Made by a program: the position numbers and the translations under genes. Below, one piece after another: positions 1 to 64,000 of a stretch of 64,000 nt of DNA; position 1 is the stretch's first letter, and every line of letters starts with the position of its first letter. This DNA is from Bacteroidota bacterium (GTDB taxonomy: Bacteria; Bacteroidota; Ignavibacteria; Palsa-1295). The stretch lies in contig JAJPIO010000007.1 in NCBI GenBank assembly GCA_021324735.1, positions 62,001 through 126,000 on the forward strand. The letters are read 5' to 3'. The notes below the pieces were generated by a model, which was not told the origin of the DNA, made no database searches, and was given only the letters and a program-made list of their open reading frames with translations.

Positions 1-2189
1 TGACACTTGGTGAATGTTGCATTATCATTGAGGGCCATCTGTGTACCCGTCTGCGTTTGGGTTACGTTTGGATTTACAGGATATCCATAATGCAAATTAA
101 ATACTGCATCGGTAGCCACTATATCCAACAGGTAATATGTTCCGTGAGGGTCGATGGAATAATCCGTCTTGCCTAACTCAAGATATGTTCCGGGATAGAT
201 ATCGACGCTAACGGGATGAGAGCCACTCGGGAACGTCGCATAATCTCCTCCGATGGCAGTTGGTACCATCGTTTCACCCGAGCCCGACAATACCAAATGA
301 CCCACACCACCAAACGGATGTGGTACAGCAGAACCATTGGTCGGAATGTGTAGGCCGTAATAATGCCAGAAGTTGTCACCGAAAAATTTGATTGTCCACG
401 AATTCGAAGATGCCAAACCCGCATTAAACCGATAGACTCCGGTCATCACAAAATCGGCAGCGGTTTGTGCACTCGAGCCGATAAACAATGTGCTTCCATT
501 ATCAAATACCAAGTTACTTGATCCTGTGTAATAGGAATCCTGATATGTGGGATCGGAGTATAGCGTCAGCCGTTTGTTCGAACGAAGAGTTGGAGATAAA
601 ATCCCCACTCCTGACCTTGTATTTCCAATATCGCATTCATCCGTTAAAAGGGTATTCTCTTCAATATCCTGATCGATCTCGCGGTTATCGCGCCGATAAT
701 AATGCGTTGGCGCCGTTCCTCCGGTATTGATCCAATGCACGTGAATTCCCATTTGGTTGACTGCGGCACAATATTGCGCTACACCATTACTATTCGTCGA
801 GGGATCGGGAAAAAAAGCATTGCTACCGTTTCCAGATACACAAAATCCGTTGCCCGCATTGCTTCCAGGAATGATCATAAGCGGTTGATTCAGAATTACG
901 AATCCTGCAGTAGTTCGATTTAATCTATAAAGACAATGGAACTCTGTAAAGCTGGAAGTTGCGCTGCTGGAATTAAGCCCCTCGTATGGATCGGTTAAAG
1001 CCCATAGCGGGTCGTCCAGTACATCGAATGTATTTGGTGGTGCTGACGTGCAATTCTCAACTGGAGAATTAGCACTTCGTGCACAATTAAGATGCCCGTC
1101 ACAATAATCGTTGACAGGATTTGGTATTCCGTTTATGATCCGATCAAGGAAGAGATTTAGACCGCTGAAATCTGCGATGACATAAACGCCGCGCTGATTC
1201 ATGGTTGACGGGATTACTCCAGCTTGGCTGGCTACGAGAATTCTCGCATGGCGAGGGTTTGTCCATGTATTAGAGCTTCCAAAGTTGTTCGGAATAGGTA
1301 TTACTGGATTGAAGGAAGAACTGCTCGGATTCCATTGCCTCCAATATACATTCCCTCCAGGTACCTGATCGATATAGCAAACATCGAACGGCGCAACTGA
1401 GCCGCTGTTACGAATATCAACGGCTACGGTGGGGCGTCTTCCGGTTGAACCAGGCCCTGAGAGGGTTGTTACCAGAGTAGGCGCCACCGCAACTGCACCA
1501 CTGCTCAGGTTAATGACTGTAGCCCAAATACTATACACCGCCGGACTTCCCGTTGCCTGCTCCCAAACGATATAAAGATAAGAGCCGTCGATCGCAACGT
1601 CGAATCGATCCAATGGATTAGGTTCGTCCGCCACCGTAACTAATGTTGCCCCAACTCCAAGCGAGTAGGTATTTGTTGAAGTTGTACTCGGAACAATGAT
1701 GGCGCTATTCGGTAGTGATGAAAAGCTAATATCAATACCACTCGCACCAGAATTGAAACCCTCTACGTAAAAAAGATTTCGAGATGAACTATTGATCCAT
1801 ACATATCTTGTATTACCATTAAGATTAGCAGCCACTTTTATCGCGTCTGAAGAAGGGTAGGAATCTCCGGAATTAAAGGTGAAGGATGAGGACGATAATA
1901 TTCCCGCCTGATCGTACGATTGACCGATGGTACTAAATGCGGAAGAAGTGGTCAACTTGTTCGATAACAAGTGTGACTTACCGGTTGCACTGGACGATGT
2001 CCATTGGCCATACCCATTAGCGGCCAAACAATCCATCGTTAAGGTCGGTGGAGTAGTAGAAGCAGGAATTATATCAGGTTGTGCAGCAAAATTATAGGCA
2101 ACTTGTGCCTTTGATGCTGTAGCCAAGAGTAAAAAAGATACAATAAATAGAAAGCTTTTCCAGGACGTTTGTTCTTTAACTGTACACAT
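1..2189 (-). CDS. Large secreted protein, C-terminus beyond window edge
   Basis: An uninterrupted reading frame runs leftwards from an ATG at 2189 to the window edge, at least 729 residues. It begins with a signal peptide (MCTVKEQTSWKSF, then a hydrophobic run ending ATASKAQ with cleavage before VAYNF). The mature part is rich in Ser, Thr, Asn and Gly, with beta-type sequence and several Cys (for example NDYCDGHLNCARS), as in exported surface proteins of Bacteroidetes-like bacteria. No catalytic motif or named domain was recognised. The missing C-terminus would be the place for a type IX sorting domain, which cannot be checked here. No Shine-Dalgarno site precedes the start. The existence of the gene is well supported; its function is unknown. 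Confidence 0.85.
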   Translation of the reverse strand, partial: MCTVKEQTSWKSFLFIVSFLLLATASKAQVAYNFAAQPDIIPASTTPPTLTMDCLAANGYGQWTSSSATGKSHLLSNKLTTSSAFSTIGQSYDQAGILSSSSFTFNSGDSYPSSDAIKVAANLNGNTRYVWINSSSRNLFYVEGFNSGASGIDISFSSLPNSAIIVPSTTSTNTYSLGVGATLVTVADEPNPLDRFDVAIDGSYLYIVWEQATGSPAVYSIWATVINLSSGAVAVAPTLVTTLSGPGSTGRRPTVAVDIRNSGSVAPFDVCYIDQVPGGNVYWRQWNPSSSSFNPVIPIPNNFGSSNTWTNPRHARILVASQAGVIPSTMNQRGVYVIADFSGLNLFLDRIINGIPNPVNDYCDGHLNCARSANSPVENCTSAPPNTFDVLDDPLWALTDPYEGLNSSSATSSFTEFHCLYRLNRTTAGFVILNQPLMIIPGSNAGNGFCVSGNGSNAFFPDPSTNSNGVAQYCAAVNQMGIHVHWINTGGTAPTHYYRRDNREIDQDIEENTLLTDECDIGNTRSGVGILSPTLRSNKRLTLYSDPTYQDSYYTGSSNLVFDNGSTLFIGSSAQTAADFVMTGVYRFNAGLASSNSWTIKFFGDNFWHYYGLHIPTNGSAVPHPFGGVGHLVLSGSGETMVPTAIGGDYATFPSGSHPVSVDIYPGTYLELGKTDYSIDPHGTYYLLDIVATDAVFNLHYGYPVNPNVTQTQTGTQMALNDNATFTKC

Positions 2190-2376
2190 AAAGCGAAAGA
2201 CAAAGTATAATACATAAAGCAATGACCGAAGGGCTCAGGGCAAAGGCTCGATGTCGCTTCAATCAAACCGGCATCCAACCATGTGAGTCTTTAAAAACTG
2301 GACTCTTCGTTAGTGCGAATATACTACATTCCCGTAATGAAGGTGAGAATCTTCAGTGCACGGCGACTTTAAGCCG

Positions 2377-2398
2377 CTGGCGATCCGGAGATCGCCAG
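2377..2398. repeat. Perfect intergenic hairpin (9-bp arms, 4-nt loop)
   Basis: CTGGCGATC, loop CGGA, then GATCGCCAG forms a perfect stem. No T-run follows on either strand, so it is not a standard terminator. It could be a protein-binding palindrome or an RNA structure in the leader of the downstream gene. Confidence 0.55.
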
Positions 2399-2608
2399 TA
2401 CACCCGGAGCCGGAACTCCAGCATAGGTGCGCATTGGTTGTTATGGCCGAGTTGGCGCATCGCCCACACCCGCTCATTGAAAGCCGTACAATCTAAATTT
2501 TCAGAACCCCTGGGAACCGCGTTCATGAAAACACAACTCAATTCTCGCTAAGCACCCTCGAAAAATCGTCAAAATCGCAAGAAATTAAAGCGGCGATTCG
2601 CTGCTCCG

Positions 2609-2616
2609 TAATTTTG
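2609..2616 (+). promoter_or_regulatory. Candidate Bacteroidetes-type -7 box (TAATTTTG)
   Basis: TAATTTTG is a perfect match to the TAnnTTTG consensus described for Bacteroidetes primary sigma promoters. It ends five bases before the ATG at 2622, so a transcript would start about at the start codon and be leaderless. No clear TTTG -33 element lies 19-21 bp upstream, which lowers confidence. Confidence 0.35.
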
Positions 2617-2621
2617 CACCA

Positions 2622-3791
2622 ATGAGATTAGCACAAGTCCTCTCGCTGGCACTTCGGGATGCCGGAATTACCGTAGCTACCCATGTACCCGGTCACGGCG
2701 CAACGGAGACGTTCGCGGCCTGGGTCGTCGGGCTGGAAGCACCGACCTACGCGCAAGCTATCTCCTTCCATGAAGAGGCAGCTTACGCGGTTGCGCACGG
2801 CGCGGCTCTAGCTGGTCAGCGCTCGGCGTGTATCATCAAATCGCATGGGCTCGCGAAAGCGATGAATGCGGTAATGGATTCGCTCTCCTGTGGCGTGACT
2901 GCCGGCATGGTGAACCTCATCTTCGAAGATAAAGGCGGCAGCCACTCGGATAATATCATCGAGATCCTGCCGCTTATCGAGGGCGCGGAGTTACCGTATA
3001 AGGTCTCTACTGCGGCGAACGCCTACAGTGATGTGTTCGAAGCAGTACGTGAATCGGAGCGCATGCAACTTCCCTTCACGCTCGTCTTCGATTCGGCGTC
3101 GATCGAAGATGAGGCGCCGGTGGGACAAGAAAAATTAGCTGCTCCTCCGACTTACGAGCGTGATATTATGCGGCATTTAGTGTGTCCGCTATTCGCGCCG
3201 TACCAACGAGAGGTACTGATTCGAAAATTACGCGGCGAAGATTGCGAGCGAGTGCCACGTCCTGAGATGCCGGTCCTGCCGGGATCCCTGCCGCCAGCGT
3301 ATCAGAAGGCGGTCGAGCCTTACCGGCCACTGTTCGAAATCTTCAAGCAGCTTGATGTGGATTTTGTCTGCGGGGATGCCGGTGTTTCGACGTTATCGGC
3401 TTTACCACCGTATAATGTTGCGCATGCTGCCTTGTATATGGGCGGAAGTATTCCAACGATCGTTGGGGCATATCTGGCCGGCATGAAACGCTCGTGGGCG
3501 TTCATCGGGGACTTCTCGTTTATCTCCGCCGGACATTATGGGCTCATCGAAGCGCTGCTCCGTAGTGCGCCAATTAAAGTGTTGATATACGCCAACGGAC
3601 GCGCGCAAACGACTGGCGGGCAGTCACTGGACCTCGCACTGCTGGAAAGATTGTTAAAAGGCTACGAAGAGTACGTCGTTAGAATCGAAGATCCGTTTGA
3701 CACGAACTTGGTCCGCTCGGTCTTATCCGACGTGAATGCAGCCGATGAACTAAGAATTGTGGTCGCTAATTATGCGGCCGCGGCGAAGTAA
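2622..3791 (+). CDS. Stand-alone thiamine diphosphate-dependent enzyme (IorA / sulfopyruvate decarboxylase-like)
   Basis: 389 residues with a two-domain ThDP layout. The N-terminal PYR domain (about 1-175) carries SFHEEAAYAVAHGAAL, where the Glu would activate the cofactor. The C-terminal PP domain (about 235-389) has GDAGVSTL, then GDFSFISAGHYGLIEAL, and about 25 residues later an AN pair, fitting the Mg/ThDP-binding GDx-N motif. The PP region resembles the alpha subunit of indolepyruvate ferredoxin oxidoreductase, and the compact size resembles fused sulfopyruvate or phosphonopyruvate decarboxylases. No ferredoxin domain or partner subunit lies nearby. A cytosolic 2-oxoacid decarboxylase is inferred; the substrate is unknown. 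The convergent acyl-CoA dehydrogenase gene ends two bases after this stop. Confidence 0.75.
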   Translation: MRLAQVLSLALRDAGITVATHVPGHGATETFAAWVVGLEAPTYAQAISFHEEAAYAVAHGAALAGQRSACIIKSHGLAKAMNAVMDSLSCGVTAGMVNLIFEDKGGSHSDNIIEILPLIEGAELPYKVSTAANAYSDVFEAVRESERMQLPFTLVFDSASIEDEAPVGQEKLAAPPTYERDIMRHLVCPLFAPYQREVLIRKLRGEDCERVPRPEMPVLPGSLPPAYQKAVEPYRPLFEIFKQLDVDFVCGDAGVSTLSALPPYNVAHAALYMGGSIPTIVGAYLAGMKRSWAFIGDFSFISAGHYGLIEALLRSAPIKVLIYANGRAQTTGGQSLDLALLERLLKGYEEYVVRIEDPFDTNLVRSVLSDVNAADELRIVVANYAAAAK

Positions 3792-3793
3792 TG

Positions 3794-4975
3794 TTATGCG
3801 GCAGAATATTCTTCAATCGTTTTACGAGCGATGACCATGCGCTGAACTTCGCTGGTGCCCTCGCCGATCGTTAGAAGCTTGGAATCGCGCCAGAATTTCT
3901 CGACCGGATATTCTTTGATGTATCCGTAACCACCGTGGATCTGAACTGCTTCTTCCGAAACATCCACCGCCGTCTCGCTGGCAAACAACTTGGCAATGCT
4001 AGCGGCTTTCGAGAACGGCTCGCCCGCATCGCGGAGAAAGGCTGCCTTCATGGTAAGAAATCGTGCGGCATCGATCTTCATCGCCATCTGGGCGAGCTTG
4101 AACTGAGTAGCTTGCTGTTGCGCGATCGGCTTGCCAAACTGTTCGCGGACTTGAGCATATTGAATGGCCGCTTCGAACGCACCTTGCGCGGTACCAACGG
4201 AAAGGGCAGCGATCGAAATACGGCCACCATCAAGAACTTGCAGAGCCTGGATAAACCCTTCTCCTTCGTTACCGATAAGATGCGAGCGTGGAACACGGAC
4301 GTTCTCCATTACCAAACTCGATGTATCGGAGCAACGCATCCCGACCTTATTCTCTTTTTTCGATGCATGAAATCCTGGCATAGACTTATCGAGCACAAAA
4401 GCGGAGATTCCGCGAGCACCCTGCGAAGGATCGGTCACCGCCATGATGATGGTCGTATCGCCTACGGTACCATGCGTGATAAAATTCTTCGAGCCATTGA
4501 TAATGTAGCTGTCACCATCGCGAACGGCGGTCGTACGAGTACCGCCAGCATCGGAGCCCGCAGATGGCTCCGTGAGTCCCCATGCGCCGAGCACTTCGCC
4601 TCGTGCAAGTGCTGGCAAATACTTTTGTTTGATCTCGTCCGATGCAAACATTCGAATATGGCTCGAGCAAAGGCCGTTGTGGGCGGCAACAGAAAGTGCA
4701 ACGGATGGATCGACTCGCGCGATCTCTTCGATAATGATCGACGTCTCCGCCGCCCCGAGCCCCGCACCACCATATTCTGGGGAGACAAGAGTGCCCAGAA
4801 ATCCGAGTTCAGCCATTTTTTTGAAGGCCTCCATCGGAAAATGCTGCTCTTCATCCCATTCGAGACGGTACGGTTTCAGTTCGCTTTCAGCAAAATTTCG
4901 GGCAAGGTCCCGAATGGACTGCTGGTCTTCCGTCAGTTTGAAATTAACTGCTTCGAGGGGGGCTGTTTCGATCAT
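3794..4975 (-). CDS. Acyl-CoA dehydrogenase
   Basis: A FAD-dependent enzyme oxidising acyl-CoA to trans-2-enoyl-CoA and passing electrons to electron-transfer flavoprotein. About 393 residues from the ATG at 4975. A TTG 24 bases upstream (4999) would add eight residues and is less likely. Visible family signatures are the N-terminal helical domain (TEDQQSIRDLARNFAE), the mid beta-domain LTEPSAGSD and YIINGSKNFITHG, and the C-terminal FAD/substrate region VQIHGGYGYIKEYPVEKFWR followed by IGEGTSEVQR. The Glu of GEGT is the usual catalytic base in short/medium and short-branched enzymes. The chain-length class cannot be told from sequence alone. An enoyl-CoA hydratase at 50.5 kb could act next, but no thiolase or ETF gene is adjacent. 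Confidence 0.93.
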   Translation of the reverse strand: MIETAPLEAVNFKLTEDQQSIRDLARNFAESELKPYRLEWDEEQHFPMEAFKKMAELGFLGTLVSPEYGGAGLGAAETSIIIEEIARVDPSVALSVAAHNGLCSSHIRMFASDEIKQKYLPALARGEVLGAWGLTEPSAGSDAGGTRTTAVRDGDSYIINGSKNFITHGTVGDTTIIMAVTDPSQGARGISAFVLDKSMPGFHASKKENKVGMRCSDTSSLVMENVRVPRSHLIGNEGEGFIQALQVLDGGRISIAALSVGTAQGAFEAAIQYAQVREQFGKPIAQQQATQFKLAQMAMKIDAARFLTMKAAFLRDAGEPFSKAASIAKLFASETAVDVSEEAVQIHGGYGYIKEYPVEKFWRDSKLLTIGEGTSEVQRMVIARKTIEEYSAA

Positions 4976-5086
4976 ATCGGTATTTTGGAGTGGTGCCAAA
5001 CAGTCCGCTAAAAAGGACGGTTCAGCAAACAGAAGAATCTAAAACTGGCTAAGATGCCATAGGGTCGCACTTCCATGTTCGAATTC

Positions 5087-5116
5087 TTGTTTTACGGTAT
5101 TCACGTTTTAGCTTTT
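5087..5116 (+). promoter_or_regulatory. Candidate promoter of aspA
   Basis: TTG at 5087-5089, 19 bases, then TAGCTTTT at 5109-5116 is close to the Bacteroidetes TTTG-N19-21-TAnnTTTG arrangement, with the last base of the -7 box off consensus. It is 16 bp before the aspA ATG at 5133, so the leader would be very short. Confidence 0.25.
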
Positions 5117-5132
5117 AAGCACTTTACTCCCC

Positions 5133-6515
5133 ATGCGACAAGAAAAAGATTCTCTTGGTGTTTTAGAACTACCCGATGAGGCCTATTACGGCATCCAAAC
5201 TCTCCGTGCCGTCCAAAATTACCCGATCAGCGGTCTTCGCCCGCATCCGACCTTTATTCGCGCTTACGCACTTCTCAAAAAGGCATGCGCGCGTGCAAAT
5301 GAGCGCGCGGGTGCGTTAAAACCCGAAATCTCGAAGCTCATTCAGGAAGTGTGTGATGAGATCATTGAAGGACAACTTCGCGATCAGTTCGTGGTCGATG
5401 TGTTTCAGGCAGGCGCCGGAACGAGTACGAATATGAACGTCAATGAGGTGATCGCTAATCGCGCACTCGAAAAGAGCGGCGCCCCTCGCGGCCAGTTCGA
5501 TAAGATCTCGCCGAACGATCATGTCAATATGTCGCAGTCGACGAACGATACCTATCCGACTGCGATGCGTCTCTCGGCATTGCTGATGCTCCGTGAGCGC
5601 CTTTACCCTGCGATGGAAACACTTCGGAAGTCATTTCTCGAGAAGTCCAACGAGTTTGCCGATGCAGTGAAGTCCGGTCGCACTCACTTACAGGACGCGG
5701 TGCCGATCACACTCGGGCAGGAATTTGGCGCGTGGCGAGAAATGATGATCCGCCATACAGAGCGTATCGAAGCGGCGGAGCGCGATATACAAATGCTCGG
5801 TATTGGTGGAAGTGCCGCGGGCTCAGGACTGAACACTCCTGCAGGATACAAAAAGTATGTGGTCGAAGAGCTTCACCAACTGACCGGTCTCGATGTGAAA
5901 TCGAGCATCGATCTTTTCGAAGCGATGCAATCGCTTGCGCCCTTCGTGCATCTAATGTCGGCGATTAAGAATCTTGCTTTGGATATCATCAAGATCTCTG
6001 CTGATCTTCGCCTAATGTGCTCCGGACCGATGACCGGGCTTGCGGAAATTACACTTCCCGCAGTTCAGCCAGGCTCGAGCATTATGCCAGGCAAAGTGAA
6101 TCCATCCATTCTCGAGATGGTCTCGCAGGTTGCCATGCATGTGGTTGGTAGCGAAACAGCAGTCTCGTATGCTTCGCAGGGCGGCCAGCTTGAGCTTAAC
6201 GTTATGATGCCGATGGTGCAATTCAACATTGCATTCTCGATCGAGATCTTCTCCAACACGATGGAAGTCATGGCACGTAAGTGTATCGACGGCATTGTCT
6301 GTGATCGCGAGCGCATGCGCCACTATGCGGAATCGAGCGGTAGCTTGGTAACTGCATTAGCGCCAGAAATTGGCTACCTTAAGGCAGCGGAAATTGGCAA
6401 AGAATCGCTAAAGACGCGGCGCTCTATTCGCGAGATCGTGCTCGAGCGCAATTTGATGGACGAGAAGCATCTTAGCACGGTCCTCGATGTCGAAAAAATG
6501 GCGAATGGTTTATAG
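5133..6515 (+). CDS. aspA: Aspartate ammonia-lyase (aspartase)
   Basis: Reversible deamination of L-aspartate to fumarate plus ammonia, feeding the TCA cycle. 460 residues, a normal size for the aspartase/fumarase superfamily. The superfamily signature GSSIMPGKVNP is present (about residue 315-325), as are GAGTSTNMNVNEV, the SQSTNDTYPTAMR substrate-binding stretch, and SGRTHLQDAVPITLGQE. The N-terminus (GVLELPDEAYYGIQTLRAVQNYPISG) and the Ser-Ile-Leu-Glu after MPGKVNP fit aspartases better than class II fumarases, which have TQCE at that place. Start ATG at 5133. The gene is monocistronic and ends at a strong hairpin terminator. Confidence 0.92.
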   Translation: MRQEKDSLGVLELPDEAYYGIQTLRAVQNYPISGLRPHPTFIRAYALLKKACARANERAGALKPEISKLIQEVCDEIIEGQLRDQFVVDVFQAGAGTSTNMNVNEVIANRALEKSGAPRGQFDKISPNDHVNMSQSTNDTYPTAMRLSALLMLRERLYPAMETLRKSFLEKSNEFADAVKSGRTHLQDAVPITLGQEFGAWREMMIRHTERIEAAERDIQMLGIGGSAAGSGLNTPAGYKKYVVEELHQLTGLDVKSSIDLFEAMQSLAPFVHLMSAIKNLALDIIKISADLRLMCSGPMTGLAEITLPAVQPGSSIMPGKVNPSILEMVSQVAMHVVGSETAVSYASQGGQLELNVMMPMVQFNIAFSIEIFSNTMEVMARKCIDGIVCDRERMRHYAESSGSLVTALAPEIGYLKAAEIGKESLKTRRSIREIVLERNLMDEKHLSTVLDVEKMANGL

Positions 6516-6548
6516 GACTTAGGGCGTGCCTCAGCGTGTCCTGTTTTA

Positions 6549-6590
6549 GTATAGGGTGCTATTCGGTGAATAGCACCCTATACTTTTACC
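6549..6590 (+). terminator. Rho-independent terminator after aspA
   Basis: A perfect 16-bp stem (6549-6564 with 6568-6583) with a 3-nt GGT loop is followed directly by TTTT. It lies between the convergent aspA and MFS genes. The stem is long enough to work as a two-way barrier, though the T-run serves only the plus strand well. Confidence 0.9.
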
Positions 6591-7794
6591 GTATTTGCGC
6601 TTCGCGTATCGTGCTTAGCAATAGAACCGAGATCAGTGCTACTGCACTACCGAAGATAAACGGCGCCGAAGGTCCAACTTGCTGCCATAGAATGCCAGCG
6701 ATGATACTCGCCGGAAGTACGGCAATTCCAACAGCACCATTAAAAATACCAAATGCCGCTCCACGCTCAGCCGGTGCTACAAGATCGGCAACAAACGCCT
6801 TTTCGACACCTTCTGTAAGGCCATAATAAATACCGTAGATTATATACAATGCCCATATATGCCATACCTCCGACGCAAAAGCGAATCCGAGATAGATCAC
6901 TGCATAGCTGATCCAGCCGGCACGTATCATTACTCGCCTTCCTAAACGATCCGAAAGGATACCGGCGGGATAGGCGGAAAGCGTCGTAACAAGATTGAAG
7001 AGCGCAATAATAACAAATATTTCCCACCACGCAATACCAAGACTCTGAGCGCGCAAAACGAGGAAGGCATCACTCGAAAGGCCGAGAGCGAAGAACGTAA
7101 CAATGAACATGAGCTTACGAAAGCGCTGATCGCGGCCAACATGAAGTATTTCACGCAACGGTGGTGGAAGTTTCCGTTCTCGCTTTTGCTCCCGTACAAT
7201 AAAGAAGACGATCCCTGCCGCAATAAAACTTGGCACCGCCGCAACGATCATGAGCGTCTTCCAATGCGGTATCGAGATCGAAGTAGTAGCAGAGCCTTCC
7301 CACAGATAGAGCAATCCTGCACCAATAAGCGAACCAAGTACCGCCCCCGCCGGATCGAGCGCCCGATTAAGTCCGAAGGCGCGCCCTCTCATTTCCGGCG
7401 ATACAGAATCTGCAATCAGAGCATCACGTGGCGCATTACGAATACCCTTTCCTGCCCGGTCTGCAAACTTACTGAGGAGTGGAAGCACCCATGTAGTCGA
7501 AAAGTAGAGCATTGGGCGAGCAATGGCTGTAAGCGTGTAACCGATTCCTGCAACCGTTTTACGATCGGCCCAGCGATCGCTATACCATCCAGAGATTATT
7601 TGCAACAGCGAGGCGGACATATCAGCAATGCCTTCAATAACCCCAATGATCGTTTTTGATACACCGAGCGTCGCCGAGAGAAAAAGCGGCAACGCACGCT
7701 GGACGATCTCTCCAGAGATATCATTCATCATCGCGGCGATCGAAAGCCAAATGACGTTCGCCGGAAGACGCTCTTTGGGTGGTGACTGAGCCAT
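6586..7794 (-). CDS. MFS transporter
   Basis: 402 residues with about twelve hydrophobic segments in two six-helix halves, the major facilitator arrangement. The cytoplasmic loop between TM2 and TM3 has SGWYSDRWADRKTVAGIGY, the family's GxxxDRxGRR-type motif, and its repeat in the second half is AGILSDRLGRRVMI. The protein resembles uncharacterised carriers of the YbfB/drug-antiporter type in genomes of this group. The substrate cannot be inferred. The region before the start (7795-7850) has no clear promoter. The gene converges on aspA. Confidence 0.85.
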   Translation of the reverse strand: MAQSPPKERLPANVIWLSIAAMMNDISGEIVQRALPLFLSATLGVSKTIIGVIEGIADMSASLLQIISGWYSDRWADRKTVAGIGYTLTAIARPMLYFSTTWVLPLLSKFADRAGKGIRNAPRDALIADSVSPEMRGRAFGLNRALDPAGAVLGSLIGAGLLYLWEGSATTSISIPHWKTLMIVAAVPSFIAAGIVFFIVREQKRERKLPPPLREILHVGRDQRFRKLMFIVTFFALGLSSDAFLVLRAQSLGIAWWEIFVIIALFNLVTTLSAYPAGILSDRLGRRVMIRAGWISYAVIYLGFAFASEVWHIWALYIIYGIYYGLTEGVEKAFVADLVAPAERGAAFGIFNGAVGIAVLPASIIAGILWQQVGPSAPFIFGSAVALISVLLLSTIREAQIR

Positions 7795-7851
7795 TGAAAT
7801 AGGAAAGAAGTTTTAAGCTAACATAAGTCTTTTTTACCAGCAATTCAAAAT

Positions 7852-7880
7852 AAAAAAGGCCGGAGTATAACTCCGGCCTT
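7852..7880 (-). terminator. Rho-independent terminator after the DUF4397 lipoprotein gene
   Basis: AAGGCCGGAGT and its complement (7856-7866 and 7870-7880) form an 11-bp stem with a 3-nt loop. On the minus strand the stem is followed by a run of T (the A-run at 7852-7857 on the plus strand), as expected for a terminator of the leftward gene ending at 7901. Confidence 0.9.
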
Positions 7881-7900
7881 CATAAAAACAGTCTCAGCTT

Positions 7901-9508
7901 TTATGGCTTATTGGAATTAACCAAAACCACTGTTGTAGCTAAAGTAGCTGGCACGTTCGGGTCGCCATGAGATACGATCTCATAAATTCCTCCCGGTATT
8001 GCTGTAAATGTTGCTCCTTTGATAGGAGTGCGATTTGAACCGCCACCAAATACCGAATCAACAATATTGATCGTGGTACCGGAAGCCGAAAGGCCGCCAA
8101 CCTTTGTCGTCCAAATTCTACTGTTGCCGGTTATAGCGCCACTCGGCGAATTATACTTCGAGCCTGTGACTTTGCCGTCCGGGGTTTGATAATAGAATAA
8201 GGTGGCTGACTTCGCTGTAGTAATACCTTTCCCAAACACGGCCGGCACAAAAACAAATATTGCTGAATTTGCATCAGCAGTATCCGGCATAGTAAACGCG
8301 AAGGATTTACCAGCACCCAGTGTATTAGGGGCAATGGTATCATAAAAGACGATCGATACTGCACGATTCGTATCCGTCAGTGGGAGACTCACATTCACAT
8401 TGGTGAACAGTGGGCTTTGATTACCACCATTGCGATCGGTAATGAAGGCCGAAACAGGAAGACCGCCGGTACCAACAGGAATCGAAGCTGTTTGGTAGCT
8501 TGCCTGCCAAAACGTGCTATCAGAACTCAGCACCTTCCACCCAGCTCCTCCCGCTCCACCAACAGGGATCGGAGGAATGGAAAGGTTTTGGAACTGCGGA
8601 AGTCCTTCGCTATTCACCAGGAATCCAACATATTGAATATTCGCCCCATATACAGGGTTAATTGCATTAACGATATTATAACGGAAGCTTGGGATCGTGC
8701 TCGTCTGATCGTTACCGGTACCATTGTCATCGTAGATCCGCAGGCGCTGAGCATCTTCGGGATGCACGACAATGTCGCAGGAATCGCCCGAGTAGACCAC
8801 CGTCCAGAATGTGCCAGGAGCGAACGTCTGACCGGTAAGACGCGAAAGGATCTGATTCTTCGAGTTAAGAACGTAGAACGCGTAGTTAGTATCAGCCACG
8901 AGTGGAATAGGCACATACGCCGACACCTGATTAAAATCGGCCGGCGTGCTATTGATGGCATCGCCCATAACCGGATCATTGACTCTAATCGTAAGCGGGC
9001 CAACACCCTGTTGCATATTCGCAAAGCGAATGAACGCATGCGTATTAGCGTCGGCTGTTTCCGACGGAGCATCCGTCAGGATCTGATAGATCCAATTAGA
9101 AGAATTATTCGGATCAGTCGTAATAAGCAGCGTGTACTTCTGATTGGGCTGCAAATTCATTGCGATCGGACTTGCAAACAACTGCTTCGTAGTATCGCGC
9201 GTAGGAGTAATGCGAACGTAATACGTCGTGCCATTGGCAGCAACATTAATGCTCGTCGAATACACGGAAGCCTGGCCGAAGCGAAGATTCTGCACATTTG
9301 CACTGGGGCCAAATGTCGAATGTGGATCTGAGTTCGTCGACCAATAGGCATCGATCGGGGCCTGGCAATTGGGGGCGAAATTCATGATCCGAATCGTGGC
9401 GGATTGAACGACCTGATAATCCACTGTGGGAGCTTTGCAGCCACTCAAAGCTACGAAAACAGCCAGAAGCGCGGACGTGAGATATGGTTTACGATACAAT
9501 TCTTTCAT
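7901..9508 (-). CDS. DUF4397-domain lipoprotein
   Basis: About 535 residues from the second ATG (9508), which gives a standard lipoprotein signal: MKELYRKPYL, a hydrophobic stretch, then a VALSGC lipobox. An ATG four codons upstream (9520) is also possible. The mature protein has repeated beta-domains beginning ATIRIMNFAPN and AFIRFANMQQGVGPLTIRV, which look like the DUF4397 fold found in outer-membrane-anchored lipoproteins of Bacteroidota and relatives. It is probably held at the cell surface or on the inner leaflet of the outer membrane. No enzymatic motif is seen. It has its own promoter region upstream and its own terminator. Confidence 0.8.
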   Translation of the reverse strand: MKELYRKPYLTSALLAVFVALSGCKAPTVDYQVVQSATIRIMNFAPNCQAPIDAYWSTNSDPHSTFGPSANVQNLRFGQASVYSTSINVAANGTTYYVRITPTRDTTKQLFASPIAMNLQPNQKYTLLITTDPNNSSNWIYQILTDAPSETADANTHAFIRFANMQQGVGPLTIRVNDPVMGDAINSTPADFNQVSAYVPIPLVADTNYAFYVLNSKNQILSRLTGQTFAPGTFWTVVYSGDSCDIVVHPEDAQRLRIYDDNGTGNDQTSTIPSFRYNIVNAINPVYGANIQYVGFLVNSEGLPQFQNLSIPPIPVGGAGGAGWKVLSSDSTFWQASYQTASIPVGTGGLPVSAFITDRNGGNQSPLFTNVNVSLPLTDTNRAVSIVFYDTIAPNTLGAGKSFAFTMPDTADANSAIFVFVPAVFGKGITTAKSATLFYYQTPDGKVTGSKYNSPSGAITGNSRIWTTKVGGLSASGTTINIVDSVFGGGSNRTPIKGATFTAIPGGIYEIVSHGDPNVPATLATTVVLVNSNKP

Positions 9509-9685
9509 TAGAACACTCAATGTATTGGATACTGAATGCGGACTGTGGCTGCATGGGCAGCCATTGGCCCAAGTACACCTGAATCAGCGAAAAGTTGCGC
9601 CAGAAGTAGCACTGCCAGCGGTCGGAATAACCGCAAAATCGCCGATTCTGTGGCGAAAGCCGCTTTTTTTGAAAGCGTTGAACTA

Positions 9686-9693
9686 CAAATATA
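9686..9693 (-). promoter_or_regulatory. Candidate -7 box (TATATTTG) for the lipoprotein gene
   Basis: On the minus strand the sequence reads TATATTTG, a perfect TAnnTTTG match, placed in the 220-bp gap between the FGGY kinase stop and the lipoprotein start. It would give a leader of about 170 nt. No convincing -33 TTTG lies at standard distance. Confidence 0.35.
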
Positions 9694-9740
9694 CGGCTTT
9701 CGATCTCAATTTACATGAAATTCCAGTGATCGCTGCCGTC

Positions 9741-11087
9741 TTAGAGACACAACATTGCGGCCCCCACAGCAGCTTCCGATTCGTTCTTCGAGACTCTAAG
9801 TGGCAGATTAAATCGCTCTTCAGCCACTTGCCGTAGCGCTGAATTGGGGCGTAGGGCGTTCCCACCGCCCACAAGGCCAGTATGCTCGTACTCGCCGCGC
9901 AAATAATATGGCGCCGCTATTTCTTCCACCATTCCTTCCACCAACGCTCGGATAAATGGACCTGCCTTAAAATTAAGCTTCGTCAGATTAGCTACCGAGG
10001 CGCGGTCCGCATCATCGCGGAATTTGCTACCTTGAAAGATCGGGTCGATCGCGATGCCTTCTGAATTTGATGACAAAGCGAGCTCATCCATTATGCGAAA
10101 AATATCCAAAGAAGGAAGATAGGAATTTGTAAATACGCGGAGCACATCTCGAAAAAAGTCCGCCATGATATTGTAAGCTTCTCCACCGGCAAGGGTCGGC
10201 GCGCAAGCTAAGTATCTTCCATCTCGAAGATATCGGATATCGGTACCATGTGTCGCTTCAAGAAATTTCGTCTCCCACATGCTTTGCGAGCCAGTGCCAA
10301 AATTTACCAGGACTTCTTTACTTGTTGTCCCACTGCCGAGATACGCCGCTTGCGTATCTCCGACCGAAGCATATACGGCCACTCTATCCTCTATACCAAG
10401 TGCTCGAGCGATCTCTGAATTTATATTCCCGATCTTCGAACCTGGCTCTGCGACATCCGGTAAAAGGTCTTTGTCAATACCAGCAAAATCTATTAGCGAA
10501 GCCTTCCAGGATTTAGAGATCGGATCGAACATTGCCCACGCCGCAGCACTGGAAACATCCGTCACCGCGCGACCGATGAGAATGCTTTGCAGCCAATCAT
10601 AGATACCAAGTACCTTGGCAGCATTGTTAGGGAACAGTCCGTTCACTCTAAGCCAATAGAGTGAAGGGATAAGGAAACCGGAATGAACGCTGACTCCAGT
10701 GGGATCGTATGGCAATAATTCACGTAATTCTTCTACGTATGTTTTGCCATCAGACCGGCGTTCGTTGCCACGCTTGTCCTGCCACGTGATTATGGGAGTG
10801 AGTGGCTGGAGATCGCGATCCACAAGTAAGCCACCATGCATTTGCCCTGTAAAAGCGATCGCTTCAATTATATGATCATTACTGCTCGCATAATTTACCA
10901 ACGACCGAATACTGTGAAAGACCTGATCGCGGAGGGTAATGGGATCTTCTTCAAAATATTCCGGGGACGATCTGATGCGAGAAGAAATCGAGCGTTCATC
11001 TGCATACAGCACTTCTTCCTTTTCAGGCTCATATAGTACTGCCTTGATCCCTGATGAACCGATATCTACACCAATAACTACTTTCAT
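9741..11087 (-). CDS. FGGY-family carbohydrate kinase
   Basis: 448 residues, an ATP-dependent sugar kinase of the hexokinase/actin fold. The N-terminal phosphate-1 motif is IGVDIGSSGIKAVLY. AFTGQMHGG and ITWQDKRG are the substrate-loop signatures shared by xylulokinases and sedoheptulokinases. The C-terminal domain has NFGTGSQSMWE (phosphate-2 type) and HTGLVGGGNALRPNSALRQ (adenosine site). The TGQMHG form followed by WQDKR leans to xylulokinase- or sedoheptulokinase-like enzymes, but the sugar is not certain. Its start overlaps the GH38 gene stop by four bases (ATGA), so it is the last gene of a PfkB-GH38-FGGY operon. Confidence 0.87.
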   Translation of the reverse strand: MKVVIGVDIGSSGIKAVLYEPEKEEVLYADERSISSRIRSSPEYFEEDPITLRDQVFHSIRSLVNYASSNDHIIEAIAFTGQMHGGLLVDRDLQPLTPIITWQDKRGNERRSDGKTYVEELRELLPYDPTGVSVHSGFLIPSLYWLRVNGLFPNNAAKVLGIYDWLQSILIGRAVTDVSSAAAWAMFDPISKSWKASLIDFAGIDKDLLPDVAEPGSKIGNINSEIARALGIEDRVAVYASVGDTQAAYLGSGTTSKEVLVNFGTGSQSMWETKFLEATHGTDIRYLRDGRYLACAPTLAGGEAYNIMADFFRDVLRVFTNSYLPSLDIFRIMDELALSSNSEGIAIDPIFQGSKFRDDADRASVANLTKLNFKAGPFIRALVEGMVEEIAAPYYLRGEYEHTGLVGGGNALRPNSALRQVAEERFNLPLRVSKNESEAAVGAAMLCL

Positions 11088-13537
11088 ATCGGTCGTTCGA
11101 GCAGATCTATTTCGGTCACACCATCGGCATCGATCTTAAACGACTTAATTTCAAAGGGCGAAAACTTTGCGGACCAGGTTTTACCTGCAAATATAAATTT
11201 GCAATCGCGCTCTTTGCCATGTTGCTCGATGGCTCGTAAGATCACATCGTCATTACTATCTTCCGCAATTTTTAATGCGCCTACCACGATATTTTCGCTC
11301 GAATGTTCAAAGACAGAATACTGGGATGGAAGATCACCACTATGTCCTGATTCGACATGTGCAATGAGGGATCGCAGCAATGCCTCACTTCGCTTTGTGA
11401 GGTTCGCTGCCTTCCAATTACCGGTATGGGGAATAATTCTAAAGGTAAATTCCTGCCATCCTGTGTCCAAAAGCTCGACTGGAAGCGCTTCTACATCCTT
11501 TTCAACATGTGGCGGCACGTGATGAGCATATAGTGCGCTCCTTGCCGCAATTACATAAATATAAGTATCATCGACGGAATAGCTATATTTCGAATCTGAA
11601 ATAACTGCGAGTCCACGACTGCCATCCTGTTCCGATACATCGATCCATGTCTGTCCCGGCCATTCGTTTACACCTATTGGACGCTCGATACTTGCGTACG
11701 GAATCTCGTATCGAGCAACTGGATTGGTACAACCATGCGCGAAGCGAAACTTGAGGATCGATCGTGGTTGATGCCAGTCCAGTTTTGCTTTAATATCGAT
11801 ATGATCGTTACCTTCGGTTACGGTAATGTCTTCCCATAGATCCGAATCATATCCTTCACTCCATATTCGGACTGTAGCGCGAATTGGACCTGATTCTACA
11901 ATCTCACTTATCTGGTCGCTTAGCTCGCTCCGATCACCGGGAAATGAGTGAATACCATGCGACCACGTATCAGAATAATCTTGAAGATAGAGGGGGCGAA
12001 CATAAGAAAAATCGGGGTTGCTTATCGGCTGTTTTTTCTTCTCTAAAAATATATCCGTATCGTCAAGACCATCGAAAGAAGTATCTTCTGTATCTGAAAT
12101 TCCCTCACTGAGGTCGATTGATAGGGTGCTACTTTGAATTTGGTCGATAGCAATCGTAATGGGTGTACCTGACTCGATCGAAGCATTTCGCTCTATTCGG
12201 AAGCGGGACCAACCAAGAGCAGGCACTTTCACTTTTCCTATAAAACGGACACGATCTTCACCGATCTTCCCTGAAGGCGTTACCTTCTGTGTTGGAATTC
12301 GCTCCCCGGTTGAAGACACCAGTACGATCGTACGCAGGATCTTTCCTTGCTCGCTTGCTTCCGGAGTCCACATCTCAAACTCCACAAGTTCTTCCCGCGC
12401 AAACGCGCTTGGGTTAAATACGATCAGATTTTCAATAGCGTCGCTGGTGTTAATTCGTGAGGCGATGCTTTGAAATACCGTTCGTGTAGCACGGTCTGCA
12501 ATTGCTATCGCTTCACGATAGAGCGAAATCGCATCGTCGCATGCTTCCTTGATCGCAACGCCGCCCAGAATATCGTGAAATTGATTGAAGCATATATTTT
12601 TCCACGCTCGCTCGAGATAAGGTTTCTCGAGGTTCACACCAGCAACTTTTGCAAGTACGGACATGCTCTCGGCAACACCAAGCGCATTTTCTGCCCTGCG
12701 ATTTAACCGCTTTATCTCACTATGAGCACTGTAACAGCCAATTGCGTGAGGCTGCATTTCTTCACGAGCAATGGGCAACGAATCTATATCCACAATCGCG
12801 AAGAATTTTTGTGGATCGCTAAAGACTACATTGCCTTCTTCCTGGGCCGCTATAACTTCCTTAATTTGTTTGATCGTGGGTCCGCCGCCATGATTGCCAA
12901 CACCATAGAATATCATCCACGGTTGTCGTGGCGTGAAGAGGTCGAAAAAATGCAGCAATCGGAGCTTCTCTCGAACAGAATATTGATGGTTCGAGTAGTG
13001 AAGCGGAAGACGATAGGTCGTTACCTGGTCACAGCTCGGAGCTTCCCATTGGAAGAGAGCTGCCTCCAGCTGCCTCTCGTCTTGTTGCGGTCGCATAAAA
13101 ACGTAAGAATTGAGTCCAGCCTTACGCAACAGCTGTGGCAAATTAGCATTGTGGCCGAAGCTATCGACATTATATCCAACGGTAGCGATCTTCCCAAAAC
13201 GGCTTTGAAAGTAACGCTGCCCAAGTAGGGCTTGCCGCACAAAGCTTTCGCCGCTCGGCAAATTACAATCGGCTTCTACCCACCACCCTCCTACAATGGA
13301 CCATCGACCATCGGCGACCGCTTTTTGGATCTCTTTGAACAGCTTCGGATCGACCTGTTCGATAAACTCATAATGCGCTGCGCTCGAACAGGTAAAGAGG
13401 AAATCAGGAAACTCCTGAATACGAGCAAGCGCAGACCGGCAGGTGGCTGCAAAAGCTTCGAAGCCTTCGGACATTCGCCACATCCATGCCGGATCGAGAT
13501 GGGCGTTGCCGATCAAATGGATTGGCTTGCTTGCCAT
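11084..13537 (-). CDS. Alpha-mannosidase, glycoside hydrolase family 38
   Basis: 817 residues. The N-terminal catalytic domain opens with GNAHLDPAWMWR, where the His and Asp bind the catalytic zinc. The nucleophile Asp is in GYNVDSFGHNANLPQLL, the GH38 hallmark near residue 150. A three-helix middle domain (HSEIKRLNRRAENALG) and beta-rich C-terminal domains follow, as in cytosolic class II alpha-mannosidases. No signal peptide is present, so it probably trims imported mannosides in the cytoplasm. It is translationally coupled at both ends: its ATG overlaps the PfkB stop by one base (TAATG), and its stop overlaps the FGGY kinase start. Confidence 0.92.
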   Translation of the reverse strand: MASKPIHLIGNAHLDPAWMWRMSEGFEAFAATCRSALARIQEFPDFLFTCSSAAHYEFIEQVDPKLFKEIQKAVADGRWSIVGGWWVEADCNLPSGESFVRQALLGQRYFQSRFGKIATVGYNVDSFGHNANLPQLLRKAGLNSYVFMRPQQDERQLEAALFQWEAPSCDQVTTYRLPLHYSNHQYSVREKLRLLHFFDLFTPRQPWMIFYGVGNHGGGPTIKQIKEVIAAQEEGNVVFSDPQKFFAIVDIDSLPIAREEMQPHAIGCYSAHSEIKRLNRRAENALGVAESMSVLAKVAGVNLEKPYLERAWKNICFNQFHDILGGVAIKEACDDAISLYREAIAIADRATRTVFQSIASRINTSDAIENLIVFNPSAFAREELVEFEMWTPEASEQGKILRTIVLVSSTGERIPTQKVTPSGKIGEDRVRFIGKVKVPALGWSRFRIERNASIESGTPITIAIDQIQSSTLSIDLSEGISDTEDTSFDGLDDTDIFLEKKKQPISNPDFSYVRPLYLQDYSDTWSHGIHSFPGDRSELSDQISEIVESGPIRATVRIWSEGYDSDLWEDITVTEGNDHIDIKAKLDWHQPRSILKFRFAHGCTNPVARYEIPYASIERPIGVNEWPGQTWIDVSEQDGSRGLAVISDSKYSYSVDDTYIYVIAARSALYAHHVPPHVEKDVEALPVELLDTGWQEFTFRIIPHTGNWKAANLTKRSEALLRSLIAHVESGHSGDLPSQYSVFEHSSENIVVGALKIAEDSNDDVILRAIEQHGKERDCKFIFAGKTWSAKFSPFEIKSFKIDADGVTEIDLLERPI

Positions 13538-14508
13538 TAGCTATGGCGCGCCGGTCCGTGGAATGTGCCCCATTTAACAAGAGGCCGGTATAGCTTCTCC
13601 ACTTTGTCGATCGTAACACCGCTCGCCATACCGCCACGTGTTTCCACACTAACGGCTGCTGCTGCGTTACCCATCGCCGCACACTCGAACGCAGGATGAT
13701 GACGAAGCATAGCTGCAATATAGCCAGCGTTGAAGACATCACCGGCACCCGTCGTATCGACGATATTCGAAACACGGGGCACCGGCACGTCAAAATGTTC
13801 GCCATCGGCACCAACAAGAGTAGGCGCACCGCCACGACGAATTACTACTTGCTTAAACCCGCGCCGCTGGTAGTCAGCGAGCGCATCCTGAGGCGATCGG
13901 TTACCGAAAAGAATAGCATCGTCCTCATCCGTAACGAATAGAATATCGACCAGTGGTGCAAGTATCGAAAAAACAGAAATCAGCTCCGCAAGATCAGACC
14001 ACAAAGCGCGGCGAACGTTAAGATCGAACGCTATTATCGTTTCTCCTTTAATAGCTCGGAGGAGTTCAAAAATGCGCTCCCGTTCGTGCATTACCGCCAG
14101 CGGGATCGAAGAAAAAAGTAACGCCTTGGCACTGCGCGCATAATTGATCAGCTCGGTAATCGACTGCGCCGTGAACGCTTCACAAGCCGCAGAATTTTTA
14201 CGGAGAAAATGAAAAGAAGGCCCCCCGGTTTCATTGACGTAGACGAAGTACACTCCATTAGGCTTGTCTTTTATTACGGGGGCGCAGGAAAGGTCAATGT
14301 TCTCCCGATCCAAAATTTCTTTCAGACCGACCAGAAATGGATCGTCTCCTATCGCCGTAATGAGACCCGTTTTAAGACCTAATCTTCCGGCGGCGGCCAG
14401 CGCGTTCAAAATATCGCCCGAGTAACCGAGTTGGTAATTGCCGTTCCCTAAGTGGCTTAATTCGGCCAGGCATTCACCAATTCCAACGAGATCTAGTTGC
14501 TTCTCCAT
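13537..14508 (-). CDS. kdgK: PfkB-family sugar kinase, 2-keto-3-deoxygluconate kinase-like
   Basis: About 323 residues from the ATG at 14508; a GTG at 14517 would add three. It has the ribokinase fold with the C-terminal signature DTTGAGDVFNAGYIAAML, including the catalytic base Asp of the GAGD anion hole. NGVYFVYVNETGGPSFHFLR with a following SAA, and FDLNVRRALW, resemble substrate and nucleotide regions of KDG kinases (YFxx..G.R.F.YWR..SAA and D.N.R..LW). KDG kinase would convert 2-keto-3-deoxygluconate to KDPG, the missing step between KduD and Eda in the uronate operon 8 kb away. Fructokinase is the main alternative. It heads the operon with GH38 and FGGY. Confidence 0.75.
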   Translation of the reverse strand: MEKQLDLVGIGECLAELSHLGNGNYQLGYSGDILNALAAAGRLGLKTGLITAIGDDPFLVGLKEILDRENIDLSCAPVIKDKPNGVYFVYVNETGGPSFHFLRKNSAACEAFTAQSITELINYARSAKALLFSSIPLAVMHERERIFELLRAIKGETIIAFDLNVRRALWSDLAELISVFSILAPLVDILFVTDEDDAILFGNRSPQDALADYQRRGFKQVVIRRGGAPTLVGADGEHFDVPVPRVSNIVDTTGAGDVFNAGYIAAMLRHHPAFECAAMGNAAAAVSVETRGGMASGVTIDKVEKLYRPLVKWGTFHGPARHS

Positions 14509-14601
14509 TGCAATCACATATTCTACTCTATAAAAATACGGTCTTTCGAACGCCGTTTCACAAACTTTTGTAAATTATGATCCGCACTCTGGAAGAAAAC
14601 G

Positions 14602-15405
14602 ATGGACCTACGGATTTATAAATCGCTCTGGGGAATGACCGGCCCGCTCGAAGAACAATTTCAACAGATCAAAGCCGCCGGTTACGATGGGGTGGAAAGC
14701 GCTGCCCAAGAGATCAAGGAGCCGAAAAAATTTCAGGACCTGCTAAAGGACCACCAGCTTAGTTACGTCGCATTAGTCTATACTGAAGGACCCGAGCACG
14801 TTGACGAAATGAAACGGCGCATTAACGACGCAATGCGATACAGTCCAAAGAAGATCGTTGCTCACGCGGGCCGAGACACCATGAGCTTTGGAAAGACGAT
14901 TCGGTTTTTCGAGCAAGCACTTCGATTGGAAGAAGAACTGAGTATTCCCATCGCCCACGAGACGCACCGGCGACGCCCGCTTTATTCTCCGATGAACACA
15001 CTGGTTCTGCTGCGGGAGCTACCGGATATTCGCGTCAACGCCGATTTCAGCCATTGGTGCTGCGTAACTGAGTCAATGCTGGAAGATCATGCCGAAGCCG
15101 TAATGATGGCCGCACGCCGCGCTATTCACGTTCATGGGCGAGTTGGTTATGAGAACGGCCCACAAGTACCTGATCCACGCATACCCGAATGGGAAGATCG
15201 AGTCCGGAAGCACGAATCGTGGTGGGATACGATCATCGCTTCACATCTTACTCGACACGAGCGCGAACTCACGTTTGTGCCAGAATTTGGCCCGCCCACT
15301 TATATGCAGACCATCCCGGCAACCGGACATCCAGCTTCCGATCTTTGGGATGTCTGTTTATGGTCTGCCAACCGCTTTCGCGAGCAATTCAAGCGAAGCG
15401 TATAA
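14602..15405 (+). CDS. Sugar phosphate isomerase/epimerase (AP-endonuclease-2-like TIM barrel)
   Basis: 267 residues with features of the xylose-isomerase-like TIM-barrel superfamily: AAGYDGVESAAQEIKEP near the start, KKIVAHAGRDTMSF, IPIAHETHRRRPL (metal-ligand region), VNADFSHWCCV and FVPEFGPPTY. Acid and His residues at strand ends would bind a divalent metal. Members isomerise or epimerise sugars or oxo-acids, and the substrate here is unknown. The gene is divergent from the PfkB-GH38-FGGY operon, which suggests a related role. Its stop codon abuts the stop of the convergent TldE-like gene with no spacer, so no terminator separates them. Confidence 0.8.
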   Translation: MDLRIYKSLWGMTGPLEEQFQQIKAAGYDGVESAAQEIKEPKKFQDLLKDHQLSYVALVYTEGPEHVDEMKRRINDAMRYSPKKIVAHAGRDTMSFGKTIRFFEQALRLEEELSIPIAHETHRRRPLYSPMNTLVLLRELPDIRVNADFSHWCCVTESMLEDHAEAVMMAARRAIHVHGRVGYENGPQVPDPRIPEWEDRVRKHESWWDTIIASHLTRHERELTFVPEFGPPTYMQTIPATGHPASDLWDVCLWSANRFREQFKRSV

Positions 15406-17211
15406 TTACTGCGGTCGCGCAACAACCGGAAGCGTTGGATATGCTTCGGCCTTCTTTTTCTGAACCTCAAGCTCAGGGGAGAGAATATCTTCCGGCCCGA
15501 TCAATGTAGCAGCGACTTTCGAAGCAAATGCAAACAATCCTCCAGAGCCGCTGGAGATAAGCATGTCGCGAGTGACCGTTTCCTTCGACGAGATCATTTC
15601 GCGCAGATCGCGAATGGATGGTAAGCCGATCTCTGCACCACGCACAAGCTCTTCGTGCCCATCGGCATATACTTTATAAATGAGCGCAGGAATGATCCTC
15701 TTGCCATTCGCAAGCATATCCTGTAAGCTAAATCCGGCATCTTCCGATGGTATTCCTCCCTGAATGCTACGAACAACGAGACCAAAATCGTAGCCATCGT
15801 CCTTTGCGCGTACAAGGAGATCTTTCTGCATTGCAGCAAGCTTTACCCCTTTGGTATCTTTATATTCGACGACGCCCGGCGCAGGCACATTTTCGGTAAG
15901 GCCCGGCAATCCGCCAGCAAACGAACGCGCATGACCGTTTGGCTCACGAACTTCTTTGGTAGGTGTACGGGTCATGTAAAGAGTCTTAAGAATTCCTTTA
16001 TCCACCAACGTAAGATCGGCTGGCGGCTGCACGCCTTCATCATCGAAGGGATAGTACCCCAAAAGGTCGACCCCATTCTTTTTCGCCATTCGGGAGTAGT
16101 CGTGAAGGGATACAGAAGTGGGAAGAATCCTCGTATTCAATTTCTCTTTAAGAGAGGATCGCTTACCGGATGAAAAGATCGCTGAGACGTCATTACCAAA
16201 TATATCTTCGCGTTGGGCGACCAATCGGGAGACGACATTATCGGCAATAAAATCCTGTGCTGCATCGCCTTCAAATAAGACGGGACCCGTATATTCCTTA
16301 TCGAACTTAGGAGCCGAACGTAATGCGACGAGTTCCGTCGCGGTCTCATTTACCCGAGAAAGCAATTCTGTTTTCGAAGGAAGCCGGTCGGGCGTCTTAG
16401 CAACGAAATCTTTCGAAAGCATTAATGGCTCGCCATCGGCGACAGCTTGCGTGGAAGCTTGCACGTGAATTTGGCAAAGCGTAGCTGGCTTGCGGACGTG
16501 AGTACCCTCTGTGTTCGAGATCCATTCGTAGCCATTGGTGATCGTAAGCGAAATGCTCGATGTCTGTATCTCGGGATGAGTGCTAAATACGGCGCTGACT
16601 TCTTTTACCATTGCTTCGAGCGCGTTTCGGTCGAAGTGCAATTGTACAGGTGGCTCGGCAATTTGAATGGCGGGTGCCGGGGAAAAGTCCGGCAGGTCCT
16701 TTAACTCGGGCGAAAGTTGCTTATGCTCCAGTGCGGCTTTCTTCTTGCTAAAATTTTCATTGGCCGACTTGAAGAGATCATCCGTCGAAAGCCAGAGGGC
16801 GCGGCGAATCCCTTCATAATCATCCTCGATCGGTAACGAATTATCCGGCGCCGTATTAAAATTGAAGAAACCAGTATTATCGGCGAAGTTCTCGTCGTTG
16901 AACTGATAATTATTAAGCAGCAACCGAACAGACTCCCGACGGTCATGCGTCTCATCCGATCTCGTTAAGGAGCCATTAGAAGCCGCAATATCGAGCTTCT
17001 GCAGATCGGCTACCGTGTATGCAATAAAGAATGGATCGACAAGACCTTTGAGGTGCAATTGATCTTTTGCTCGAGCAAGTTCGTCGTTCATCGCATGCTC
17101 GACCACCGAGATCGTCTTGTCGGAAACCTGTGCAATAGTAACAGCAGGCAACCAACAAGCAATAAATGTTGCCGCAGCAATAAATTCCTTATTCACGTTC
17201 GTAAGCTTCAT
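15406..17211 (-). CDS. Exported TldE/PmbA-like protein, catalytic motif lost
   Basis: 601 residues, with a signal peptide (MKLTNVNKEF, then a hydrophobic stretch ending VTIAQ). It is a full-length paralog of the next gene: both share GPxLxxG, DLLGYYxxDDEGV, NGHAR, LVRG and a terminal EVQKK. At the place where the partner has FFHEIFGH this protein has FIADNVVS, so the HExxxH zinc motif is missing, as is the C-terminal Cys ligand. That is the pattern of TldE/PmbA, the inactive half of TldD-TldE metalloprotease heterodimers. Export of such a pair is unusual because the E. coli proteins are cytosolic. It is three bases downstream of the TldD-like gene and likely co-translated. Confidence 0.85.
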   Translation of the reverse strand: MKLTNVNKEFIAAATFIACWLPAVTIAQVSDKTISVVEHAMNDELARAKDQLHLKGLVDPFFIAYTVADLQKLDIAASNGSLTRSDETHDRRESVRLLLNNYQFNDENFADNTGFFNFNTAPDNSLPIEDDYEGIRRALWLSTDDLFKSANENFSKKKAALEHKQLSPELKDLPDFSPAPAIQIAEPPVQLHFDRNALEAMVKEVSAVFSTHPEIQTSSISLTITNGYEWISNTEGTHVRKPATLCQIHVQASTQAVADGEPLMLSKDFVAKTPDRLPSKTELLSRVNETATELVALRSAPKFDKEYTGPVLFEGDAAQDFIADNVVSRLVAQREDIFGNDVSAIFSSGKRSSLKEKLNTRILPTSVSLHDYSRMAKKNGVDLLGYYPFDDEGVQPPADLTLVDKGILKTLYMTRTPTKEVREPNGHARSFAGGLPGLTENVPAPGVVEYKDTKGVKLAAMQKDLLVRAKDDGYDFGLVVRSIQGGIPSEDAGFSLQDMLANGKRIIPALIYKVYADGHEELVRGAEIGLPSIRDLREMISSKETVTRDMLISSGSGGLFAFASKVAATLIGPEDILSPELEVQKKKAEAYPTLPVVARPQ

Positions 17212-17214
17212 ATA

Positions 17215-18945
17215 TTAGCGGGAGGCTTTACCATCGATTGCGTCAGGCGAAGGAAGGATCGGCAGGCGCTCCTGCGATTTTTGTTTCTTTTGTACTTCGA
17301 TCTCCCGAACGAGTAAACTCGGGCTCGAGGCGGATACCGGCACCCAACCGGATTCTGCACCACAAATACCGTTAAACGTCTCGCCATCATTACCAGCGGC
17401 AATGATGCGCTCGAACGTGGCCAGCGGCGTACCGATTAGATCCACTCCACGAACCAATTCGTCCGGCCGGCCATCGGCATAGACACGGTAGACAAGAATT
17501 GGCAATACGTTGAACGCATTCGGGATCGTACGTCCTGTAAGCGTAAATCCACCTTCGACCTGCTTAAACCATAAGCCATACGGTTTATTCTGTCGCTTGC
17601 ATTCGGCGATCAGAAGGTCACGCAAGGAATCCACTGGTACGGTCGTTTTGGCAACAACCACAAGATTCGATTGGCGTGCGACCGGTAATTTCCCAGGCTG
17701 CGCACGCGCATGGCCGTTCGAATGTGCGAAGCCCTCGATCGGTGAACGGGACATGAGGAAGCCTTTGAGCACACCGTTCTCAACTACATTTACGCGCTGC
17801 CCTTCGACGCCTTCATCATCGTACATATAGTAACCAAGAAGATCGTCCTTGCCATATTTCTTTTGGTGCGGGTCGAAATAGACGTCGATAAAGCTGGGAA
17901 GAATTTGCTGACCGATCTTCTTCTTAAAGGTTTGTCCCTCCGCTTCATTTTTCTGACGATGTCCTTCTACACGATGGCCGAATATCTCATGGAAGAATAC
18001 TCCGGATGCACCCCCTGATAAAATCGCCGGACCGGTATAGGGATCGACGATCGGCGCATTCCGCATCTTCTCGAGCGTAGCGATCATTTGATGGACATCA
18101 TTTAAGATCGTATCATCCGACGGAAGATCTTCCGGCTTGTAGGCAAAATAACTTTTATATAGCGGCAACTCCATACCATCATCGGCCTTTGCTGTTGCCA
18201 TTATCATCACACGGACGTAAAGCTGATTCGATGCTATTTCGCCGCCCTCGGTCGATACGAAATATTTACGTACGATGCTCGCCTCTAGCGTTGCCTTTGC
18301 TTCAAAGATATTCGTCTGCCCGGCAAAGAGCGCGGAGTATTTTTTTAAGCGCGCTTCCCATGCTGCTCGATTAGGAAAATAATTTCCCATCTCGACTGGA
18401 GCTTCATAGTAATGATTTGCAGCATCGGCATGGCTGAAATCACCGGACGTATCCTCTTCTGCCACTTTTACGGTCTTATTGGTACGGACCTGTTCGAGCC
18501 GCTCGGTCGCTGCCTTATAGCTTTGATCCGTTTCGCGCCACAACGCTAAGCGCAACGCTTCCGGATCATCCTCATAGGGGATCATCTTGGCCCCACCGCG
18601 AGCGAACATATCGTTCGAGGCACGGATCTGGTGAGTGTTATCGAGCGAGTAATCGCCCACACGAATATCGACAAGCAGCATACGCCGCCGCGATGAATCC
18701 GATTTTATGATAGCACCATAGCTCGAGGTAATGCTTACTCTTTGTTCGTCGCCCACATTATAGCTCATATAATAGGGTGGCGTCGGTTGCTTGGCCAGTG
18801 AAGCTTGCTCCCGACCAAGCTCGCTTTTCAGTACCTGAATAACTTGGTCATTTGAACTTGAACTCTGTGCCTGAGTTAGCGATGGTAGCAGGATGATCGC
18901 CGCGCAAAGATATAAAAGGCGGCGAAAATTAATGGAAAGAGGCAT
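17215..18945 (-). CDS. Exported TldD-like zinc metalloprotease
   Basis: About 576 residues from the ATG at 18945, chosen because it places a normal signal peptide first (MPLSINFRRLLYLCAAII, cleaved after TQA). A start at 19014 would put 23 extra residues before it. The active site is FFHEIFGHRVEGH: HExxxH gives two zinc ligands and the catalytic Glu. The third ligand is likely the Cys of GICGAESGWVPVS near the C-terminus. TldD/TldE pairs hydrolyse partly unfolded or modified peptides such as microcin B17 and CcdA in E. coli. The exported version probably works in the periplasm on unknown substrates with the adjacent TldE-like partner. Confidence 0.88.
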   Translation of the reverse strand: MPLSINFRRLLYLCAAIILLPSLTQAQSSSSNDQVIQVLKSELGREQASLAKQPTPPYYMSYNVGDEQRVSITSSYGAIIKSDSSRRRMLLVDIRVGDYSLDNTHQIRASNDMFARGGAKMIPYEDDPEALRLALWRETDQSYKAATERLEQVRTNKTVKVAEEDTSGDFSHADAANHYYEAPVEMGNYFPNRAAWEARLKKYSALFAGQTNIFEAKATLEASIVRKYFVSTEGGEIASNQLYVRVMIMATAKADDGMELPLYKSYFAYKPEDLPSDDTILNDVHQMIATLEKMRNAPIVDPYTGPAILSGGASGVFFHEIFGHRVEGHRQKNEAEGQTFKKKIGQQILPSFIDVYFDPHQKKYGKDDLLGYYMYDDEGVEGQRVNVVENGVLKGFLMSRSPIEGFAHSNGHARAQPGKLPVARQSNLVVVAKTTVPVDSLRDLLIAECKRQNKPYGLWFKQVEGGFTLTGRTIPNAFNVLPILVYRVYADGRPDELVRGVDLIGTPLATFERIIAAGNDGETFNGICGAESGWVPVSASSPSLLVREIEVQKKQKSQERLPILPSPDAIDGKASR

Positions 18946-19055
18946 TTTCTGAAAATTTAGTCCCCAGGGTAAAAGAGGTGGAGATTTAGCGCAAAACAGG
19001 CGAGAAGAGTTCATGCCCGCTCAGATTGTTTAGTTAGTTCTCCCTCATAAAAAGT

Positions 19056-19063
19056 TATATTTG
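19056..19063 (+). promoter_or_regulatory. Candidate -7 box (TATATTTG) for the Asp-box T9SS protein gene
   Basis: TATATTTG is a perfect TAnnTTTG match 32 bp before the ATG at 19096, in the short gap between divergent genes. A TTAG sits about 18 bp upstream in place of the -33 TTTG. It is the same octamer as seen upstream of the lipoprotein and adhesin genes. Confidence 0.4.
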
Positions 19064-19095
19064 CAACTTAATGAGGCCGTCGTGTCTCTGGCTTT

Positions 19096-20817
19096 ATGCG
19101 GCAATTAGAAACTCTCCTCGTTGTACTCGCGTGTCTTTTGGCAGTGCCGAAACTTTCGGCGCAATGGATACTGAATAATACGTTCGATTCACCGCCTCGA
19201 GAAATTAAATTTCTCGAGGATGTCGGAGCGCCCCAAACAGGATTTGTTGGACTCGATAACGGTGAGCTCTGGCGAACAACCGATGGCGGCACAACGTGGA
19301 AGCGAACTCAAATCCAAGCTTCTATAAGCCCCGTTGCTACCATCACATTCAAAGATCGGATGACGGGGTGGTGTGGAACTCATAACGGCACGATCAATGC
19401 ACTGTTTCAAACACAGGATGGTGGACTCACATGGACGCAAACCCCTATAGTTGCAAATATGGCGGGGGTCGCTTACAACCATGCCTCTGGTAGGCTCTTC
19501 ATCTCGACATGGGATAATCACCGCGGAATTGGCACTTCTTTTTCGACGGACGATGGATTCACTTGGAATCTGATCGACCTCGACCAATTTAACGGCTTCG
19601 AATTTGTCTCCCCACAATTCGGCATCCTCTCAAACGTTACTGGAGTCAACCGAGGTGTTTATCTCATTACAAACGATGCCGGTATTACTTGGCATTCGGT
19701 TTCAGCTCCGTATGCGGCTTGGCAAACCGGATCGCAAGCAGGCACCATGAATTTTTTTGCAGCCAGCGAAGAGACCAGCCGATTTGTTTCTTCGTCAGAT
19801 GGAGGTGAAACGTGGATCGAACGATCTATCTTTTCATCGCAAGGGCTTGGCCCGACCGGGTGCACGCGCGTCGATTCTTGCGGCAATATCTATATCCAGA
19901 ACATTGCAAACGTCTTTTGGGAATCGAACGATGGGGGCGCAACCTGGAGACCAATTGGCGGACCGACGAATGACATCGATACTCGTTTCACTATCGCCGA
20001 CGGGAAAATCTGGGCAGGTAGTGCAGCAGGAAGTCTCTATGTTTGCTCCCTGATTGGAAGCGTAAACAATACTCCGTACCTCCAGTTCTCGAGTAACCAA
20101 AATCAAATCAGCGTGCATGTTCCGGATATTATTCCTATCTGGATTCGACTTCCTCATCCATTGCCAAATGGTACTCCTCTTGATTCCTTACATTTAGTAA
20201 TTACGTTCGATGCCGACGTTATCAGTCCCGTGCTCGTCAATGGACTACAAGGCTTCACCGCTACTATCTGGTGGCAGAGAGGAAACGAATTCCATTTCAC
20301 TCTTGTCCGTCCCTCTCGCAACCCACTTCCTGCCGATTCCGCTCTGGCTCGGATTGACTTCCAATCATTCGTATCACGCAATAGCTATTCATCAATTCGG
20401 TTGCAGCAGATCGAATTCAATACCGACACGATTCTAACCAATAGATGCACCGCTTTATCGCGCGGATATGATTCGCTGTTGATTCAGTTGAACCCGATGT
20501 GCCCGGATTCAACGTTACGAGGTTCTCTGCGTGGCGAGCCACTGCTGCAAGCATTTATCATCTCGCCCAATCCAGCGGAATTGAAAGCGAATGCACATAT
20601 CTTACTGTCACAGGATGCTATCGTTCAAATCGAGCTTACAAATCAACTCGGCAATAATGAGGGCGTTTTGTTTGAAGGCACACTCAATAAAGGAGACCAC
20701 ACCGTGGACCTTGTTTTTCCGGAAGAGACTGGATTTTATTTTGTAACACTAAAGGCAAAAACATCAGCCGATCTACAGCCTATGCGAGAAACAAGAGAAG
20801 TGGTCGTTCTCCGGTAA
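19096..20817 (+). CDS. Secreted Asp-box (BNR/YCF48-like) protein with type IX sorting domain
   Basis: 573 residues. The signal peptide ends KLSAQ. The N-terminal about 330 residues have repeated Asp-box motifs: TTDGGTTWKR, TQDGGLTWTQ, STDDGFTWNL, TNDAGITWHS, SSDGGETWIE and SNDGGATWRP. This is typical of a beta-propeller as in sialidase-like and Ycf48-like folds, but no sialidase catalytic residues are seen. A cohesin-like beta domain (about 340-460) follows. The last 90 residues (IISPNPAELKAN, then GFYFVTL and a terminal REVVVLR) match the type A T9SS C-terminal sorting domain. It is probably secreted to the cell surface; the function is unknown. Confidence 0.87.
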   Translation: MRQLETLLVVLACLLAVPKLSAQWILNNTFDSPPREIKFLEDVGAPQTGFVGLDNGELWRTTDGGTTWKRTQIQASISPVATITFKDRMTGWCGTHNGTINALFQTQDGGLTWTQTPIVANMAGVAYNHASGRLFISTWDNHRGIGTSFSTDDGFTWNLIDLDQFNGFEFVSPQFGILSNVTGVNRGVYLITNDAGITWHSVSAPYAAWQTGSQAGTMNFFAASEETSRFVSSSDGGETWIERSIFSSQGLGPTGCTRVDSCGNIYIQNIANVFWESNDGGATWRPIGGPTNDIDTRFTIADGKIWAGSAAGSLYVCSLIGSVNNTPYLQFSSNQNQISVHVPDIIPIWIRLPHPLPNGTPLDSLHLVITFDADVISPVLVNGLQGFTATIWWQRGNEFHFTLVRPSRNPLPADSALARIDFQSFVSRNSYSSIRLQQIEFNTDTILTNRCTALSRGYDSLLIQLNPMCPDSTLRGSLRGEPLLQAFIISPNPAELKANAHILLSQDAIVQIELTNQLGNNEGVLFEGTLNKGDHTVDLVFPEETGFYFVTLKAKTSADLQPMRETREVVVLR

Positions 20818-20824
20818 TGAGAAT

Positions 20825-21151
20825 CTAAGCGGTGGGGTAAAATACAACTTCAATTACATTTCCACCGGGATCGTCCTGATAGAAGTATTCCGAGCCATCG
20901 CGATGGACATTAACGATGCTCTCGCTTTCTTGTGCTAATCGCTCGAGCTCGTCACGCGAGCTTACGCGAAACGCCATGTGCGGTGGGTGTTGCTCTTCCA
21001 AAACAAACGCCACCTTTAACGAATCGACTTTAAGGAACGCCCACGTTTCGTCCTGATGGAGAACTTGTGACTGCGAGAATGCTTGCTTGTAAAATGCGAC
21101 CGCTTCTGCGATATTGGGCACCGATAACGCTATGTGGTCAAACTCGAGCAT
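20825..21151 (-). CDS. VOC-family (glyoxalase/dioxygenase fold) protein
   Basis: 108 residues with a single VOC beta-alpha-beta-beta-beta repeat pair: LEFDHIALSVPNIAEAVAFYKQAF at the start and YFYQDDPGGNVIEVVFY at the end. HIAL, PPHMAFRV and VIEVVFY hold the usual His/Glu metal-ligand places. Members include glyoxalase I, methylmalonyl-CoA epimerase and many small isomerases or lyases. It is the last gene of the leftward uronate operon, 12 bases after the GH105 stop, so a role in detoxifying or epimerising a sugar-derived product is plausible but unproven. Confidence 0.8.
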   Translation of the reverse strand: MLEFDHIALSVPNIAEAVAFYKQAFSQSQVLHQDETWAFLKVDSLKVAFVLEEQHPPHMAFRVSSRDELERLAQESESIVNVHRDGSEYFYQDDPGGNVIEVVFYPTA

Positions 21152-21163
21152 AAGATTGATCGA

Positions 21164-22189
21164 TCAGCCGACTAACTCTGACATTGCCAGCAAAAACGCG
21201 CCAGTGCCCCACCACCATTCACCGCGCTCGAGAGACTTGTAGTAATCTATTGTACCGGGCCAGGTACCCTCCGAAACACCCATTACTCGCCCGGTCTTAT
21301 CAACCGCTCTCGCAACAGCTTGAGCAGATCTTTTAATTATCGGATCGAACGTGCTATCGAGCAAACCGTTCTTACGTGCTTTTGCGTAAGCGAAAAGATA
21401 CATCGCGGAAGCAGACACTTCTTCGTATGCCGTTTTATCATCAACGATGGTCCGCCATAACCCATCTTTCGTTTGATATTCGGCCAGTGAAGAGCTTAAT
21501 CCCTGAAAGATGGAAAGCAAGTCCTTGTATCGGCTCGAATTCTTGGGCAATAGTGGAAGAATTTCGGCCAGCGTCATCATAACCCAACCATTTCCACGCG
21601 CCCAGCTTCCTTCCGACCGACGACCGCCATTATTTTCCTCGCAATGGATAAAAAATGGCTTGTCGCCATCCTGCAATCGGTCAAGATGGAGCACTATCTG
21701 CTTCACCGCTTCATTCTCCCAGGGTAGGCCAAGTACGGGGCCGATCTTCGAGAGCACAACCGCAGAATAATAAACGGTATCGATATAGATATTTGGCAGA
21801 TCAACGTTGTGGAGTAAAACGCCTTCACCATTTCGAAGCGCTTTGTCACGTATAAACTCGTAGATATGAAGCGCCGTCGAACGAAGCTGTATTTGAAACT
21901 CCGGAAACTCGTCGATCACATCGGGGTAAAGAAGGCCAAAACTCCATGACCCGCAGAAGTAATTGACCTGCACATTCTCCGCCAGATGAAACGCAAGCCA
22001 CTTGCAAAGGTAAGCTCTTACCTTTGGATTATCATTGACTTTCAGACCTCGTAAGAGACCATACATTGCCAACGACTGTCCCCAATCCGTCGATTGCGAT
22101 TCGGGACGATAACGTTCGATAAAGGACTCGCTTACCGTTCTAATAAGGCTCAGCGAACTTGGTGTACGAGCAGTGGAGCGCTTTGCCAT
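21164..22189 (-). CDS. Unsaturated uronyl hydrolase, glycoside hydrolase family 88/105
   Basis: 341 residues forming an expected (alpha/alpha)6 barrel. DWGQSLAMYGLLRGLK, the HCEENNGGRRSEG loop and SWARGNGWVMMTLAEIL are characteristic of GH105/GH88. The Asp and the WARGNGW segment frame the hydration-based active site. These enzymes release 4-deoxy-5-keto uronate from lyase-made unsaturated oligosaccharides such as rhamnogalacturonan or pectin fragments. No signal peptide is visible, so imported disaccharides are probably cleaved in the cytoplasm. The product enters KduI and KduD encoded upstream in the same operon. The start overlaps the Eda stop by one base. Confidence 0.88.
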   Translation of the reverse strand: MAKRSTARTPSSLSLIRTVSESFIERYRPESQSTDWGQSLAMYGLLRGLKVNDNPKVRAYLCKWLAFHLAENVQVNYFCGSWSFGLLYPDVIDEFPEFQIQLRSTALHIYEFIRDKALRNGEGVLLHNVDLPNIYIDTVYYSAVVLSKIGPVLGLPWENEAVKQIVLHLDRLQDGDKPFFIHCEENNGGRRSEGSWARGNGWVMMTLAEILPLLPKNSSRYKDLLSIFQGLSSSLAEYQTKDGLWRTIVDDKTAYEEVSASAMYLFAYAKARKNGLLDSTFDPIIKRSAQAVARAVDKTGRVMGVSEGTWPGTIDYYKSLERGEWWWGTGAFLLAMSELVG

Positions 22190-22821
22190 TATCCTCTCGC
22201 AGCCTTAACGATTTTTGCCGCACGTGCAGCAATAACGGATAGATCTCCCTTCTCGAGATCCGCATCATGTACGAGCGATGATCCGACTCCTATCGCTGAA
22301 GCACCGGCATCGAAAAACTCCTTGACATTATCGGGAGTAACACCATTGGTCGCAACATAACGAATGTCCGGCAAGGGGCCGCGTAACGCGCGAATATATT
22401 GGGCTCCTACACCTGCAAGCGGAAACAACTTAACAAAATCGGCACCGGCTTGCGACGCTTGCCATACTTCCGTCGGTGTAAGAGCACCAGCCATTGAGGC
22501 AACGCCAACCTCGTTGCAGACGGCAAGCATATCGAGGTCGGTTACCGGGCTAACAAGAAATTTCGCGCCACTCTCAATGGCGCGTGTTGCAGCGTCGTAA
22601 CCGATCACAGTACCAGCGCCAATAAGAGCCCCTGGAAATGCACGGCTTACTCTGTGTATACAATCGAAACCATTCCGAGAATTAAGGGTGATCTCGATAA
22701 TCGATATTCCACTATCAACTAAGCATTCGGCAAGCGCTTCAATGTTTCGAGTATTCTGTAGCCGAAGAACGGCGAATACTTTCTTATCTAGGATCCTTTG
22801 AACGGTAGCTCCTCGAGTCAT
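22189..22821 (-). CDS. eda: KDPG/KHG aldolase
   Basis: 210 residues, a class I aldolase splitting 2-keto-3-deoxy-6-phosphogluconate to pyruvate and glyceraldehyde-3-phosphate. IIEITLNSRNGFDCI holds the conserved Glu, LIGAGTVIGYDAATRAIESGAKFLVSP is the family core, and GADFVKLFPLAGVG holds the Schiff-base Lys in FVKLFP. ATNGVTPDNVKEFFDAGASAIGVGS binds the phosphate. The size is typical. It is preceded by the RraA-like gene (25-bp gap) and followed by GH105 with a one-base overlap, completing the Kdu-Kdg route. Confidence 0.93.
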   Translation of the reverse strand: MTRGATVQRILDKKVFAVLRLQNTRNIEALAECLVDSGISIIEITLNSRNGFDCIHRVSRAFPGALIGAGTVIGYDAATRAIESGAKFLVSPVTDLDMLAVCNEVGVASMAGALTPTEVWQASQAGADFVKLFPLAGVGAQYIRALRGPLPDIRYVATNGVTPDNVKEFFDAGASAIGVGSSLVHDADLEKGDLSVIAARAAKIVKAARG

Positions 22822-22846
22822 GGTAAGAGATCAATTATAGACAAGC

Positions 22847-23509
22847 TTAAAACGTCTCGAACTCAGAAAAAAGCTCGCGAGCGGCTTTGCCTTCCTGAAG
22901 TCCGGTGGCTGTCTGCCGTTCTCCTTCGATCTTTTTCATTAGTTCGATGTATACTTGTTTGAAATGTTCCTGTGGGATCACGATGACGCCATTGGCATCG
23001 CCAAAGAGAACATCGTTGGGTCGAATCGTGACACCACCTATATCGACCGTAGTATTGTATTCTGCCATATAACCTCGCCGGCGAATATCCTTTATACATC
23101 GGTAAGTACCGAATACTGGAAAGCCAAGCATGTCGATCTGTTCGAAATCGCGGATGCCGCCGTTTACAACAGCCGCAACTGCCCCCCGCGCTTTCGCACG
23201 TGTGGACATCAATCCGCCCCACAGCGCCGCGTCAATATCGGCATCCGCTGCTACAACGACGAACGAATGTTTGGGAATAGAATCGACCATTTCAAGCAGC
23301 TTCGTTATTTCTACATACTCGCTGGTAGGAATAACCCGACACGGGTACGCCAGCCCTACGACTTTAAGTGTCGGATCGAACGGAATGCTTTGTATCTCAT
23401 GCGGCAACACATGTGAAGCAATTCCAAGCCGGTCCATTACATCGCTTACGAGCGGCGTAAAGAACTGATCAAAAACGGATAGTTGAGAGTGGATAACGGA
23501 TAGTGACAT
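22847..23509 (-). CDS. RraA / HMG-CHA aldolase-like protein
   Basis: 220 residues. LMSTRAKARGAVAAVVNGG followed by IRD is the RraA-family core, where the Arg-Asp pair and nearby Gly-rich loops bind Mg and the oxo-acid in HMG/CHA aldolases. In sugar operons such proteins are usually lyases or decarboxylases acting on oxo-acids rather than RNase E regulators. The first about 12 residues (MSLSVIHSQLSV) are encoded by a heptad repeat array rather than family sequence. Family homology starts near FDQFFTPLVSDVMDRLG, so the insertion appears to have supplied or extended the start. The next gene upstream is the four-helix-bundle gene. Confidence 0.85.
   Translation of the reverse strand: MSLSVIHSQLSVFDQFFTPLVSDVMDRLGIASHVLPHEIQSIPFDPTLKVVGLAYPCRVIPTSEYVEITKLLEMVDSIPKHSFVVVAADADIDAALWGGLMSTRAKARGAVAAVVNGGIRDFEQIDMLGFPVFGTYRCIKDIRRRGYMAEYNTTVDIGGVTIRPNDVLFGDANGVIVIPQEHFKQVYIELMKKIEGERQTATGLQEGKAARELFSEFETF
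23478..23505. repeat. Heptad array, left arm of a 4HB-carrying inverted pair
   Basis: Four consecutive 7-mers (GGATAGT, TGAGAGT and then two more of the same type) with exact 7-bp phase. Bases 23493-23507 are a perfect 15-bp inverted repeat of 23979-23993. The array encodes the N-terminus of the RraA-like protein on the minus strand. Confidence 0.85.
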
Positions 23510-23525
23510 TCTTTACCTTCTCGCT

Positions 23526-23885
23526 TTAAGAGCCTTTGTTTGCTTTGGCCGTTTTTATCGAAGCTGTAAGCATCTTTATTAATTCTTCACAGTCCGCTAT
23601 GAGGGAATTGGCGAGCCCCTCCTCCAGAATACAACCGTCTTTGAAGAGCAGCAGCCAATAATCGGTTTCATAGGCTTCCTTATGGGCGATTCCTAGCTTG
23701 TGAATAAAGTCTGATCGTGATTCAGCTTGCGCCGCTTCCCACACGTAAGCGCCGATCGAAGTCCCAGATCGATAGACCTGCTTTCCTAGCGTGTAGTCGT
23801 GTTTGACCTCGATGAGATGTTGATGTAGTTTGAGAATCCGTAGTGCAAATTTGAAGCTTTTACTTTTTAGGATGCTTTCAGCCAT
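23526..23885 (-). CDS. Four-helix-bundle protein (23S rRNA IVS / S23 type)
   Basis: 119 residues, almost all helical. KSFKFALRILKLHQHL, YTLGKQVYRSGTSIGAYVWEAAQAESRSDFIHKLGIAHKEA and YETDYWLLL match the small basic four-helix-bundle family encoded inside 23S rRNA intervening sequences, related in fold to Avd of diversity-generating retroelements. Biochemical function is unknown for the family. It has no role in uronate metabolism yet sits between kduI and the RraA-like gene, enclosed by inverted heptad arrays. This suggests that it arrived as cargo of an insertion. The ATG at 23885 lies inside the last codons of a 16-codon upstream frame with an ideal Shine-Dalgarno. Confidence 0.85.
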   Translation of the reverse strand: MAESILKSKSFKFALRILKLHQHLIEVKHDYTLGKQVYRSGTSIGAYVWEAAQAESRSDFIHKLGIAHKEAYETDYWLLLFKDGCILEEGLANSLIADCEELIKMLTASIKTAKANKGS

Positions 23886-23928
23886 CGTAGTCCCAATTTG
23901 TGAGTTTAGAATTCTCCGTTGTTGCCAT
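23878..23928 (-). CDS. 16-codon leader ORF overlapping the four-helix-bundle gene
   Basis: An ATG at 23928 is preceded by CGGAGGA at ideal spacing (six bases), one of the best Shine-Dalgarno sites in the window. The frame encodes MATTENSKLTNWDYDG and its TGA overlaps the ATGGCTGA start region of the four-helix-bundle gene in another frame. Either this couples translation of the downstream gene, or it is the original N-terminus of that protein split off by a frameshift. Confidence 0.45.
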   Translation of the reverse strand: MATTENSKLTNWDYDG

Positions 23929-23958
23929 CTTATTCCTCCGGTCTAAACTATCACGCTC

Positions 23959-23993
23959 CTCTATCCACTATCCTCTATTCACTATCCGTTATC
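23959..23993. repeat. Heptad array, right arm of the 4HB-carrying inverted pair
   Basis: Five consecutive 7-mers (CTCTATC, CACTATC and three more), complementary in type to the array at 23478-23505. The last two provide the perfect 15-bp inverted repeat. The stop codon of kduI (TAA on the minus strand, 23989-23991) lies inside the array. Confidence 0.85.
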
Positions 23994-24783
23994 GTAGCCC
24001 TGTGGGCATTGATTCGAAACCCTTCTGTACGTTTACATTCGCGAGCGTACGCCATGTATCATCCTCGAGCGAGCACAGGATCCAGCAGAAGTTGATAGGA
24101 TAGCCCGGCGCAGCAACGTTCGGATGATAACCTTCCACGATCGTTACAGCATCATTCTCATAGACTGGTTGGACAAATTCCGGTTTCTCCAGATTTGAGT
24201 AAATGAATTGCGTCCCAAATCCTGGTCGCGGCATATCAAAAAATAGATAAAGCTCTTCGCGAGTGGCAGCATGTTCGTGCGGCGGCCAGGAAGTCCAGTT
24301 GCCGGGTTTGGACATCGTCACGCCCATGAGCAATCGTGATCCTTCCACGTTCTCGGCCAGAACTTTATGGATGTCACGATAATACGGCTCAGCGCCGACT
24401 CGAAGCGTCAACGAATCACTATGTTCTACCTCTTCCTTAAAACTTACGAAACGCGAGGGATGATGTTTTCCAGTGGGCGCTGACCCTTCAACGATATCAA
24501 CATAGTTATCCGTCTCGATGTGAAATGTTTGTCCACGCCTTATATAGACGCCATCGAAACGATTAAGCTCGTATTCCGCAGCACTTGCATGGATCTTCGC
24601 TTTGCCATGCAAGCAAAGCAGTGTTGTCTCGCGGCCTTCGTTGCGAGCTGTCACGCTGGGCATTTCCTTATCGAGAATAATACGACCAGCATGGATCGCC
24701 TTGAACGGAGAAGTCTCCGGTGTGATCGTAATATTCCGACCTTTGAGCGCTGCCGTATTTCGAAAAAGCCAATTACTACTCAT
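23989..24783 (-). CDS. kduI: KduI/IolB-family uronate isomerase
   Basis: 264 residues in a double-cupin fold. TSWPPHEHA followed by REELYLFFD carries the metal-binding His, His and Glu, and ENDAVTIVEGYHPNVAAPGYP carries the last His. The overall match is to IolB (5-deoxy-glucuronate isomerase) and KduI-type proteins. Here the neighbours are KduD, Eda and GH105, not inositol genes, so isomerisation of 5-keto-4-deoxyuronate to 2,5-diketo-3-deoxygluconate (the KduI reaction) is the more likely role. The stop codon lies in the right heptad array, so its last residues may have been altered by the insertion. Confidence 0.8.
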   Translation of the reverse strand: MSSNWLFRNTAALKGRNITITPETSPFKAIHAGRIILDKEMPSVTARNEGRETTLLCLHGKAKIHASAAEYELNRFDGVYIRRGQTFHIETDNYVDIVEGSAPTGKHHPSRFVSFKEEVEHSDSLTLRVGAEPYYRDIHKVLAENVEGSRLLMGVTMSKPGNWTSWPPHEHAATREELYLFFDMPRPGFGTQFIYSNLEKPEFVQPVYENDAVTIVEGYHPNVAAPGYPINFCWILCSLEDDTWRTLANVNVQKGFESMPTGLR

Positions 24784-24789
24784 AACTAT

Positions 24790-24836
24790 TTCAACTCCAT
24801 AGTATGCAAGCTACTTCAACTCTTTAGTATGCAAGC
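24790..24836. repeat. Tandem 22-bp repeat at the kduD 3' end
   Basis: Two near-identical 22-bp copies (24790-24811 and 24815-24836, two mismatches) include the last codons and stop of kduD and a duplicate placed before kduI. It looks like a small tandem duplication of the gene end. Confidence 0.75.
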
Positions 24837-25588
24837 CATCCGCCATCAACCGCGAGAATGTGACCATTCATATAATCGGAAGCCGGTGAAGATAAATAAA
24901 GAACAGCACCCGCAATGTCTTCCGGTTCGCCCCAGCGGCCGGCCGGTATACGAGAAAGTATTTGCTTACTTCGGTCATTATCGGCTCTCAATGCCGCAGT
25001 TGCGTTTGTTCGAATATACCCCGGCGCGATGGCATTGACGTTGATGTTATATTTAGCCCACTCGTTTGCAAGCGCTTTCGTAAGCTGCGCGACGCCACCT
25101 TTGGCGGCAGCATAGGCCGCAATGTTCAGCCCACCCTGAAAGGAAAGAAGCGATGCAACATTGACGATCTTTCCGCTTCCTTGTTCGATCATTACTTTAC
25201 CGGCCGCCTGCGCCCAACTAAAAACGGCGTTCAGGTCAGTATCTATCACATCGTACCAATCGTGTGCAGAGTAATCGATCGCTGCTGCACGCCGGATTAT
25301 TCCGGCATTGTTGATCAGAATATCGAGGCCGCCGAAGCGATCTATCGAGGACGTTATTGCACTGATGGCGCTCTGTGGTTCTTTAACATCAAGGGTCAGC
25401 AGCAATGATCTTTTTTCTCCGATCTTGCTTTGAACCTCCTGTAACGCCTGCGTATCCCTTCCCACTAACACCACATTGGCGCCCGCCGCTGAGAGTGCTT
25501 CTGCCGATGCCCTCCCCAACCCACGCGATGCGCCAGTAATAATGGCAGTTTTTCCCTCCAGCGAAAAGAGGCTTTCAAGATAAGACAT
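24824..25588 (-). CDS. kduD: 2-deoxy-D-gluconate 3-dehydrogenase (KduD-type SDR)
   Basis: 254 residues of a classical short-chain dehydrogenase. The NAD-binding motif is TGASRGLG; NNAG follows at about residue 90; the catalytic Ser is in NVASLLSFQGG and the Tyr-Lys pair in YAAAKGG. NAGIIRRAAA, PGYIRTNATAALRAD and IPAGRWGEPEDIAG followed by DGGWLAY at the end are characteristic of KduD, which reduces 2,5-diketo-3-deoxygluconate to 2-keto-3-deoxygluconate. It is the first gene of the leftward operon kduD-kduI-4HB-rraA-eda-GH105-VOC. A TATTTTTG promoter box lies four bases before the ATG. Confidence 0.92.
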   Translation of the reverse strand: MSYLESLFSLEGKTAIITGASRGLGRASAEALSAAGANVVLVGRDTQALQEVQSKIGEKRSLLLTLDVKEPQSAISAITSSIDRFGGLDILINNAGIIRRAAAIDYSAHDWYDVIDTDLNAVFSWAQAAGKVMIEQGSGKIVNVASLLSFQGGLNIAAYAAAKGGVAQLTKALANEWAKYNINVNAIAPGYIRTNATAALRADNDRSKQILSRIPAGRWGEPEDIAGAVLYLSSPASDYMNGHILAVDGGWLAY

Positions 25589-25592
25589 GATT

Positions 25593-25600
25593 CAAAAATA
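25593..25600 (-). promoter_or_regulatory. Candidate -7 box (TATTTTTG) of the uronate operon
   Basis: On the minus strand TATTTTTG matches TAnnTTTG exactly and ends four bases before the kduD ATG, implying a leaderless or nearly leaderless transcript. No good -33 element is seen. It has the same geometry as the box before the ThDP enzyme at 2622. Confidence 0.35.
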
Positions 25601-25687
25601 CAAAGGCTAAACGAGACCGCATTTGTTTTCGATAAGGAATTTTCAACTCTAACCAACCAGTTGCCGGAAATAACCTAACGGGCATCT

Positions 25688-26173
25688 ATGCAAATTCGCC
25701 GGACAACTGCCTCTGATCTCGATTTCCTTCTTCAAATGCTGCTCGAAGCAGCATTTCATCCTATGGCGGCTCGACCAGATAGTAAGGACGCTCGTAATGA
25801 CCCAAGGCTCTCGCAGTGGATCGCTGGTTTCGGCGAAAGGAAGGGTGATATCGGACTCATTGCCAATAATGGCAATGAGTCGATCGGTGCAGCATGGTGC
25901 AGGCTGTTTAGTCCGACAAAGATCATTGGGAATGTTGGATATTGCGGTCCCGATATTCCGTGTCTTGCGATCGCTGTCGACCCTAAGTACCGTGCACAAG
26001 GAATCGGTACACAACTACTCGAAACACTTTATCGTGAGGTAAAGGCTAACAATTTTGCAGCCTTAAGTCTTGCAGTTGGAGAAACAAACCCTGCTATGAG
26101 CTTATATAAGCGGCTCGGTTATCGGGAGGTAAACCGTACCGGTACCACACTAACAATGCTGAAAAGCAGTTAG
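25688..26173 (+). CDS. GNAT-family N-acetyltransferase
   Basis: 161 residues. The N-terminal IRRTTASDLDFLLQML is typical of GNAT proteins. Motif A is LAIAVDPKYRAQGIGTQLLETLY, with the R-x-x-G-x-G acetyl-CoA pyrophosphate loop, and motif B is NPAMSLYKRLGYREV. Such enzymes acetylate amines on small molecules or proteins; the acceptor is not predictable. The gene is divergent from the uronate operon and stands alone. Confidence 0.88.
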   Translation: MQIRRTTASDLDFLLQMLLEAAFHPMAARPDSKDARNDPRLSQWIAGFGERKGDIGLIANNGNESIGAAWCRLFSPTKIIGNVGYCGPDIPCLAIAVDPKYRAQGIGTQLLETLYREVKANNFAALSLAVGETNPAMSLYKRLGYREVNRTGTTLTMLKSS

Positions 26174-26200
26174 TCCGTTCTAGCTTTAATGTTTACGTAA

Positions 26201-26392
26201 TTAGACCGTAACTTTTACGCCTTCGATAGGCCATAGCGCCAATGCTTGCTCTGCGCTTGCCTTTTGAACGGAGCTTCCTTCACGCATGACGATCTCGAAT
26301 GCTGCGCGGCGTTCATCGTGATTGAAAAATGTCGGATGTGCAAGCCGGTTGAGAGCTTCCCGGGTATCGATAGTAATCTTAGTAGTCTTCAT
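26201..26392 (-). CDS. Small hypothetical protein
   Basis: 63 residues (MKTTKITIDTREALNRLAHP and onward). It looks like a compact folded mini-protein with mixed strand and helix and no signal peptide. No family was recognised. There is no clear ribosome site. It is convergent with the GNAT gene with a 27-bp gap. Sequence composition is protein-like (balanced charge, no long hydrophobic runs), which is the main support. Confidence 0.45.
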   Translation of the reverse strand: MKTTKITIDTREALNRLAHPTFFNHDERRAAFEIVMREGSSVQKASAEQALALWPIEGVKVTV

Positions 26393-26420
26393 GCGTCAGT
26401 AATAGTATAATCAGAACGTA

Positions 26421-26452
26421 ACTACAAGTCTCCTAAAAGTCGCCTAATGAGA
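26421..26452. repeat. Tandem 11-bp repeat in a short intergenic region
   Basis: Within this stretch AAGTCTCCTAA is followed directly by AAGTCGCCTAA. The rest of the 170 bp between the two small leftward genes shows no gene. Confidence 0.5.
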
Positions 26453-26565
26453 AAGAACAGTCGGTTCTGATGCGCGGGAACAGCAGGAGTGCAAGAATAG
26501 TCACTAAAAAAGAGAACACTCTGTCATGAATGGCAGATCTCCCTAATTCATCTGTTTTCAGCACT

Positions 26566-27330
26566 TTACGACTCCGCTTCTGGCATTTCGGACAAGCTTT
26601 CCTTGATAAGATCGAGCGCTTCTTCAACGTCTACCTCTTTATTCTCGAGTTCGAACGATCGAATCGAAAAGACCGGTTGGACTGCATTGATGATCGCCTC
26701 TGCCTTCTTGGGGTCGCCCTGAGATAACTTCGGGAGGTTTCCGAGTACATCTTCCCCATAGCGATATTCTGTGTGCTCTTCGATAATAGACGTACGCCCA
26801 CTTCGAATATCTTTCTTCGTTGCTGCTGGCACATTCTCGCTTTTGAGCAAAACTTTCTTTAGCTCATCGATGAGCGAATCCATTTTCTCTTCTGGAATAT
26901 CATGGACGAGCTTCGGATTAAATTCAAAATGCTTGATCTCTTCAATATCGATATCGACGTCATATTTTTCTTTTAAATCCATGATCTTGCTGGCGCGATC
27001 CTCATCGATAATAGCGTATTTTTTCATCGGCACAATGAGCGCTTTGGCATCCTCCGTTGTAACGGTAAATGAATTTGGCTCGCGGCCACCCTGGACGACA
27101 TCGCGCAACCACTCAGGGATAACGCTCGAAAACATTGCACGCCGTGCATGGCTGGTGATCGTGCCGAGCACGCGATTCAGTGCATTGAGTGCCCCCAGCA
27201 CTTTGAGTGCGCTCGCGGCAACTCGTTGTTTGGTACCAGTAAGCGTATAGACCTTCTTACGCTTCGGCTTCGGACTCTTGCTCGCCGATTCTTTGACGGC
27301 TTCCGAAATAATATCTTTCATCTTTGCCAT
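26566..27330 (-). CDS. Hypothetical cytosolic protein
   Basis: 254 residues, charged and without signal peptide. The N-terminus is basic (SPKPKRKKVYTLTG), then a helical stretch with small residues (about 40-65), then a Lys/Glu-rich region with several predicted helices (EEKMDSLIDELKKVLLK). The C-terminus is acidic (DLIKESLSEMPEAES). No named domain or catalytic motif was recognised. The ATG at 27330 has another Met three codons later. It is flanked by gaps of about 170 and 290 bp and appears to be transcribed alone. Confidence 0.7.
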   Translation of the reverse strand: MAKMKDIISEAVKESASKSPKPKRKKVYTLTGTKQRVAASALKVLGALNALNRVLGTITSHARRAMFSSVIPEWLRDVVQGGREPNSFTVTTEDAKALIVPMKKYAIIDEDRASKIMDLKEKYDVDIDIEEIKHFEFNPKLVHDIPEEKMDSLIDELKKVLLKSENVPAATKKDIRSGRTSIIEEHTEYRYGEDVLGNLPKLSQGDPKKAEAIINAVQPVFSIRSFELENKEVDVEEALDLIKESLSEMPEAES

Positions 27331-27510
27331 AATACCTGCAAAGTGCGAAACTCATGCCCCGTCGTGTACCACAATTCCCCACTTTAGTCTTCCTCGCGGT
27401 GAAAAATCCGCAATGAATGCCCGTGGGACACGCAAGGAGGTTTTATTTCATCGATCATTCACATCACAGCCGGACTCGGGCATTTTCTCCTGTTAATCCC
27501 GTTTAAGATA

Positions 27511-27526
27511 CCAGTTAATAAACTGG
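27511..27526. repeat. Small palindrome upstream of recJ
   Basis: CCAGTT-AATA-AACTGG, a perfect 6-bp inverted repeat in the 290-bp gap before recJ. Nothing else with structure was found in this gap. It may be an operator half-site pair, or chance. Confidence 0.3.
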
Positions 27527-27620
27527 ATCTATCCACATCGGAGGCTTTCCAGGGGATGGATCGTGGGGACGTGGGTCCGTCGGTTCACTTCCTTGATAGC
27601 CTTCAGTAAAAGGTTTACTT

Positions 27621-29540
27621 GTGCGTTACCGCTGGCGCTTGCCGGCCTCGATCGCGGAAAACAACGCGACAGGCCCCGGAGAGCTCGACCAAGAGTATGC
27701 ACGCGAATTAGTTCGATCGATTAATGTACCGGAGAGCATTGCTCGAATCCTCGTAGCACGTGGCGTGCGGACCTTCGATGAAGCGCGGGACTTTTTCCGA
27801 CCTTCTCTCGAACGACTGCACGATCCTTTTTTGATGGACGACATGGCACGCGCTGTTGCGCGGGTCAAACGGGCCATTGAAGAAGGCGAGCGCATTACCG
27901 TTTATGGTGATTACGATGTCGATGGTACGACGAGCACCGCTATGCTCGCGCTTTTTTTCGAATCGATCGGTGTTCGCGTTGCGTGCCATATTCCTGACCG
28001 CTTTACGGAAGGCTACGGCCTTTCGGTCGCTGGGCTTGACCGCTGCTTTTCATCGAGCGACGGTCCGCCGAGCCTTATCCTAACGATCGATTGCGGTATC
28101 ACGGCTGTCGACGCTGTTGCGTACGCACAGTCTCGCGGTGCCGATGTTATCATCTGCGACCATCATGAACCGGCGCGTACCGGCGACGAAATCCAGCTAC
28201 CCTCTGCCTATGCGATCTTAAATCCGATCAAAGGCCACTGCAATTACCCGTACAAACATTTGTGTGGATGTGGCGTCGGGTTCAAGCTGATCCAGGCGCT
28301 TTCGCAGGAATTCGGTTTTAACGATCGAGCCTATGAATTCCTCGATTTTGTAGCGCTCGCCAGTTCTGCCGATATCGTCTCACTGCATGGTGAGAATCGC
28401 ATCCTTACGGCGTTCGGGCTCAAGCAGATCAATGAAAATCCGCGGCCCGGCATTCGCGCACTTATCCGTGCGGCCCAACTTCGCTCGGGAAAGATCGGCA
28501 CCAGTCAAGTCGTCTTCGGGCTCGCCCCTCGCATCAATGCGGCGGGACGCTTAGGGGATGGCGGGCGAGCGGTGAAATTGCTTATGTCCAAAACGGATGA
28601 CGAAGCACATCATCATGCTGCAGAATTAGAATTCGAGAATTCGAACCGCCGACGCATCGACGAAGAAGCATTTTTCGAAGCGTGCGCCGCGGTCGATGGA
28701 ATGCTCGAGCGTTCGCGCGATCGCATTATTGTTCTGCATAATCCCGGTTGGCATGCCGGCGTAATTGGTATCGTCGCATCACGTTTAGTCGAACGCTACC
28801 ACCTTCCGGTGGTGCTGCTTACGACGATCGATGGCGTTGCTAAAGGCAGCGCTCGCTCGATCATTGGCTTCGATATTCACTCCGCCATTAAACGGTGCGA
28901 GGATAAAGTCGTGACCTTTGGCGGGCATAAGTACGCAGCCGGTGTTTCGATCGCTGTGGACCGTGTTTCGGAATTTCGAACGGCGATCAATGCGGTCGCG
29001 GGCGAACTCATCACCGATGAAATGCTCGAACCCGAACTTCACATCGATGCGTCGATCACGCTCGACGAACTGAACCCCAAGTTCTTTGCCATCACAAGAC
29101 AGTTTGCTCCGTTCGGTCCCGATAACATGCGCCCGATCTTCCATGCAAAGGGACTGGAAATCGTTGGCTATCCAAAGATCGTCGGCAAAGCGACGCCACA
29201 TCTGAAATTCCAGGTTCGGCCATCGGCAGAATTTAAGGCAGTCGTTATTGAAAATGCTGCACCGGTTTTATCTAATAGCACCAACGGGCATTCCACATTA
29301 GACTTATCTCTAAAACCACAGACGCCAACTCCATCCCGAGCGCTTTCACCGAATCTTATTCCGTTCACATTAGGCGGTGCCCCGATCGATGCTATCGGTT
29401 TCGGACTCGGCGAGCGCATCGAAGAGTTGAAAGGCCCGGACGGCAAAGGCCGTAAGGATATTGAACTCGTTTTCTTCCTCGAAGAGAACGAATACCTCGG
29501 CCGTGTGACGCCGCAATTGGTTGTCAAGGACTTTCGCTGA
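27621..29540 (+). CDS. recJ: Single-stranded-DNA-specific exonuclease RecJ
   Basis: 639 residues, a 5'-3' ssDNA exonuclease of recombination and repair. DHH-family motifs are visible: VYGDYDVDGTTST (motif I, about 93), LTIDCGITAVDA (motif II), VIICDHHEP (motif III, the DHH) and VALASSADIVSL (motif IV). The DHHA1 domain has GWHAGVIGIVASRLVERY and GGHKYAAG. The C-terminal OB-like domain has PFGPDNMRPIF. It starts with GTG at 27621, fitting the homologous N-terminus. A glycine/threonine-rich linker near residue 545 (ENAAPVLSNSTNG and onward) is longer than usual. It is likely the first gene of a recJ-yebC-hypothetical-mtgA run. Confidence 0.95.
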   Translation: MRYRWRLPASIAENNATGPGELDQEYARELVRSINVPESIARILVARGVRTFDEARDFFRPSLERLHDPFLMDDMARAVARVKRAIEEGERITVYGDYDVDGTTSTAMLALFFESIGVRVACHIPDRFTEGYGLSVAGLDRCFSSSDGPPSLILTIDCGITAVDAVAYAQSRGADVIICDHHEPARTGDEIQLPSAYAILNPIKGHCNYPYKHLCGCGVGFKLIQALSQEFGFNDRAYEFLDFVALASSADIVSLHGENRILTAFGLKQINENPRPGIRALIRAAQLRSGKIGTSQVVFGLAPRINAAGRLGDGGRAVKLLMSKTDDEAHHHAAELEFENSNRRRIDEEAFFEACAAVDGMLERSRDRIIVLHNPGWHAGVIGIVASRLVERYHLPVVLLTTIDGVAKGSARSIIGFDIHSAIKRCEDKVVTFGGHKYAAGVSIAVDRVSEFRTAINAVAGELITDEMLEPELHIDASITLDELNPKFFAITRQFAPFGPDNMRPIFHAKGLEIVGYPKIVGKATPHLKFQVRPSAEFKAVVIENAAPVLSNSTNGHSTLDLSLKPQTPTPSRALSPNLIPFTLGGAPIDAIGFGLGERIEELKGPDGKGRKDIELVFFLEENEYLGRVTPQLVVKDFR

Positions 29541-29608
29541 TCCTCAAAAACGGGAGACTTTCGCCCCCTTTTTGAGTTTATGGCTGACCCTAAAATCATT
29601 CGAATTCG

Positions 29609-30355
29609 GTGAGCGGACACAGTAAATGGGCGCAGATCAAGCGTAAGAAGGCAGTTACCGATCGTAACCGCGGCCGGCTGTTCACACGTCTTATTCGCGA
29701 GATCCAGATCGCGGCTCGCGTAGGCGGCGGCGATCCCGATGGTAATCCACGGCTTCGCTTCGCTATCGAGCAGGCACGCAAGAACTCGATGCCTGCCGAC
29801 AACATTAAGCGGGCGATCGCCCGAGGTGCTGGTGGCGAAGGCGCGGAAGCGCTCGTCGAGGGAGCTTACGAAATTTACGGTCCTGCGGGCGTTGCGATCA
29901 TTGTGGAAACTGCCACCGATAACAAAAACCGAACGGTTGGGGAAATTCGTCATATACTCGGCAAGTATGGTGGCAACCTGGCGGAGTCCGGCGCCGTGAG
30001 TTGGATGTTTACGAAGTCCGGCTCTATTACCGTACCGCGTACCGCCATCGATGAAGATAAGCTGCTCGAACTGGCGCTCGATGCCGGCGCGGAAGATCTT
30101 AAGACCGAGGACCCTGAGTATTTCGAAGTTCGAACGGCACCCGAGGATTTCGAGCGTGTTCGTGATGCGTTATCCTCGGCAAAGATTTCAATTGAAGAGG
30201 CAAAGATCGGAATGATACCGGCCAATCTTGTTGCAGTGACCGGAGTTGATGCCTCGAAACTAATAAAGCTCATCGAAGCACTCGAAGAAAACGATGACGT
30301 TCAGAACGTTTATTCGAACGCTGACATCGATGAAGCAGCATTGATCGAATCCTGA
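29609..30355 (+). CDS. yebC: YebC/PmpR-family regulator (TACO1-like)
   Basis: 248 residues starting at GTG 29609 with the invariant MSGHSKWAQIKRKK. Family blocks follow: GGDPDGNPRLRFAIEQARKNSMPADNIKRAI, YEIYGPAGVAIIVE and NKNRTVGEIRHIL. YebC proteins act as transcriptional regulators in some bacteria, and recent work ties them to relieving ribosome stalling on proline-rich stretches, as in the mitochondrial TACO1 homolog. Position 69 bp after recJ suggests co-transcription. Confidence 0.95.
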   Translation: MSGHSKWAQIKRKKAVTDRNRGRLFTRLIREIQIAARVGGGDPDGNPRLRFAIEQARKNSMPADNIKRAIARGAGGEGAEALVEGAYEIYGPAGVAIIVETATDNKNRTVGEIRHILGKYGGNLAESGAVSWMFTKSGSITVPRTAIDEDKLLELALDAGAEDLKTEDPEYFEVRTAPEDFERVRDALSSAKISIEEAKIGMIPANLVAVTGVDASKLIKLIEALEENDDVQNVYSNADIDEAALIES

Positions 30356-30414
30356 GTTGCGATGCCATAGTGCTCTGTCACGATGGCTTAGTACCGACAT
30401 TTTTTGGTTGCGAT

Positions 30415-30918
30415 ATGATTCGACTATTTCTGTCGAAAACAAGTCTTGTTGCCTTCCTGGCCCTAATGCTGCACACTCCATCCGGGGTCGAAAAGCCGTT
30501 TATGGGACTGCAGCTTGGAATGCCCGCCCGCGAAGCGCTGAAGCTCACTGGCCGAGCACCTGATGTCCTCACGCAAGTCCGTGTTCGCGATGGCAAACGA
30601 ATTATCACTGATACCGTACCGCTCACCTTCTGTAAACTTCCGATGCGCCGCTCGCTTGGCTTCGATTCACTCGGTACTCTTACAGCCATCGGCATCACCT
30701 ACAAGACCACGCCCGACAAGATCAAGAGCGCTCGCGATTGTGCTTTCCAGTGGCTTACCAGTATGTTCGGATCTTCCGACGAAGAGCAAATTCACGATAA
30801 CACCAAACAGGAGATCTGGCATCTTGGCGCGGCGCAGCTCACCATGGAAGCGAAGGGCTACAACGAAAATGATTATTTCGTGTTGATCTACTACTACAAG
30901 CCCAACGAACGGCCATAA
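30415..30918 (+). CDS. Hypothetical exported protein
   Basis: 167 residues from the ATG at 30415, preferred over 30370 because it begins the signal peptide (MIRLFLSKTS, hydrophobic, ending HTPSG). The mature part starts with KPFMGLQLGMPAREALKLTG, a pattern seen in small periplasmic SmpA/BamE-like or DUF proteins where a 'GxxxGMs..ev...LG' stretch folds as alpha-alpha-beta. The remainder is beta-rich. It ends two bases before the mtgA start and is probably co-translated with it. Confidence 0.72.
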   Translation: MIRLFLSKTSLVAFLALMLHTPSGVEKPFMGLQLGMPAREALKLTGRAPDVLTQVRVRDGKRIITDTVPLTFCKLPMRRSLGFDSLGTLTAIGITYKTTPDKIKSARDCAFQWLTSMFGSSDEEQIHDNTKQEIWHLGAAQLTMEAKGYNENDYFVLIYYYKPNERP

Positions 30919-30920
30919 CA

Positions 30921-31730
30921 GTGGTGAACGGAGAATGGAGAGTGGAAAATGATTCAGCGGTTGCTGAAACCACTGCTCTGCCTTTAACTGAATTTCCTGC
31001 CGACCATACTACGCTCTCCGGTTCAACGCCTCGTCGCTGGACGAAATGGTTATGGCGAGCTTTGGTCATCGTCTGCACGGTTCCGATCCTTCAGGTAGGC
31101 ATTCTGCGCTTTGTCAATCCGCCGGTTACGACCATGATGGTTTTTCGCATGTTCGACCATCTCTTTGCCGGGGAGCGGATCACATGGTCCCACGAGAACC
31201 TCTCGAAAAACGAGATCTCGCCATACTTACTTTCTGCGATCGTTGCCGGTGAGGACCAGCGCTTTTTCCTGCATCACGGCTTCGATGAGGTCGAAATACA
31301 AAAGGCTATCGAGGCACATAATCGGCACCCGAAGCGGCCCATGAGAGGCGCCAGCACGATCTCCCAACAAGTTGCGAAAAATCTTTTCCTTCCTCCATGG
31401 CATAGTTTCATTCGCAAAGGGGTCGAGGCATACTATACAGTGCTTATCGAATTTCTTTGGCCCAAGGAGCGCATTCTGCAGATGTACGCCAACATCGCGG
31501 AGTTTGCGCCGAACGTTTACGGTGCGGAAGCGGGCGCGCAATTTCATTTCAAGCGTCATGGCGGACAACTCACTGCATCACAGGCAGCGCAAATGGCCGC
31601 GGTACTTCCGAATCCTATTCGGTGGAGCGCTTCGCATCCCTCTCCATACATTCAGCGCCGGGCCACTCGTATTCTTCGTCAGATGCGGGGCATGCCAACC
31701 GATGAGGACGAAGACGGTGAACCCGATTGA
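30921..31730 (+). CDS. mtgA: Monofunctional peptidoglycan glycosyltransferase
   Basis: 269 residues with a GT51 domain. A TM anchor lies at about residues 45-65. EDQRFFLHHGFD holds the catalytic Glu (motif EDxxFxxHxGxD). GASTISQQVAKNLFL is motif 2, EAYYTVLIEFLWPKERILQMYANIAEF covers motifs 3 and 4, and GAEAGAQFHF is motif 5. It polymerises lipid II at the inner membrane, without a transpeptidase domain. The annotated start is GTG at 30921. The first about 12 residues come from a heptad repeat array (30924-30951), so the family part and the TM segment begin later. Confidence 0.93.
   Translation: MVNGEWRVENDSAVAETTALPLTEFPADHTTLSGSTPRRWTKWLWRALVIVCTVPILQVGILRFVNPPVTTMMVFRMFDHLFAGERITWSHENLSKNEISPYLLSAIVAGEDQRFFLHHGFDEVEIQKAIEAHNRHPKRPMRGASTISQQVAKNLFLPPWHSFIRKGVEAYYTVLIEFLWPKERILQMYANIAEFAPNVYGAEAGAQFHFKRHGGQLTASQAAQMAAVLPNPIRWSASHPSPYIQRRATRILRQMRGMPTDEDEDGEPD
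30924..30951. repeat. Heptad array encoding the MtgA N-terminus (unpaired)
   Basis: Four 7-mers in phase (GTGAACG, GAGAATG and two alike), of the purine-rich left type. No complementary right-type array was found within about 1 kb. Confidence 0.75.
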
Positions 31731-31809
31731 CAACCGCGTTAAAATAGGGCTTGCGGAAGTCGATGCCGATCATTTATAGTGAAGTGTATATTCTGAGTTC
31801 ATAATTGTA

Positions 31810-31897
31810 TTTTATGGGAAAGAAGATAGCCTATTTAAGAGACAGAAAAATCCGCAAATAAAAGAACATATAATTTGATATTTTAGTTCCCATAAAA
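31810..31897. repeat. AT-rich intergenic inverted repeat
   Basis: TTTTATGGGAA (31810-31820) and TTCCCATAAAA (31887-31897) form 11-bp arms around a 66-bp AT-rich spacer, in the 240-bp gap between mtgA and the YdeI-family gene. This gap is clearly AT-richer than its surroundings and contains no gene. Confidence 0.6.
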
Positions 31898-31972
31898 CAA
31901 TAAATAATCGTCAAACTTTATAGTTTTTTGAGTGAAATTCCACTAAATTGGATGTTGTAAGCAGACATCACC

Positions 31973-32596
31973 ATGTCAGTATATAATTCAAAGGTCGATA
32001 AAATTTTTAGCGCGCTGAAGACGTGGCGGAGTGAGATGGAGAAGTTGAGAGAGATCGTGCTCGACTGCGGCCTCAAGGAAGAGCTTAAATGGGGCCAGCC
32101 ATGCTACACGTATAACGGCCGCAATATTGTGGTCATACACGGATTCAAAGAGTACAGTGCGCTGCTCTTTTTTAAAGGTGCTTTGATGAGCGATCCGAAT
32201 GGCATTCTCATTCAGCAAACGAAGAATGTGCAGGCTGGCCGACAGATCCGCTTTAACAGTCTTCGCGAGATTGTGAAGATGGAGCGCATACTTAAATCGT
32301 ATATCCATGAAGCGGTCGAGGTCGAAAAAGCAGGACTTAAAGTCGCCTTAAAGAAGACATCCGACTACGAGATCCCGGAAGAATTTCAAAAACAATTAGA
32401 TGCGAAGCCCGCCCTCAAGGACGCCTTCTACAAACTTACTCCTGGTCGCCAGCGAGGCTACATCTTTTTTTTCTCACAGCCGAAGCTATCCAAAACACGG
32501 GAGGCACGCGTTGAAAAATACACCCAGCAGATACTCGATGGCAAAGGATTGAACGACGATTATGTTCAAGAGAACAAGAAGCGCTCAAAGCGGTAA
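31973..32596 (+). CDS. YdeI/OmpD-associated family protein (DUF1801-like)
   Basis: 207 residues. Residues 1-125 have the DUF1801 alpha/beta fold (LREIVLDCGLKEELKWGQPCYTY, then NIVVIHGFKEYSALLFFKGAL). A C-terminal YdeI extension contains IPEEFQKQLDAKPALKDAFYKLTPGRQRGYIFFFSQPK, in which TPGRQRGY is the family signature. Function is not established. The family is widespread in Bacteroidota and other bacteria. The gene ends 14 bases before the convergent sigma factor gene. Confidence 0.87.
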   Translation: MSVYNSKVDKIFSALKTWRSEMEKLREIVLDCGLKEELKWGQPCYTYNGRNIVVIHGFKEYSALLFFKGALMSDPNGILIQQTKNVQAGRQIRFNSLREIVKMERILKSYIHEAVEVEKAGLKVALKKTSDYEIPEEFQKQLDAKPALKDAFYKLTPGRQRGYIFFFSQPKLSKTREARVEKYTQQILDGKGLNDDYVQENKKRSKR

Positions 32597-32610
32597 TCTC
32601 TCCGGAGAGT

Positions 32611-33279
32611 CTATATTGTCTCGCTGATCGCAACGAGCACTCGGTGGACGATGGCATCGCAACGGTGATTGCCAAACTCATAGATGGGCGACGCTCCGGC
32701 AACTTTGCGGAGATGTGCCTGCAGCAATTTTCGCGCACGGTGAATGCGTACTTTCACATTCGCTTCTGTAATATCGAGGCTTGCAGCAATATCACGCACG
32801 CTCAGTTCTTCTATCTCGCGCATTACATACACGATACGGTAGTCTTCTGGCAATGCATCGATCGCGCGCTCGAGTAACTGCCGCGTCTCCTCCCGAATAA
32901 GATCGTACTCCGGGTTTTGCGAGGGATCGGCTTGCTCTTCGTGTGACCTCGATTCAAATCCCTCTAACTCACCATATTCCGTAATGGCAGGACGCTTTTT
33001 GCGAAGGAACATCAGGCATTGGTTGATGACGATCCGCGTAAGCCATGTGGAAAGCGAGCTATCTCCTCGAAATTGTGGTAGCTTCAGGTAAGCCTGAATG
33101 TAGGATTGCTGCAGGAGGTCATCGCAGTCTGCGTCCTGTATTCCCATACCACGCGCGATCCGATAAAGCCGCTGATTATAGCGCTTCATCACTACCGCAA
33201 AGAGCGCTGCTTCTCCCTGGGCAATCCGCGCGGCTAATTCTCGATCGTTTGGCAATGGCTCATTCTCCCGCCTCGTCAT
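32611..33279 (-). CDS. ECF-type RNA polymerase sigma factor
   Basis: 222 residues from the ATG at 33279, preceded by AAAGG at reasonable spacing; a longer start at 33306 is possible but would overlap upstream sequence. Sigma region 2 is LYRIARGMGIQDADCDDLLQQSYIQAYLKL through FRGDSSLSTWLTRIVINQC. Region 4 is IDALPEDYRIVYVMREIEELSVRDIAASLDITEANVKVRIHRARKLL, a helix-turn-helix. A C-terminal tail (YEFGNHRCDAIVHRVL) with one Cys and one His is seen in some ECF groups. No anti-sigma gene is adjacent. The divergent membrane-protein operon is the likely local target. Confidence 0.92.
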   Translation of the reverse strand: MTRRENEPLPNDRELAARIAQGEAALFAVVMKRYNQRLYRIARGMGIQDADCDDLLQQSYIQAYLKLPQFRGDSSLSTWLTRIVINQCLMFLRKKRPAITEYGELEGFESRSHEEQADPSQNPEYDLIREETRQLLERAIDALPEDYRIVYVMREIEELSVRDIAASLDITEANVKVRIHRARKLLQAHLRKVAGASPIYEFGNHRCDAIVHRVLVAISETI

Positions 33280-33281
33280 AC

Positions 33282-33325
33282 TGTAACCTTTTCTCATTAG
33301 ATGCATCCAATGCTCGTTGGTTACA
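33282..33325. promoter_or_regulatory. Inverted repeat between sigma factor and membrane genes
   Basis: TGTAACC (33282-33288) and GGTTACA (33319-33325) lie in the short space between the divergent starts at 33279 and 33349. GTAAC-type hexamers occur in many ECF -35 elements, so these could be divergent, autoregulated promoters. Speculative. Confidence 0.3.
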
Positions 33326-33348
33326 ACATTTTATCAACGGGACAAACT

Positions 33349-33687
33349 ATGCTAATCATTTCCATCATTCTTTTCGCCATTGCTGCCGTCTTTGGGCTCA
33401 TGAATCTTACGGCGATCTTAAAAAGCACATCGACGAACAAAGGCGTCGTGTATACGCACGGCGTTTTTGCCGCAGTGGGTCTGGTCCTTCTTATTGTCTA
33501 CGCACTCGGTGCCGATGCAAAGAGTGTGAGCACGAGTATCACGCTGTTTGTCATCGCGGCGTTGGGAGGCTTCCTTCTCTTCGGACGCGATCTGATGAAA
33601 AAAGCCGGACCCAAATGGCTGGCGGTCGTTCATGGCCTCATCGCCGTTGCTTCATTTATCATTCTCCTCACCGTAGCTTTTGGATGA
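33349..33687 (+). CDS. Small membrane protein, about four TM helices
   Basis: 112 residues from the ATG at 33349 (MLIISIILFAIAAVFGLM). An in-frame ATG at 33301 would overlap the divergent sigma factor region and adds a non-hydrophobic leader, so the later start is preferred. There are four hydrophobic segments, with a basic loop containing GRDLMKKAGPKW. No named family was recognised. The stop overlaps the next gene's start (ATGATG), so the two are co-translated. Confidence 0.75.
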   Translation: MLIISIILFAIAAVFGLMNLTAILKSTSTNKGVVYTHGVFAAVGLVLLIVYALGADAKSVSTSITLFVIAALGGFLLFGRDLMKKAGPKWLAVVHGLIAVASFIILLTVAFG

Positions 33688-34151
33688 TGCTCGTTCGCGA
33701 TCTTGCTGCCGGGAAATTATTCGGTCATCCGATCCATGTGATGCTCGTGCATTTCCCGGCCGCCTTATTACCGGTAGCTGCTGCTCTCGAAGCACTGCGG
33801 GACTTTGCCCACGTATCGTTGGTGCTGGATATTCGCATTCTGCTCTGGCCCGGCGTAGCGATGGGATGGATCGCGGTTGTGTTTGGATTGTGGGATCTCA
33901 TCCGCCTTCCCAAAGCATCACCCGAAATGATGCACGCTCTGATCCACGGCGGCATTAATGCTACCGCCCTCTCTGGTTTTACCTGGGCTCTTTATCTCTC
34001 TCCCACCTCAGCAGAGTCGACGCTTCGCGTCGTGATCGAACTAGCGTGTACCGCGCTCATTCTAATAGGCAATAAATTTGGTGGAGATCTTATTTTCCGT
34101 TATGCGATCGGCCATCTCCATACTGAAATCGAGAGCAAGCGGTATCATTAA
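33684..34151 (+). CDS. DUF2231-domain membrane protein
   Basis: 155 residues from the ATG at 33684, or 154 from 33687. GHPIHVMLVHFPAALLPVAA is the DUF2231 signature with conserved His residues near the start of the first helix. About four TM helices follow. DUF2231 proteins are inner-membrane and may bind metal or heme through these His residues; function is unknown. The gene is translationally coupled to the membrane protein before it and faces the ECF sigma gene. It overlaps the convergent Asp-box gene stop by four bases. In this reading frame, sequence upstream of 33684 is not part of the gene. Confidence 0.82.
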   Translation: MMLVRDLAAGKLFGHPIHVMLVHFPAALLPVAAALEALRDFAHVSLVLDIRILLWPGVAMGWIAVVFGLWDLIRLPKASPEMMHALIHGGINATALSGFTWALYLSPTSAESTLRVVIELACTALILIGNKFGGDLIFRYAIGHLHTEIESKRYH

Positions 34152-35485
34152 CGAGTAAGATTATGCAACTGCCCATCTGCCCAGGAGTATACGTAACCGT
34201 TCGGATCCTTCCATAGAGACGGATTTGTATTGCCTCCATCGTCTTCCAGTACTTTCTTGTAACTCTTGCCTCCATCTTGGGAACAGTAAACGCCAGATTG
34301 AGTCGACAGGTAAAGAAATCCGTTTCGATCAAACTTCATCTCCTTTAGAGAAAGGCCCCACTCTCCCCTTCCATCATCATCAAAGAGCGTTGAAAAGGGC
34401 GACCAATTTCTTCCGTGATCGTCTGAGCGATAGATCTCGACTCCTTGCGAAATATACCACTGGTGCGTATTTTGTGTCAATTCGTGCCGATGTGTTTTAT
34501 CAGCCAGCACGTCGATTCCAAAATATAATCGTCCTAATGAATCGACCGTAAGGAGTGCCGTATGTTTATCGTCGTGAGGTCTTCCGAGTTCGTGCTTTAA
34601 GAATCTATTTATCGCCCAGGATTTGCCGTTGTTAGTCGTAGTGAATACGCCTGCATCTTTCTCCTTCTCGTTCGGAAAGGACCCCGGAGCAAATAGTATC
34701 GCATGATTTCCGTTGCTCATTACGCCTGATAGATACTTTAGCTCATCACGTCTGTCAATAGAGAGAGGGCACTTTAGTCCATTCCACGTGACACCATCAT
34801 CACTTGAGTAGAAGTAATAGCCATCACCCCAATAATGGTACTGAGTTTTCCGCCAGCGATGCTCATTAGACAAGGCCAAAAACAGTACACCAAAATTGTC
34901 AAATGTCGAGATTGTGTTTTTGTACTTCGAATGTCGTAAGACGCGCTGCCAGTGAGCGCCATTATCCGTGGAGCGCCATATTTCTCGGTTATCTTGCCCT
35001 TGAAGGAAGATAGAACCTGTTGTTGAGCTAATTCCAACAACAAAATCAATGCGTACGCTGTCAGGGGAGACTTTCAACCAATGACGCCCACTATCCGTCG
35101 AACGCCATACTCCATCGCGTCCAACCGGCTTCGAGAACAAGTCACCGGTTTTTGAATTGATGAAAATACTGTTGAAGCGCAAGCTATCAATCGAAGCCTT
35201 CGCCCATGTGGTACCACCGTCGGTAGAACGAAGAATATCACCTTTGAGGATCAAGAATATTGAACCGTTCCGACCAAACGTTAGGCTCGGTGGACTCCAC
35301 ATATTGAAGTTCTTAAAGACCTCGGTTGCCGTGTATTCTTGAGCAACAGCAAATCTCGTGAGCAACAGCAACAATGCTGCAAAGATAGTTTTTGTGCACC
35401 TTCTTTTAGCTGAGGGTTCCAACAACTCAATTCTCTTTCGTCCAAGTGCGCATAGGATTAAAAAGTAAAATATGAACAGAAACAT
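34148..35485 (-). CDS. Exported Asp-box repeat protein (sialidase-like propeller)
   Basis: About 445 residues from the ATG at 35485. An ATG at 35509 and a TTG near 35434 are alternatives; the last would leave just one classical signal (KRRCTKTIFAALLLLLTRFAVAQ). At least seven Asp-box motifs recur: RSTDGGTTWAK, RSTDSGRHWLK, RSTDNGAHWQR, SSDDGVTWNG, TTNNGKSWAI, RSDDHGRNWSP and SQDGGKSYKK. This predicts a beta-propeller. No T9SS domain is seen at the C-terminus, unlike the related protein at 19-20.8 kb. The active site of true sialidases (FRIP, Arg triad) is absent. Confidence 0.82.
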   Translation of the reverse strand: MFLFIFYFLILCALGRKRIELLEPSAKRRCTKTIFAALLLLLTRFAVAQEYTATEVFKNFNMWSPPSLTFGRNGSIFLILKGDILRSTDGGTTWAKASIDSLRFNSIFINSKTGDLFSKPVGRDGVWRSTDSGRHWLKVSPDSVRIDFVVGISSTTGSIFLQGQDNREIWRSTDNGAHWQRVLRHSKYKNTISTFDNFGVLFLALSNEHRWRKTQYHYWGDGYYFYSSDDGVTWNGLKCPLSIDRRDELKYLSGVMSNGNHAILFAPGSFPNEKEKDAGVFTTTNNGKSWAINRFLKHELGRPHDDKHTALLTVDSLGRLYFGIDVLADKTHRHELTQNTHQWYISQGVEIYRSDDHGRNWSPFSTLFDDDGRGEWGLSLKEMKFDRNGFLYLSTQSGVYCSQDGGKSYKKVLEDDGGNTNPSLWKDPNGYVYSWADGQLHNLTR

Positions 35486-35507
35486 TTCAAGGAACGGCAC
35501 AAATGAC

Positions 35508-35527
35508 ATATAAGTTATTACTTATAT
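35508..35527. promoter_or_regulatory. Palindromic operator candidate before arsR
   Basis: ATATAAGT-TATT-ACTTATAT is a perfect 8-bp inverted repeat that ends directly at the ArsR ATG (35528). AT-rich 8-8 palindromes with short centres are usual ArsR-family sites, so autoregulation is likely. No room is left for a separate ribosome-binding site. Confidence 0.6.
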
Positions 35528-35881
35528 ATGAGCCGACCATTTGCATCCTGGGACGTTTATAAAGCCATCGCCGATCCGAACCGGCGTATTGTGCTGGACT
35601 TGCTGGCACGTGGCGAGCAGCCGGTGAGCGCGATCCTTGTACGCGTCGATCTTACCCAGCCGGCGCTATCTCAGCATCTGAAGGTTTTACGGGACGTTGG
35701 CCTCGTACGTCAACGCCGGCAAGGGCGTGAACGAATTTATGCGCTCAATCCGAAGCCACTCAAGGAAGTATCCGATTGGCTTCATCATTATGAGGAGTTC
35801 TGGCATAAGAAATTGACGGCTCTTGGTGAACACCTCGAGCGTAAACATGGGCCACGAAGATCAAAAGAAGTGTCGCACTAA
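35528..35881 (+). CDS. ArsR-family transcriptional regulator
   Basis: 117 residues with a winged helix-turn-helix: ADPNRRIVLDLLARGEQPVSAI, then LTQPALSQHLKVLRDVGLVRQRRQGRERIYALNPKPL. It lacks the ELCVCDL metal-binding box. This places it in the metal-independent ArsR subgroup often paired with AHSA1 proteins. It is followed 17 bp later by an AHSA1 gene, forming a two-gene unit. Confidence 0.92.
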   Translation: MSRPFASWDVYKAIADPNRRIVLDLLARGEQPVSAILVRVDLTQPALSQHLKVLRDVGLVRQRRQGRERIYALNPKPLKEVSDWLHHYEEFWHKKLTALGEHLERKHGPRRSKEVSH

Positions 35882-35898
35882 TCACATTACATTGAACT

Positions 35899-36321
35899 AT
35901 GGAAAAATCAATCATCATCGAACAGGAATATCCATATTCTCCGGAAGAAGTATGGGATGCACTAACCGATCAAGCGCAGATCAGCGAGTGGCTGATGCAC
36001 GGCACATTCCAGCCACGAGTGGGTGCTGAATTCGAATTATACTGGTCCGGCAACGACGCTTCGAAAGGAGCGACAAAAGGCAAAGTGATGGAGATGGTAA
36101 AACCGAGAAAGCTTTCGTACACCTGGGACTGGGGTACGAACGGTAGCTTAGTCACATTTTTCCTCGAACCTACAGCAAGCGGTACGAAACTCCGTCTCGA
36201 ACATACCGGCTTCATCGAAGGTAAGGACGAGCAGGTATTCCAGGGCGCGAGCTACGGCTGGAACGAGAAACTGCCGAAGATTTCTGCTGCGATCGCAAAG
36301 CGGCAAAAGGCTGTAGCATAG
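35899..36321 (+). CDS. SRPBCC / AHSA1-domain protein
   Basis: 140 residues. IEQEYPYSPEEVWDALTDQAQISEWLMHGTFQP and GKVMEMVKPRKLSYTWDWG are typical of the Aha1-C/SRPBCC fold, which makes a hydrophobic ligand-binding cavity. The biochemical role of such ArsR-paired proteins is unsettled. The gene is cotranscribed with the ArsR gene and ends at a hairpin terminator. Confidence 0.9.
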   Translation: MEKSIIIEQEYPYSPEEVWDALTDQAQISEWLMHGTFQPRVGAEFELYWSGNDASKGATKGKVMEMVKPRKLSYTWDWGTNGSLVTFFLEPTASGTKLRLEHTGFIEGKDEQVFQGASYGWNEKLPKISAAIAKRQKAVA

Positions 36322-36342
36322 TTCTCAATTGTAGCTATAAAA

Positions 36343-36377
36343 AAGGCCCAATCGATTGGATTGGGCCTTCTTTTTTT
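36343..36377 (+). terminator. Rho-independent terminator between convergent AHSA1 genes
   Basis: AAGGCCCAATC pairs with GATTGGGCCTT (36343-36353 with 36359-36369, 5-nt loop), followed by CTTTTTTT. An A-run on the left side (36339-36344) allows weaker use on the minus strand. Confidence 0.9.
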
Positions 36378-36429
36378 GTGAGTTATGCTGCTACTCTTTC
36401 GCGTATTGCATCAGTACGAATCCGATCGC

Positions 36430-36936
36430 TTAGGCAACCAGCTGGTGCAATTCCTCTCTGCGTTTCGTGTCGCCTTCTGCCTCGGCCGCAAATGCGTTCA
36501 TCAGCAAGCCCCAGCCACCTTCCTCGGAACCGACACTCTTCTTTATCTGGTCGCGCATTTCGCCATACCGGTCGAGGTGCTTATGCTGAAGCACAACGCG
36601 CGTTTTGTTGGTCGCGAGCGCTTCGAACGTAACTTCGACTTCGGTCACGAAATTGGGATCATACTGATAATCATGTGTGAGTTGCCACGTCACTGCAACT
36701 CTTCGAGGCGGGTCCCAGGCAATGACCTTGCCCCAGTCGCACTCCGAACCATCCACGTCCTTCTCATACCATCTACCATTGAGTTTTGGCTCAAGGATGG
36801 CTTCCTTCATGTCCGATTTTCCGATGTGGTGAGTCTTTGGCCACCAGGTATCAAACCGCTCGGTGAAGACACGAAACGCATGTTCTTGTGGCGCTTCGAC
36901 CACGACCTCTTTGTGGATCGTATTGGGATCGTTCAT
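36430..36936 (-). CDS. SRPBCC / AHSA1-domain protein (second copy type)
   Basis: 168 residues from the ATG at 36936, fixed by an AAAGGAG site (36943-36950, minus strand). A longer frame to 36999 overlaps the ArsR gene and is not needed. VVVEAPQEHAFRVFTERFDTWWPKTHHIGKSDMKEAILEP and GKVIAWDPPRRVAVTWQLTHDYQYDP mark the fold. The type, with an early WWP and longer C-terminus, differs from the 35.9-kb protein. It follows its ArsR gene by 17 bp. Confidence 0.9.
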   Translation of the reverse strand: MNDPNTIHKEVVVEAPQEHAFRVFTERFDTWWPKTHHIGKSDMKEAILEPKLNGRWYEKDVDGSECDWGKVIAWDPPRRVAVTWQLTHDYQYDPNFVTEVEVTFEALATNKTRVVLQHKHLDRYGEMRDQIKKSVGSEEGGWGLLMNAFAAEAEGDTKRREELHQLVA

Positions 36937-36953
36937 AGTAATGCTCCTTTCTT

Positions 36954-37253
36954 TTATTTTTCTGCTGCTATTTTGAAATTTTGTAATGCGCGGTCCCACA
37001 TTTTATCCAGGTATTCACGCATGGTCTCGATGCCCTTCGGATCGATCGAATAAAAATGGCGCGTCCCCTTCTTCTGGACAGCGACCAGTCCCGCCATTTT
37101 CAACACCTGCAGGTGCTGCGACACTGCTGGCCGCGTAACCGGAATGCCTCGCGCCAACTCGCCAACCGGCAATGGTTTACGTGCCAGCCGCTCGAAGATC
37201 ATTCTCCGAGTTGGATCTGAAAGTGCTGTAAAAATTGGCTCTATGTTAGTCAT
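36954..37253 (-). CDS. ArsR-family transcriptional regulator (second)
   Basis: 99 residues: PIFTALSDPTRRMIFERLARKPLPVGEL, then VTRPAVSQHLQVLKMAGLVAVQKKGTRHFYSIDPKGI. No metal-binding Cys is present. It pairs with the AHSA1 gene downstream and mirrors the ArsR-AHSA1 unit at 35.5-36.3 kb in opposite orientation. A palindrome lies just before its start. Confidence 0.92.
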   Translation of the reverse strand: MTNIEPIFTALSDPTRRMIFERLARKPLPVGELARGIPVTRPAVSQHLQVLKMAGLVAVQKKGTRHFYSIDPKGIETMREYLDKMWDRALQNFKIAAEK

Positions 37254-37278
37254 AGCTAACGGTTAGTGACAGCTAACC
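37254..37278. promoter_or_regulatory. Operator candidate before the second arsR
   Basis: GGTTAG-N6-CTAACC (37261-37278) with an extra AGCTAAC half-site adjacent to the start. This is consistent with ArsR autoregulation. Confidence 0.5.
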
Positions 37279-37310
37279 ATTCAAGGGCAACAAAGGATTC
37301 CAGAGAAATA

Positions 37311-37341
37311 AAAAAGCCCCGAGTTTTACTCGGGGCTTTTC
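37311..37341 (-). terminator. Terminator of the ribosomal protein/rpoA operon
   Basis: A 13-bp perfect stem AAAAGCCCCGAGT (37312-37324) with 37328-37340 and a TTT loop. On the minus strand it ends in a T-run and lies 23 bp after the rplQ stop. It can also act on the plus strand. Confidence 0.92.
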
Positions 37342-37363
37342 CTTACTTAAAAAGTAAGTGTAA

Positions 37364-37918
37364 TTACTCAGCAGCTTCGGCTTTCTTCTTCCGAGTGGCA
37401 CGCGGCTTCTTCGGGGCTTCAGCGCCGGCTTCCGTTTCGGCAAGCTTTGCTTCGGCGGTCTTCGCCTTGTTACGTGTCGGACGCGGCTTAGCCATCTTCG
37501 CGGCGGGCGCCTGCGGTGCCTCGGCCTCGTTCCAATCAACGAGTTCGATGATCGCCATCTCGGCGTTATCGCCATGACGATAACCAAGCTTTACCACGCG
37601 CGTGTAACCACCAGCGCGGTTCTCGACACGCGGAGCGATATCCGTGAAGAGCGCCTTGATGGCGTTCTCATCGTGAATGACCTTACCGATCTCGCGGCGG
37701 GCGTGAACACGCTTGATCTCCGCACCGTCACCGGTAACGGCAAGCGCATGCTTGGCGCGCGTAATGATCGGCTCGGCAAAACGGCGAAGTTCTTTCGCTT
37801 TCGCTTCGGTCGTACGAATTTTCTTGTGAAGAAGGAGCGAGGTTGCAAGCCCGGAAAGCGTGGATGCGCGGTGGCTTGCAGTGCGCTTCAGTTTTCTTCC
37901 TTTAACTCCGTGTCTCAT
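37364..37918 (-). CDS. rplQ: 50S ribosomal protein L17 with C-terminal extension
   Basis: 184 residues. Residues 1-118 are canonical L17 (RHGVKGRKLKRTASHRASTLSGLATSLLLHKKIRTTEAKAKELRRFAEPIITRAK, ending GDNAEMAIIELVDW). The last about 65 residues are an Ala/Lys/Pro/Glu-rich low-complexity tail (APQAPAAKMAKPRPTRNK and so on to KKAEAAE), absent in the 120- to 130-residue E. coli-type protein. Such tails occur in Bacteroidota-like lineages. It is the last gene of the infA-rplQ operon. Confidence 0.95.
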   Translation of the reverse strand: MRHGVKGRKLKRTASHRASTLSGLATSLLLHKKIRTTEAKAKELRRFAEPIITRAKHALAVTGDGAEIKRVHARREIGKVIHDENAIKALFTDIAPRVENRAGGYTRVVKLGYRHGDNAEMAIIELVDWNEAEAPQAPAAKMAKPRPTRNKAKTAEAKLAETEAGAEAPKKPRATRKKKAEAAE

Positions 37919-37920
37919 AG

Positions 37921-37955
37921 TAGTTCTGAGTCCTGAGTGCTAAGTTCTAAGTAAT
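37921..37955. repeat. Heptad array, left arm, rpoA-rplQ spacer
   Basis: Five 7-mers in phase (TAGTTCT, GAGTCCT and three alike) directly before the rplQ start. AGTGCTAAGT (37936-37945) is complementary to 38006-38015, enclosing a 32-bp spacer between the arrays. Confidence 0.8.
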
Positions 37956-37987
37956 ATTTATCGCTAAGTCAAGTGCAGTGCGTACAT

Positions 37988-38015
37988 AGCACGTAGCACT
38001 GTAGCACTTAGCACT
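37988..38015. repeat. Heptad array, right arm, rpoA-rplQ spacer
   Basis: Four 7-mers (AGCACGT, AGCACTG and two TAGCACT copies), complementary in type to 37921-37955. It ends one base before the rpoA stop codon at 38017. Confidence 0.8.
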
Positions 38016-38016
38016 G

Positions 38017-39003
38017 TTATGCAGTTGCTGCTGGCTCCATGTAGCGGTCGACGTCCATACCGAACGACAGGCCGAGCGAATCGACGATCTTACCAAGCTC
38101 GTCGAGCGACTTACGTCCGAAGTTACGGAAGGTAAGAAGATCGCGCTCATCGCGGCGAACGAGTTCGCCGATCGTCTTGATATTCGCGGCACGCAGGCAA
38201 TTCTGCGAGCGAACCGAAAGATGCAGTGTATCGACCGGCGTTGAAAGGATCTGGCGAATGCGCTCCGTCTCGCTATCAGCGATCGGTCGGCGCTCTTCCT
38301 CTTCTTCAACACCACCAAAACGGACGAAGAGGTTAACGTGATCGCGAAGAATGCGACCAGCGATCGTTACTGCTTCTTCCGGTGTGACCGAACCATCGGT
38401 CTCCACTTCAAGGATCAGACGCTCATAGTCGGTCTTCTGTCCAACGCGTGTCGGCTCGACGATGTAGCGGACGTTCACGATCGGCGTATAGATCGAGTCG
38501 ATCGCGATCGTACCGATCGGTGCATCGAGCGACTTGTTCTCATCGGCCGGCACGTAGCCACGGCCATGACCAACGCGAAGCTCCATCTGCACGTGAGCAC
38601 CGTTCGACATCGTAAAGAGGTGATGATCCGGATTCAGGATCTCCACTTCCGCAGCACCTTGCTGGAGGTCACCAGCTTTGAATTCCTTCGGTCCCTTGGC
38701 ATCGATAAGGATGCGCGTCGAGGCGGACTGCTCCGCACGCAGGCGGACGCCCTTCAAATTCAAAATGATCTCGGCCACGTCTTCCACGACGCCTTTGATG
38801 GTCGAGAATTCGTGGAGCACGCCTTCGAACCGGACGTTGGTAAACGCAGTACCCGGAATCGAGGAGAGGAGCACGCGGCGCATCGAATTGCCGAGTGTCG
38901 TTCCATACCCTTCTTCGAGCGGCGAGGCGATAAACCGGCCGAATGTATTGGACCGTGATGACTCTTCGAGTTCGATCCGGTCAGGCATGTGTAGGTTTGT
39001 CAT
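38017..39003 (-). CDS. rpoA: DNA-directed RNA polymerase subunit alpha
   Basis: 328 residues. The N-terminal dimerisation domain has FGRFIASPLEEGYGTTLGNSMRRVLLSSIPGTAF and GVVEDVAEIILNLKGVRL. The C-terminal domain has LHLSVRSQNCLRAANIKTIGELVRRDERDLLTFRNFGRKSLDEL, the helix-hairpin-helix region contacting UP elements and activators. Length is normal. It lies between rpsD and rplQ as in most bacteria. Confidence 0.97.
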   Translation of the reverse strand: MTNLHMPDRIELEESSRSNTFGRFIASPLEEGYGTTLGNSMRRVLLSSIPGTAFTNVRFEGVLHEFSTIKGVVEDVAEIILNLKGVRLRAEQSASTRILIDAKGPKEFKAGDLQQGAAEVEILNPDHHLFTMSNGAHVQMELRVGHGRGYVPADENKSLDAPIGTIAIDSIYTPIVNVRYIVEPTRVGQKTDYERLILEVETDGSVTPEEAVTIAGRILRDHVNLFVRFGGVEEEEERRPIADSETERIRQILSTPVDTLHLSVRSQNCLRAANIKTIGELVRRDERDLLTFRNFGRKSLDELGKIVDSLGLSFGMDVDRYMEPAATA

Positions 39004-39026
39004 TTCTTCTTCGGGCTCCTTGGTTA

Positions 39027-39061
39027 GTGCTTAGTCCTAAAGTGCTGAGTGCTGAGTATAA
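39027..39061. repeat. Heptad array, left arm, rpsD-rpoA spacer
   Basis: Five 7-mers in phase, with AGTGCTG twice in a row. AGTGCTGAG (39041-39049) is complementary to 39093-39101 in the partner array. The spacer between the arms is only 24 bp. Confidence 0.85.
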
Positions 39062-39085
39062 TCGTTGTACAATTACGTCTCACGG

Positions 39086-39123
39086 CTAAGAGCTCAGCAC
39101 TTAGCACTGAGCACTTAGCACTT
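39086..39123. repeat. Heptad array, right arm, rpsD-rpoA spacer
   Basis: Five 7-mers (CTAAGAG, CTCAGCA and three alike, with CTTAGCA twice) complementary to the array at 39027-39061. A long imperfect hairpin could form in the operon mRNA between rpsD and rpoA. Confidence 0.85.
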
Positions 39124-39129
39124 CAAAAA

Positions 39130-39762
39130 TTATTTCGAATACAATTCGACGATGAGCTGCTCGTTTGCATTGAGCGGAATATCCGATCGTTCCGGGATCG
39201 AGAGAAATACTCCCGAGAGGTTCGCCTTATCGAGCGAAAGCCAATTCGGTACGGCGCTATCGCCGCGCGTGCGCTGGAGCGATTCGTGTACCGTCTGAAG
39301 GCGGCGGCTCGATTCCTTGACCTGGACCGTATCGCCCGGCGATACGAGGTACGATGGAATGTTCACGACCTTACCATTGACCGTAAGATGACGGTGTAAG
39401 ATCAGCTGGCGAGCAGCCTTACGCGACGGCGCAAGGTTCAGGCGGTAAACGACATTATCCAAACGGCGCTCGAGAAGCTTAACGAGGTTCTCGCCCGTGA
39501 TGCCGCGAAGTCTGGCAGCCTTCTCGAACGTGTTGCGGAATTGCGTCTCCAGCATGCCGTACATACGGCGGACTTTCTGCTTCTCACGAAGCTGAATGCC
39601 GTATTCGGAGACCTTCTGACGACGGCTGAGGCCGTGCTGTCCGGGAGGATACGAGCGCTTCTCGACCGGGCACTTCTCGGAGTAACACTTGGCGCCCTTC
39701 AAAAACAGCTTCTGCCGCTCGCGGCGGCAAAGCTTACACGATGCATCGGTATAACGAGCCAT
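39130..39762 (-). CDS. rpsD: 30S ribosomal protein S4
   Basis: 210 residues. The N-terminus [23 protein letters not shown] has two Cys of the zinc-binding C+ form, and [19 protein letters not shown] gives the other two. The S4 RNA-binding domain follows ([48 protein letters not shown]). It is a primary 16S-binding assembly protein and, in many bacteria, the translational autoregulator of this operon. The heptad array lies immediately upstream of its start. Confidence 0.97.
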
Positions 39763-39764
39763 GC

Positions 39765-39799
39765 TAACAATTAGTAATTAAGAATGAAGAATTAAGAGT
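39765..39799. repeat. Heptad array, left arm, rpsK-rpsD spacer
   Basis: Five 7-mers (TAACAAT, TAGTAAT and three alike) begin two bases upstream of the rpsD ATG, replacing any ribosome-binding site. Confidence 0.8.
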
Positions 39800-39910
39800 C
39801 TTCTCCCTCGCCTTCACTCCCACCTTCATCCTCCATCATGCTCGTGACTGGAGTTTACAGTGATTATTAAACTTGCTTACAAGAATCAAGAGCTATTAGG
39901 AGCGCACCCC

Positions 39911-39938
39911 TATTACTCTTAACTCCTAATTCAATTAA
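39911..39938. repeat. Heptad array, right arm, rpsK-rpsD spacer
   Basis: Four 7-mers (TATTACT, CTTAACT and two alike), complementary in type to 39765-39799 with a 111-bp spacer. The rpsK stop codon (39935-39937) lies in it. Confidence 0.75.
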
Positions 39939-40327
39939 ACTCTACGCTTCTTTGGCGGGCGGCAGCCGTTATGCGGCATCGGCGTGATGTCCTTAATGGT
40001 CAGAACTTCAATACCGGCAGTTTGAAGTGCACGAACGGCAGCTTCACGTCCCGAACCTGGTCCCTTGATAAGCACATCGACTTTCCGAAGACCCATATCA
40101 AAGGCTTCCTTGGCAGCACTTTCAGCAGAGACCTGCGCGGCGAACGGTGTATTCTTACGCGAGCCTTTGAAGCCCATCTTTCCGGCCGTGGCCCAGGAAA
40201 GCGTATTGCCCGTACGGTCGGTCAGCGTCACCATCACGTTATTGAACGTGGCCTTAATGTGCGCGACGCCGTGTGCCTCGGCCTGGATCTTTTTCTTCTT
40301 CTTTGTGCCTACTGCTGCTTTTGCCAT
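39935..40327 (-). CDS. rpsK: 30S ribosomal protein S11
   Basis: 130 residues: [54 protein letters not shown] and [42 protein letters not shown], the full S11 signature with the conserved C-terminus. It sits in the platform of the small subunit. The stop lies in a heptad array. Confidence 0.97.
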
Positions 40328-40345
40328 TCTATCCTTTTTTCATTC

Positions 40346-40383
40346 GCGGACTAAAGTCCGCAACGACAGGCTAAAAGCCTGTC
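40346..40383. repeat. Double palindrome (REP-like) between rpsK and rpsM
   Basis: Two adjacent hairpins: GCGGACT-AA-AGTCCGC (40346-40361) and GACAGGCT-AAA-AGCCTGTC (40365-40383), followed by CTACA. The second resembles units near 44.83 kb. Such paired small palindromes look like REP/BIME-type repeats. Confidence 0.75.
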
Positions 40384-40391
40384 CTACACTT

Positions 40392-40769
40392 TTACTTCGT
40401 TGCTTTCTTCTTTCCGGCGACCGTCTTACGGCGGCCTTTACGGGTACGAGCGTTCGTACGCGTACGCTGGCCACGGACGGGAAGCCCGCGACGGTGGCGA
40501 AGACCACGATACGAACCGATATCCATCAAGCGCTTGATCGCAAGCTGCATTTCGCTGCGTGCGGTACCTTCGACTTTGTAGTCGTTGGTGATGACCTGAC
40601 GAATGTTTGTAACCTCGTCTTCCGTCAGATCGGCGATCTTCTTGTCGTCCGAAATTCCGGCTGCGACGAGGATCTTATGAGCGGTCGTACGGCCAATGCC
40701 GTAGATGTACGTAAGTCCGATAACGGACCGTTTATTTTTCGGAAGATCGATGCCCGCGATACGTGCCAT
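40392..40769 (-). CDS. rpsM: 30S ribosomal protein S13
   Basis: 125 residues: [39 protein letters not shown] and [26 protein letters not shown] are the complete S13 signature, ending in a basic tail that contacts tRNA and S19 on the subunit head. Confidence 0.97.
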
Positions 40770-40833
40770 TAAAATCTATTATCGTTTTCTGTGATGTTGT
40801 GCTCGTTTAATATTCATCAAACGTTAATGAACA

Positions 40834-40950
40834 TCAACCTTGTCGCTGCTTATGTTTCGGGTTCGTCTTGCAGATCACACGCACGACACCCTTTCGGGTG
40901 ATCACCTTACAATTTTCGCAGCGCTTTTTTACTGATGCCTGGACCTTCAT
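40834..40950 (-). CDS. rpmJ: 50S ribosomal protein L36
   Basis: 38 residues, read directly from the sequence between infA and rps[21 protein letters not shown] and then VCK-type zinc-ribbon sequence ending KHKQRQG. The ligands Cys-x2-Cys and a following Cys and His are kept ([12 protein letters not shown]), so this is the zinc-binding C+ form. The start is ATG at 40950 and the stop TGA at 40834. It is too short for routine gene callers. Confidence 0.95.
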
Positions 40951-41016
40951 ATTCGTCCCTTCAAAAATTTCTTCATTCTTCCCTCCTTTTGAAGGAAGGA
41001 GGGGGGGGTATCCCCA

Positions 41017-41235
41017 TTACTTATAGCGGTAGGTAATACGTCCCTTTGAGAGATCGTACGGAGAGAGCTCCACCGTTACCCGGTCGCCCTGGAGAATCTT
41101 AATAAAATTCATCCGCATTTTACCGGAAACATGAGCGAGAATTTCGTGACCATTATCGAGTTTAACCCGAAACGATGCATTTGGCAGCGCTTCCTCGATG
41201 ATTCCGTCAACTTTTATCGCCCCTTGTTTGGCCAT
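41017..41235 (-). CDS. infA: Translation initiation factor IF-1
   Basis: 72 residues: an S1/OB-fold with [33 protein letters not shown] and [28 protein letters not shown]. Preceded by a GGAG-type ribosome site. It is the first gene of the leftward infA-rpmJ-rpsM-rpsK-rpsD-rpoA-rplQ operon; the secY and map genes that often precede it are not upstream here. Confidence 0.97.
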
Positions 41236-41538
41236 CTACTCCGTTTTACCACACTCAGCGTTAGCCCCGAATAGAAACGAAGAGCCAGCTAAATCCTTTA
41301 TTTTCAACAGGTTTTAGCCGTCCCGAATAAAAAAGAGAAGCCGAGCCCGCTATGAGTGCGCGGGGTTAACCCATCCAATCGCGCGAATGTTCCGCGATTT
41401 CGGCGATTGCTGGTCCCTTAAACATGGCGCTTTATAAGCTGGACCCCTGAACATGGCGCGTTATAAATTGAACCTGAATCAGAATGCTCTTACGAGAATA
41501 CACGCCTTTTCTTATACAAACATGATGGCAGACGATGC
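41236..41538. other. Intergenic region upstream of infA
   Basis: About 300 bp should hold the infA-operon promoter, but no clear -7/-33 pair was found. Two tandem 29-bp units lie at 41412-41469. No RNA gene or credible protein frame was seen. Confidence 0.6.
41412..41469. repeat. Tandem 29-bp repeat, two copies
   Basis: Two 29-bp units (41412-41440 and 41441-41469) agree at 23 of 29 positions; the core AACATGGCGC, one variable base, then TTATAA is shared. It lies just past the HepT-like gene end. It could be a remnant of an insertion or recombination site. Confidence 0.7.
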
Positions 41539-42018
41539 CTACCCATTTTTTAGCGCGAACTCAGGCCGAGCGGCATACTCCCGAGCTCGCTTATATGAGC
41601 TAAGCAAAGACGGAATAAAATCCAGAACATCATTTGCAATATCGGCCGGACCGTAGCCGGCATATTCATGAGCGATCTTATTCCGTAACCGGCGCATTTC
41701 CAGAAATTCCTCTACCGACGAAATGATCCCTCGTTTCTCGGACCGATTCAGCACGTCCATAGTGACGCCCTCTTCTCCTTCGAGTAGATCAATACTCCGT
41801 AATACTTTTGTAATAAAGAAATCTTGCGCACGTTCGAAGCGGGCAGTCAATGCTTCAATCTCTCGGTAGTCTTGCGCACTAAGCGCGTTAAAATTCAACG
41901 ATCGACAAATTCCTTCGGATTCGGTAAGATTCGATTCGAGCTTCTGTAGCGTTTCGATATCTGCTCGCAGCTTGGCTCGCAATTGATCCGAGGCTGTCTT
42001 ATTATTGGCAGCATTCAT
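41539..42018 (-). CDS. hepT: HepT-like HEPN toxin
   Basis: 159 residues, all helical. The C-terminal part has RNKIAHEY, an exact R-x4-H-x-Y motif of HepT-type HEPN RNases: Arg and His are catalytic and the Tyr is the residue polyAMPylated by MntA in the Shewanella system. It is the second gene of a two-gene unit, overlapping the nucleotidyltransferase by four bases (ATGA). The first about 100 residues are longer than in many HepT proteins. Function as a toxin kept inactive by its partner is inferred from family and arrangement. Confidence 0.85.
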   Translation of the reverse strand: MNAANNKTASDQLRAKLRADIETLQKLESNLTESEGICRSLNFNALSAQDYREIEALTARFERAQDFFITKVLRSIDLLEGEEGVTMDVLNRSEKRGIISSVEEFLEMRRLRNKIAHEYAGYGPADIANDVLDFIPSLLSSYKRAREYAARPEFALKNG

Positions 42019-42302
42019 AACGGGAGTGCTTGCTGGATTACAATTTTTCCGAACAGACTGAGCGCATTGGGTTTCTCAATCAGAACATCCATCTTCTGTT
42101 CGCCGATCTTTTTCCATATCTCTGCTTCGATCTTGAGTTGCGTTCGAAGTTCCAATTCCTGATCGGTGAGGATAAGGATATCAATATCTCCGCCACGCTT
42201 GGTATCGTCCGTACGAGAGCCATACAGCATGACGCGAGCATCCGGCAGGAATTTCGCTACCGCTTCCCGAATCGCTTCTCGTTCATAATTGGAAAGGCGC
42301 AT
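42015..42302 (-). CDS. mntA: MntA-like nucleotidyltransferase antitoxin
   Basis: 95 residues with a minimal Pol-beta nucleotidyltransferase fold: VMLYGSRTDDTKRGGDIDILIL holds the GS-x9-DxD motif, whose two Asp bind Mg, and a third acidic residue lies in KMDVLIEK. MntA enzymes add AMP units to the Tyr of HepT's RX4HXY motif to neutralise the toxin. It is encoded immediately upstream of the HEPN gene with overlapping stop and start. Together they form a type VII toxin-antitoxin module. Confidence 0.87.
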   Translation of the reverse strand: MRLSNYEREAIREAVAKFLPDARVMLYGSRTDDTKRGGDIDILILTDQELELRTQLKIEAEIWKKIGEQKMDVLIEKPNALSLFGKIVIQQALPL

Positions 42303-42338
42303 GGCAAAGTCGGAACAGCTTGCGCGGACAAAAAATCG

Positions 42339-43931
42339 CTACCCTTCTTGCCGCTCTGTTGCGGATTGCATCGGCTCCGGCTCTGGAGGTCGCGAGGCTT
42401 TCCGTCCACCCGGAATGCGGGCCAGCGACCGTAACGTCTCGATCTCACCTTTCGAGAAAAAGCCAGTCAGCAATAGCGCCCCGACAACAAGTGCAAATAG
42501 TACAAGCCGGAGAATTGCAGTGTGAACGTATACTGACAAGCTCGGTATTAGAGTATAATTAAGCACCACTGCAATGATGACGTAAAGCGCAACGATTCCA
42601 ACCCGCCGCCAGTCATACGCTATGTAATAGACCTTTTGAGCTTGCCAATAGAGCGCTCCGGCCATTGCCATATACGCAAATAACGTTGCAAGCGCTGCGC
42701 CCATAATGCCGAGAATAGGAATTAGAAGAAGGTTGGAAATAATGTTGACGGCGGCTCCAAGTCCGGTCACGAACGGCAAAACTTTGTTATGCTCCTTAAT
42801 ATAGATGCCCGCAATGAAATTAGTATACATCCCTTGAAAGATATACGCCGCAAGGACAACAGGAATAATATCGATACCGGTTATCCATTCCTTCTTTTGG
42901 AAGATCGCGTGATGAATGATCGGCAAACGGACGGTAAGTACTTCCGGCAGGAAGAAAGAGAGGAACAGGAATACCATGCAGGCAACCAGCATGAAATAAG
43001 TAAAAACTCGCGAGAAGATCTGGCGTGCGCGTTTATCATCGGTGCGGGCTTCGCGAAGGAAGAACGGTCGCCAGGCATACTCGAAGAGTCCGACAAGGAC
43101 CATCATCATAATGCCCATGCGATAATTTGCCTGGTACACACCAAGGATGGCAAGCCCAAGGAATGCCTGCACGATCGGTCGATCGATCACTTGCACCATC
43201 ATCGAGCTAAGATAGGCCGGAACATTCGTGAGTCCGAACGGCATGAGTTTCTTCATCACCGGACGCGACACCTTGAATTCAAAGCGTCGAGCGATCGTCG
43301 GGCCGAGCATCACAAGCATCGTTGCCGAGGCTATCACATTGGCAATGAAGATTCCTTCCACGCCCATATGCATGCCGAGGATAAAGACAAAATTGAGAAT
43401 GAGCGTGATAACAATTCCGGTTAATCTCACAACACCGAACCACTTTGCGCGCCGGTCGATACGAAGTGCGGCAAAGGGAATAATATTCATGCTATCGAGC
43501 AGAATAATAAGCGCACTGTATCGAAGAATACGAGTGAACTCCGGAATGTAAGGAGTAATATCGGCTTTGGGATCGTGAAAAACCGGCCACGCGAGCATTG
43601 GTGCGAACACTACAATGAGGAGTGTTAGTAATCCACCAAAAGCGAGAACGAATAAGAATGGCCCGCTAAAGAGCTCACGCTCTTCCTTGTCGCTCCGCTG
43701 CTCGTTCTCCCCGCGCGATGCATAGCGAAAATATGCTGCCTCTAATCCGAGAGTGTAAATAATATTTAAAAAGCTCATGTAGGTGTACATCGAAGCGGAT
43801 ACACCGTACATCTTCGGATCGAGGACGTTTACATAGAACGGAACGAGCAAGAAATTAAGAAAGCGGCCAATGACGGTGCTGGCACCGTAGATCAGCGTCT
43901 CCTTCGAGAGTGCTTTGATCTGTTCTTTCAA
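42339..43931 (-). CDS. Polysaccharide biosynthesis flippase (MOP/Wzx-like)
   Basis: 530 residues with about 12-14 TM helices in two halves. KETLIYGASTVIGRFLNFLLVPFYVNVLDPKMYGVSASMYTYMSF at the start and the later GITGIDIIPVVLAAYIFQGMYTNFIAGIYIKEHNKVLPFVTGLGAAVNIISNLLLIPILGIMGAALATLFAYM stretch are typical of oligosaccharide-lipid flippases. It probably moves undecaprenyl-linked or other lipid-linked glycans across the inner membrane. The C-terminal 30 residues are hydrophilic (SKGEIETLRSLARIPGG). No glycosyltransferase is adjacent. Confidence 0.88.
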   Translation of the reverse strand: MKEQIKALSKETLIYGASTVIGRFLNFLLVPFYVNVLDPKMYGVSASMYTYMSFLNIIYTLGLEAAYFRYASRGENEQRSDKEERELFSGPFLFVLAFGGLLTLLIVVFAPMLAWPVFHDPKADITPYIPEFTRILRYSALIILLDSMNIIPFAALRIDRRAKWFGVVRLTGIVITLILNFVFILGMHMGVEGIFIANVIASATMLVMLGPTIARRFEFKVSRPVMKKLMPFGLTNVPAYLSSMMVQVIDRPIVQAFLGLAILGVYQANYRMGIMMMVLVGLFEYAWRPFFLREARTDDKRARQIFSRVFTYFMLVACMVFLFLSFFLPEVLTVRLPIIHHAIFQKKEWITGIDIIPVVLAAYIFQGMYTNFIAGIYIKEHNKVLPFVTGLGAAVNIISNLLLIPILGIMGAALATLFAYMAMAGALYWQAQKVYYIAYDWRRVGIVALYVIIAVVLNYTLIPSLSVYVHTAILRLVLFALVVGALLLTGFFSKGEIETLRSLARIPGGRKASRPPEPEPMQSATERQEG

Positions 43932-44024
43932 GTCAGTCGGGGTTTTGTGGACTTAAGGACGTATAGGACACAACAGTGCACATACAGAGAACCCGCGATA
44001 AATACTGAGTGAAGACTGACATCA

Positions 44025-44804
44025 TTATTTCAGTCCCGAGTGTATTGCGACGATTCCGGCAGTTCGTGTTTCCCATTGCACTTGTTTGAATCCTGCCTCT
44101 TCCATTATTTTGCCAAGCGCTTCGAGGTCCGGGAATTTGCGAAGAGAATCCGGCAGATATTTATAGGCGGTGTTATGCCGCGAGAACACGGTGCCAACTA
44201 CGGGCAGCAGCATATTGAAGTAGAAATTATAAAGCTGCTTCATCGGAAACACGCGAGGCTTGGCAAGCTCGAGATTAACGAATACGCCTCCCGGCCGAAG
44301 CACACGATGGATTTCCCGAAAGGCGACGTTCAAGTCCGTAAAATTACGGGTACCAAAACCAATAGTTACCCCATCAAATGAATTGTCCGCAAATTGCAGC
44401 GCCTCGACATCCCCACGAACAGCTGTTGCCTGCAACCCTTTTTCCTCTGCCTTCTTGCGAAACAGCACCAGCATTGGCTCGGTGATGTCGGTGCCGGTAA
44501 CTTCGGCTTGAGGCATTTGCGCCAAGGCCTCGAATGCCAGATCGCCGGTACCACAGGCAATATCCAGAACTCGTACCCCCCCTCCTGCGGAGTGAAGCGG
44601 AGTAGGAGGGGGCGGGGGGGTGGTCTTATGGGGAATGGCGAGACGGTCTCGGAGTATCTCGATCGCCCGCCGCCGCCAGGAATAATCGAATCCTAACGAG
44701 AGAAAATGATTGAAAAAATCGTATCGCTTCGCGATCTGGCCGAACATCCGTTCGACATAGCTCTTCTTTTCCTCGCGCGACTGGAAGGTGAAATCAGTGG
44801 TCAT
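44025..44804 (-). CDS. menG: Demethylmenaquinone / ubiquinone methyltransferase (UbiE/MenG)
   Basis: 259 residues, a class I SAM-dependent methyltransferase of menaquinone synthesis. The start is the UbiE signature (MFGQIAKRYDFFNHFLSLG), with VLDIACGTGDLAFEAL as SAM motif I, GTDITEPMLVLFRKKAEEKG, FDGVTIGFGTRNFTD and HRVLRPGGVFVNLELAKP. A segment of about 20 residues (IPHKTTPPPPPTPLHSAG) between residues 58 and 78 is foreign to the family and is encoded by a C/G-tract palindrome, suggesting insertion of a repeat in frame. The reading frame is otherwise intact. Confidence 0.93.
   Translation of the reverse strand: MTTDFTFQSREEKKSYVERMFGQIAKRYDFFNHFLSLGFDYSWRRRAIEILRDRLAIPHKTTPPPPPTPLHSAGGGVRVLDIACGTGDLAFEALAQMPQAEVTGTDITEPMLVLFRKKAEEKGLQATAVRGDVEALQFADNSFDGVTIGFGTRNFTDLNVAFREIHRVLRPGGVFVNLELAKPRVFPMKQLYNFYFNMLLPVVGTVFSRHNTAYKYLPDSLRKFPDLEALGKIMEEAGFKQVQWETRTAGIVAIHSGLK
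44575..44625. repeat. C/G-tract palindrome inside menG
   Basis: CCCCCTCCT and AGGAGGGGG arms with a short centre, extended by further C and G runs. It encodes the Pro-rich insertion in MenG. A similar CCTCC...GGAGG tract lies in the infA-rpmJ gap (40980-41008). Confidence 0.75.
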
Positions 44805-44828
44805 TCGCTACAAAAATACGACGCAGTG

Positions 44829-44878
44829 TGGGACATGCTTTAGCTTGTCCCTGAGAGCAAGCTGAAGCATGCTCTACA
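44829..44878. repeat. Inverted REP-like doublet upstream of prfA
   Basis: Two related 20-bp imperfect palindromes in opposite orientation: GGACATGCTTTAGCTTGTCC, then after a short gap a GAGCAAGCTGAAGCATGCTC unit followed by TACA. The tail and palindromic shape match the unit at 40365-40383. Confidence 0.7.
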
Positions 44879-44917
44879 TCGGAGCCAACTCCCCTCCCCT
44901 CGCGTTAAGCGCGGAAT

Positions 44918-45991
44918 ATGGATTTGCTCGAAAAGCTGCATCAGGTTCACTTACGGTTCGAGGCGTTGGAGCGGGAATTGGAAGACCCTGCCACCTCCTC
45001 GGACCTTGCCAAGCTGCGCACTCTTTCTAAAGAACGGCGGCAGGTCGAGCCGGTGGAAGCGGCGTATCATCGCTTTAAGCGACTGACGAACGACCTCGCT
45101 GGCGCACGCGAACTTCTCCGAGAAACGCGTGATCCTGAAATGCGCGCGCTCGCAGAGGAAGAGTTGAAAACTCTTGAGGAGCAATACACCAAAATGGAAG
45201 AGGAGATCAAATTTCTCCTTATTCCACCGGACCCCAACGACTCGCGCGACGTCATTATAGAAATTCGTGCGGGCACGGGCGGCGATGAAGCGGCTATCTT
45301 CGCCGGCGATCTTTATCGCATGTATGCCCGTTTCGCCGAACTACAAGGCTGGAAGCTCGAGGTTATCGACGTCAACGAGGGGACGATTGGCGGCTATAAG
45401 GAAGTATCGTTTTCGCTTTCCGGTACGGATGTTTACGCAAAGATGAAGTTCGAGTCCGGCGTGCATCGCGTGCAGCGTGTACCACAGACGGAAACGCAGG
45501 GCCGTGTGCATACAAGCGCTGCATCGGTAGCCGTGTTACCGGAAGTGGAAGACATCGAGATCGATATCAATCCCAACGATCTCAAGATCGATATTTTCCG
45601 CTCGGGTGGTAAAGGCGGCCAGAACGTCAATAAGGTCGAGACGGCCGTTCGCATGACACACATTCCGACCGGTATCGTTGTAAGCTGCCAGGACGAGCGC
45701 TCTCAATTAAAGAATCGCAACAAGGCGATGAAGGTTATGCGCGCTCGTTTATATGAGAAGGCTCAGCGTGAAGCCGAAGAGAAATATTCCGCCGAGCGCC
45801 GCTCGATGATCGGCTCCGGCGACCGTTCGGAAAAGATCCGCACCTATAATTTCCCGCAAAATCGTCTTACCGATCACCGCATCAATCTTACCGTCTACAA
45901 TCTTGCGGGCGTTATGGAAGGAGAGCTTGACGAAGTGATCGAAGCGCTTCGTGTTGCGGATCGTGCGGAAAAGTTGGCGAAAGTGGCGTAA
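44918..45991 (+). CDS. prfA: Peptide chain release factor 1
   Basis: 357 residues. The codon-recognition region has [28 protein letters not shown], with PQT in place of the usual P-A/V-T tripeptide that reads UAA/UAG. The catalytic GGQ lies in [19 protein letters not shown] (about 235). Domain 1 is the helical NSDP-side part. Length and end are normal. It is followed 12 bp later by the PNKP-type phosphatase gene. Confidence 0.96.
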
Positions 45992-46003
45992 CCGTCGCTG
46001 ACC

Positions 46004-46447
46004 ATGCCCTATATTATTTGCGATCTCGACGGTACCTTAGCCGATATTTCGCACCGCGTTCACCATGCGAGCGGCGAGCGAAAAAATTGGCGGCGGTTTT
46101 TCGAAGGCATTCCGGAAGACGCCATTGCGGAGGTCGTGGCAGATATTCTTCGGCATTATTCTACCACTCATAATATAGTCTTCGTCTCGGGACGACCGGA
46201 GCACACCCGTTCAGATACCGTAGCCTGGCTGCAAAAGCACGTTCCGTTTATCGAACAGTACTCCCTGTACATGCGCCCAAACGGCGATTTCAGGCCCGAT
46301 AATATCGTCAAAGCCGAACTATACGATCAACACATAGAGCCGGAATATGGGGCGCCATTCTTTGTGCTCGACGATCGCGATAAGGTCGTAAAAATGTGGC
46401 GAGAAAAAGGACTCATCTGCCTTCAGGTCGCCGAAGGTAACTTCTAG
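46004..46447 (+). CDS. Polynucleotide kinase-3'-phosphatase-type HAD phosphatase
   Basis: 147 residues. ICDLDGTLADISHRVHHASG is the DxDGTLA HAD motif I with the following His-Arg seen in T4 Pnkp phosphatase domains. IVFVSGRPEHTR is motif II (S/T-G-R), and FFVLDDRDKVVKMWREKGLICLQVAEGNF is motif IV (DDR) with the typical C-terminal V..G.F. No kinase domain is fused. It may remove 3'-phosphates from nucleic acids or nucleotides. It is probably co-transcribed with prfA. Confidence 0.85.
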   Translation: MPYIICDLDGTLADISHRVHHASGERKNWRRFFEGIPEDAIAEVVADILRHYSTTHNIVFVSGRPEHTRSDTVAWLQKHVPFIEQYSLYMRPNGDFRPDNIVKAELYDQHIEPEYGAPFFVLDDRDKVVKMWREKGLICLQVAEGNF

Positions 46448-46469
46448 GATATTCGTGTGTTTTTAAATC

Positions 46470-46925
46470 ATGAAGAGAATCCTTCCTCTCATCCTTTGCG
46501 GCATAGCGTTCGGCTGCTCGATTATAAATCCGTGTGGTCCGTTTAACTTTAACACCGTTGCCATAAAGGACACGACGATGTTGCAATTACCTCCGTCTGT
46601 AGATTCTATTCTAATCTCTCTTTATGCGTTCCGGGCGGATTCATACAATCATGTGGTTAACTTCGACAGCTTCCTTACGGATAGCTGCAGATTGATTGTT
46701 GCGGGAAATTCTTTCGCTCAAGGTCGAAGTCTTCGATCGCAGGATTCGATAATGATTATTGGAAAGACACTTGTCATTCAAATTGGCGCTCACTATGTAT
46801 CGCAGGCGCTACCGACCTCGAAAGGAGCTTCTGCACAATGTACCCCGGCACCTGACCGTCTCGATGTGTCGCAGATCACATTGGAAATACCAAAACGACG
46901 TCCCATTGCGGTAAGCCTTCCGTAA
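46470..46925 (+). CDS. Hypothetical exported protein, possible lipoprotein
   Basis: 151 residues. The signal is MKRILPLILCGIAFGC; a weak lipobox (AFG-C) would make it a lipoprotein, otherwise a cleaved secreted protein. The rest is beta-rich with several Ser/Asp stretches and a few Cys. No family was recognised. It lies 22 bp after the phosphatase gene. Confidence 0.65.
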   Translation: MKRILPLILCGIAFGCSIINPCGPFNFNTVAIKDTTMLQLPPSVDSILISLYAFRADSYNHVVNFDSFLTDSCRLIVAGNSFAQGRSLRSQDSIMIIGKTLVIQIGAHYVSQALPTSKGASAQCTPAPDRLDVSQITLEIPKRRPIAVSLP

Positions 46926-47072
46926 GTATTGTGGAAAAGGCGAGAATAATTCGAATCACAGAATAAGCCACGGAATCAGAGCTTTTTGTCTTACCGGAAT
47001 GTTTGGTAATGGCTGCGATTCTCTTTTCTTGTAAATCCATAGAATCGCCCGCGTTATCCAGCTTCTGGACTC

Positions 47073-48356
47073 ATGCACTACTACTACACCTACTACCCGA
47101 AGATTCGCGAAATTGAAATTCCTGACCACAATCTGATCGGCGTGTTCGGCCCGCTGGAAGCGCCGACCTCCGATCGAGAACGGGTATTGCACGAGGCCTT
47201 CGAACATCCGGTCAACAGCCCAAAGCTCTCGGAGATCGCTACTCCGGAAGATCGCGTCCTGATCGTTCTTGATGATGCGCTCGAACCGACGCCGACCGTA
47301 TTTCCCTTTTTTCACGTCGTGCAGGAGTTGCACGCCGCAGGCGTAAAGGATTCGAACGTGACCGTTCTTATTGCGAACGCAAGCCACCGGGCAAGTTCGA
47401 ATGCTGAGGTCGACCGCAAGCTTGGAGCAGAGTTACGCAAAAAGTATAAGGTGTATCAATCTGCACTGAATGAGCGCGCGGAGAGCTTTCACACGTTCGG
47501 CACAATGCACAGCGGCAAGGGACCGATCCCCGTCATCGCCGATGCCCGCCTTCGCGATGCCTCTCTCATTATTGGTATTGCGGGTACATACCCCAACCGG
47601 TTTAAGGGATTTACCGGTGGTGGGTCGCTTATCTTTCCAGGGCTCGGCAATGAGGACATGATCGGTGAGGTTTATCTCACAGGCGCCTCTCGCCCGTCTT
47701 CTGAAGTATTAGGGCAGGTAGAGAATCCGGGACGTGCATTCATTCGGCAATTGCTCGCATACGTACCGGCCTTCAAGTTCTGCGTGGACCTTGTGGTCGA
47801 CCGCACACTTGGCATTACGGCATGCGTGACCGGCGCACCGACAAGTGTTTATAAAGTGAGTGCGGATGTCGCGTCTCGTATCTATAACTTTAAAGTACCA
47901 GAGCCTGCGGATATCGTCATGATCGATTCTCATCCGCTCGATGCAAACATTTTTCAAGCGGCGCATGCACTCTATGCAGCCCTTGGCATACTGAAGCAGG
48001 GTGGCGAGATCATTATCGTATCCCCGATCCTTGAACCGGCTTCTCCTCTATCTACTACGCTTGCAAAGAATTTAAGCGAGTCCCGCTCGATGATCCTTGA
48101 AATGAGCCGCAAAGGCGAATTGGCTCATCATGCGGCGGCAGGTGCACAATTAGCAGCCATTCGAGAAGTAACCGAACGTGCATCTCGTGTGACATTCATC
48201 ACCCATGGGCCGGGAATGGCGGATCCGCAAAAATTCGGATTCGAGCAGAGTGACGATGCGCATGCAACCTTAAATGCCGCGCTTGGCCGCATGGGCAAGG
48301 ATGCGCGGGTTGCGCTCATCACCCATGGTGGGCTTGCGGTCCCGCGAGTCGGCTGA
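47073..48356 (+). CDS. LarA-family (lactate racemase fold) protein lacking the Ni-pincer ligands
   Basis: 427 residues, covering the DUF2088/LarA N- and C-domains: RVLIVLDDALEPTPTV, VLIANASHRAS (catalytic His kept), RFKGFTGGGSLIFPGLGNEDMIGE and VMIDSHPLDANIFQAAHALYAALGIL. In L. plantarum LarA (recalled from memory) the cofactor ligands are His174, Lys184 (GFSGGRK) and His200. Here the aligned residues are Asn, Ser (GFTGGGS) and Tyr. So it likely does not carry the nickel-pincer nucleotide in the known way. No larB, larC or larE is nearby. Substrate and activity are unknown. Related short-chain 2-hydroxyacid racemases/epimerases form the wider family. Confidence 0.85.
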   Translation: MHYYYTYYPKIREIEIPDHNLIGVFGPLEAPTSDRERVLHEAFEHPVNSPKLSEIATPEDRVLIVLDDALEPTPTVFPFFHVVQELHAAGVKDSNVTVLIANASHRASSNAEVDRKLGAELRKKYKVYQSALNERAESFHTFGTMHSGKGPIPVIADARLRDASLIIGIAGTYPNRFKGFTGGGSLIFPGLGNEDMIGEVYLTGASRPSSEVLGQVENPGRAFIRQLLAYVPAFKFCVDLVVDRTLGITACVTGAPTSVYKVSADVASRIYNFKVPEPADIVMIDSHPLDANIFQAAHALYAALGILKQGGEIIIVSPILEPASPLSTTLAKNLSESRSMILEMSRKGELAHHAAAGAQLAAIREVTERASRVTFITHGPGMADPQKFGFEQSDDAHATLNAALGRMGKDARVALITHGGLAVPRVG

Positions 48357-48377
48357 TCCATCAGCATTCCTTTATTT

Positions 48378-48420
48378 CGACAATTAATGAGTGGACTTAT
48401 TGTCCCTCAATTGTCGTTTT
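48378..48420 (+). terminator. Candidate terminator after the LarA-like gene
   Basis: CGACAATT (48378-48385) and AATTGTCG (48409-48416), followed by TTTT. The loop is long (23 nt), so strength is uncertain. Confidence 0.45.
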
Positions 48421-48520
48421 AAAGCTTGAATATCTTTTGTGATACGGGTGGTCTTCCGCTCTCTCTTCCACCGTACCAACACAAGTAGGCGTTCCTCGGC
48501 GCTGTTCTTTTATTCGTTAT

Positions 48521-50536
48521 ATGACACGAAGCCCGAGTCTGAACGACGACGCGTCCTCCAATGCGTTGTCGAACCTTCAGACAATTTTCGAAAACACAAA
48601 AGATGCGATCTGGTCGGTCGATCGTGACCGACGATTTGTCATTTTCAACTCCGCCTTAAAAACGTCGATCTTCCATTTAACGGGCAGACACGTCACCGCT
48701 GGCGATAGCCATATCGATATCGAATGTGGCGAAGAAGCAAAATTTTGGAAGAGTGTTTACGATCGCGCCTTTCAGGACGAGCCCTTTACGATCGAGCGAA
48801 AATACGAGATTCCCGGTATTCCAAAGGTCGTTGAGTTTTCGATAAATCCTATTCACCACAAGGACGAGATCATTGGTATCGCCTGTATCGCTCGCAATGT
48901 CACACGCCTTCATAAGGTAACCGATGCCCTCACACGCTCGGAGCAAGCGTATCGGCTATTGTTCGAAAATTCTCCGTTACCAATGTGGGTACTGGACTTG
49001 GGGTCGACCAAATTCCTGCAAGCCAATCGAGCCGCCGCCAAACTCTATGGATATTCCGAGAAAGAATTTCTGGACCTGACGATCCTCGATCTTCAACTGG
49101 AGAAAAATCGCGACTATTTCGCTCAAACGCTATTGAAAGAGATCATCGGGGATCTCAACGACCGCCATGCGTTTTCAAAACATGTTAGGCGTAACGGAGA
49201 GGAGATCGACGTCGAACTGTTTAGCCATTATTTCCTTAGCGAGGGAAAACCGGCTCGTCTTACTCTTGTAAACGATATCACGGATAAGGTGCGGTCCGAA
49301 CAGGCCGTCGTTCATTCCAACGAACGATTTCGGCTTGCAGCCGAAGCCGTCACTTCCATAATCTGGGACTGGGATATCACGCTCGATCGGATGGAGCGCT
49401 TTGGTATGATGAAAAAAGTACTGGGCTATGATCCGGTTGCCGAAGGAGTGAGATCATTCGATTGGTGGCGCAAGCAGGTCCACGAAGATGATAGAGAACT
49501 GCTCGATCGGCAATTAGCCAGCGCTCTTCACGGGGAGCCTTATTTTGAGGCTGAATATCGAGTTCGACATCAGGATGGACATTACGTTTGGGTATGGGAC
49601 CGTGGTACGATCGTTCGAAATGCCGCCGGCGAACCGGTCCGCGCGGTAGGTAACACGTTAGATATCAGCGATCAAAAGCGGATGATCGCCGAGCTCGAAC
49701 TAGAACGCGAACGAGCGATCATTGCCAAACAGAATGCCGAGGAAATGAACCGCCTTAAAACGAATTTTCTGGCGAACATCAGCCATGAAATTCGAACACC
49801 GTTAACGGCGATCCTTGGCTATGCGGAACTCCTCGCGGAGCAAATTCCCGATCGGCATCAAGCGGAATTTGCAGCCACCATCGAAGCAAACGGCAAACGG
49901 CTGTTGAAAACGATCAATCAGATACTAAATCTCGCGAGGATCGAAGCCGGACGATTAGAGCTTCAGATCTCGGAAGTCGATCTGGTGGATGCGGTGGAGC
50001 AAAGCGTCGATCTTCTCCGGACCCTTGCATCGAAAAAGGGATTGGAATTGATAGTCCATAAACCAATAAAGCACTTGACCGCCTCGGTTGACGATCGGTA
50101 CTTGAATGAGATACTTACTAATTTGATCGGCAACGCCATCAAGTTTACCGAGCAAGGCACCATTCAGATCACTGCACGGCGTTGCGACGAACCTCACGAC
50201 GAAGTGGTGATCCCGCCCTTTTATCGCGTTCAAAAAGGCAGCGTACAGTTTCCCTGTTTTGCTATTGAAGTTCGGGACAGCGGAATAGGAATTTCCCAAG
50301 ACTTTTTGCCTCACATTTTCGAAGATTTTAAACAGGAATCGACAGGTTACGAGCGCTCCTTTGAAGGCACCGGACTGGGACTAAGTATCGCTGCCCGATT
50401 AGCAGAAGCCATGCAAGGATCGATCGAGGTGATATCCGCTCATGGGGGTGGCAGTCGATTTATCGTTCGCTTGCCTCTCGAGCTTTCAAGAGCTGACAGA
50501 ACAGCGACCTTCGATTTCGCCTCTACTACTACTTAA
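48521..50536 (+). CDS. PAS-domain sensor histidine kinase
   Basis: 671 residues, no clear TM segment. Three PAS/PAC units: about 12-130, 140-255 and 265-390, the last with EAEYRVRHQDGHYVWVWDRG. The HisKA phospho-acceptor His is at about 422 in NFLANISHEIRTPLTAILGYAELL. The HATPase part has NLIGNAIKFTEQG (N box), VRDSGIGIS (G1) and FEGTGLGLSIAARLAEAM (G2). It has no receiver and no adjacent response regulator, so its partner is elsewhere, possibly shared with the large hybrid kinase. A cytoplasmic sensor, probably of redox or small ligands through PAS. Confidence 0.92.
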   Translation: MTRSPSLNDDASSNALSNLQTIFENTKDAIWSVDRDRRFVIFNSALKTSIFHLTGRHVTAGDSHIDIECGEEAKFWKSVYDRAFQDEPFTIERKYEIPGIPKVVEFSINPIHHKDEIIGIACIARNVTRLHKVTDALTRSEQAYRLLFENSPLPMWVLDLGSTKFLQANRAAAKLYGYSEKEFLDLTILDLQLEKNRDYFAQTLLKEIIGDLNDRHAFSKHVRRNGEEIDVELFSHYFLSEGKPARLTLVNDITDKVRSEQAVVHSNERFRLAAEAVTSIIWDWDITLDRMERFGMMKKVLGYDPVAEGVRSFDWWRKQVHEDDRELLDRQLASALHGEPYFEAEYRVRHQDGHYVWVWDRGTIVRNAAGEPVRAVGNTLDISDQKRMIAELELERERAIIAKQNAEEMNRLKTNFLANISHEIRTPLTAILGYAELLAEQIPDRHQAEFAATIEANGKRLLKTINQILNLARIEAGRLELQISEVDLVDAVEQSVDLLRTLASKKGLELIVHKPIKHLTASVDDRYLNEILTNLIGNAIKFTEQGTIQITARRCDEPHDEVVIPPFYRVQKGSVQFPCFAIEVRDSGIGISQDFLPHIFEDFKQESTGYERSFEGTGLGLSIAARLAEAMQGSIEVISAHGGGSRFIVRLPLELSRADRTATFDFASTTT

Positions 50537-50549
50537 CGGTCGCTTCTTT

Positions 50550-51320
50550 TTAATGGCCCGGCTTCTTCGAAAGGAAGGCCGCTACTCCCCTTTTCGTATC
50601 ATCCGTCGCCCGAGCGAGCGCGTTCATCGAGGCCGCGTATTCGAGTCCGGCCTCGAGGCTCATTCCGTGCGATGCCGCGAGCAGCGATTTAGTTAAGGCA
50701 ATAGCGCTCGGCGAATTTTTCGCAACCTGCATCGCATACTCTTGAACTGCACCTTCGAGCGAACCGCATGGTACAACATATTGTGCGAGCCCTAATGAAT
50801 AGGCTTCTTCGGCGCTGATCTTACGAGCACTAAGTAGCAATTCACGAGCATGCTGCTCGCCGATCTTGCGAACGAGGAAGATCGACACTAAGGCCGGAAT
50901 AAACCCGATCGCGGTTTCAGTATAACCAAATTGCGAATCGTCGGCGGCGAAGATGACGTCGCAGACCGTTGCTAATCCACATCCACCAGCCAATGCAGCC
51001 CCATGCACTTGTGCGATCGTAAATTTCGGATAGGTATAAATTTGCCACAACAGATCTCGCAAGGAGCGTGAATCGGCAAGATTCTCTTCGGGGCCATTCT
51101 CCGATATCTGCTGAAGGTACGAAAGATCAGCACCGGCGCTGAACGTATTGCCCTGCCCTCGCAGGATCACAACACGCACGTCTTCGTCTTCGCGAAGTTC
51201 ACTGAAGGCTTGCTTCAACTGAGCGATAAGTTGCGGCGAGAGAGCATTGCGTTTCTCTTCGCGCGTCATGGTGATAGTGGCGATGGGATGACTCTTGTCG
51301 ATGGTGAGGAAGGTGCTCAC
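50550..51320 (-). CDS. Enoyl-CoA hydratase/isomerase (crotonase family)
   Basis: 256 residues. FSAGADLSYL is the oxyanion-hole motif, and HGAALAGGCGLATVCDVIFAADDSQFGYTETAIGFIP is the core. Relative to rat crotonase the second catalytic Glu (164) is kept (TET) but Glu144 is Gly (GGCGLA), as in methylglutaconyl-CoA hydratase-like and some isomerase members. A role in beta-oxidation or branched-chain amino acid breakdown is plausible. It ends a leftward run with the acetyltransferase, the CBM-like protein and ispG. Confidence 0.9.
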   Translation of the reverse strand: MSTFLTIDKSHPIATITMTREEKRNALSPQLIAQLKQAFSELREDEDVRVVILRGQGNTFSAGADLSYLQQISENGPEENLADSRSLRDLLWQIYTYPKFTIAQVHGAALAGGCGLATVCDVIFAADDSQFGYTETAIGFIPALVSIFLVRKIGEQHARELLLSARKISAEEAYSLGLAQYVVPCGSLEGAVQEYAMQVAKNSPSAIALTKSLLAASHGMSLEAGLEYAASMNALARATDDTKRGVAAFLSKKPGH

Positions 51321-51334
51321 GGCGAATTACAGTA

Positions 51335-51895
51335 TTATAGTGGACGATACCACAGGAATTGAATCTCGTTCGGCAGACCAGGATAAGCATCGGGCCGGAC
51401 GACACGAAGTTCGCATCCCATTGCTGCATAGAACTTACAAGCGCGAACATTAATGTCCTGCGTTTCGACCTTGAGTTCGGTGCATCCCTTGCTTGTTCCC
51501 CAGCCAATAGCGTTACTGAAAAGCCTCGAGCCGATCATCTGACGTCGATAATCGGGATGGATGCGAAGGTCCCACATAACTACAAGGTCAGCGCGCCCTT
51601 CCAGCATATCGACACCGTGCGTATTCCATGCGAGAACCGTCCCGCCCACTCGTTGGTCTCCGTCAAACGCTGAGAAGATCGTCCACTTCGAAACATCGAA
51701 CGTATTGGCCCAGGCAAGGGGACTATCAACATCGTCATAGTTTTTGACGAAGGGCTGCTCGATGGATTCTTCCTCAAGAATCCACTTGCCATTGAAGTTT
51801 GGTCTGAAGACCGACGCTACTCGATACGTGATTGGAATTTGGGAATATGTTTCGAACACTTCCGCGGTCGGAAGTTCTTCGACAATCTCAATCAT
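51335..51895 (-). CDS. GNAT-family N-acetyltransferase
   Basis: 186 residues. ADLVVMWDLRIHPDYRRQMIGSRLFSNAI is motif A with the R-x-x-x-I-G-S-R acetyl-CoA loop, preceded by a strand; ELKVETQDINVRACKFYAAMGCELRVV is motif B. The N-terminal part (ITYRVASVFR) is a substrate region of unknown specificity. It is 15 bp upstream of the enoyl-CoA hydratase start and 21 bp downstream of the previous stop, so likely co-transcribed. Confidence 0.85.
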   Translation of the reverse strand: MIEIVEELPTAEVFETYSQIPITYRVASVFRPNFNGKWILEEESIEQPFVKNYDDVDSPLAWANTFDVSKWTIFSAFDGDQRVGGTVLAWNTHGVDMLEGRADLVVMWDLRIHPDYRRQMIGSRLFSNAIGWGTSKGCTELKVETQDINVRACKFYAAMGCELRVVRPDAYPGLPNEIQFLWYRPL

Positions 51896-51916
51896 TGTCT
51901 CGAAGTAGATTACGAA

Positions 51917-52528
51917 TCAATACGCGTAAGGCTTTCCGTTTGTATCAATAGACAAGTCATCAAACCAAGCGGTACCATTCATGCCGCACATTATAACACC
52001 AAAATCGAGACTGGTTGCCGAATCACTCACAGGAATTGAGAAGGAATACCGCTTCCAATCGCGATCTCCCTTGACAGCGGAATCGAACATATTATTAAAA
52101 GCGAGAGCACCATTGGGTCCGTCCACCCTCCACCAGAGACCCGCCCAATTCGAGACGTGTGATGTTTTAATCCATCCGCTATAAGTCACAGTCTTACCTC
52201 GAAGGTCTCGCAATAGATCGGAAAAACAGTTTTGACAATCCTCCCTTGCAGATGAATGTGCGCCTTCGATTGTCCTTAATCTTAAGGAGTACTTCCCGGA
52301 GCGCACAGTAGTACTGTCCAAAGAAACATCGAAGCCTTCTTCTCTCGCCGTATTGAGACGGTGAGTTTTCGGATTGAGACCTCCGCCTGCATACCAATTG
52401 ACTGGAAGAGAATTAGCAGGCTGTTCAAATCCGAGATTCAACTCGTGAATAGTATATATCTTAGACGCTTCACAAAAGAGAATAATCACGCCCAACAACA
52501 ATCCGTATGAATGGACCTGGCTAAGCAT
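51917..52528 (-). CDS. Exported protein with a carbohydrate-binding-like beta domain
   Basis: 203 residues. The N-terminal MLSQVHSYGLLLGVIILFCEASKIYT looks like a signal peptide or membrane anchor. The rest (ELNLGFEQPANSLPVNWYAGG, SGKYSLRLRT, TYSGWIKTSHVSNWAGLWWRVDGPNG, WFDDLSID) is a jelly-roll of the galactose-binding/CBM type, often found in surface proteins. Its ATG follows directly after the ispG TAA. Position among ispG, GNAT and crotonase genes does not reveal its role. Confidence 0.75.
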   Translation of the reverse strand: MLSQVHSYGLLLGVIILFCEASKIYTIHELNLGFEQPANSLPVNWYAGGGLNPKTHRLNTAREEGFDVSLDSTTVRSGKYSLRLRTIEGAHSSAREDCQNCFSDLLRDLRGKTVTYSGWIKTSHVSNWAGLWWRVDGPNGALAFNNMFDSAVKGDRDWKRYSFSIPVSDSATSLDFGVIMCGMNGTAWFDDLSIDTNGKPYAY

Positions 52529-53644
52529 TTACCCCACAAAGTTCGTCACTTCTTCGATCAGCGTCGAGACGATCTCTTCTTCCTTAATTCGCCGGATCAT
52601 CTCGCCTTTACGGTAGAGAATACCAACGCCTTTACCGGCCGCTATACCAATATCGGCTTCGGAGGCTTCACCGGGGCCGTTCACGACACAGCCCAGCAGC
52701 GCCACCTTTACGGGCTTCTTAATATGCGCAACTGCTTCCTCTAATTCGCGCGTCACCTTGAAGAGATCGATCTCCAATCGTCCACAGGTCGGACACGCGA
52801 TGATCTCGACATTGCGCGTTGCAAGCCCGAGTGTGCGCAGAATTTCTTTACCGGTCTCGACTTCTTTCTCCGGCTCATCGGTGAGCGAAACGCGAATGGT
52901 ATCTCCAATGCCTTCGGCGAGCAGCGTGCCAATACCAACAGCAGACTTAATAGAACCGACGCGCGTAGTACCAGCCTCGGTTACACCCAGATGCAATGGA
53001 TAATCCGTGCGCTCGGCAACAAGACGGTAGGCATCGATCATCAGGCGTACATCGGTCGATTTAACGCTGATGATGACGTCCTCAAAGTTAAAGTCTTCGC
53101 AGATCTGTACGTGCCGCATGGCCGACTCATACAGTGCTTCTGCCGTCGGATAACCGTGCTTATCGAGAATATCTTTTTCGAGAGAGCCGGAGTTCACTCC
53201 GATGCGAATTGGGATCCGCTTCTCTTTCGCCTTACCGAGCACTTCATGGATGCGTTCGATCTTGCCAATGTTGCCCGGGTTCAGTCTCACCTTCGCGACA
53301 TTTCCCTCGATCGCTTTTAACGCGAATACATGATTGAAGTGAATATCCGCAACGACCGGAATATTCGATCGACGAACGATCTCGGCAATACCTTCCGCTG
53401 CTTCCCAATCATTGACCGTTACGCGGGCAATATCGCAACCCGCTTCTTCCATACGCTTGATCTGCGCGACGGTTGCATCTACATCCCCGGTCTTGGTCTT
53501 CGTCATTGACTGCACGGAGATCGGAGCGCCATCGCCAACTGGAATATGACCGATCATAACGCGTCGCGATTTACGGCGAGCATGAGACGTTGTCGAATGA
53601 CCGTTTTGCGAGCCGGTAACTACCGGAAGAAGTGTATCTAGCAT
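52529..53644 (-). CDS. ispG: Flavodoxin/ferredoxin-dependent HMBPP synthase IspG
   Basis: 371 residues. It converts MEcPP to HMBPP in the non-mevalonate isoprenoid route. RRVMIGHIPVGDGAPISVQSMTKTKTGDV opens the TIM barrel. The C-terminal [4Fe-4S] domain has IIACPTCGRLEIDL (two Cys) and ALLGCVVNGPGEASEADIGIAAG (third Cys). It is the short form, without the insert found in plant-type enzymes. The region between it and the rhomboid gene (53645-53721) holds a repeat. Confidence 0.96.
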   Translation of the reverse strand: MLDTLLPVVTGSQNGHSTTSHARRKSRRVMIGHIPVGDGAPISVQSMTKTKTGDVDATVAQIKRMEEAGCDIARVTVNDWEAAEGIAEIVRRSNIPVVADIHFNHVFALKAIEGNVAKVRLNPGNIGKIERIHEVLGKAKEKRIPIRIGVNSGSLEKDILDKHGYPTAEALYESAMRHVQICEDFNFEDVIISVKSTDVRLMIDAYRLVAERTDYPLHLGVTEAGTTRVGSIKSAVGIGTLLAEGIGDTIRVSLTDEPEKEVETGKEILRTLGLATRNVEIIACPTCGRLEIDLFKVTRELEEAVAHIKKPVKVALLGCVVNGPGEASEADIGIAAGKGVGILYRKGEMIRRIKEEEIVSTLIEEVTNFVG

Positions 53645-53671
53645 GTGCCGAAAATGGCGACGTTAATGATT

Positions 53672-53724
53672 GGCCCTTAGCTAACTGGCCTAAACTCTTA
53701 GCTTGACTGGCCCTTAAACTCTTA
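53672..53724. repeat. Tandem repeat between rhomboid and ispG genes
   Basis: Two or three imperfect copies built around TGGCC and TAAACTCTTA (53691-53700 and 53715-53724, period 24). The second copy contains the rhomboid stop codon. Confidence 0.6.
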
Positions 53725-54702
53725 CCTTCGCTCTTCCATTCGCTTCGAGGCTTCAAAGAGAATATCACGCTCCTCGTCGGTCAGGTTCTGATATCCCGTA
53801 GCCGCGATCTTATCCAGAATTCGATCGATCTCTTCCTGCGTAATTACGCGGGATTGGCCAACATTGCTTGCATTGCCGGTATTGACCGGCGAATGGGCCT
53901 GATCGATATCGCGATATTCGGCATCGACCGCACTACTCTGCCGAGGCTTTGGAGACCGGTTAAAAAATCCTGTTCCACGTGATTGCGGAGATCGTCCACC
54001 TGACCACTGAGATCTGCCAATACCACCGCTTCTCCGAAAATTAGCGAGATTCACACGCCCCAGGATCAGCATGTAGATGATACCCGTCAGTGCGCCGCCA
54101 AGATGTGCAAGATGGCTTACGTTATCGCCTGCACCAACGGTGGAAAAGACTTCGATACCGATCCATGCGGCAACCAGGTATTTTGCTCGGATCGGCAATA
54201 TGAAGTAGAAGTAAATATATCGGTCCGGGAACATGAGAGCGAATGCCACCATGACGCCAAAGATCGCGCCTGACGCTCCGATGAGCGGGCCGCCCTCAAT
54301 ACCTAACATTCCGGACATGATGAGATGTGCAAGCCCGCCACCGAGCCCGCACAACAAATAAAAGATCAGAAATCGCCGCGTCCCTAATGTTTGCTCGACC
54401 TCGACACCGAACATCCATAACGCAAACATATTGAACAGAATATGCATGAAGCCTTCATGCAGGAACATGTAGCTGAAGAATTGCCAGGCGTAGAAAAAAG
54501 GATGGGTGACCGGCCACAGAGCGAAATACTGGAAGATCATCTCGTTGATCGAGATGCCATTACCAAATTGAAATTTACCGAAAAGCAGTTGAATCAGATA
54601 GACCGCGACATTGGCGCCGATCAGATACTTTAATGCCGGGGGCAAAAACGAAAAGCCCGACATGCGCGAGCGCCGATACTGCTGTTGTGGATCCCAAGAC
54701 AT
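53722..54702 (-). CDS. Rhomboid-family intramembrane serine protease
   Basis: 326 residues with about six TM helices in residues 20-215. The catalytic Ser is in GASGAIFGVMVAFALMF and the His in VSHLAHLGGALTGIIYMLIL. HEGFMHILFNMFALWMFG is the WR/His-Asn region before the active site. The C-terminal 110 residues are hydrophilic, Gly/Ser/Arg-rich (RSGGIGRSQWSGGRSPQS) and end in a helix (EEIDRILDKIAATGYQNLTDEERDILFEASKRMEERR). It cleaves TM segments of membrane proteins. Confidence 0.93.
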   Translation of the reverse strand: MSWDPQQQYRRSRMSGFSFLPPALKYLIGANVAVYLIQLLFGKFQFGNGISINEMIFQYFALWPVTHPFFYAWQFFSYMFLHEGFMHILFNMFALWMFGVEVEQTLGTRRFLIFYLLCGLGGGLAHLIMSGMLGIEGGPLIGASGAIFGVMVAFALMFPDRYIYFYFILPIRAKYLVAAWIGIEVFSTVGAGDNVSHLAHLGGALTGIIYMLILGRVNLANFRRSGGIGRSQWSGGRSPQSRGTGFFNRSPKPRQSSAVDAEYRDIDQAHSPVNTGNASNVGQSRVITQEEIDRILDKIAATGYQNLTDEERDILFEASKRMEERR

Positions 54703-54978
54703 TCCGAAGTGCTTTCTATTCTATCGTCCTATGGCTGACGGTCTGTTACTGCAAATCCTAATCCTACGATATCTTATACTTCACATCAAGATTCTCTTAC
54801 GTCAAGCCTCCTACGGTCGAACCGGTGTTAAGTAACGTTAGTCATGAAGGACCGGTACCAGTCCGGGCAAAACACCGCAACCGCCGGTTTAGCGCCTTAG
54901 ACGTAGAAAGGCAACATGAATTGTCTCGTGAGAAGGAAATAATGGGAAGAGGGAGCTTATCCTCATAAAGGGAGGGCC
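54703..54978. other. Intergenic region without recognised gene
   Basis: 276 bp between the HNH gene end and the rhomboid start. No credible reading frame was seen. An AGTCCGGGC sequence recalls the RNase P core but the rest of that RNA is missing. Confidence 0.5.
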
Positions 54979-55686
54979 TTATCCCATAAAGAGATACGGC
55001 TCCCAATCCTTATCGACCCGGCCCGCGAACTGGCGTAAGAACGTGACATGATTGGGGCGGATCGGGCGACGAAGAAGCTGCATCTGAGCCTCGTCCGGAG
55101 TCTGGCTGCCTTTAACATTATTGCAACGAAGACATGCGCTGACGAGATTTTCCCAGGAGTCTTCTCCACCGCGGCTCTTCGGAATAATATGATCGACTGT
55201 CAGCGTCACGCTGGTTGCGCCGCAATATTGGCACTTATGCCCATCACGCCGAAGAATATTTTTGCGTGAAAGGATGACCTTCTTAAACGGCACACGCACA
55301 TAGGTCGAAAGACGTATGACGCTTGGAAACGGCATCGTAACCGATGTCGAGTGCACGCGACGGTTCGTCATTGCACAGACTAACTCCGCCTTCGCAAGGT
55401 AAAGAAGAATGATCGCCTTCTCGACGCTTGTAATGGCGAGCGGTTCGTAGTTACCGTTCAGAATTAAGACTTTGCCGTTGAGCTTGGAGTGTGCAGGGCT
55501 AAACTCATTATCGTCGTCCTCCAAAAGAGCGACGTGCCTTTGAAGAGGAAGCGATAATTGACGTTGCTCCGCCTTAGCTCTCGAAGAGCGAGAGCTTTGC
55601 GACGCGCGCACTTTCGGTGCGCTGGACCGTTTATGACCGTTCGGTTCGAATGCGACTTTCTCCTTTCCGAAGGAGCATAAGAACAA
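54979..55686 (-). CDS. HNH endonuclease
   Basis: About 235 residues from a TTG at 55686; the true start is uncertain because no good ATG exists in this part. The first about 60 residues are basic and Ser-rich. The family core starts at KVLILNGNYEPLAITSVEKAIILLYLAKAELV. The HNH motif is CQYCGATSVTLTVDHIIPKSRGGEDSWENLVSACLRCNNVKGSQTP, with two CxxC zinc pairs, the VDH catalytic His and the Asn. Such single-domain HNH proteins are common in Bacteroidota-like genomes; their biological role is unclear. It is not next to a phage or restriction system here. Confidence 0.87.
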   Translation of the reverse strand: MFLCSFGKEKVAFEPNGHKRSSAPKVRASQSSRSSRAKAEQRQLSLPLQRHVALLEDDDNEFSPAHSKLNGKVLILNGNYEPLAITSVEKAIILLYLAKAELVCAMTNRRVHSTSVTMPFPSVIRLSTYVRVPFKKVILSRKNILRRDGHKCQYCGATSVTLTVDHIIPKSRGGEDSWENLVSACLRCNNVKGSQTPDEAQMQLLRRPIRPNHVTFLRQFAGRVDKDWEPYLFMG

Positions 55687-55722
55687 TTCTCGTGCTCGAA
55701 TCTGGAGTCACTATTGTAATGT

Positions 55723-55734
55723 TGCCTCGAGGCA
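55723..55734. repeat. 12-bp palindrome upstream of the SDR gene
   Basis: TGCCTCGAGGCA is a perfect palindrome just before the TTGAAT / TATAAT elements (55736-55766) that could drive the SDR gene. A repressor site is possible. Confidence 0.4.
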
Positions 55735-55735
55735 G

Positions 55736-55766
55736 TTGAATTCCCGCCCAGGAAAGGCATTATAAT
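55736..55766 (+). promoter_or_regulatory. Candidate promoter of the SDR gene
   Basis: TTGAAT at 55736-55741 and TATAAT at 55761-55766, 19 bp apart, with TTTG following. About 30 bp before the ATG. The spacing is slightly long for sigma-70. Confidence 0.35.
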
Positions 55767-55797
55767 TTGTTCACATCACCACGTTCCATTTTTCACC

Positions 55798-56556
55798 ATG
55801 TTCGATTTTAAAGAAAAGAATGTACTCATCACGGGCGGATCTCGAGGAATTGGATTGGCGACCGCTCTTGCCTTTGCCAATGCAGGAGCTAATGTAGCGT
55901 TCACTTACCATTCGGATGATGTCGCGGCCGCCTCTGCTGTGAAAGGCATTCAGCAATTTGGTGTAAAGGCTTTAAGCGCAAAAGTGAATTTCTCGGAAGA
56001 GACCGATCTTTCCAGGATCATCGAAGACGTAATAAAGAATTGGGGCTCACTGGATATTGCGATCGGCAACGCAGGGATTTGGAAAGGCGCGCTCGTCCAG
56101 GACATGTCGGTCGAAGAATATCGCGAAACAATGGATGTTAATATGACGGGTACATTCCTGCTCGCGAAATTCTCCGCTCAGCAAATGATAAAACAACGCT
56201 CCGGCTCCATGGTCTTCATCTCTTCGACTGCAGGCCAGCGCGGTGAATCGCAACATTCGCATTACGCCGCTTCGAAAGGTGCACAGATCAGTTTTACGAA
56301 GTCACTTGCTGTTGAGCTGGCGCCCTATAATATTCGGGTCAATTCGGTCGCACCCGGTTGGGTGAACACAGACATGACATCGGCGGCTTTGACCGATCCT
56401 GAAGAATCCCAGCGAATTAAAACAGTTGTTCCTCTTGCTCGGGCAGGGCAACCGCACGAGATCGCTAATGCTGTATTGTTCTTGGCAAGCCCCTTGGCCA
56501 GCTATATTACAGGAGAAATTTTGAATGTAAATGGCGGAATGGTGCTCTGCGGCTAA
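55798..56556 (+). CDS. Short-chain dehydrogenase/reductase (FabG-like)
   Basis: 252 residues. The NAD(P) motif TGGSRGIG, NAGIWKG, the catalytic Ser in VFISSTAG and the YAASKGA Tyr-Lys pair are present. PGWVNTDMTS and a terminal GEILNVNGGMVLCG follow the classical SDR pattern. It could be 3-oxoacyl-ACP reductase or any FabG-like oxidoreductase. It is isolated from other fatty-acid genes. Confidence 0.9.
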   Translation: MFDFKEKNVLITGGSRGIGLATALAFANAGANVAFTYHSDDVAAASAVKGIQQFGVKALSAKVNFSEETDLSRIIEDVIKNWGSLDIAIGNAGIWKGALVQDMSVEEYRETMDVNMTGTFLLAKFSAQQMIKQRSGSMVFISSTAGQRGESQHSHYAASKGAQISFTKSLAVELAPYNIRVNSVAPGWVNTDMTSAALTDPEESQRIKTVVPLARAGQPHEIANAVLFLASPLASYITGEILNVNGGMVLCG

Positions 56557-56593
56557 GCTTTTCTTAAAGCATACGGATTTGTCTCTCCGACTA

Positions 56594-56625
56594 CTTGTTT
56601 TTTTGACAGACCTTTATTATATTTG
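56594..56625 (+). promoter_or_regulatory. Candidate Bacteroidetes-type promoter of the adhesin gene
   Basis: TTG at 56595-56597, 20 bp, then TATATTTG at 56618-56625, an exact TAnnTTTG box with near-standard spacing. Transcription would begin about 56630, leaving a leader of about 195 nt before the ATG at 56827. Confidence 0.5.
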
Positions 56626-56663
56626 TCAGAGTTAGTTTTCCAAGAGTTTGCCCAGATCCCCCT

Positions 56664-56800
56664 GGCGCACTAAGCGCCGCTCAGCAATGAGAGAGTTCTG
56701 GCACCGCATGACAGACCCCTTCGAAGTCCTCATGCATTGGTTTGCTGGTGTATTCGCTGCCGACCGGCAGGACACGTTGACCTTATTCGACCGTCCCTAA
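56664..56800 (+). other. Leader with a hairpin and 37-codon ORF
   Basis: A small hairpin GGCGC-ACTAA-GCGCC (56664-56678) is followed by an ATG-started frame of 37 codons (56687-56800, MREFWHRMTDPFEV and on). It has no strong Shine-Dalgarno. It could be a leader peptide or just chance in a long 5' untranslated region. Confidence 0.3.
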
Positions 56801-56826
56801 AGTCGCAGCCTTAAATTAAGATTGCC

Positions 56827-59337
56827 ATGAAATCATTATTTCTTCGTCTCGCGACGATCATGCTCGCTCTGTGCGCCTATGTCTCACTGGCACGGTCGCA
56901 ATCTGCTGATGTTCCCCGAATGCTTAGCTATCAAGGTGTGATCCGTACTTCGGAAGGGGCGCCGCTCACTGGTAAGCGAACTTTTAGCGTCCGATTGTAC
57001 CGCGATCCCGATGGGAAGCAACTTCTTTGGCAGGATGAATTTACATCGGAGATCACTGATGGACTATTTAACCTGTCACTCGGCTCGAATAAAGCGCTAC
57101 CTGAAACCAGCAAGTTAGGTGCGCCACTATGGATCGGAGTGACGGTCGGTAATGGAGAAGAATTACGCCCTTTGTCGCCAATTACAGCATCGGCGTATGC
57201 GTTGAACGTACCGAATGGCTCCATCACTGCAGAGAAGATCGGGACCGATTACGTGTCTTCCATTTACGTGAACGGCGTTCGTGTTGGGAATCGCGGCGAG
57301 AGTGTAAACTTCGTTACCGGCAATGGACTGACAATGTCAGTCGACCCCATAACGAATGCGGTCCTGCTGGACCAGAAGGCAACGAAATCAAATGATAAAG
57401 GCGCGAATCTGGAGAATCAGCCGGTCACTGATGTAACTGCTTCTTCACCTCTTGCTTCGAGTGGCGGTGTCACACCCAATATTTCACTGAGCGGCGTTGT
57501 CGCTATTTCACATGGCGGTACTGGCTCGAGCACGCAAAATTTTGTCGATCTTTCAACGGCTCAGACCGTCGGTGGATTAAAAACGTTTAGCGCCGGTGCA
57601 ACCATGAGTGCCGCCGTTAATATGTCGAGCAACCAGATCCATAATGTTGCAACCCCGACGTCTTCCTCCGACGCTTCGACGAAAGGTTATGCGGATAATA
57701 TCTACTCCGCATTACACGATTCGCTCACGACCGAAACCAGCCGGGCGACCGCTGCCGAGAATACCATAGCAGGGAACCTCAATACCGAATCGACGACCAG
57801 GGCTTCGGCAGATAACGCGTTAACGACGAGCCTTTCGAACGAGACCACTCGCGCAACGGCAGCAGAAAATACACTCACGAGTAATCTCAATGCAGAGATA
57901 TCAAATCGTCAATCGGCTGTAAGCAGTGAAGTAACCGCTCGTACTTCCGCCGATAATACGCTCACAACCAATTTAAACACAGAGATCGCACGTGCTGAGA
58001 GCGCTGAATCGACGATCGCCAACAATCTTACTACTGAAATTTCGAACCGGCAGTCGGCCATAACTTCGGAGTCGAATGCACGCTCCTCGGCGGACGCAAC
58101 GTTGACATCAAATCTTAACTCAGAGATCGCTAACCGGCAGTCTGGCGATGCTTCGGAAGCAAGCACACGTTCTACAGCAGATTCCATTACACGAGCCAAC
58201 CTTGCGACCGAAGTATCACGAGCCGAAGGAGCAGAAGGAGTGCTCACTACTAATTTGAATTCTGAAATAACAGCACGCCAGACATCGGTAAATTCAGAGG
58301 CGTCTGCACGCTCTTCATCGGATTCTGTGATTCGAGCAAGTTTAAATAGCGAGATCTCCCGCGCACAAGGAGCAGAATCTACCCTCACTACGAACTTGAA
58401 TGCGGAGATCGCGGCTCGGACCGCTGCCGACGCACAAGATATTGCGACGACCGCCTCTCCAACGTTTGCGGGAATGACACTCAATGGAGATGCCACCACT
58501 CACTCGCTCATTCCAGCAACCAACAATACCTTCGACCTCGGCAATAGCTCACACCGCTGGGCACACCTGTATGGGATGGCTGGTACTTTTGGCGGTGCGG
58601 TATCAATAGCCGGCCAGCTCTCGCTTTCGAACGGGCTCGACATGGGCGGCACCGATCTTACGAATGGTGGAACACTCAATAGCCAAAGCCTCACCACGAA
58701 TGATGCTACCATCAATAGCAGCCTCAGTACAAATGGGCCTATCTATAATTACAACTCGCTCTTTGAGCTACAACCCATGTATCTTTACAGCACGTTGTAC
58801 AATTATAGCACTACATCGCTCGGTGGTACACTCGATATGAATTTCAATTCGATCGTCGACCTCAGCGATCCGACCAATGCGCAGGATGCCGCCAACAAGA
58901 ATTATGTGGATATCGCCAGCACTAATGTCACCGCCGATTTTAGTGGGTTCGCCAGCGGCACCTATACCGGCCACACCCTTAGCGTTACCGGATCAACGGC
59001 TAACGTGGTAAATCTGGTCGGTTATAATGCTTCTGTGTCCGGTTCGGATGACGAGGATATCGGTATTCAGGCGACGGGACAAGCATCGGGCGGAGGCACC
59101 GCAATAGGCGGCAATTTCGTAGCAAAAAATACATCCAGTTCTGGCTATGCTATCGCTGGTCGGTTCTCTGCTACCGGGGCATCCCATAACATCGCCGTTC
59201 AGGCCACCAACGGGTCGATACAAGTGCAAACAGCGGGCGAAGGGATCATCCTCAAATCCCCGAATGGTACGTGCTACAAGCTTACGGTCAACAATGATGG
59301 GACGCTATCGACCACAGCGCTTTCTTCCTGTCCGTAA
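56827..59337 (+). CDS. Large secreted adhesin / tail-fibre-like coiled-coil protein
   Basis: 836 residues, with a signal peptide ending ARSQS. Residues 30-130 are a beta domain (MLSYQGVIRTSEGAPLTGKR, then FSVRLYRDPDG) common in FCB surface proteins. A tail-fibre type region (HGGTGSSTQNF, TFSAGATMSAAVNMSSNQIHNVATPTSSSDASTKGYAD) precedes the coiled coil at about 295-540, built from 9 or more repeats of NLNxEI-type segments with Ala/Glu/Thr spacing. The C-terminal region (NTFDLGNSSHRWAHLYG and GGAVSIAGQLSLSNG) is beta-helical fibre-like. There is no T9SS domain. Trimerisation through the coiled coil is likely. Confidence 0.85.
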   Translation: MKSLFLRLATIMLALCAYVSLARSQSADVPRMLSYQGVIRTSEGAPLTGKRTFSVRLYRDPDGKQLLWQDEFTSEITDGLFNLSLGSNKALPETSKLGAPLWIGVTVGNGEELRPLSPITASAYALNVPNGSITAEKIGTDYVSSIYVNGVRVGNRGESVNFVTGNGLTMSVDPITNAVLLDQKATKSNDKGANLENQPVTDVTASSPLASSGGVTPNISLSGVVAISHGGTGSSTQNFVDLSTAQTVGGLKTFSAGATMSAAVNMSSNQIHNVATPTSSSDASTKGYADNIYSALHDSLTTETSRATAAENTIAGNLNTESTTRASADNALTTSLSNETTRATAAENTLTSNLNAEISNRQSAVSSEVTARTSADNTLTTNLNTEIARAESAESTIANNLTTEISNRQSAITSESNARSSADATLTSNLNSEIANRQSGDASEASTRSTADSITRANLATEVSRAEGAEGVLTTNLNSEITARQTSVNSEASARSSSDSVIRASLNSEISRAQGAESTLTTNLNAEIAARTAADAQDIATTASPTFAGMTLNGDATTHSLIPATNNTFDLGNSSHRWAHLYGMAGTFGGAVSIAGQLSLSNGLDMGGTDLTNGGTLNSQSLTTNDATINSSLSTNGPIYNYNSLFELQPMYLYSTLYNYSTTSLGGTLDMNFNSIVDLSDPTNAQDAANKNYVDIASTNVTADFSGFASGTYTGHTLSVTGSTANVVNLVGYNASVSGSDDEDIGIQATGQASGGGTAIGGNFVAKNTSSSGYAIAGRFSATGASHNIAVQATNGSIQVQTAGEGIILKSPNGTCYKLTVNNDGTLSTTALSSCP

Positions 59338-59358
59338 TTTTCATTTTAAAAGAAAAAG

Positions 59359-59381
59359 ACCCGGTCAAGCCGGGTTTTTTT
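59359..59381 (+). terminator. Terminator after the adhesin gene
   Basis: ACCCGG-TCAAG-CCGGGT followed by TTTTTTT. The stem is short (6 bp) but GC-rich and is correctly placed 22 bp after the stop. It also separates the convergent hybrid kinase. Confidence 0.85.
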
Positions 59382-59396
59382 ATTTTAAAGAACGAT

Positions 59397-62300
59397 CTAT
59401 TGTATCAATTCGGCTATCGCTCGTTCCAGATCGGGAAATGCCACTGGTTTTTTAAGGTGATATTGAAACCCTGCTTTACGGCTTCGTTCAATGTCGGCAT
59501 CGGTACCATAACCGCTGAGCGCTATCGCTGGGATCGAGCATTCGGTACGGATCGCCGTTAAGAGATCGATCCCATCGCCGTCCGGTAATCCGATATCACT
59601 TACCAACAGGTCGAACTCTTGCTGTCGAGCAAGTTCGATCCCTTCGGCCACACAACCTGCCGTAATGACACGATAGCCACGCCGTTCTAATAATACCTTC
59701 AGTGCGGAATTCGTATCGATATGATCGTCGACCATTAGAATGGTGCCGGTCCGTTGCGGTTTTAATTGTACCGACGGTTTAGTCTGCACTCGGGAGTGTA
59801 TTTCCGTAGTAGCAAGCCGGACAATAAATGTTGCACCTTTGCCAGCGCCTTCGCTGCGTGCTTCGATCGTCCCGCCGTGCATTTCGACAATGCTTTTGGA
59901 AATGGAAAGACCCAGGCCTAATCCACCGTACAGACCACTCTGCAACTCAGCCCGCTGCTCGAAAGGCTCGAAGATCTGGCGCAATTCCTTTGGATTGATA
60001 CCTCGTCCGGTGTCCTGCACTTCGATCGTGATCCGCCCAACTTCATCGTTACGTGTTTGAATAGTGACGAGACCACTTTCGGGTGTAAACTTCGTCGCGT
60101 TATGCAGTAAGTTCCAAAAGACCTGACTTAACCGATCACGATCGCCACGAACATATGGATGCGTGGCTCGTAATCGGGAGACCAAATGCAGCCCGTGACG
60201 GTCGAGCTCCTTGCGGCAAATTTCAATAACATCCGGGATCAGTGCGTGAAGGTCGACGTCCGTTTCCTGTAGATGCAGCTTGCCTTTGGTAATGCGGGTC
60301 ATGTCCAGCAGATCGTCGATCAATCGAGCTTCGATTTCGATATTACGACGAACGACGTCCACAAACGGAAGTAAGCTCTCAGGAAAATCTTTGTCCTCTG
60401 AAAGCAATTCTACGGTCGCGAGGACCGGAGTAAGGGGAGTTCTAAGTTCGTGACTAAGTGCAGCAATAAATTGGTCTTTCGCCCGGCTGGCTACCTCCAC
60501 CGCTTCTTTAGCTTCTTCCAAACTTTTTTGTAACTCGATCCGCCGGCGGAGTTCGGTTTGCGATTCTTCGAAGAGGATCGCGTTATCAATACCTGCCGCG
60601 ATACGCGACGCAAGCTCCATCGCAAGCTCTACATCTTCGAGTGTATAATGGCGTCCGGAATGACCGTAATCTAACCCCAATACTCCTAACGTTCGACGCC
60701 GAGAACACAGCGGTATCATAATGAGAGAAGAAGCTCCTAACTGCTGGATGGCGGCCCAGCGTTTCGGGCTAAGCCCAAAGCGGGCAGTATCGGCTTCTTG
60801 CGCAGCCGGAATAAAGATCGGATCTCCTCGCTCGACGATCTCTCTTAACGCAGCAGTTTCTTCCGAAAACGCAAGACGATACGATTCAGCAGCCGAGCGA
60901 AGCTCGGGATCGGAATGATAGAGATATACTCGTTCGAATTCATTCGCCTCCTTGAGAAGATCGACGGTAAGCCAGTCGGCAAACCGTGGTGCAATAGCAG
61001 CGGCAACCTGTCCAAGCAATTCTTGTAGATCGAGCGAGCCGGAGATACAGCGACTCACCTCTTCCACTAGCTCTAACCGGCTTTGAAGCTTTGCCCTGCG
61101 TTCGATCTCGCTCTTCGCTTCTTTTAACAGCATGAGCTTGTACAGAGCGAACGCGGTACGGCGAGCGACCTCCTCAAAAAAAGTGATCGTCTCCGGATCG
61201 AATGTTCGTCCTGATTCCGCAGTACACGCTAGCAGTATCGCACCAAACGTTTTACTGTGTGCGACGACCGGAATAAGTGCACTCGAAGCAAACTGAAGCG
61301 AGCGTAGCACCTGAAGATGCTCATCAGACGTTGCAAATTGCTGAAGGAGTTGGTCGTTGTATTCTAAATATATTTCCGGGCGGCCCGTCCGAAGAACATG
61401 CTGGAGCCCAAACGGAGAATCGGTTGGTATAGGAAACTCCCGATATACTCGCGTTATAGCGTCGATCGTTTCTTTAGAACGAGAATCGAACGCTACGGGC
61501 CGGATCTCCTGGCCCGGCTCCGCAAGCATAATAATGCAAAGATCTGCAACATGCGGAACGAGCGATCTACTAAGCTCTTTGAGTGCTTCTTCCGTGTCGA
61601 GCGTGGAGGCAAACCTGGCACTGGCGGAAGCAAGAAAGTCGATCCGCTCTTCAGCGATCCGACGTCGGTCCATTTCTGCTTGCGCTTCACTCGCCAGTCG
61701 TGCCTTATGTATCGCGAATGAAACGAGCCGCGCAAATTCTTCTACAAAAAGTTTATCCGCTTCTGAGTAACGAGCTTGTTCTCCGCAACGAGAAAGAGCT
61801 ATTACCCCGAACATTTCTTCACCGACAAAGAGGGGCGTTAAAATAGCCGAACGCACATCCATCCGTTGCATATGTTCGAAGTGTTCGGGAGAAACACTAT
61901 GCTCTTTGCGAAAATCGTCTGTAATATAGGGTAGCAAAAAGGACTGTTTCGCTTCCAGAGCCTGGAATACCATTACTCGCGTGTCCGATCGGGCAGTGAA
62001 CCGCTCCAAACCTTCTCGGGCCAGCGAGGCTAATTCCGGAGTTGCTGCCGTTAGTAAGATCCGCTCCATCCCTTCTGGTGGTCGTACTAAAAAGACCTGG
62101 CAAATGTCAGCCATTTCCGGCACAAGCATATTCAGCGATTCTTTTAAGGCAGCTTTATAGTCTATCGATTCGCCGAATCGCTTTCCTACCTCGACCAGCA
62201 GTTGCCAACGCCGAATATTCTGATAGCGCTCGCTGATATCCATGGTCACACCGCGCATGGCGATGGGAACGCCGTCATTATCTCGTACCAGTGTTATGGT

Positions 62301-62639
62301 CGCCTCGATAGGCATTGTCCGGCCATCGCCGGTAATAACACGGTGTTGGATCGTTGCCCGATCCCCCGATCGGAAGAAATTGCCCACCTGATGACGGAAG
62401 TAATCAGTATCATCCGGATGGACCATTCTTTCCCAGGTATCCATACGAAGTAACTCATCGCGAGAGTAACGAAGGATCCGTTCTGCGCTATCACTCAGGA
62501 ATGTGAAATGCGACGATCGAAGGTCAGGCGTAAGAGCAGTCTCCCACACGATAGCAGGTATATCGCGTCCCAAATGAGAAAGCCACTCCTCGGATGGGAG
62601 TGCGTCGCGTTCGATCATAGGTTCGGATGCTATCTTCAT
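59397..62639 (-). CDS. PAS-GAF-GAF-GAF hybrid sensor histidine kinase with receiver
   Basis: 1080 residues, no TM segment. One PAS/PAC (about 25-140), three GAF domains (about 145-310, 325-500 and 520-690), HisKA with the His at about 726 (FIAALSHELRTPLTPVLATVELL), and HATPase with LLHNATKFTPESG, VQDTGRGIN and GGLGLGLSISKSIVEMHGG. The C-terminal receiver (about 960-1080) has MVDDHIDTNS and the phospho-acceptor Asp at about 1006 in LLVSDIGLPDGDG, with the conserved Lys in HLKKPV. Intramolecular phosphotransfer, or signalling to another protein, is implied; no adjacent regulator is present. Confidence 0.93.
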   Translation of the reverse strand: MKIASEPMIERDALPSEEWLSHLGRDIPAIVWETALTPDLRSSHFTFLSDSAERILRYSRDELLRMDTWERMVHPDDTDYFRHQVGNFFRSGDRATIQHRVITGDGRTMPIEATITLVRDNDGVPIAMRGVTMDISERYQNIRRWQLLVEVGKRFGESIDYKAALKESLNMLVPEMADICQVFLVRPPEGMERILLTAATPELASLAREGLERFTARSDTRVMVFQALEAKQSFLLPYITDDFRKEHSVSPEHFEHMQRMDVRSAILTPLFVGEEMFGVIALSRCGEQARYSEADKLFVEEFARLVSFAIHKARLASEAQAEMDRRRIAEERIDFLASASARFASTLDTEEALKELSRSLVPHVADLCIIMLAEPGQEIRPVAFDSRSKETIDAITRVYREFPIPTDSPFGLQHVLRTGRPEIYLEYNDQLLQQFATSDEHLQVLRSLQFASSALIPVVAHSKTFGAILLACTAESGRTFDPETITFFEEVARRTAFALYKLMLLKEAKSEIERRAKLQSRLELVEEVSRCISGSLDLQELLGQVAAAIAPRFADWLTVDLLKEANEFERVYLYHSDPELRSAAESYRLAFSEETAALREIVERGDPIFIPAAQEADTARFGLSPKRWAAIQQLGASSLIMIPLCSRRRTLGVLGLDYGHSGRHYTLEDVELAMELASRIAAGIDNAILFEESQTELRRRIELQKSLEEAKEAVEVASRAKDQFIAALSHELRTPLTPVLATVELLSEDKDFPESLLPFVDVVRRNIEIEARLIDDLLDMTRITKGKLHLQETDVDLHALIPDVIEICRKELDRHGLHLVSRLRATHPYVRGDRDRLSQVFWNLLHNATKFTPESGLVTIQTRNDEVGRITIEVQDTGRGINPKELRQIFEPFEQRAELQSGLYGGLGLGLSISKSIVEMHGGTIEARSEGAGKGATFIVRLATTEIHSRVQTKPSVQLKPQRTGTILMVDDHIDTNSALKVLLERRGYRVITAGCVAEGIELARQQEFDLLVSDIGLPDGDGIDLLTAIRTECSIPAIALSGYGTDADIERSRKAGFQYHLKKPVAFPDLERAIAELIQ

Positions 62640-62773
62640 GGGACGACAAGCCCAGACAAGATAGATTAGTACAGTTAGGCAACCAGGAGATGTCCCTTGC
62701 TAACCACGAAGTCCGCGCTGTGGTTTGTGAATTGCTGAGCTTCCTACAGCAAAACGAGGACGATCAGGACACG

Positions 62774-63247
62774 TTACACGCGGTCTTTTAAACGATATAC
62801 AAACTTTAGCCCACTCCACTTTTCATCAACCGCACATACTTTCACATCCACAAGTCCATTAGCTAGCCCGATCTCACGAATACGGTCTTCGGTAAGATCC
62901 GTTGGTTCACCCGAAGATTTTTTAGGCCAGGAGATCCAGAGCATTCCATTCGATTTGAGACGTTTGGAGAGGACCGGGAATACATTTCGTAATGCGAGTG
63001 AACTCGTACCGAAAAATTGGATGAAATCGTATGAATCTTGATCTAACTCGGTATCAAATTCGGTGGTACCAAGCAGCATATCGAATCCAGCCGGTGCTTC
63101 GATAATTGCCCGAACAGCTCCCTGCTTCAGTCCTAATTTATCGGCAAGCGACCGAGTAGAATAGCCCGCACTCGAACGGGTCGGTGGCGAAGCCCTCTTG
63201 ACAGCCTTTGCCAAATCGTTTGGCCGCTTCTTCGAATTCTTACTCAT
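62774..63247 (-). CDS. DUF3052-family protein
   Basis: 157 residues. SSAGYSTRSLADKLGLKQGAVRAIIEAPAGFDMLLG and MLWISWPKKSSGEPTDLTEDRIREIGLANGLVDVKVCAVDEKWSGLKFVYRLKDRV are the DUF3052 signature (AGYS, LGxK, LWxSWPKK, DLTE..R, GLVD.KV.A.DE.WSGL). The N-terminal 25 residues are basic and extra. Function is unknown. No TM or signal. Confidence 0.87.
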   Translation of the reverse strand: MSKNSKKRPNDLAKAVKRASPPTRSSAGYSTRSLADKLGLKQGAVRAIIEAPAGFDMLLGTTEFDTELDQDSYDFIQFFGTSSLALRNVFPVLSKRLKSNGMLWISWPKKSSGEPTDLTEDRIREIGLANGLVDVKVCAVDEKWSGLKFVYRLKDRV

Positions 63248-63338
63248 ACTATTACAGTCTGTAATACAACGCGGAAGAACGGCCCGGCCGTTCTGGTTCA
63301 GAGTTTGCTCAACCTCCTGATATATTTAGGAGAGAATT

Positions 63339-63650
63339 ATGGCACGTGGAGATAAATCGAGCTATACGAGCAAACAAAAGCGTCAAGCTCATCATATTGA
63401 GGAAGGTTACGAAAAGCGGGGCGTCTCGAAAGATGAAGCCGAACGCCGGGCATACGCGACCGTCAACAAAGAAGATAAAGGCGGCAAAAAGAGCGGCTCC
63501 GGTCGTGGCAAGAAGAAGGACACCAGCTCATCGCGTAAAGGTGGGCATAAAGGCGGTTCTTCGAGCCATAAGCCAGGACCAAAGAAAGGCTCCCGTAAGG
63601 CAAAAGAAGCCGGACGCAAAGGCGGAAAAGCCGCTCATCATAAATCTTAA
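63339..63650 (+). CDS. KGG-type basic protein ('plasmid stabilization protein')
   Basis: 103 residues. MARGDKSSYTSKQKRQAHHIEEGYEKRGVSKDEAERRAYATVNKEDKGGKKSG matches small proteins annotated as plasmid stabilization proteins, though the evidence for that name is thin. The C-terminal half is Lys/Gly/Ser-rich (RKGGHKGG and GRKGGKAAHH), an expected nucleic-acid-binding or disordered tail. An AGGAG ribosome site lies six bases before the ATG. Confidence 0.85.
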   Translation: MARGDKSSYTSKQKRQAHHIEEGYEKRGVSKDEAERRAYATVNKEDKGGKKSGSGRGKKKDTSSSRKGGHKGGSSSHKPGPKKGSRKAKEAGRKGGKAAHHKS

Positions 63651-63685
63651 TTACGAAGCCTCAAGCAGTGTAATTGGGAAGCCTC

Positions 63686-64000
63686 TTACGAGCCCATCTC
63701 GACGATCGCGTTAATTGCAGCGTGAAGTTCCGAAAGACTCGTGACTTGCGGCACGCGAACGTCGGGACTCGGCTCGTTATAGCAATTATACCAAATAGCC
63801 TGAATACCGGCATTTCGTGCACCGATAATATCGTTATTCCACGAATCGCCGACCATTAACGCTTGCTGTGGTGCGCTCTTCACCCGCTCGAGGGCGATCT
63901 GAAAGATCCGCTCGTCCGGTTTGGTACAGCCTGCTTCCTCCGAAATTGTGACCGAATCCACTAACGGAGCAAGGCCGCATTGCTCGAGTTTTTGCGTTTG
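63686..64000 (-). CDS. HAD-family hydrolase, 5' end beyond window edge
   Basis: At least 104 residues; the frame stays open to the window edge (QTQKLEQCGLAPLVDSVTISEEAG and on), so this is the C-terminal half. GCTKPDERIF is HAD motif III (Lys and the following KPD), MVGDSWNNDIIGARNAG is motif IV, and the sequence resembles YjjG-type nucleotidases or other pyrimidine/phosphoglycolate-like HAD phosphatases. A GTG near 63961 is not the real start. The catalytic Asp of motif I lies outside this window. Confidence 0.87.
   Translation of the reverse strand, partial: QTQKLEQCGLAPLVDSVTISEEAGCTKPDERIFQIALERVKSAPQQALMVGDSWNNDIIGARNAGIQAIWYNCYNEPSPDVRVPQVTSLSELHAAINAIVEMGS

Follow-up and report, generated by a model that had tools for sequence, protein, structure and literature searches.

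A PF05635 gene between inverted seven-nucleotide arrays at a kduI-rraA junction, probably a member of a widespread class of minimal mobile elements

The insert between kduI and rraA

The window analysed here is a 64,000-nucleotide stretch of a contig from a Bacteroidota bacterium (Ignavibacteria; Palsa-1295), in which a short gene lies between the genes for KduI and an RraA-like protein, both part of a sugar-acid operon (Table 1). The product of this gene matches both PF05635 (E=4.5e-23; 81.9 bits against a curated cut-off of 33.8) and TIGR02436 (E=2.5e-27; 95.3 bits against a cut-off of 24). Its structure was predicted with a pLDDT of 95.2, and the model matches the solved PF05635 structures 2rld (TM up to 0.90/0.95) and 2gsc (0.70-0.82), both of which hold five chains per entry. 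No transposase is encoded in the insert, where the PF05635 gene is the only ORF of at least 80 aa, and positions 20000-42000 of the window yielded no Rfam matches.

Table 1. Features of the kduI-rraA insert and of two gene-less hairpins, in window positions
Feature	Positions	Strand	Basis or remark
PF05635 / TIGR02436 four-helix-bundle gene, 119 aa	23526-23885	minus	profile matches and predicted structure
KduI gene	23989-24783	minus	ORFs and profile search
RraA-like gene	22847-23509	minus	ORFs and profile search
rraA-side heptad arm	23474-23506	minus	part 23474-23503 pairs with 23961-23990
kduI-side heptad arm, TATCCNC units	23957-23993	plus	paired part 23961-23990
rraA start codon (23507-23509) and Shine-Dalgarno-like GAGAAGG (23516-23522)	23507-23522	minus	supplied by the insert
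kduI stop codon, overlapping the arm end	23989-23991	minus	sequence and ORFs
Whole insert, ~517 bp	23474-23990	none	repeat search; exact ends deduced
RAGTNCT-type heptad hairpin lacking a gene, on one side of an rpoA-like gene	37920-38018		inverted-repeat score 15.7
RAGTNCT-type heptad hairpin lacking a gene, on the opposite side of the rpoA-like gene	39020-39123		inverted-repeat score 18.7

Repeat search identified 30-nt inverted arms that are 80% complementary, TRF reported an array of period 7/14 at 23957-23987, and AACGGATAG is found at both ends of the insert when each is read inward. A sequence-only reading of this DNA had described such heptad arrays around the gene, together with a perfect 15-bp inverted repeat. 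The 15-bp pair exists and its right arm was correctly placed at 23979-23993, but the left arm lies at 23492-23506, one base from where it had been put. Because the 30-nt and 15-bp pairings are offset by 21 nt, or three heptads, the 15-bp match represents the same heptads in a shifted register. The same reading had both gene ends lying in array sequence, and indeed the kduI stop codon overlaps the right arm while the rraA ATG abuts the left. The left arm codes for residues 2-12 of RraA (SLSVIHSQLSV), codons that are absent from relatives. Since the rraA start and Shine-Dalgarno-like sequence come from the insert and codons 2-12 from its arm, cutting of the stem would damage rraA.

Such arrays are not a feature of shuffled DNA. 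Strong period-7 arrays occurred nine times in 400 kb of contig 15 of the window genome and not once in a Markov-shuffled copy, and shuffled sequence held no inverted repeats as strong as the window arms. Chance co-location of the gene with common arrays was ruled out by shuffled-sequence and control-window comparisons.

Filled and empty sites

Insertion of an element at this gene junction had been proposed from the sequence, and comparison with relatives agrees. In ten relatives whose KduI is 69-80% identical to the window copy, kduI and rraA are adjacent without a PF05635 gene (gaps of -4 to 115 nt) and rraA starts directly at the kduI end; an eleventh (G004) has no rraA beside kduI and was left out of this count. 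Adjacency of kduD and kduI is conserved across the family. We also looked in this operon of relatives for the four-helix-bundle gene without inverted repeats, and did not find it. Thus, the site was filled in the lineage of the window genome, the bacterial relatives being too diverged to fix the exact ends of the insert.

The kduI-rraA junction of one congener holds a different, gene-less inverted repeat of the GGATTACGC type. Similarly, the dnaB-gmk junction is occupied by an element with a gene in the window genome and by a heptad hairpin lacking one in a congener, while further congeners have other hairpins there. The occupancy of these two junctions across congeners indicates that hairpin elements use gene junctions repeatedly in the genus. 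The hairpin at dnaB-gmk in congener L108, CATTGCGAG...CTCGCAATG, is of a third repeat kind.

The best-resolved insertion is viral. In three viral contigs, a decoration gene like lambda D is separated from an E-like capsid gene by a 418-bp element; the element is 96.4-98.1% identical and its 1-kb flanks are 78-90% identical. Seven more contigs that share this gene start were aligned at the site: in six the two genes are directly adjacent, without the element, whereas the sequence of the seventh (L312) departs from the others at the start of the gene and carries no information on the site. L319 matches the empty junction with a more diverged flank, and L311 (empty) is 97% identical to L280 (filled) over 400 bp of the right flank. 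No target-site duplication is visible at this site, the element carries no recombinase, and in no genome did we find near-identical full copies at several places, all of which count against a mobile-element reading. Local recombination instead of transposition could account for the shared phage site. A search for a second viral empty site was negative, as were the Riemerella records. Transposition between two Calothrix plasmids was considered and set aside as uninformative, since their annotated gene orders agree well beyond the element.

PF05635 loci and gene-less hairpins

The sequence-only reading had asked for other heptad-flanked genes of this family in the genome, and these are present: all four strong PF05635 genes of the window genome lie between inverted short-repeat arms, each arm type being a different sequence, and two weak PF05635 matches lack inverted arms. 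As controls we took windows of the same loci at a distance of 1.2-1.5 kb, and their 95th percentile gave an inverted-repeat score threshold of 14.4, which lets ~5% of controls through. At the family level, 24 of 26 PF05635 loci are over this threshold. We extended the comparison across phyla with the best 80 named loci matching one protein subtype, 75 of them testable; the median score was 19.8 against 10.05 in controls, with 60 of the 75 exceeding the control 95th percentile and 51 the control maximum. Viral loci from IMG/VR reached the threshold in 22 of 27 cases, while INPHARED phages gave no matches. When entries of many phyla were pooled with those of plasmids and IMG/VR viral contigs, 152 of 187 were over the threshold, counts that are partly non-independent because the pool includes duplicate fetches of one gene and near-identical contigs. 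The expectation that an IVS-like element in a protein operon would be unusual was not supported, as most PF05635 genes examined share the anatomy. The roughly one fifth of entries below the threshold counts against the mobile-element reading.

Arms of the passing entries most often have a best period of 7 (129 of 152), followed by 8 (18). Their composition is strand-polar: read inward, the arms of the pooled entries are 34% G and 12% C, and AGT occurs 616 times versus 49 for ACT. Heptad similarity also rises with protein identity (Mantel r=0.217, against a maximum of 0.092 in 500 permutations), from a mean of 0.47 at <20% protein identity to 0.88 at >80%. For example, the window protein is 71% identical to that of relative G001, and both carry the GGATAGT heptad at different sites. 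Vertical descent of the whole element would account for this co-inheritance as well as recognition would. Identity of arms in register over shifted registers was tried as a further measure and set aside, being biased by the choice of the best alignment.

Heptad hairpins also occur without the gene. Two flank a gene in the window (Table 1) whose rpoA-like identity comes from reading of the sequence, and the heptad of the window insert recurs without a gene at other sites of the window genome and in congeners. Heptad hairpins are also present in genomes without the matching gene type, which counts against the mobile-element reading; the gene-less repeats of a genome match its genes in type only in part, not strictly. 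A single array, AATTAGTAATTAAGAATGAAGAATTAA, at window positions 39769-39797 differs little from the arm that the dnaB-gmk element has in the window genome. Beside tRNA-Gln and prs (L119, L120, L122-L124), a PF05635 element is common to several congeners and decaying in three.

Other genes in these genomes are similarly enclosed. GxxExxY (PF13366) genes (L077-L104; G000 contig 15:175182-175745) have inverted arrays on both sides. The repeats are of 8-11 nt and of the CACAGAG or GGATTACGC type, and a score of 14.4 or more is reached by 18 of the 24 loci that are not truncated. On contig 15 of the window genome (257084-257615), a GGATTACG-type inverted-repeat element encloses a GNAT acetyltransferase ORF.

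Explanations for the insert

We give a probability of about 0.7 to the reading that the window insert belongs to a widespread class of very small mobile elements, with the 23S rRNA IVSs as its known case. It is on balance probable, too, that most PF05635 genes of bacteria and phages are the sole gene of one mobile-element class with inverted strand-polar 7-nt arrays. The rRNA IVSs would then be members that landed in rRNA, many dispersed heptamer hairpins of several phyla would be gene-less derivatives, and GxxExxY (PF13366) would be a sister class with 8-11-nt repeats. The unit consists of one PF05635 gene between inverted tandem 7-nt arms, G-rich and C-poor from the outside inward. One such unit inserted at the kduI-rraA junction after the lineage split from its relatives, and now provides a new RraA start. 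In favour of the reading are the filled and empty sites, the anatomy shared across the class, the link of repeat type to protein type, a unit better conserved than its flanks that phage-like contigs have gained or lost, purifying selection on the protein, and arms found apart from the gene. The protein, probably a pentamer structurally like Avd, may bind the arms once these have folded, in RNA or in single-stranded DNA, and may promote the spread of the element. The host might tolerate it owing to its position at gene junctions or, in rRNA, to a stem that is cut out by RNase III.

It is unlikely that the arms are ordinary intergenic slippage repeats, made complementary by template switching (quasi-palindrome correction), with the gene merely resident. 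The prs locus speaks for slippage: orthologous arms differ between species and match within each, even where the gene carries in-frame stops or is deleted, so arm complementarity is kept or restored without an intact gene. Gene-less heptad hairpins are common in the genus, and Coxiella strains vary in heptamer copy number (PMC4990558), as slippage would also have it. Yet slippage leaves unexplained why inverted arms of the same polarity stand on both sides of PF05635 genes in several phyla and in viral contigs, and why repeat type tracks protein type. Nor does it explain why an irregular arm pair should be repeated: the 30-bp arms of the dnaB-gmk element (L002), which are irregular, are present a second time in the same genome, around unrelated DNA at contig 15:234482-234770. 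GxxExxY genes of the same genomes, moreover, carry another repeat type.

We consider it very unlikely that the operon has domesticated the insert as a module for RNA processing or regulation, in which the stem would set mRNA stability or translational coupling and the protein would regulate the stem. The arms do pair in the predicted RNA (MFE -143.3 kcal/mol, z -2.1), the gene is on the strand of the operon with 16 nt between its end and the rraA start, and in relatives the protein is under purifying selection (dN/dS of 0.02-0.12 where measurable). However, none of the relatives examined has the insert in this operon, similar elements lie at unrelated junctions, and the gene runs antisense to the capsid operon where it occurs in phage-like contigs. 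Cutting of the stem would here take away the rraA start.

We consider it extremely unlikely that the element depends as a satellite on a reverse-transcriptase system, whether like a DGR or like a group II intron, for which the Avd-like protein would be the accessory factor: the fold matches, at greater distance, Avd (4dwl, TM 0.75/0.82) and Avd in DGR particles (8ub7, 8ub8), and one viral homologue has a weak Avd profile match, but that match is under the curated cut-off, the Avd profile (NCBIfam DivGenRetAVD) does not match the window protein, and RVT_1 is absent from 47 of the 61 genomes searched, including the window genome, a one-contig genome with 7 PF05635 matches and a genome with 15. 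Dependence on a reverse transcriptase in cis was thus unsupported. DGR Avd shares the four-helix-bundle fold with the window protein, but the curated cut-off places it in a separate family.

The mobile-element reading gains from the rRNA IVSs, whose kinship with the insert had been suspected from the sequence and holds in protein family, type of stem and repeats. The 23S rRNA IVSs with an S23p/PF05635 gene, such as that of Coxiella burnetii (PMC4990558), are likewise ~0.4-0.5 kb long, with a stem enclosing the gene and heptameric repeats in the arms, and the window gene, as there, lies in the sense of the host transcript. The 30-nt arms, at 80%, compare with the ~28-bp terminal inverted repeats of IVSs. 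In Coxiella burnetii, the 23S rRNA IVS carries strain-variable heptameric repeats at the stem arm cut by RNase III, and its excision by this enzyme was shown in vitro (PMC4990558). IVSs are reported to be excised by RNase III, and a transposon origin has been proposed (PMC4990558). Unlike them, the window insert lies at a protein-gene junction, and hence outside 23S rRNA, where removal by RNase III would damage rraA.

Xanthomonas and Nostoc have G-rich heptameric repeats (PMC4692102) and Beggiatoaceae have TAACTGA repeats (PMC4679880), which resemble the arms in being 7-nt intergenic arrays. Xanthomonas has ~70 convergent inverted pairs per genome, with the inward polarity of PF05635 arms (PMC4692102). 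In contrast to the arms, text searches of both papers did not tie these repeats to a PF05635 gene, and the Xanthomonas heptamers are described as generally untied to mobile elements (PMC4692102). Our literature search, which covered few subscription journals, found no paper joining heptamer inverted pairs to a PF05635 gene. MITEs and REP/BIME-type hairpins are likewise short units with inverted repeats that are scattered over gene junctions and include copies without a gene. They differ in that PF05635 arms are tandem 7-nt arrays whose sequence varies from element to element, and PF05635 elements have no known transposase and no target-site duplication was seen.

If the mobile-element reading is true, rRNA IVSs, whose origin has been open for decades, fall within a broad class of minimal mobile elements, and the heptamer repeats that were reported independently from Xanthomonas, Nostoc and Beggiatoa have a probable source. 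PF05635, a common protein family of unknown function, would gain a testable role, and the mode of movement, with one small protein, a tandem-repeat hairpin and no recombinase, would become testable.

Lastly, on Planktothrix plasmids (L305-L307), a PF05635 element separates a DISARM drmD-like gene from a methyltransferase gene.
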